DNA of 7,167 nt from Geoglobus sp. GTDB taxonomy: Archaea > Halobacteriota > Archaeoglobi > Archaeoglobales > Archaeoglobaceae. Of the stretch, positions 1-7,167 are shown piece after piece. The notes under the pieces are model-generated. The model did not search any database. It was given only the letters and a program-made list of their open reading frames with translations, and was not told where the DNA came from. The stretch lies in assembly GCA_027016965.1 (NCBI GenBank), contig JALURI010000270.1:1-7167 (forward strand), in the 5' to 3' direction. The position numbers were made by a program, and so were the translations under genes. Numbering within the stretch: the stretch's first letter is position 1; each line of letters opens with the position of its first letter.

Positions 1-284
1 GAGAAGAATACAATGTGTATCTCGTTTCGAGAATGTGGACGTTTATCCCAAACCAGATCACGGTTCCCAAAGATGCCAGGATCAATTTCTACATCACAAG
101 TCCTGATGTGGTTCATGGATTTCATATTGTTGGGACAAGTGTTCAAACCATGGTTATCCCCGGTTATGTTACGGTCATTTCTGCAAGGTTCGGTGAAGCA
201 GGAGAGTACTGGATAATATGCAATGAATACTGCGGTCAGGGACACCACATGATGAAGGCAAAACTGATTGTTAAGGAGGTGTGA
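1..284 (+). CDS. cbaB: Heme-copper (cytochrome c) oxidase subunit II, CuA domain, 5'-truncated
   Basis: Partial gene. The reading frame is already open at base 3 and continues off the left edge, so the GTG at 15 and ATG at 13 are not real starts. What remains is the C-terminal cupredoxin domain that binds the binuclear CuA centre, which accepts electrons outside the membrane from a cytochrome c or blue copper protein and passes them to subunit I. Visible ligands are the His of SPDVVHGFH (bases 114-116) and the CNEYCGQGHHMM segment: Cys at 219-221 and 231-233, His at 243-245 and Met at 252-254. The layout resembles the Thermus ba3 subunit II, which is short and has one N-terminal anchor helix; that helix would lie upstream here. 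An extra His directly follows the CuA His. The stop codon is 2 bases before the subunit I ATG. The family call is secure; ba3-type is inferred from resemblance and from the neighbouring subunit I. Confidence 0.93.
   Translation, partial: EEYNVYLVSRMWTFIPNQITVPKDARINFYITSPDVVHGFHIVGTSVQTMVIPGYVTVISARFGEAGEYWIICNEYCGQGHHMMKAKLIVKEV
275..279 (+). promoter_or_regulatory. Shine-Dalgarno site deciding the subunit I start
   Basis: GGAGG (within AAGGAGGTG, 273-281) lies inside the last codons of subunit II. It is 7 bases from the ATG at 287 but only 1 base from the in-frame GTG at 281. Normal spacing therefore favours ATG 287 as the true start of subunit I. Confidence 0.7.
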
Positions 285-286
285 AA

Positions 287-1894
287 ATGAGGAATGATGC
301 CTTTTACATGAAGCTTGGTCTTTCAATCTCATTACTGTCTGTAGGTCTTGGAGCCGTGTTTGGTTTTCTTCAGGTCTGGGAAAGGGTACCCGGAATTAAT
401 ATTATTAAGCCAGAAACCTATTATCTTGCCCTAACAGGACACGGAGTTCTGATGGCTCTTGTCTTCACAACATTCTTTATAATGCCTCTCGGGATCTTTG
501 TTATCAACAGATCTCTCAGATTGAACACATCACCAACTCTGAATCTCCTCGGATTTGGTTTCGCCACACTTGGGACAGCAATGGCTGCACTTACAATTCT
601 TCTCGGCAAGGCAAATGTTCTCTACACCTTTTACCCTCCAATGAAAGCACATCCAGCTTTCTATCTTGGCGCAACCCTTCTCATTGTTGGAACATGGATA
701 TATACCGCCAACATACTTCTGACAGTCAGAAAATGGAGGAGGACTGGTAACGAGGGCAAAAAACTACCTCTTGACGTCTTTGGTCTGGTTGCCACACTGC
801 TCATATGGATTCTCGCCACAGTTGGAGTTGCTGCTGAGGCTCTCTTTCTCCTCATCCCATGGTCTCTCGGCATTTCTCAGCGAATAGATCCGCTTCTTGC
901 AAGAGATCTCTTCTGGTATTTCGGTCACCCTCTGGTCTATTTCTGGCTCCTTCCAGCCTACATTGTCTGGTACACATTCATTCCAAGGCTGTTAAATGTC
1001 AGAATATTCAGTGATACTCTTGCAAGGGTCGTCTTCGCCCTATTCATTCTATTCTCAACTCCAGTCGGATTCCATCACCAGTTCATGGACCCTGGCATAG
1101 AGGCTGGATGGAAGTATCTTCATACAATCACAACCTATGCAGTGTTCATACCGAGTCTCATGACTGCCTTCACAGTAACAGCAACCATGGAGATGGGAGC
1201 CAGATTGAGAGGAGGAAATGGACTTTTCAGCTGGATGCTGAAACTACCATGGAAAAATCCTCTGTTTTCCGCCATAGCCCTGTCAATGATACTCTTTGCT
1301 TTTGGAGGAGCTTCAGGAGCTGTTAACGCAGGTTACAATCTGAATTATGTTATTCACAACACTGCTTGGGTTCCCGGACACTTTCACCTCACGGTTGGTT
1401 CTGCAGTGACTCTGACATTTATGGGCGTAGCATACATTCTTGTTCCGAGGGTGTTTGGTAAGAGACCGTTCAGTGAGAAACTCGCTCTGATACAAATATA
1501 CTCTTGGTTTGTCGGAGTAACGGTATTTTCGTCTTCAATGATGTACATTGGAATTCTTGGATCGCCCAGAAGGACATATGATGTAACCTATTCTCCCGAT
1601 CTCATTTCTCAGTGGTCACCCTACCTTCTTGCCACAGCCATAGGTGGAACAGTCATGCTTGTCAGCATCCTGATGTTCCTGTATGTCATCCTAAGAACAC
1701 TGCTTTCAAAAGAAGTTGTTAGCTATGAGGAGGAATGGGAAAGCACTGATCCTGGAAATCCCGGATTGGTTGACAATCTGCGACTGTTTTTTGCGATCGC
1801 CATCCTGATAATACTTGTTGCCTACGTCCTTCCAACGCTGAACATAATCAGGATGGGATCACCTGGAGCACCACCGGTTCTGCCAACGATATGA
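287..1894 (+). CDS. cbaA: Heme-copper oxidase subunit I, B-type (ba3-like)
   Basis: Catalytic subunit of a terminal oxidase that reduces O2 to water at a high-spin heme/CuB centre and pumps protons across the cytoplasmic membrane. It has 535 residues from ATG 287 and about 13 hydrophobic helices. Ligands are visible in order: His52 in TGHGVL (low-spin heme), His214 and Tyr218 in FGHPLVY (CuB and the cross-linked Tyr), His263-His264 in GFHHQF (CuB), and His365/His367 in VPGHFHL (high-spin and low-spin hemes). The runs STPVGFHHQF, PSLMTAFTV and VIHNTAWVPGHFHL closely resemble the Thermus ba3 enzyme as I recall it, which supports B-type over A-type. Nitric oxide reductases share the six His, but the retained Tyr next to the CuB His argues for an oxidase. 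The start is chosen by the upstream GGAGG; GTG 281 would add two residues. The stop overlaps the next gene by 4 bases (ATGA), so coupled translation is likely. No residue appears to be missing. Confidence 0.96.
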   Translation: MRNDAFYMKLGLSISLLSVGLGAVFGFLQVWERVPGINIIKPETYYLALTGHGVLMALVFTTFFIMPLGIFVINRSLRLNTSPTLNLLGFGFATLGTAMAALTILLGKANVLYTFYPPMKAHPAFYLGATLLIVGTWIYTANILLTVRKWRRTGNEGKKLPLDVFGLVATLLIWILATVGVAAEALFLLIPWSLGISQRIDPLLARDLFWYFGHPLVYFWLLPAYIVWYTFIPRLLNVRIFSDTLARVVFALFILFSTPVGFHHQFMDPGIEAGWKYLHTITTYAVFIPSLMTAFTVTATMEMGARLRGGNGLFSWMLKLPWKNPLFSAIALSMILFAFGGASGAVNAGYNLNYVIHNTAWVPGHFHLTVGSAVTLTFMGVAYILVPRVFGKRPFSEKLALIQIYSWFVGVTVFSSSMMYIGILGSPRRTYDVTYSPDLISQWSPYLLATAIGGTVMLVSILMFLYVILRTLLSKEVVSYEEEWESTDPGNPGLVDNLRLFFAIAILIILVAYVLPTLNIIRMGSPGAPPVLPTI

Positions 1895-2739
1895 CTGCCA
1901 TGAGACAATTAATTCAAATTTTTAAACTTAAAATTGTATTTCTTTTACTTTTTGTTGCGGGGGCATCTTACCTTATTGCCAGCAGGGATACATTCAGAAT
2001 TGACATCCTAATTCTGCTTGTTGTCTCCGGATTTCTCTCTGCTTCCGGTTCCTCGGCTTTAAACAATTACTGGGATAGAGATATTGACAGAATCATGAGA
2101 AGGACGAGTTCCAGACCTCTGCCGGCAGGAGAAATAAATCCCAGATCTGTGCTTTTAATGGGCAGTCTAATGATAATTTCTGGACTTCTGCTTGCAGCAT
2201 GGATAAATCTTATTACGGCACTCTTTGTATTTACGGGCACACTGATATACAGCTGGGTTTACACCGTCATGCTGAAAAGAAGAACAGCTCTTAACATTGT
2301 GATAGGTGGTTTTGCAGGTAGCTGTTCAGTTCTTGCAGGATTTTCAGCGGCGAGTGAATACATGAACATCCAGGGAATTCTGCTCTCACTGCTTATTTTT
2401 CTCTGGACACCCTCTCACTTCTGGAGTTTTGCATTAATGCACAGGGATGACTACAGAAGAGCCAGAATTCCGATGCTTCCTGCAGTGATGAATGAGTTTG
2501 AGTCCAGAAAGTACACAGCTGTCAGCACATTCCTGCTTTTGGTCTTCTCTCTTGTAATTTATCTGTCTGGTTTTGGACTTCTTTATCTCATTATCTCAGT
2601 CTTAGCGGGTCTTTTCATGAGCTATCTTGCTTTAAATGTTCTGAAAACAGGAGAACACGTGAAAGCCCTTTACAAATTTTCAGGAATGTATATCGGGATT
2701 CTTTTTTTCGGAGCATTAATCGATTCACTTATTTTTTAG
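1891..2739 (+). CDS. ctaB: Protoheme IX farnesyltransferase (heme O synthase)
   Basis: Integral membrane prenyltransferase of the UbiA superfamily. It adds a farnesyl (or longer isoprenoid) group to the vinyl side chain of protoheme IX to give heme O, the precursor of heme A, for the oxidase encoded just upstream. It has 282 residues, a normal family length, with about eight or nine hydrophobic segments. The first Asp-rich motif is N58-x3-D62-x3-D66 within ALNNYWDRDID, followed by RRTSSRPLP. Next come KRRTALNIVIGGFAG (129-143) and WTPSHFW (172-178), then the D186-D187-Y188...IPMLP second motif. Two usually conserved prolines differ: WTPSHFW instead of WTPPHFW, and SVLAG where PPLIG-like text is usual. 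The ATG overlaps the subunit I stop (ATGA) with no clear Shine-Dalgarno site; ATG 1900 is an alternative start three codons in. No ctaA/cox15 gene for heme A is present in the window. Confidence 0.94.
   Translation: MTAMRQLIQIFKLKIVFLLLFVAGASYLIASRDTFRIDILILLVVSGFLSASGSSALNNYWDRDIDRIMRRTSSRPLPAGEINPRSVLLMGSLMIISGLLLAAWINLITALFVFTGTLIYSWVYTVMLKRRTALNIVIGGFAGSCSVLAGFSAASEYMNIQGILLSLLIFLWTPSHFWSFALMHRDDYRRARIPMLPAVMNEFESRKYTAVSTFLLLVFSLVIYLSGFGLLYLIISVLAGLFMSYLALNVLKTGEHVKALYKFSGMYIGILFFGALIDSLIF
2702..2737 (+). terminator. T-run termination region at the end of the oxidase operon
   Basis: Two T-runs, T7 at 2702-2708 and T6 at 2732-2737, lie within the last codons of ctaB and at its stop. Archaeal RNA polymerase commonly releases at oligo-U without a hairpin, and the next operon has its own promoter just downstream. 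This is inference from T-content; no stem-loop was seen. Confidence 0.4.
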
Positions 2740-2749
2740 CTAATCTGGT

Positions 2750-2761
2750 TTTCAATTGAAA
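2750..2761. repeat. Perfect 12-bp palindrome TTTCAATTGAAA, candidate operator
   Basis: The 12 bases equal their own reverse complement. The palindrome sits about 20 bp upstream of the TATA-like box of the mazG-like/pncB operon, where archaeal regulators often bind. Its half-site TTTCAA recurs twice more between the TATA box and the start codon. It is A/T-rich, so chance is possible; a regulatory role is inference. Confidence 0.4.
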
Positions 2762-2779
2762 GACATGCAGGGCAAAGAA

Positions 2780-2788
2780 TTATTAAAT
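2780..2788 (+). promoter_or_regulatory. TATA box for the mazG-like/pncB operon (leaderless)
   Basis: TTATTAAAT is centred 25 bp before the GTG at 2809 and is preceded by a purine-rich stretch (CAAAGAA) suitable as a TFB recognition element. With the usual archaeal TATA-to-start-site distance, transcription would begin at or next to the GTG. That fits the lack of any Shine-Dalgarno sequence there. Confidence 0.6.
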
Positions 2789-2791
2789 CGC

Positions 2792-2805
2792 ATTTCAAAT
2801 TTCAA
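2792..2805 (+). repeat. Tandem heptamer ATTTCAA x2 between TATA box and start
   Basis: Two exact adjacent copies of ATTTCAA occupy 2792-2798 and 2799-2805, across the region where polymerase initiates. Each contains the TTTCAA half-site of the palindrome at 2750-2761. A protein bound here would block initiation; this reading is inference. Confidence 0.4.
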
Positions 2806-2808
2806 GCT

Positions 2809-3096
2809 GTGAAAATCTCAGAATTTCAGAATCTCATACGGGAACTTTACTTTGCCAAAGACAGTGAAAGAGGCACAGATAGGACGTTCATCTGGTTTGT
2901 TGAAGAGGTGGGGGAACTTGCAAGGGCTATAAAATCAGGAGAAAACATGGGAGAGGAGTTTGCAGATGTTCTCGCCTGGCTTCTGAGCCTTGCAAATCTA
3001 TGCAATGTTGATGTTGAAAGAGAGGTGAAAGCTAAATATCCCGGACTCTGCATTAAATGTAACTCTAACCCGTGTAACTGTGAAGAGGTGATGTGA
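2809..3096 (+). CDS. MazG-like nucleotide pyrophosphohydrolase with Cys-rich tail
   Basis: Small (95-residue) all-alpha NTP pyrophosphohydrolase of the MazG superfamily, expected to hydrolyse (d)NTPs to NMP and PPi using Mg2+ in the cytoplasm. The metal-binding motif is seen as E32-E33-x2-E36 in WFVEEVGELARAI followed by E50-x2-D53 in EEFADVLAW. The C-terminus adds Cys81-x2-Cys84-x4-Cys89-x-Cys91, which could bind zinc. Such short archaeal MazG proteins act as oligomers; the substrate cannot be read from the sequence. GTG 2809 is the only nearby in-frame start, has no Shine-Dalgarno site, and lies 25 bp after a TATA-like box, so the mRNA is probably leaderless. The stop overlaps the pncB start by one base (TGATG), which places the two genes in one operon. 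The family call is firm; the exact activity (dUTP, house-cleaning or other) is open. Confidence 0.85.
   Translation: MKISEFQNLIRELYFAKDSERGTDRTFIWFVEEVGELARAIKSGENMGEEFADVLAWLLSLANLCNVDVEREVKAKYPGLCIKCNSNPCNCEEVM
3085..3090 (+). promoter_or_regulatory. Shine-Dalgarno site of the nicotinate phosphoribosyltransferase
   Basis: GAGGTG in the last codons of the mazG-like gene is 5 bases before ATG 3096 and only 2 bases before GTG 3093. This favours ATG 3096, although either start is possible and they differ by a single residue. Confidence 0.55.
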
Positions 3097-4250
3097 TGTT
3101 CCTTGTTGTCAGAGATGGGGATATAAAGGCCGGAATTGCAACTGACAAGTATTTTATATGGACTGAAAAAATTCTGAAAGAGAAGGGGGTTAACCCTTAT
3201 GTTATCGCTGAATTCACAGCATCGAGGTGGGGTATATTCTCAGGCTTGAATGATGTTTTAAGGTTGATGGAAGGCAGAGAGGTTGATATTTATGGGATGC
3301 CTGAAGGCACACTTTTCTTTCCCCATGAGCCTGTGATGGTTGTTGCTGGAAAATACCTTGAGTTTGCCAGGTTTGAAACAGCAATACTCGGATTCATATG
3401 CCACTCCTCAGGTATCTCAACAAAAGCCTTCAGAGCAAAGCTTGCTGCTGGAGAGAAACGAATACTGTCCTTCGGGACGAGAAGACAACATCCTGCTCTT
3501 GCTGCAATGATTGAGAGGGCTGCGTGGATTGCAGGTGTTGATGGTGTCAGCAATTACGCTGCTGAGAAATATCTTGGAATTGAAAGCCTTGGAACAATGC
3601 CTCACGCTCTGATAATCTCATTTGGGGATCAGGTAAAAGCTTGGAAAGCCTATCATGAGGTTGTTGATGAAAATGTGCCAAGAACCATGCTTGTTGATAC
3701 TTACTGCGATGAGAAAACTGAAGCAATCAGGGCTGTTGAGAATGTTGAGAGAGTTGATGCTGTAAGACTTGATACTCCAGGCAGCAGGAGGGGTGACATA
3801 AGGAAGATAATTGAGGAAATCAGATGGGAGCTTAAGATAAGAGGAAAGGAAAATGTCAGAATAGTCCTTAGCGGTGGAGTGGACATAGGAGATATTTACA
3901 GCTTAAGAGATACTGTTGACTCGTTTGGGGTTGGTACAAGCATAGCTGGAGCAGGCCCGATAGACTTCTCTATGGATATTGTAGAGAGAGAAGGAGAGTT
4001 TTGCGCTAAGAGAGGGAAGAGGGGTGGATTGAAACAGGTTTACAGAGACTGGGAAAAGCTTGAGGATGAAATGAGACTTTTTAGAGACAGAACTCCAGAA
4101 GGAATGGAGCCGCTTTTGAAAAAATACATGGAGTCTGGCAGGATTGTTCAGGAGACGGATATGGAAGAGTCAAGGAGAATAGCCATAAGACAGATGGAAA
4201 TAATCAGGAAGATCGGTAGAGAGGAGGACTTCATTTTTGATAGGGTCTGA
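3096..4250 (+). CDS. pncB: Nicotinate phosphoribosyltransferase
   Basis: Cytoplasmic enzyme of the Preiss-Handler NAD salvage route. It joins nicotinate to PRPP to give nicotinate mononucleotide and PPi, with ATP hydrolysis. It has 384 residues, matching the short archaeal form. Family signatures are seen in order: FGTRRQHPA (126-134), GTMPH with His170 (the GTxxH motif; probably the region of the phosphorylated His known from bacterial enzymes), VDTYCDE (200-206), RLDTPGSRRGD (224-234), LSGGVD (258-263) and GVGTSIAGAGPIDF (278-291), the phosphate-binding barrel segment. The C-terminal about 70 residues are charged and helical. Only three Cys occur in the whole protein, so there is no zinc knuckle like the one I recall for the Thermoplasma enzyme. 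GTG 3093 is an alternative start. It overlaps the mazG-like stop by one base. Its own stop is one base from the convergent permease stop. Nicotinamide phosphoribosyltransferase is unlikely given the length and motifs. Confidence 0.9.
   Translation: MFLVVRDGDIKAGIATDKYFIWTEKILKEKGVNPYVIAEFTASRWGIFSGLNDVLRLMEGREVDIYGMPEGTLFFPHEPVMVVAGKYLEFARFETAILGFICHSSGISTKAFRAKLAAGEKRILSFGTRRQHPALAAMIERAAWIAGVDGVSNYAAEKYLGIESLGTMPHALIISFGDQVKAWKAYHEVVDENVPRTMLVDTYCDEKTEAIRAVENVERVDAVRLDTPGSRRGDIRKIIEEIRWELKIRGKENVRIVLSGGVDIGDIYSLRDTVDSFGVGTSIAGAGPIDFSMDIVEREGEFCAKRGKRGGLKQVYRDWEKLEDEMRLFRDRTPEGMEPLLKKYMESGRIVQETDMEESRRIAIRQMEIIRKIGREEDFIFDRV
4119..4124 (-). terminator. Possible oligo-U terminator for the permease operon
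   Basis: A6 on the plus strand reads T6 on the minus strand, about 130 bases past the permease stop and inside the pncB coding sequence. It is the first clear T-run I noticed downstream of the permeases. No hairpin is visible, so support is weak. Confidence 0.2.
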
Positions 4251-4251
4251 T

Positions 4252-5283
4252 CTATTCAATCATTTCCCGCTTTTTTGAGAGAAAAACAGCAAGAATAAGT
4301 AAAGAAGCTCCAAGAAATGGGTATGCAAGGAATTCCATGGATGTGAAATAGCTTCCAGCAGAAATTCTCCCTGCAATACCTGCTATCATTGATCTGGAGG
4401 TAAAAGATGCTGTTACAACTGAAACAGATATAATTGAGAACACAAGCTGACTTCTTTCTCTGTCTTTGAAAACGAGAGATGATATTGAACCCAGAGAGGA
4501 GAATATCATCGAGACAGAAACTGAAAGAATCAGGATCATGGCAGGATTATTAATTCCCACGTTGATGTAAACAAGAGCTATCCAGATAACAGACAGAATT
4601 GTTGAAATCAGCAGAGAAACAAAGATCTTTGACGAGATGAATTCAGAACTGCTCAGTGGAGTTGAGAGAATCACCTCATATGTTTTTGTCTCGTACTCCT
4701 CGCTCATCAGATCAATTACAAGCCCACCGGAAATTATGGCTGTCGTTATGATCAGGAGGGGAATTAGAACTGCATAGATAAATCTGAAAGTGATGGATGA
4801 CCCTTCCTGTATTTCGGTTCTTCCAAAATCTGTATCATAAAATTCAAATCCGTGGTCTGAGGGGATACCGTTCATTTCTCTGAGTCTCTTCTGGTATTCT
4901 TTGAGTATCTCTTTAATCCTGGATGATGCTATAATTCCTGTTATCTCATCCTCTGGGAGATAAACTGTTACGAAATTAATGGAGGATACGTTCTCCTTTG
5001 GTAAATATATCAGGGCATCTATCTTCCCGCTATAAAAATCATTCAACCCCTCTTCCAGGCTCTGGTATCTCACATCTGCTCCTGACATTTGGAGAACAGG
5101 ACAGTTACCTGCAACTCCAATCTTAACTCCTGAAAGAGCTATGAAATCTGGCTTGTAGAGCACGAGAAGTCCAAATGTGATTATAGACGAAAACGAGGCG
5201 ATGAAGATAAGGATTGTTATTGCTGACATTATCGTTCTTTCCCTCGCTATCATTTTCAGATCCTTCATTATCATTGCCTTCAT
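4252..5283 (-). CDS. ABC-2 type transporter permease (NatB-like)
   Basis: Membrane subunit of an ABC exporter, 343 residues. Layout: one N-terminal helix (about 18-43); an extracytoplasmic domain (about 44-165) with the family pattern of a short Rossmann-like start (VKIGVAGN, 53-60) and the segment SLEEGLNDFYSGKIDALIYLP (split here at 75-85 and 86-95); then about five helices (166-190, 216-241, 247-270, 279-298, 318-335). The cytoplasmic loop after the second helix has SEEYETKTYEVILSTPLS (194-211), the coupling-type sequence typical of these permeases. The ectodomain and loop parallel those of the upstream permease, so the two probably form a heterodimer with the ATPase at 6979. ATG 5283 overlaps the upstream stop (ATGA), with GGTGA 7 bases before it; internal ATGs at codons 4 and 6 are weaker. 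The substrate is unknown: Na+, peptide and drug export are all compatible. The stop is one base from the pncB stop on the other strand. Confidence 0.85.
   Translation of the reverse strand: MKAMIMKDLKMIARERTIMSAITILIFIASFSSIITFGLLVLYKPDFIALSGVKIGVAGNCPVLQMSGADVRYQSLEEGLNDFYSGKIDALIYLPKENVSSINFVTVYLPEDEITGIIASSRIKEILKEYQKRLREMNGIPSDHGFEFYDTDFGRTEIQEGSSITFRFIYAVLIPLLIITTAIISGGLVIDLMSEEYETKTYEVILSTPLSSSEFISSKIFVSLLISTILSVIWIALVYINVGINNPAMILILSVSVSMIFSSLGSISSLVFKDRERSQLVFSIISVSVVTASFTSRSMIAGIAGRISAGSYFTSMEFLAYPFLGASLLILAVFLSKKREMIE
4271..4276 (+). terminator. Oligo-T terminator for the mazG-like/pncB operon
   Basis: T6 begins 21 bases after the pncB stop, inside the 3' end of the convergent permease gene, where it encodes a Lys-Lys pair on the minus strand. 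There is no free intergenic space, so any signal must lie in the opposing gene. The role is inferred from T-run position only. Confidence 0.4.
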
Positions 5284-6929
5284 ATCCCGCTCACCGCCAT
5301 GAAGTTGTATGCAAAATGAATGGCAACTGCGGCAATGTATCCAGCCCTCCAGTCCTTTCTTGCTATAATTGCAAAGATGGATGAGGCGGTGAGGTGAAGC
5401 AGAAATGGAAATAGCAGAAACTGTCCTGGCAAGACTATGCTGTAATCGCTGAAAACTTTGGCAAAAAGAAGTGACTTCTCAGCCAAGAAAAATCCTGATG
5501 CAACAGCAAAAGCTCTTCGGACTGTTTTTACAGGATAAATTAAAAGTGATTTGAAGAACTCCTCTATTATTGCAACTCCAAGCATCAGTACGACAAACGA
5601 AGGCAGTAATGGCACGGAAAGGCTGAAGAATATGAGGAAAAATTCAAAGAAAAATGAAAAGAAAACCGTCATACCTGCAAGAACAAATGAGATAAAATCA
5701 TTCTTTGCGGAAGAAGACATGGCGTCTGCAAATTTTTTGAAGGGGGAGCGATAGCTCTGAATGCTCTCTATGGTCATGGATTCAGAACTTAAGTAAATAA
5801 AGGTCAGACCCATGAAAATAAGTGGAATTGAACTTATCAGAAAATCGACCAAAGAAAATTCGTCATTTGCCAGATCTCTCAGCAGAAACGTTACGGGTGA
5901 GATATCTGATAGGGGAAGCCCTGAAAAAATTGATGGAATCACAAGATAAACAAGAACAAGCAGGTTCGTAACAAGAATTAGGAAAGTAAGCTCCCTGTAG
6001 GACCTCGAATTGATTGCAATGAATGCCTGAGCTGAAAATAGCAGGATAAGGGCTGGAAAAATGTAAACAATACCTGCCGATGAAAAAATTGCAGATGGAA
6101 TCAGTGCAAAGATTATGGAGAGGGTAAAGTAGGGAAGCATTTTCTGGAAAAGGTAATTTGTGTTTCCAATGGGTGATGCAAGAAGAATTTCAATTCTTTT
6201 TAGCCTCATGTCTTCTGCAAGTGAAGAGGAGAAGAGCTGCATTGCAAAGAAAGAGGGTATTAGGAAGAGAAATGCCTGAACCATTTTTGATATCAGTGAT
6301 GGTGGAGAAAAGCTATCGGGGGTGTAGAATTCTACTTTCTCCCTTTTTAACCCGACAACCTCTTCTCCAGATGATCTCTGCTGGATAGTTTCTTTTATGA
6401 CCTCCTCTCTCTTTTCTGGTTCAATTTTTTCTTTTGATGGTGTTTTTTCTTCAATTTCTCTGATCTTTTCAACAGAAATTGGTTTTGGTGTAAATTCAGG
6501 CTGTATCTCTCTTTTCAAATACTCAGCCTTTATCAAAACCGGAAATGCTTTTTCACCGTAGTTATCGTAAAGCCATCTTGAGAACTCCGTTTCTATAAAT
6601 CTCCCCATCTCTTCTCCGGCAGATATGGACTTCAGATTATTTCTGACAAAAACCCTACTATCTGTTATAAAAACATCAATCTCACCTTTTTTTAGCAGTT
6701 CAATACCGTCATCAAAGTTCTCGACTGTATAATGCTGAAATAGTCTGTTCTGGATTATGTACTGATCGCTTGCTGACATGTATATTCCAGAATCTGAAGA
6801 AAAGCCGTGAGAAAAAGATACATAGGATACAAATACTGTTCCAATGCTCAGAATCAGAATAAAAGCTCTGAATCTCCCAGTCATTCTCCTGCCAGATTTT
6901 TTCAGTTCAGCCTTCAGAAGTGGTAACAC
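5280..6929 (-). CDS. ABC-2 permease fused to a C-terminal PrsW-like intramembrane protease domain
   Basis: 549 residues from GTG 6929. The frame stays open further upstream, but that part is antisense to the ATPase gene. GTG 6929 lies about 25 bp after a TATA box and matches the leaderless pattern; ATG 6884 is the alternative start. N-terminal part: basic start (LLKAELKKSGRRMTGRFR, 4-21), helix 22-38, ectodomain with a FDDGIELLKKGEIDVFI segment (72-88), then a Glu/Lys-rich stretch (about 141-200) of low complexity. Next come helices near 214-234, 268-288, 290-308, 315-336 and 361-381, with the loop RIEILLASPIG (245-255) typical of ABC-2 permeases. C-terminal part (about 412-549): hydrophobic, with E456-E457-x2-K460, then E484, H512 and H538-FAY-N542. 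This is the ordered EExxK, Glu, His, HxxxN pattern of PrsW (family M82), but with Lys where an Asn usually follows the second motif's Glu. It could be a working protease or a degenerate domain. It overlaps the second permease by ATGA. Confidence 0.8.
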   Translation of the reverse strand: MLPLLKAELKKSGRRMTGRFRAFILILSIGTVFVSYVSFSHGFSSDSGIYMSASDQYIIQNRLFQHYTVENFDDGIELLKKGEIDVFITDSRVFVRNNLKSISAGEEMGRFIETEFSRWLYDNYGEKAFPVLIKAEYLKREIQPEFTPKPISVEKIREIEEKTPSKEKIEPEKREEVIKETIQQRSSGEEVVGLKREKVEFYTPDSFSPPSLISKMVQAFLFLIPSFFAMQLFSSSLAEDMRLKRIEILLASPIGNTNYLFQKMLPYFTLSIIFALIPSAIFSSAGIVYIFPALILLFSAQAFIAINSRSYRELTFLILVTNLLVLVYLVIPSIFSGLPLSDISPVTFLLRDLANDEFSLVDFLISSIPLIFMGLTFIYLSSESMTIESIQSYRSPFKKFADAMSSSAKNDFISFVLAGMTVFFSFFFEFFLIFFSLSVPLLPSFVVLMLGVAIIEEFFKSLLIYPVKTVRRAFAVASGFFLAEKSLLFAKVFSDYSIVLPGQFLLFPFLLHLTASSIFAIIARKDWRAGYIAAVAIHFAYNFMAVSGI

Positions 6930-6940
6930 AAAATGGCTTT

Positions 6941-6969
6941 TCCAAATCTTAATATATTTCTTTTTTGGA
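6941..6969. repeat. Inverted repeat TCCAAA-N17-TTTGGA around the TATA box
   Basis: Arms at 6941-6946 and 6964-6969 are exact reverse complements. Their midpoint (6955) coincides with the centre of the AATATATT palindrome (6954.5). Arm centres are 23 bp apart, about two helical turns, as expected for a dimeric regulator. Bound protein would cover the TATA box and both flanking recognition elements and so repress both directions. Operator function is inferred. Confidence 0.4.
6951..6958. promoter_or_regulatory. Palindromic TATA box shared by divergent ATPase and permease genes
   Basis: AATATATT is its own reverse complement. Its centre is 24.5 bp from the ATPase ATG (6979, +) and 25.5 bp from the permease GTG (6929, -), the usual archaeal TATA-to-start-site distance on both sides. 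Neither start has a convincing Shine-Dalgarno site, so both mRNAs would be leaderless. On the minus strand the box is preceded by purine-rich AAAAAAGA, a good TFB recognition element; on the plus strand the preceding CCAAATCT is poorer. The permease direction may therefore be stronger. Confidence 0.6.
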
Positions 6970-6978
6970 CTTGGTCTG

Positions 6979-7167
6979 ATGCTGGAAGTTAGGGGAATAA
7001 AAAAGAGCTTTGGTGAAATTGTTGCGGTGAAGGATGTTTCATTCCAGCTTGAGAGAGGATATATTCTTGGGGTTATTGGTGAGAACGGGGCAGGAAAATC
7101 CACAACTCTCAGGATTATTTCTGGGTTACTCAAGCCTGACAGGGGTGAAGTTCTGTATGAGTCCATG
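6979..7167 (+). CDS. ABC transporter ATP-binding protein, N-terminal part (truncated by window edge)
   Basis: The first 63 codons of a cytoplasmic ABC ATPase run off the right edge. They read as a canonical start (MLEVRGIKKSFGEIVAVKDVSFQL) with the Walker A P-loop GENGAGKST at residues 35-43 and the following TLRIISGLLKPDRGEV, typical of the class that partners ABC-2 permeases (NatA/CcmA-like). Signature, Walker B and switch His lie beyond the window. ATG 6979 is the first start after the TATA box, no in-frame start lies closer, and no Shine-Dalgarno site is seen, so the mRNA is probably leaderless. It is transcribed away from the two permease genes, with a 49-bp gap, rather than co-transcribed with them as is usual. 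Assignment as their partner is inferred from adjacency and family. Confidence 0.92.
   Translation, partial: MLEVRGIKKSFGEIVAVKDVSFQLERGYILGVIGENGAGKSTTLRIISGLLKPDRGEVLYESM

What the first reader, a model, noticed from the sequence alone, without database searches (positions are those of the whole stretch)
5280..6929. ABC-2 permease fused to a PrsW-type protease domain
The C-terminal about 140 residues contain, in order, EExxK (E456-K460), a Glu in a hydrophobic helix (E484), a His (H512) and HxxxN (H538-N542). This is the conserved set of the PrsW intramembrane protease family, on the end of an otherwise complete exporter permease. PrsW is known from cleavage of an anti-sigma factor in Bacillus. 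A fusion suggests a transporter that processes its own substrate, a partner or a membrane regulator. The Asn that usually follows the second Glu is Lys here, so activity is uncertain.
Basis: partly seen in the sequence, partly recalled or inferred. Interest (0 to 1): 0.7.

Follow-up and report, generated by a model that had tools for sequence, protein, structure and literature searches.

The report
Archaeal ABC exporter with built-in protease
A membrane pump from a hot-water archaeon carries, in the same protein, a domain built like a membrane-embedded protease with its likely active-site residues intact, and the same pairing is kept across many related archaea, which suggests a machine that cuts something in the membrane and then ejects it.

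The parts
5280..6929 (-). gene for the 549-residue ABC-2 permease with C-terminal PrsW-like domain (GTG start at 6929)
   Evidence: full-length relatives begin at the same residue
6321..6929 (-). residues 1-203: first membrane helix (18-41) and extracytoplasmic region, low confidence in the model
5754..6320 (-). residues 204-392: ABC-2 permease core, fold of NosY
5283..5699 (-). residues 411-549: PrsW-like five-helix domain
5550..5564 (-). EExxK motif, residues 456-460
5475..5480 (-). Glu484-Lys485, second motif; canonical PrsW mostly has Glu-Asn here
5394..5396 (-). His512, third motif
5304..5318 (-). HxxxN motif, residues 538-542
4252..5283 (-). partner ABC-2 permease (343 residues, no protease domain), overlapping the fusion gene by 4 bases
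   Evidence: PF12698 3.6e-18, 66.2 bits; directly downstream in every locus examined
6979..7167 (+). start of the divergent ABC ATPase gene, cut off by the window end (Walker A GENGAGKS)
   Evidence: relative L062 ATPase is PF00005, 117 bits
6930..6978 (.). 49-base divergent intergenic stretch with one AT box (TAATATATTT, 6950-6959) 20-30 bases from both starts; promoter role inferred by eye
   Evidence: sequence only

Best explanation
It is one subunit of a heterodimeric ABC exporter (divergent ATPase, fusion permease, partner permease) that carries a PrsW-like glutamic/metallo intramembrane protease domain at its C-terminus. Proposed working: the PrsW-like domain, with Glu456/457, Glu484, His512 and His538 in the membrane, cuts a membrane-inserted peptide (for example a leftover signal peptide, a lipidated peptide or the helix of a small membrane protein), and the adjoining ABC-2 channel, driven by the ATPase, expels a fragment. 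Shown here: the domain identity, the invariance of the motif residues, the permease fold, the gene partnership. Inferred: catalysis, that cutting and export are coupled, the direction, and the kind of substrate. Identity alone I hold at about 0.95; the coupled mechanism carries the confidence given below.
For: Profile match to PrsW, 97%, E 1e-10, with EExxK, Glu, His and HxxxN aligned; Geoglobus-only profile still 94.4%, E 8.8e-8; controls: 10 shuffles and 1 reversal at most 0.7%, partner permease 0.1%, own permease core against PrsW 0.7%, C-terminal domain against own core 1.1%. Over Pfam's PrsW cut-off inside the fused gene in 7 of 24 sampled genomes with a strong fusion hit and in P0033, which has 28.6 bits. 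Motif residues invariant. Low dN/dS in the domain (0.06, 0.14 and 0.16 against three relatives, synonymous sites near saturation). Domain model pLDDT 91.0, pTM 0.86, one motif on each of four successive helices. Partner permease directly downstream on the same strand in all loci examined; ATPase adjacent in 24 of 30 loci. Precedent for coupling in separate proteins: in S. aureus the intramembrane protease Eep and the ABC exporter EcsAB are both needed for release of lipoprotein signal-peptide fragments (PMC7157817, section read).
Against: No activity or substrate is shown. The window protein is below the PF13367 cut-off; of 21 fused proteins scanned with Pfam only 1 passes it. The best fold matches of the domain are APH-1 and a multipass-translocon chain, which I recall as non-catalytic. 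The invariant Lys485 departs from the usual Asn. No neighbour that looks like a substrate is conserved across the 20 regions read. PrsW itself is known as a regulator's protease, not an exporter part. In six of 30 loci the ATPase is not adjacent.
Confidence: 0.45

Rival explanations
1. APH-1-like scaffold: the domain has the PrsW fold but no longer cuts; its polar residues hold the heterodimer together or bind the substrate, as APH-1 does within gamma-secretase.
Against: EExxK, Glu484 and both His are retained without exception in intact members, the residues that are proposed as the PrsW active site (PMC4602095, passages). That APH-1 lacks the EExxK pair is recalled, not tested here.
Confidence: 0.2
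2. Regulatory site-1 protease: the domain cuts a membrane-bound regulator when the transporter senses or moves its ligand, so the exporter is the sensor and the protease the output, close to PrsW of Bacillus.
For: Known role of PrsW in cleaving RsiW (PMC4602095, passage); fusion to a transporter would couple cleavage to transport.
Against: No regulator gene is conserved next to the loci; archaea have no sigma/anti-sigma system (recalled).
Confidence: 0.22
3. Special case of the best explanation: the module removes or ejects signal peptides of archaeal lipoproteins, for which no bacterial-type processing enzyme is known in archaea.
For: [quoted passage not shown] Eep/EcsAB handle lipoprotein signal-peptide fragments in S. 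aureus (PMC7157817).
Against: No link between the module and lipoproteins was tested; the module is missing from nearly half of the sampled phylum.
Confidence: 0.07
4. Chance resemblance: a six- or five-helix extension with polar residues that only looks like PrsW.
Against: Profile-profile E 1e-10 with all four motifs in register and clean controls; relatives over the Pfam cut-off.
Confidence: 0.02

Closest known systems
PrsW family (Pfam PF13367), site-1 protease of RsiW in Bacillus subtilis
   Same: EExxK, Glu in the next helix, His, HxxxN/D in successive helices; profile match E 1e-10
   Different: Here the domain is shorter, is the C-terminus of an ABC-2 permease, and has Glu-Lys where 19 of the 23 canonical sequences whose second motif my pattern caught have Glu-Asn (26 sequences in all)
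NCBIfam NF041647, ABC_perm_CPBP ('ABC transporter permease subunit/CPBP intramembrane protease')
   Same: Same idea: an ABC permease with an intramembrane protease of a related superfamily in one chain (name)
   Different: CPBP instead of PrsW type; our partner permease matches only its permease part at 29.9 bits (cut-off 435) and the fusion itself does not appear in that scan at E <= 1
APH-1 of gamma-secretase
   Same: Best fold match of the domain; published as a member of the PrsW superfamily (PMC4602095, passage)
   Different: A subunit of another protease, not part of a transporter; catalytic role not known (recalled)
Eep/RasP with EcsAB/PptAB of Gram-positive bacteria
   Same: Intramembrane protease and ABC exporter acting on the same peptides (PMC7157817)
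   Different: Separate proteins; Eep is a zinc site-2 protease, not PrsW
PrsW fusions in polymorphic toxin proteins and Pyrococcus PH0065
   Same: PrsW domain fused to other domains; a role in export with processing was proposed there (PMC3482391, passages)
   Different: No ABC transporter; N-terminal PrsW fused to toxins or to a second PrsW-like peptidase
Peptidase-containing ABC transporters (C39 type)
   Same: Protease and exporter in one chain, cutting and exporting a peptide (recalled)
   Different: Soluble cysteine protease at the N-terminus, other ABC type (recalled)

Membership tests
PrsW (PF13367) | EExxK motif | tested here: met
   E456-K460; 170 of 170 distinct relatives
PrsW (PF13367) | conserved Glu, usually Glu-Asn, in the helix after EExxK | tested here: inconclusive
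   Glu484 invariant, but the next residue is Lys in 170 of 170; canonical PrsW: N in 19, F 2, D 1, T 1 of 23 matched
PrsW (PF13367) | His in the following helix, which type II CAAX proteases lack | tested here: met
   H512 in 169 of 170; feature described in PMC4602095 (passage)
PrsW (PF13367) | HxxxD/N in the last core helix | tested here: met
   H538, N542; D in 5 relatives
PrsW (PF13367) | score of the window protein itself over Pfam's gathering cut-off | tested here: not met
   17.5 against 23.5 bits. So it is filed as a divergent PrsW-like clade, not as a Pfam PrsW member; 1 of 21 fused proteins scanned passes, and 7 of 24 sampled genomes do in the six-frame search
PrsW (PF13367) | profile-profile match to canonical PrsW | tested here: met
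   97.0%, E 1e-10, 128 columns; controls 1.1% or less
PrsW (PF13367) | active-site residues close together within the membrane | not testable with these tools
PrsW (PF13367) | proteolytic activity | not testable with these tools
   needs an assay
CPBP / Rce1 (PF02517) | profile match to CPBP | tested here: inconclusive
   0.4% against 7 CPBP sequences, but my PrsW set against the same CPBP set also gives only 0.7%, so this comparison cannot see the superfamily link
ABC-2 exporter permease | ABC-2 core fold and ATPase partner | tested here: met
ABC-2 exporter permease (PF12698) | window protein over the Pfam cut-off | tested here: not met
   no ABC-2 hit at E <= 10 for the fusion; relatives P0024 33.7, P0031 33.1 and L024 33.7 bits pass 31.6; the partner permease passes with 66.2
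NF041647 ABC_perm_CPBP | score over cut-off 435 | tested here: not met
   no hit for the fusion at E <= 1, partner 29.9 bits; 0 of 4 genomes over cut-off

The most novel reading that the evidence does not exclude
A single polypeptide that couples intramembrane proteolysis to ATP-driven export: an archaeal 'cut and eject' machine, conserved since the ancestor of a large part of the Halobacteriota, that clears or secretes membrane peptides (possibly lipoprotein signal peptides, whose processing enzyme is unknown in archaea).
Probability: 0.35. Interest if true: 0.78.

Novelty: new variant of a known kind. Interest (0 to 1): 0.58.

Why it matters
Intramembrane proteases leave hydrophobic fragments, and how cells clear them is largely open. 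Bacteria appear to pair a separate protease with a separate ABC exporter. Here nature has put both into one chain and kept it across archaea, with genetically tractable haloarchaeal members, so the coupling can be tested with point mutants of one gene. It also shows that database names split one family into two half-descriptions.

Tried and rejected
CPBP identity: rejected in favour of PrsW on H512, on the profile comparison and on Pfam, with the limit that the CPBP comparison was insensitive. Rce1 did not appear among the fold rows of the domain or of the full model; this excludes nothing, as the list is Foldseek's own ranking. The full-length model (pLDDT 69.6) gave no Foldseek match at E <= 0.001, nor did the domain alone. 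PDB sequence search with alignment A3: no match at E <= 1. PADLOC: no hit for the fusion, the partner or P0024 at E <= 0.01. Operon neighbours as substrate clues: MazG-like and quinolinate phosphoribosyltransferase genes recur only in Geoglobus-type loci, others only in sub-clades. Stand-alone protease domain in G011 (C39): at first it looked like a split form, but it lacks the HxxxN motif and sits in a decayed copy of the locus. Distribution outside this phylum could not be scanned, the genome-contig scan being used. Whether Haloferax volcanii has the fusion was not tested. Literature: (open-access PMC only) gave no paper that describes an ABC permease-PrsW fusion; PMC11237513, a survey of archaeal fusions, reports many ABC-2 type composites but has no mention of PrsW in its main text (passages).

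Slips: loci on the minus strand were read in the wrong orientation, and repeats the work correctly; only found structure jobs unfinished; L057 was dropped from the PrsW set because its coordinates gave stops; L087 and L088 were left out of the CPBP set as cut-short matches, 7 of 9 used; eight near-duplicate or cut-short proteins were left out of the 45-row alignment and put back, P0002 excepted, in the 172-row one. Phylum count: 211 of 392 at E <= 0.001, of which 10 have E above 1e-7 and are probably other ABC-2 permeases; that search scored at most 3 candidates a genome.

Full report
What is there. The gene runs on the minus strand from GTG 6929 to the stop codon at 5282-5280 and encodes 549 residues. 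It overlaps by four bases the next gene, a 343-residue ABC-2 permease (5283..4252; PF12698, 66.2 bits). On the plus strand an ABC ATPase gene starts at 6979 and leaves the window. The closest DNA relative is a Geoglobus sp. MAG contig (84% protein identity).

Is the C-terminal domain PrsW? Pfam gives PF13367 as the only family for the fusion, 17.5 bits, E 0.0032, under the cut-off of 23.5. Relatives: of 10 scanned three have sub-threshold PrsW hits (P0003, P0017, P0019) and none passes; of 10 (listed to E 0.01) one, P0033, passes with 28.6 bits and nine have no listed PrsW hit. In a six-frame search of 60 genomes of the phylum, PF13367 hits lying inside fused genes pass the cut-off in G091 (33.2), G079 (27.7), G060 (26.3), G098 (25.9), G065 (24.3), G087 (23.5) and G010 (25.2 with its neighbours in the frame), that is 7 of the 24 of those genomes with a strong fusion hit; G084 stays below with 22.0; for G107 (26.1) the place was not compared. 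A profile of the C-terminal regions of 45 relatives against 26 canonical archaeal PrsW domains gives 97.0%, E 1e-10 over 128 columns, with EExxK, Glu, His and HxxxN in register. Controls: reversed profile 0.2%, ten column shuffles 0.1-0.7%, the fusion's permease core against PrsW 0.7%, the domain against that core 1.1%, the partner permease against PrsW 0.1%. A profile of 19 Geoglobus-type sequences alone still gives 94.4%, E 8.8e-8. Against a set of 7 CPBP proteins the match is 0.4%, but canonical PrsW against the same set gives only 0.7%, so this says PrsW is nearer, not that CPBP is unrelated.

Conservation. In 170 distinct proteins (27 representatives at 70% grouping) E456, E457, K460, F480, E484 and K485 never vary; P508, H512, H538 and Y541 are missing only in P0022, whose end is cut short; N542 is D in five. 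38 of 549 columns reach 98% conservation, 11 of them in the domain; the others lie mostly in the permease core, so both halves are kept. dN/dS of the domain against three relatives is about 0.06, 0.14 and 0.16. Lys485 is thus a mark of the clade. In canonical PrsW the residue after the second Glu is Asn in 19 of 23 matched sequences.

Distribution and gene partnership. In the order 37 of 57 genomes have the family, and in all 37 the best match extends into the last helix (to profile position 542 or further). In the phylum 211 of 392 sampled genomes match at E <= 0.001; leaving out 10 weak ones (E above 1e-7) about 200 remain. The partner permease follows directly on the same strand in 30 of 30 loci L003-L032, in 20 of 20 longer regions (eleven of these from genomes already in the first set) and in the window, mostly with overlapping ends. 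An ATPase gene adjoins in 24 of 30 loci: divergent in 18, upstream in the same direction in 6. In four genomes tested without an adjacent ATPase in their fusion locus and searched whole (G002, G005, G007, G004) a 56-59% identical ATPase lies elsewhere, the next best in G002 and G005 being 41%; in G079 the best is 45%. Partner permease and fusion core are homologous (92%, E 6.6e-7), so the exporter is a heterodimer in which only one half carries the protease domain.

What databases say. Of the 120 proteins listed (of 1590 found), by my count 53 rows show an NCBI name: 30 are called an ABC permease and 23 'PrsW family intramembrane metalloprotease'. So each name tells one half. Both halves are visible in Pfam for P0033. 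NCBIfam already has an analogous family, NF041647 (permease with CPBP protease). My literature searches found no paper on the PrsW combination; only open-access papers were searched.

How it may work. ABC-2 exporters move hydrophobic molecules out of or across the membrane; PrsW-type proteases cut membrane proteins near or in the membrane. In S. aureus the site-2 protease Eep and the ABC exporter EcsAB are both needed to release peptides from lipoprotein signal sequences (PMC7157817, section read). The simplest reading of the fusion is the same division of labour in one complex. Cutting, coupling, direction and substrate are inference. Rivals are an APH-1-like scaffold without activity and a regulatory protease whose trigger is transport.

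Verdict. Observation confirmed; the domain identification is supported; the protein is best filed as a divergent PrsW-like clade fused to an ABC-2 exporter permease, old and widespread in Halobacteriota. It is a new variant of a known kind, of fair interest because one gene makes the coupling of intramembrane proteolysis and export testable.

Noticed in passing
window 3-2739 (+): End of a COX2 gene, a COX1 gene (PF00115, 323.9 bits) and a UbiA-type prenyltransferase gene: a heme-copper oxidase set. Among 57 genomes of the order a close COX1 relative was found only in G030 (92-95%, partly on the contig that also carries the fusion) and G031 (83%), with two weak matches in G056 and G057; it looks like an acquisition by one Geoglobus sub-clade, whose known members are anaerobes (recalled).
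   Followed up: partly
L081 (G011:C39:8000-18000), 3964-5287: A second, decayed copy of the locus: only part of the protease domain, without HxxxN, and a shortened partner permease remain, with no ATPase found, in a gene neighbourhood shared with L068 and L070; G011 has an intact copy elsewhere.
   Followed up: partly
   Followed up: partly
window 6930-6978: One AT-rich box midway between the divergent ATPase and fusion starts could serve as TATA box for both transcripts.
   Followed up: no
ATPases of L062, L065, L068, L074, L078, L080: The ABC signature motif reads FSKGM, LSKGM or MSKGM instead of LSGGQ; not compared with other families.
   Followed up: no
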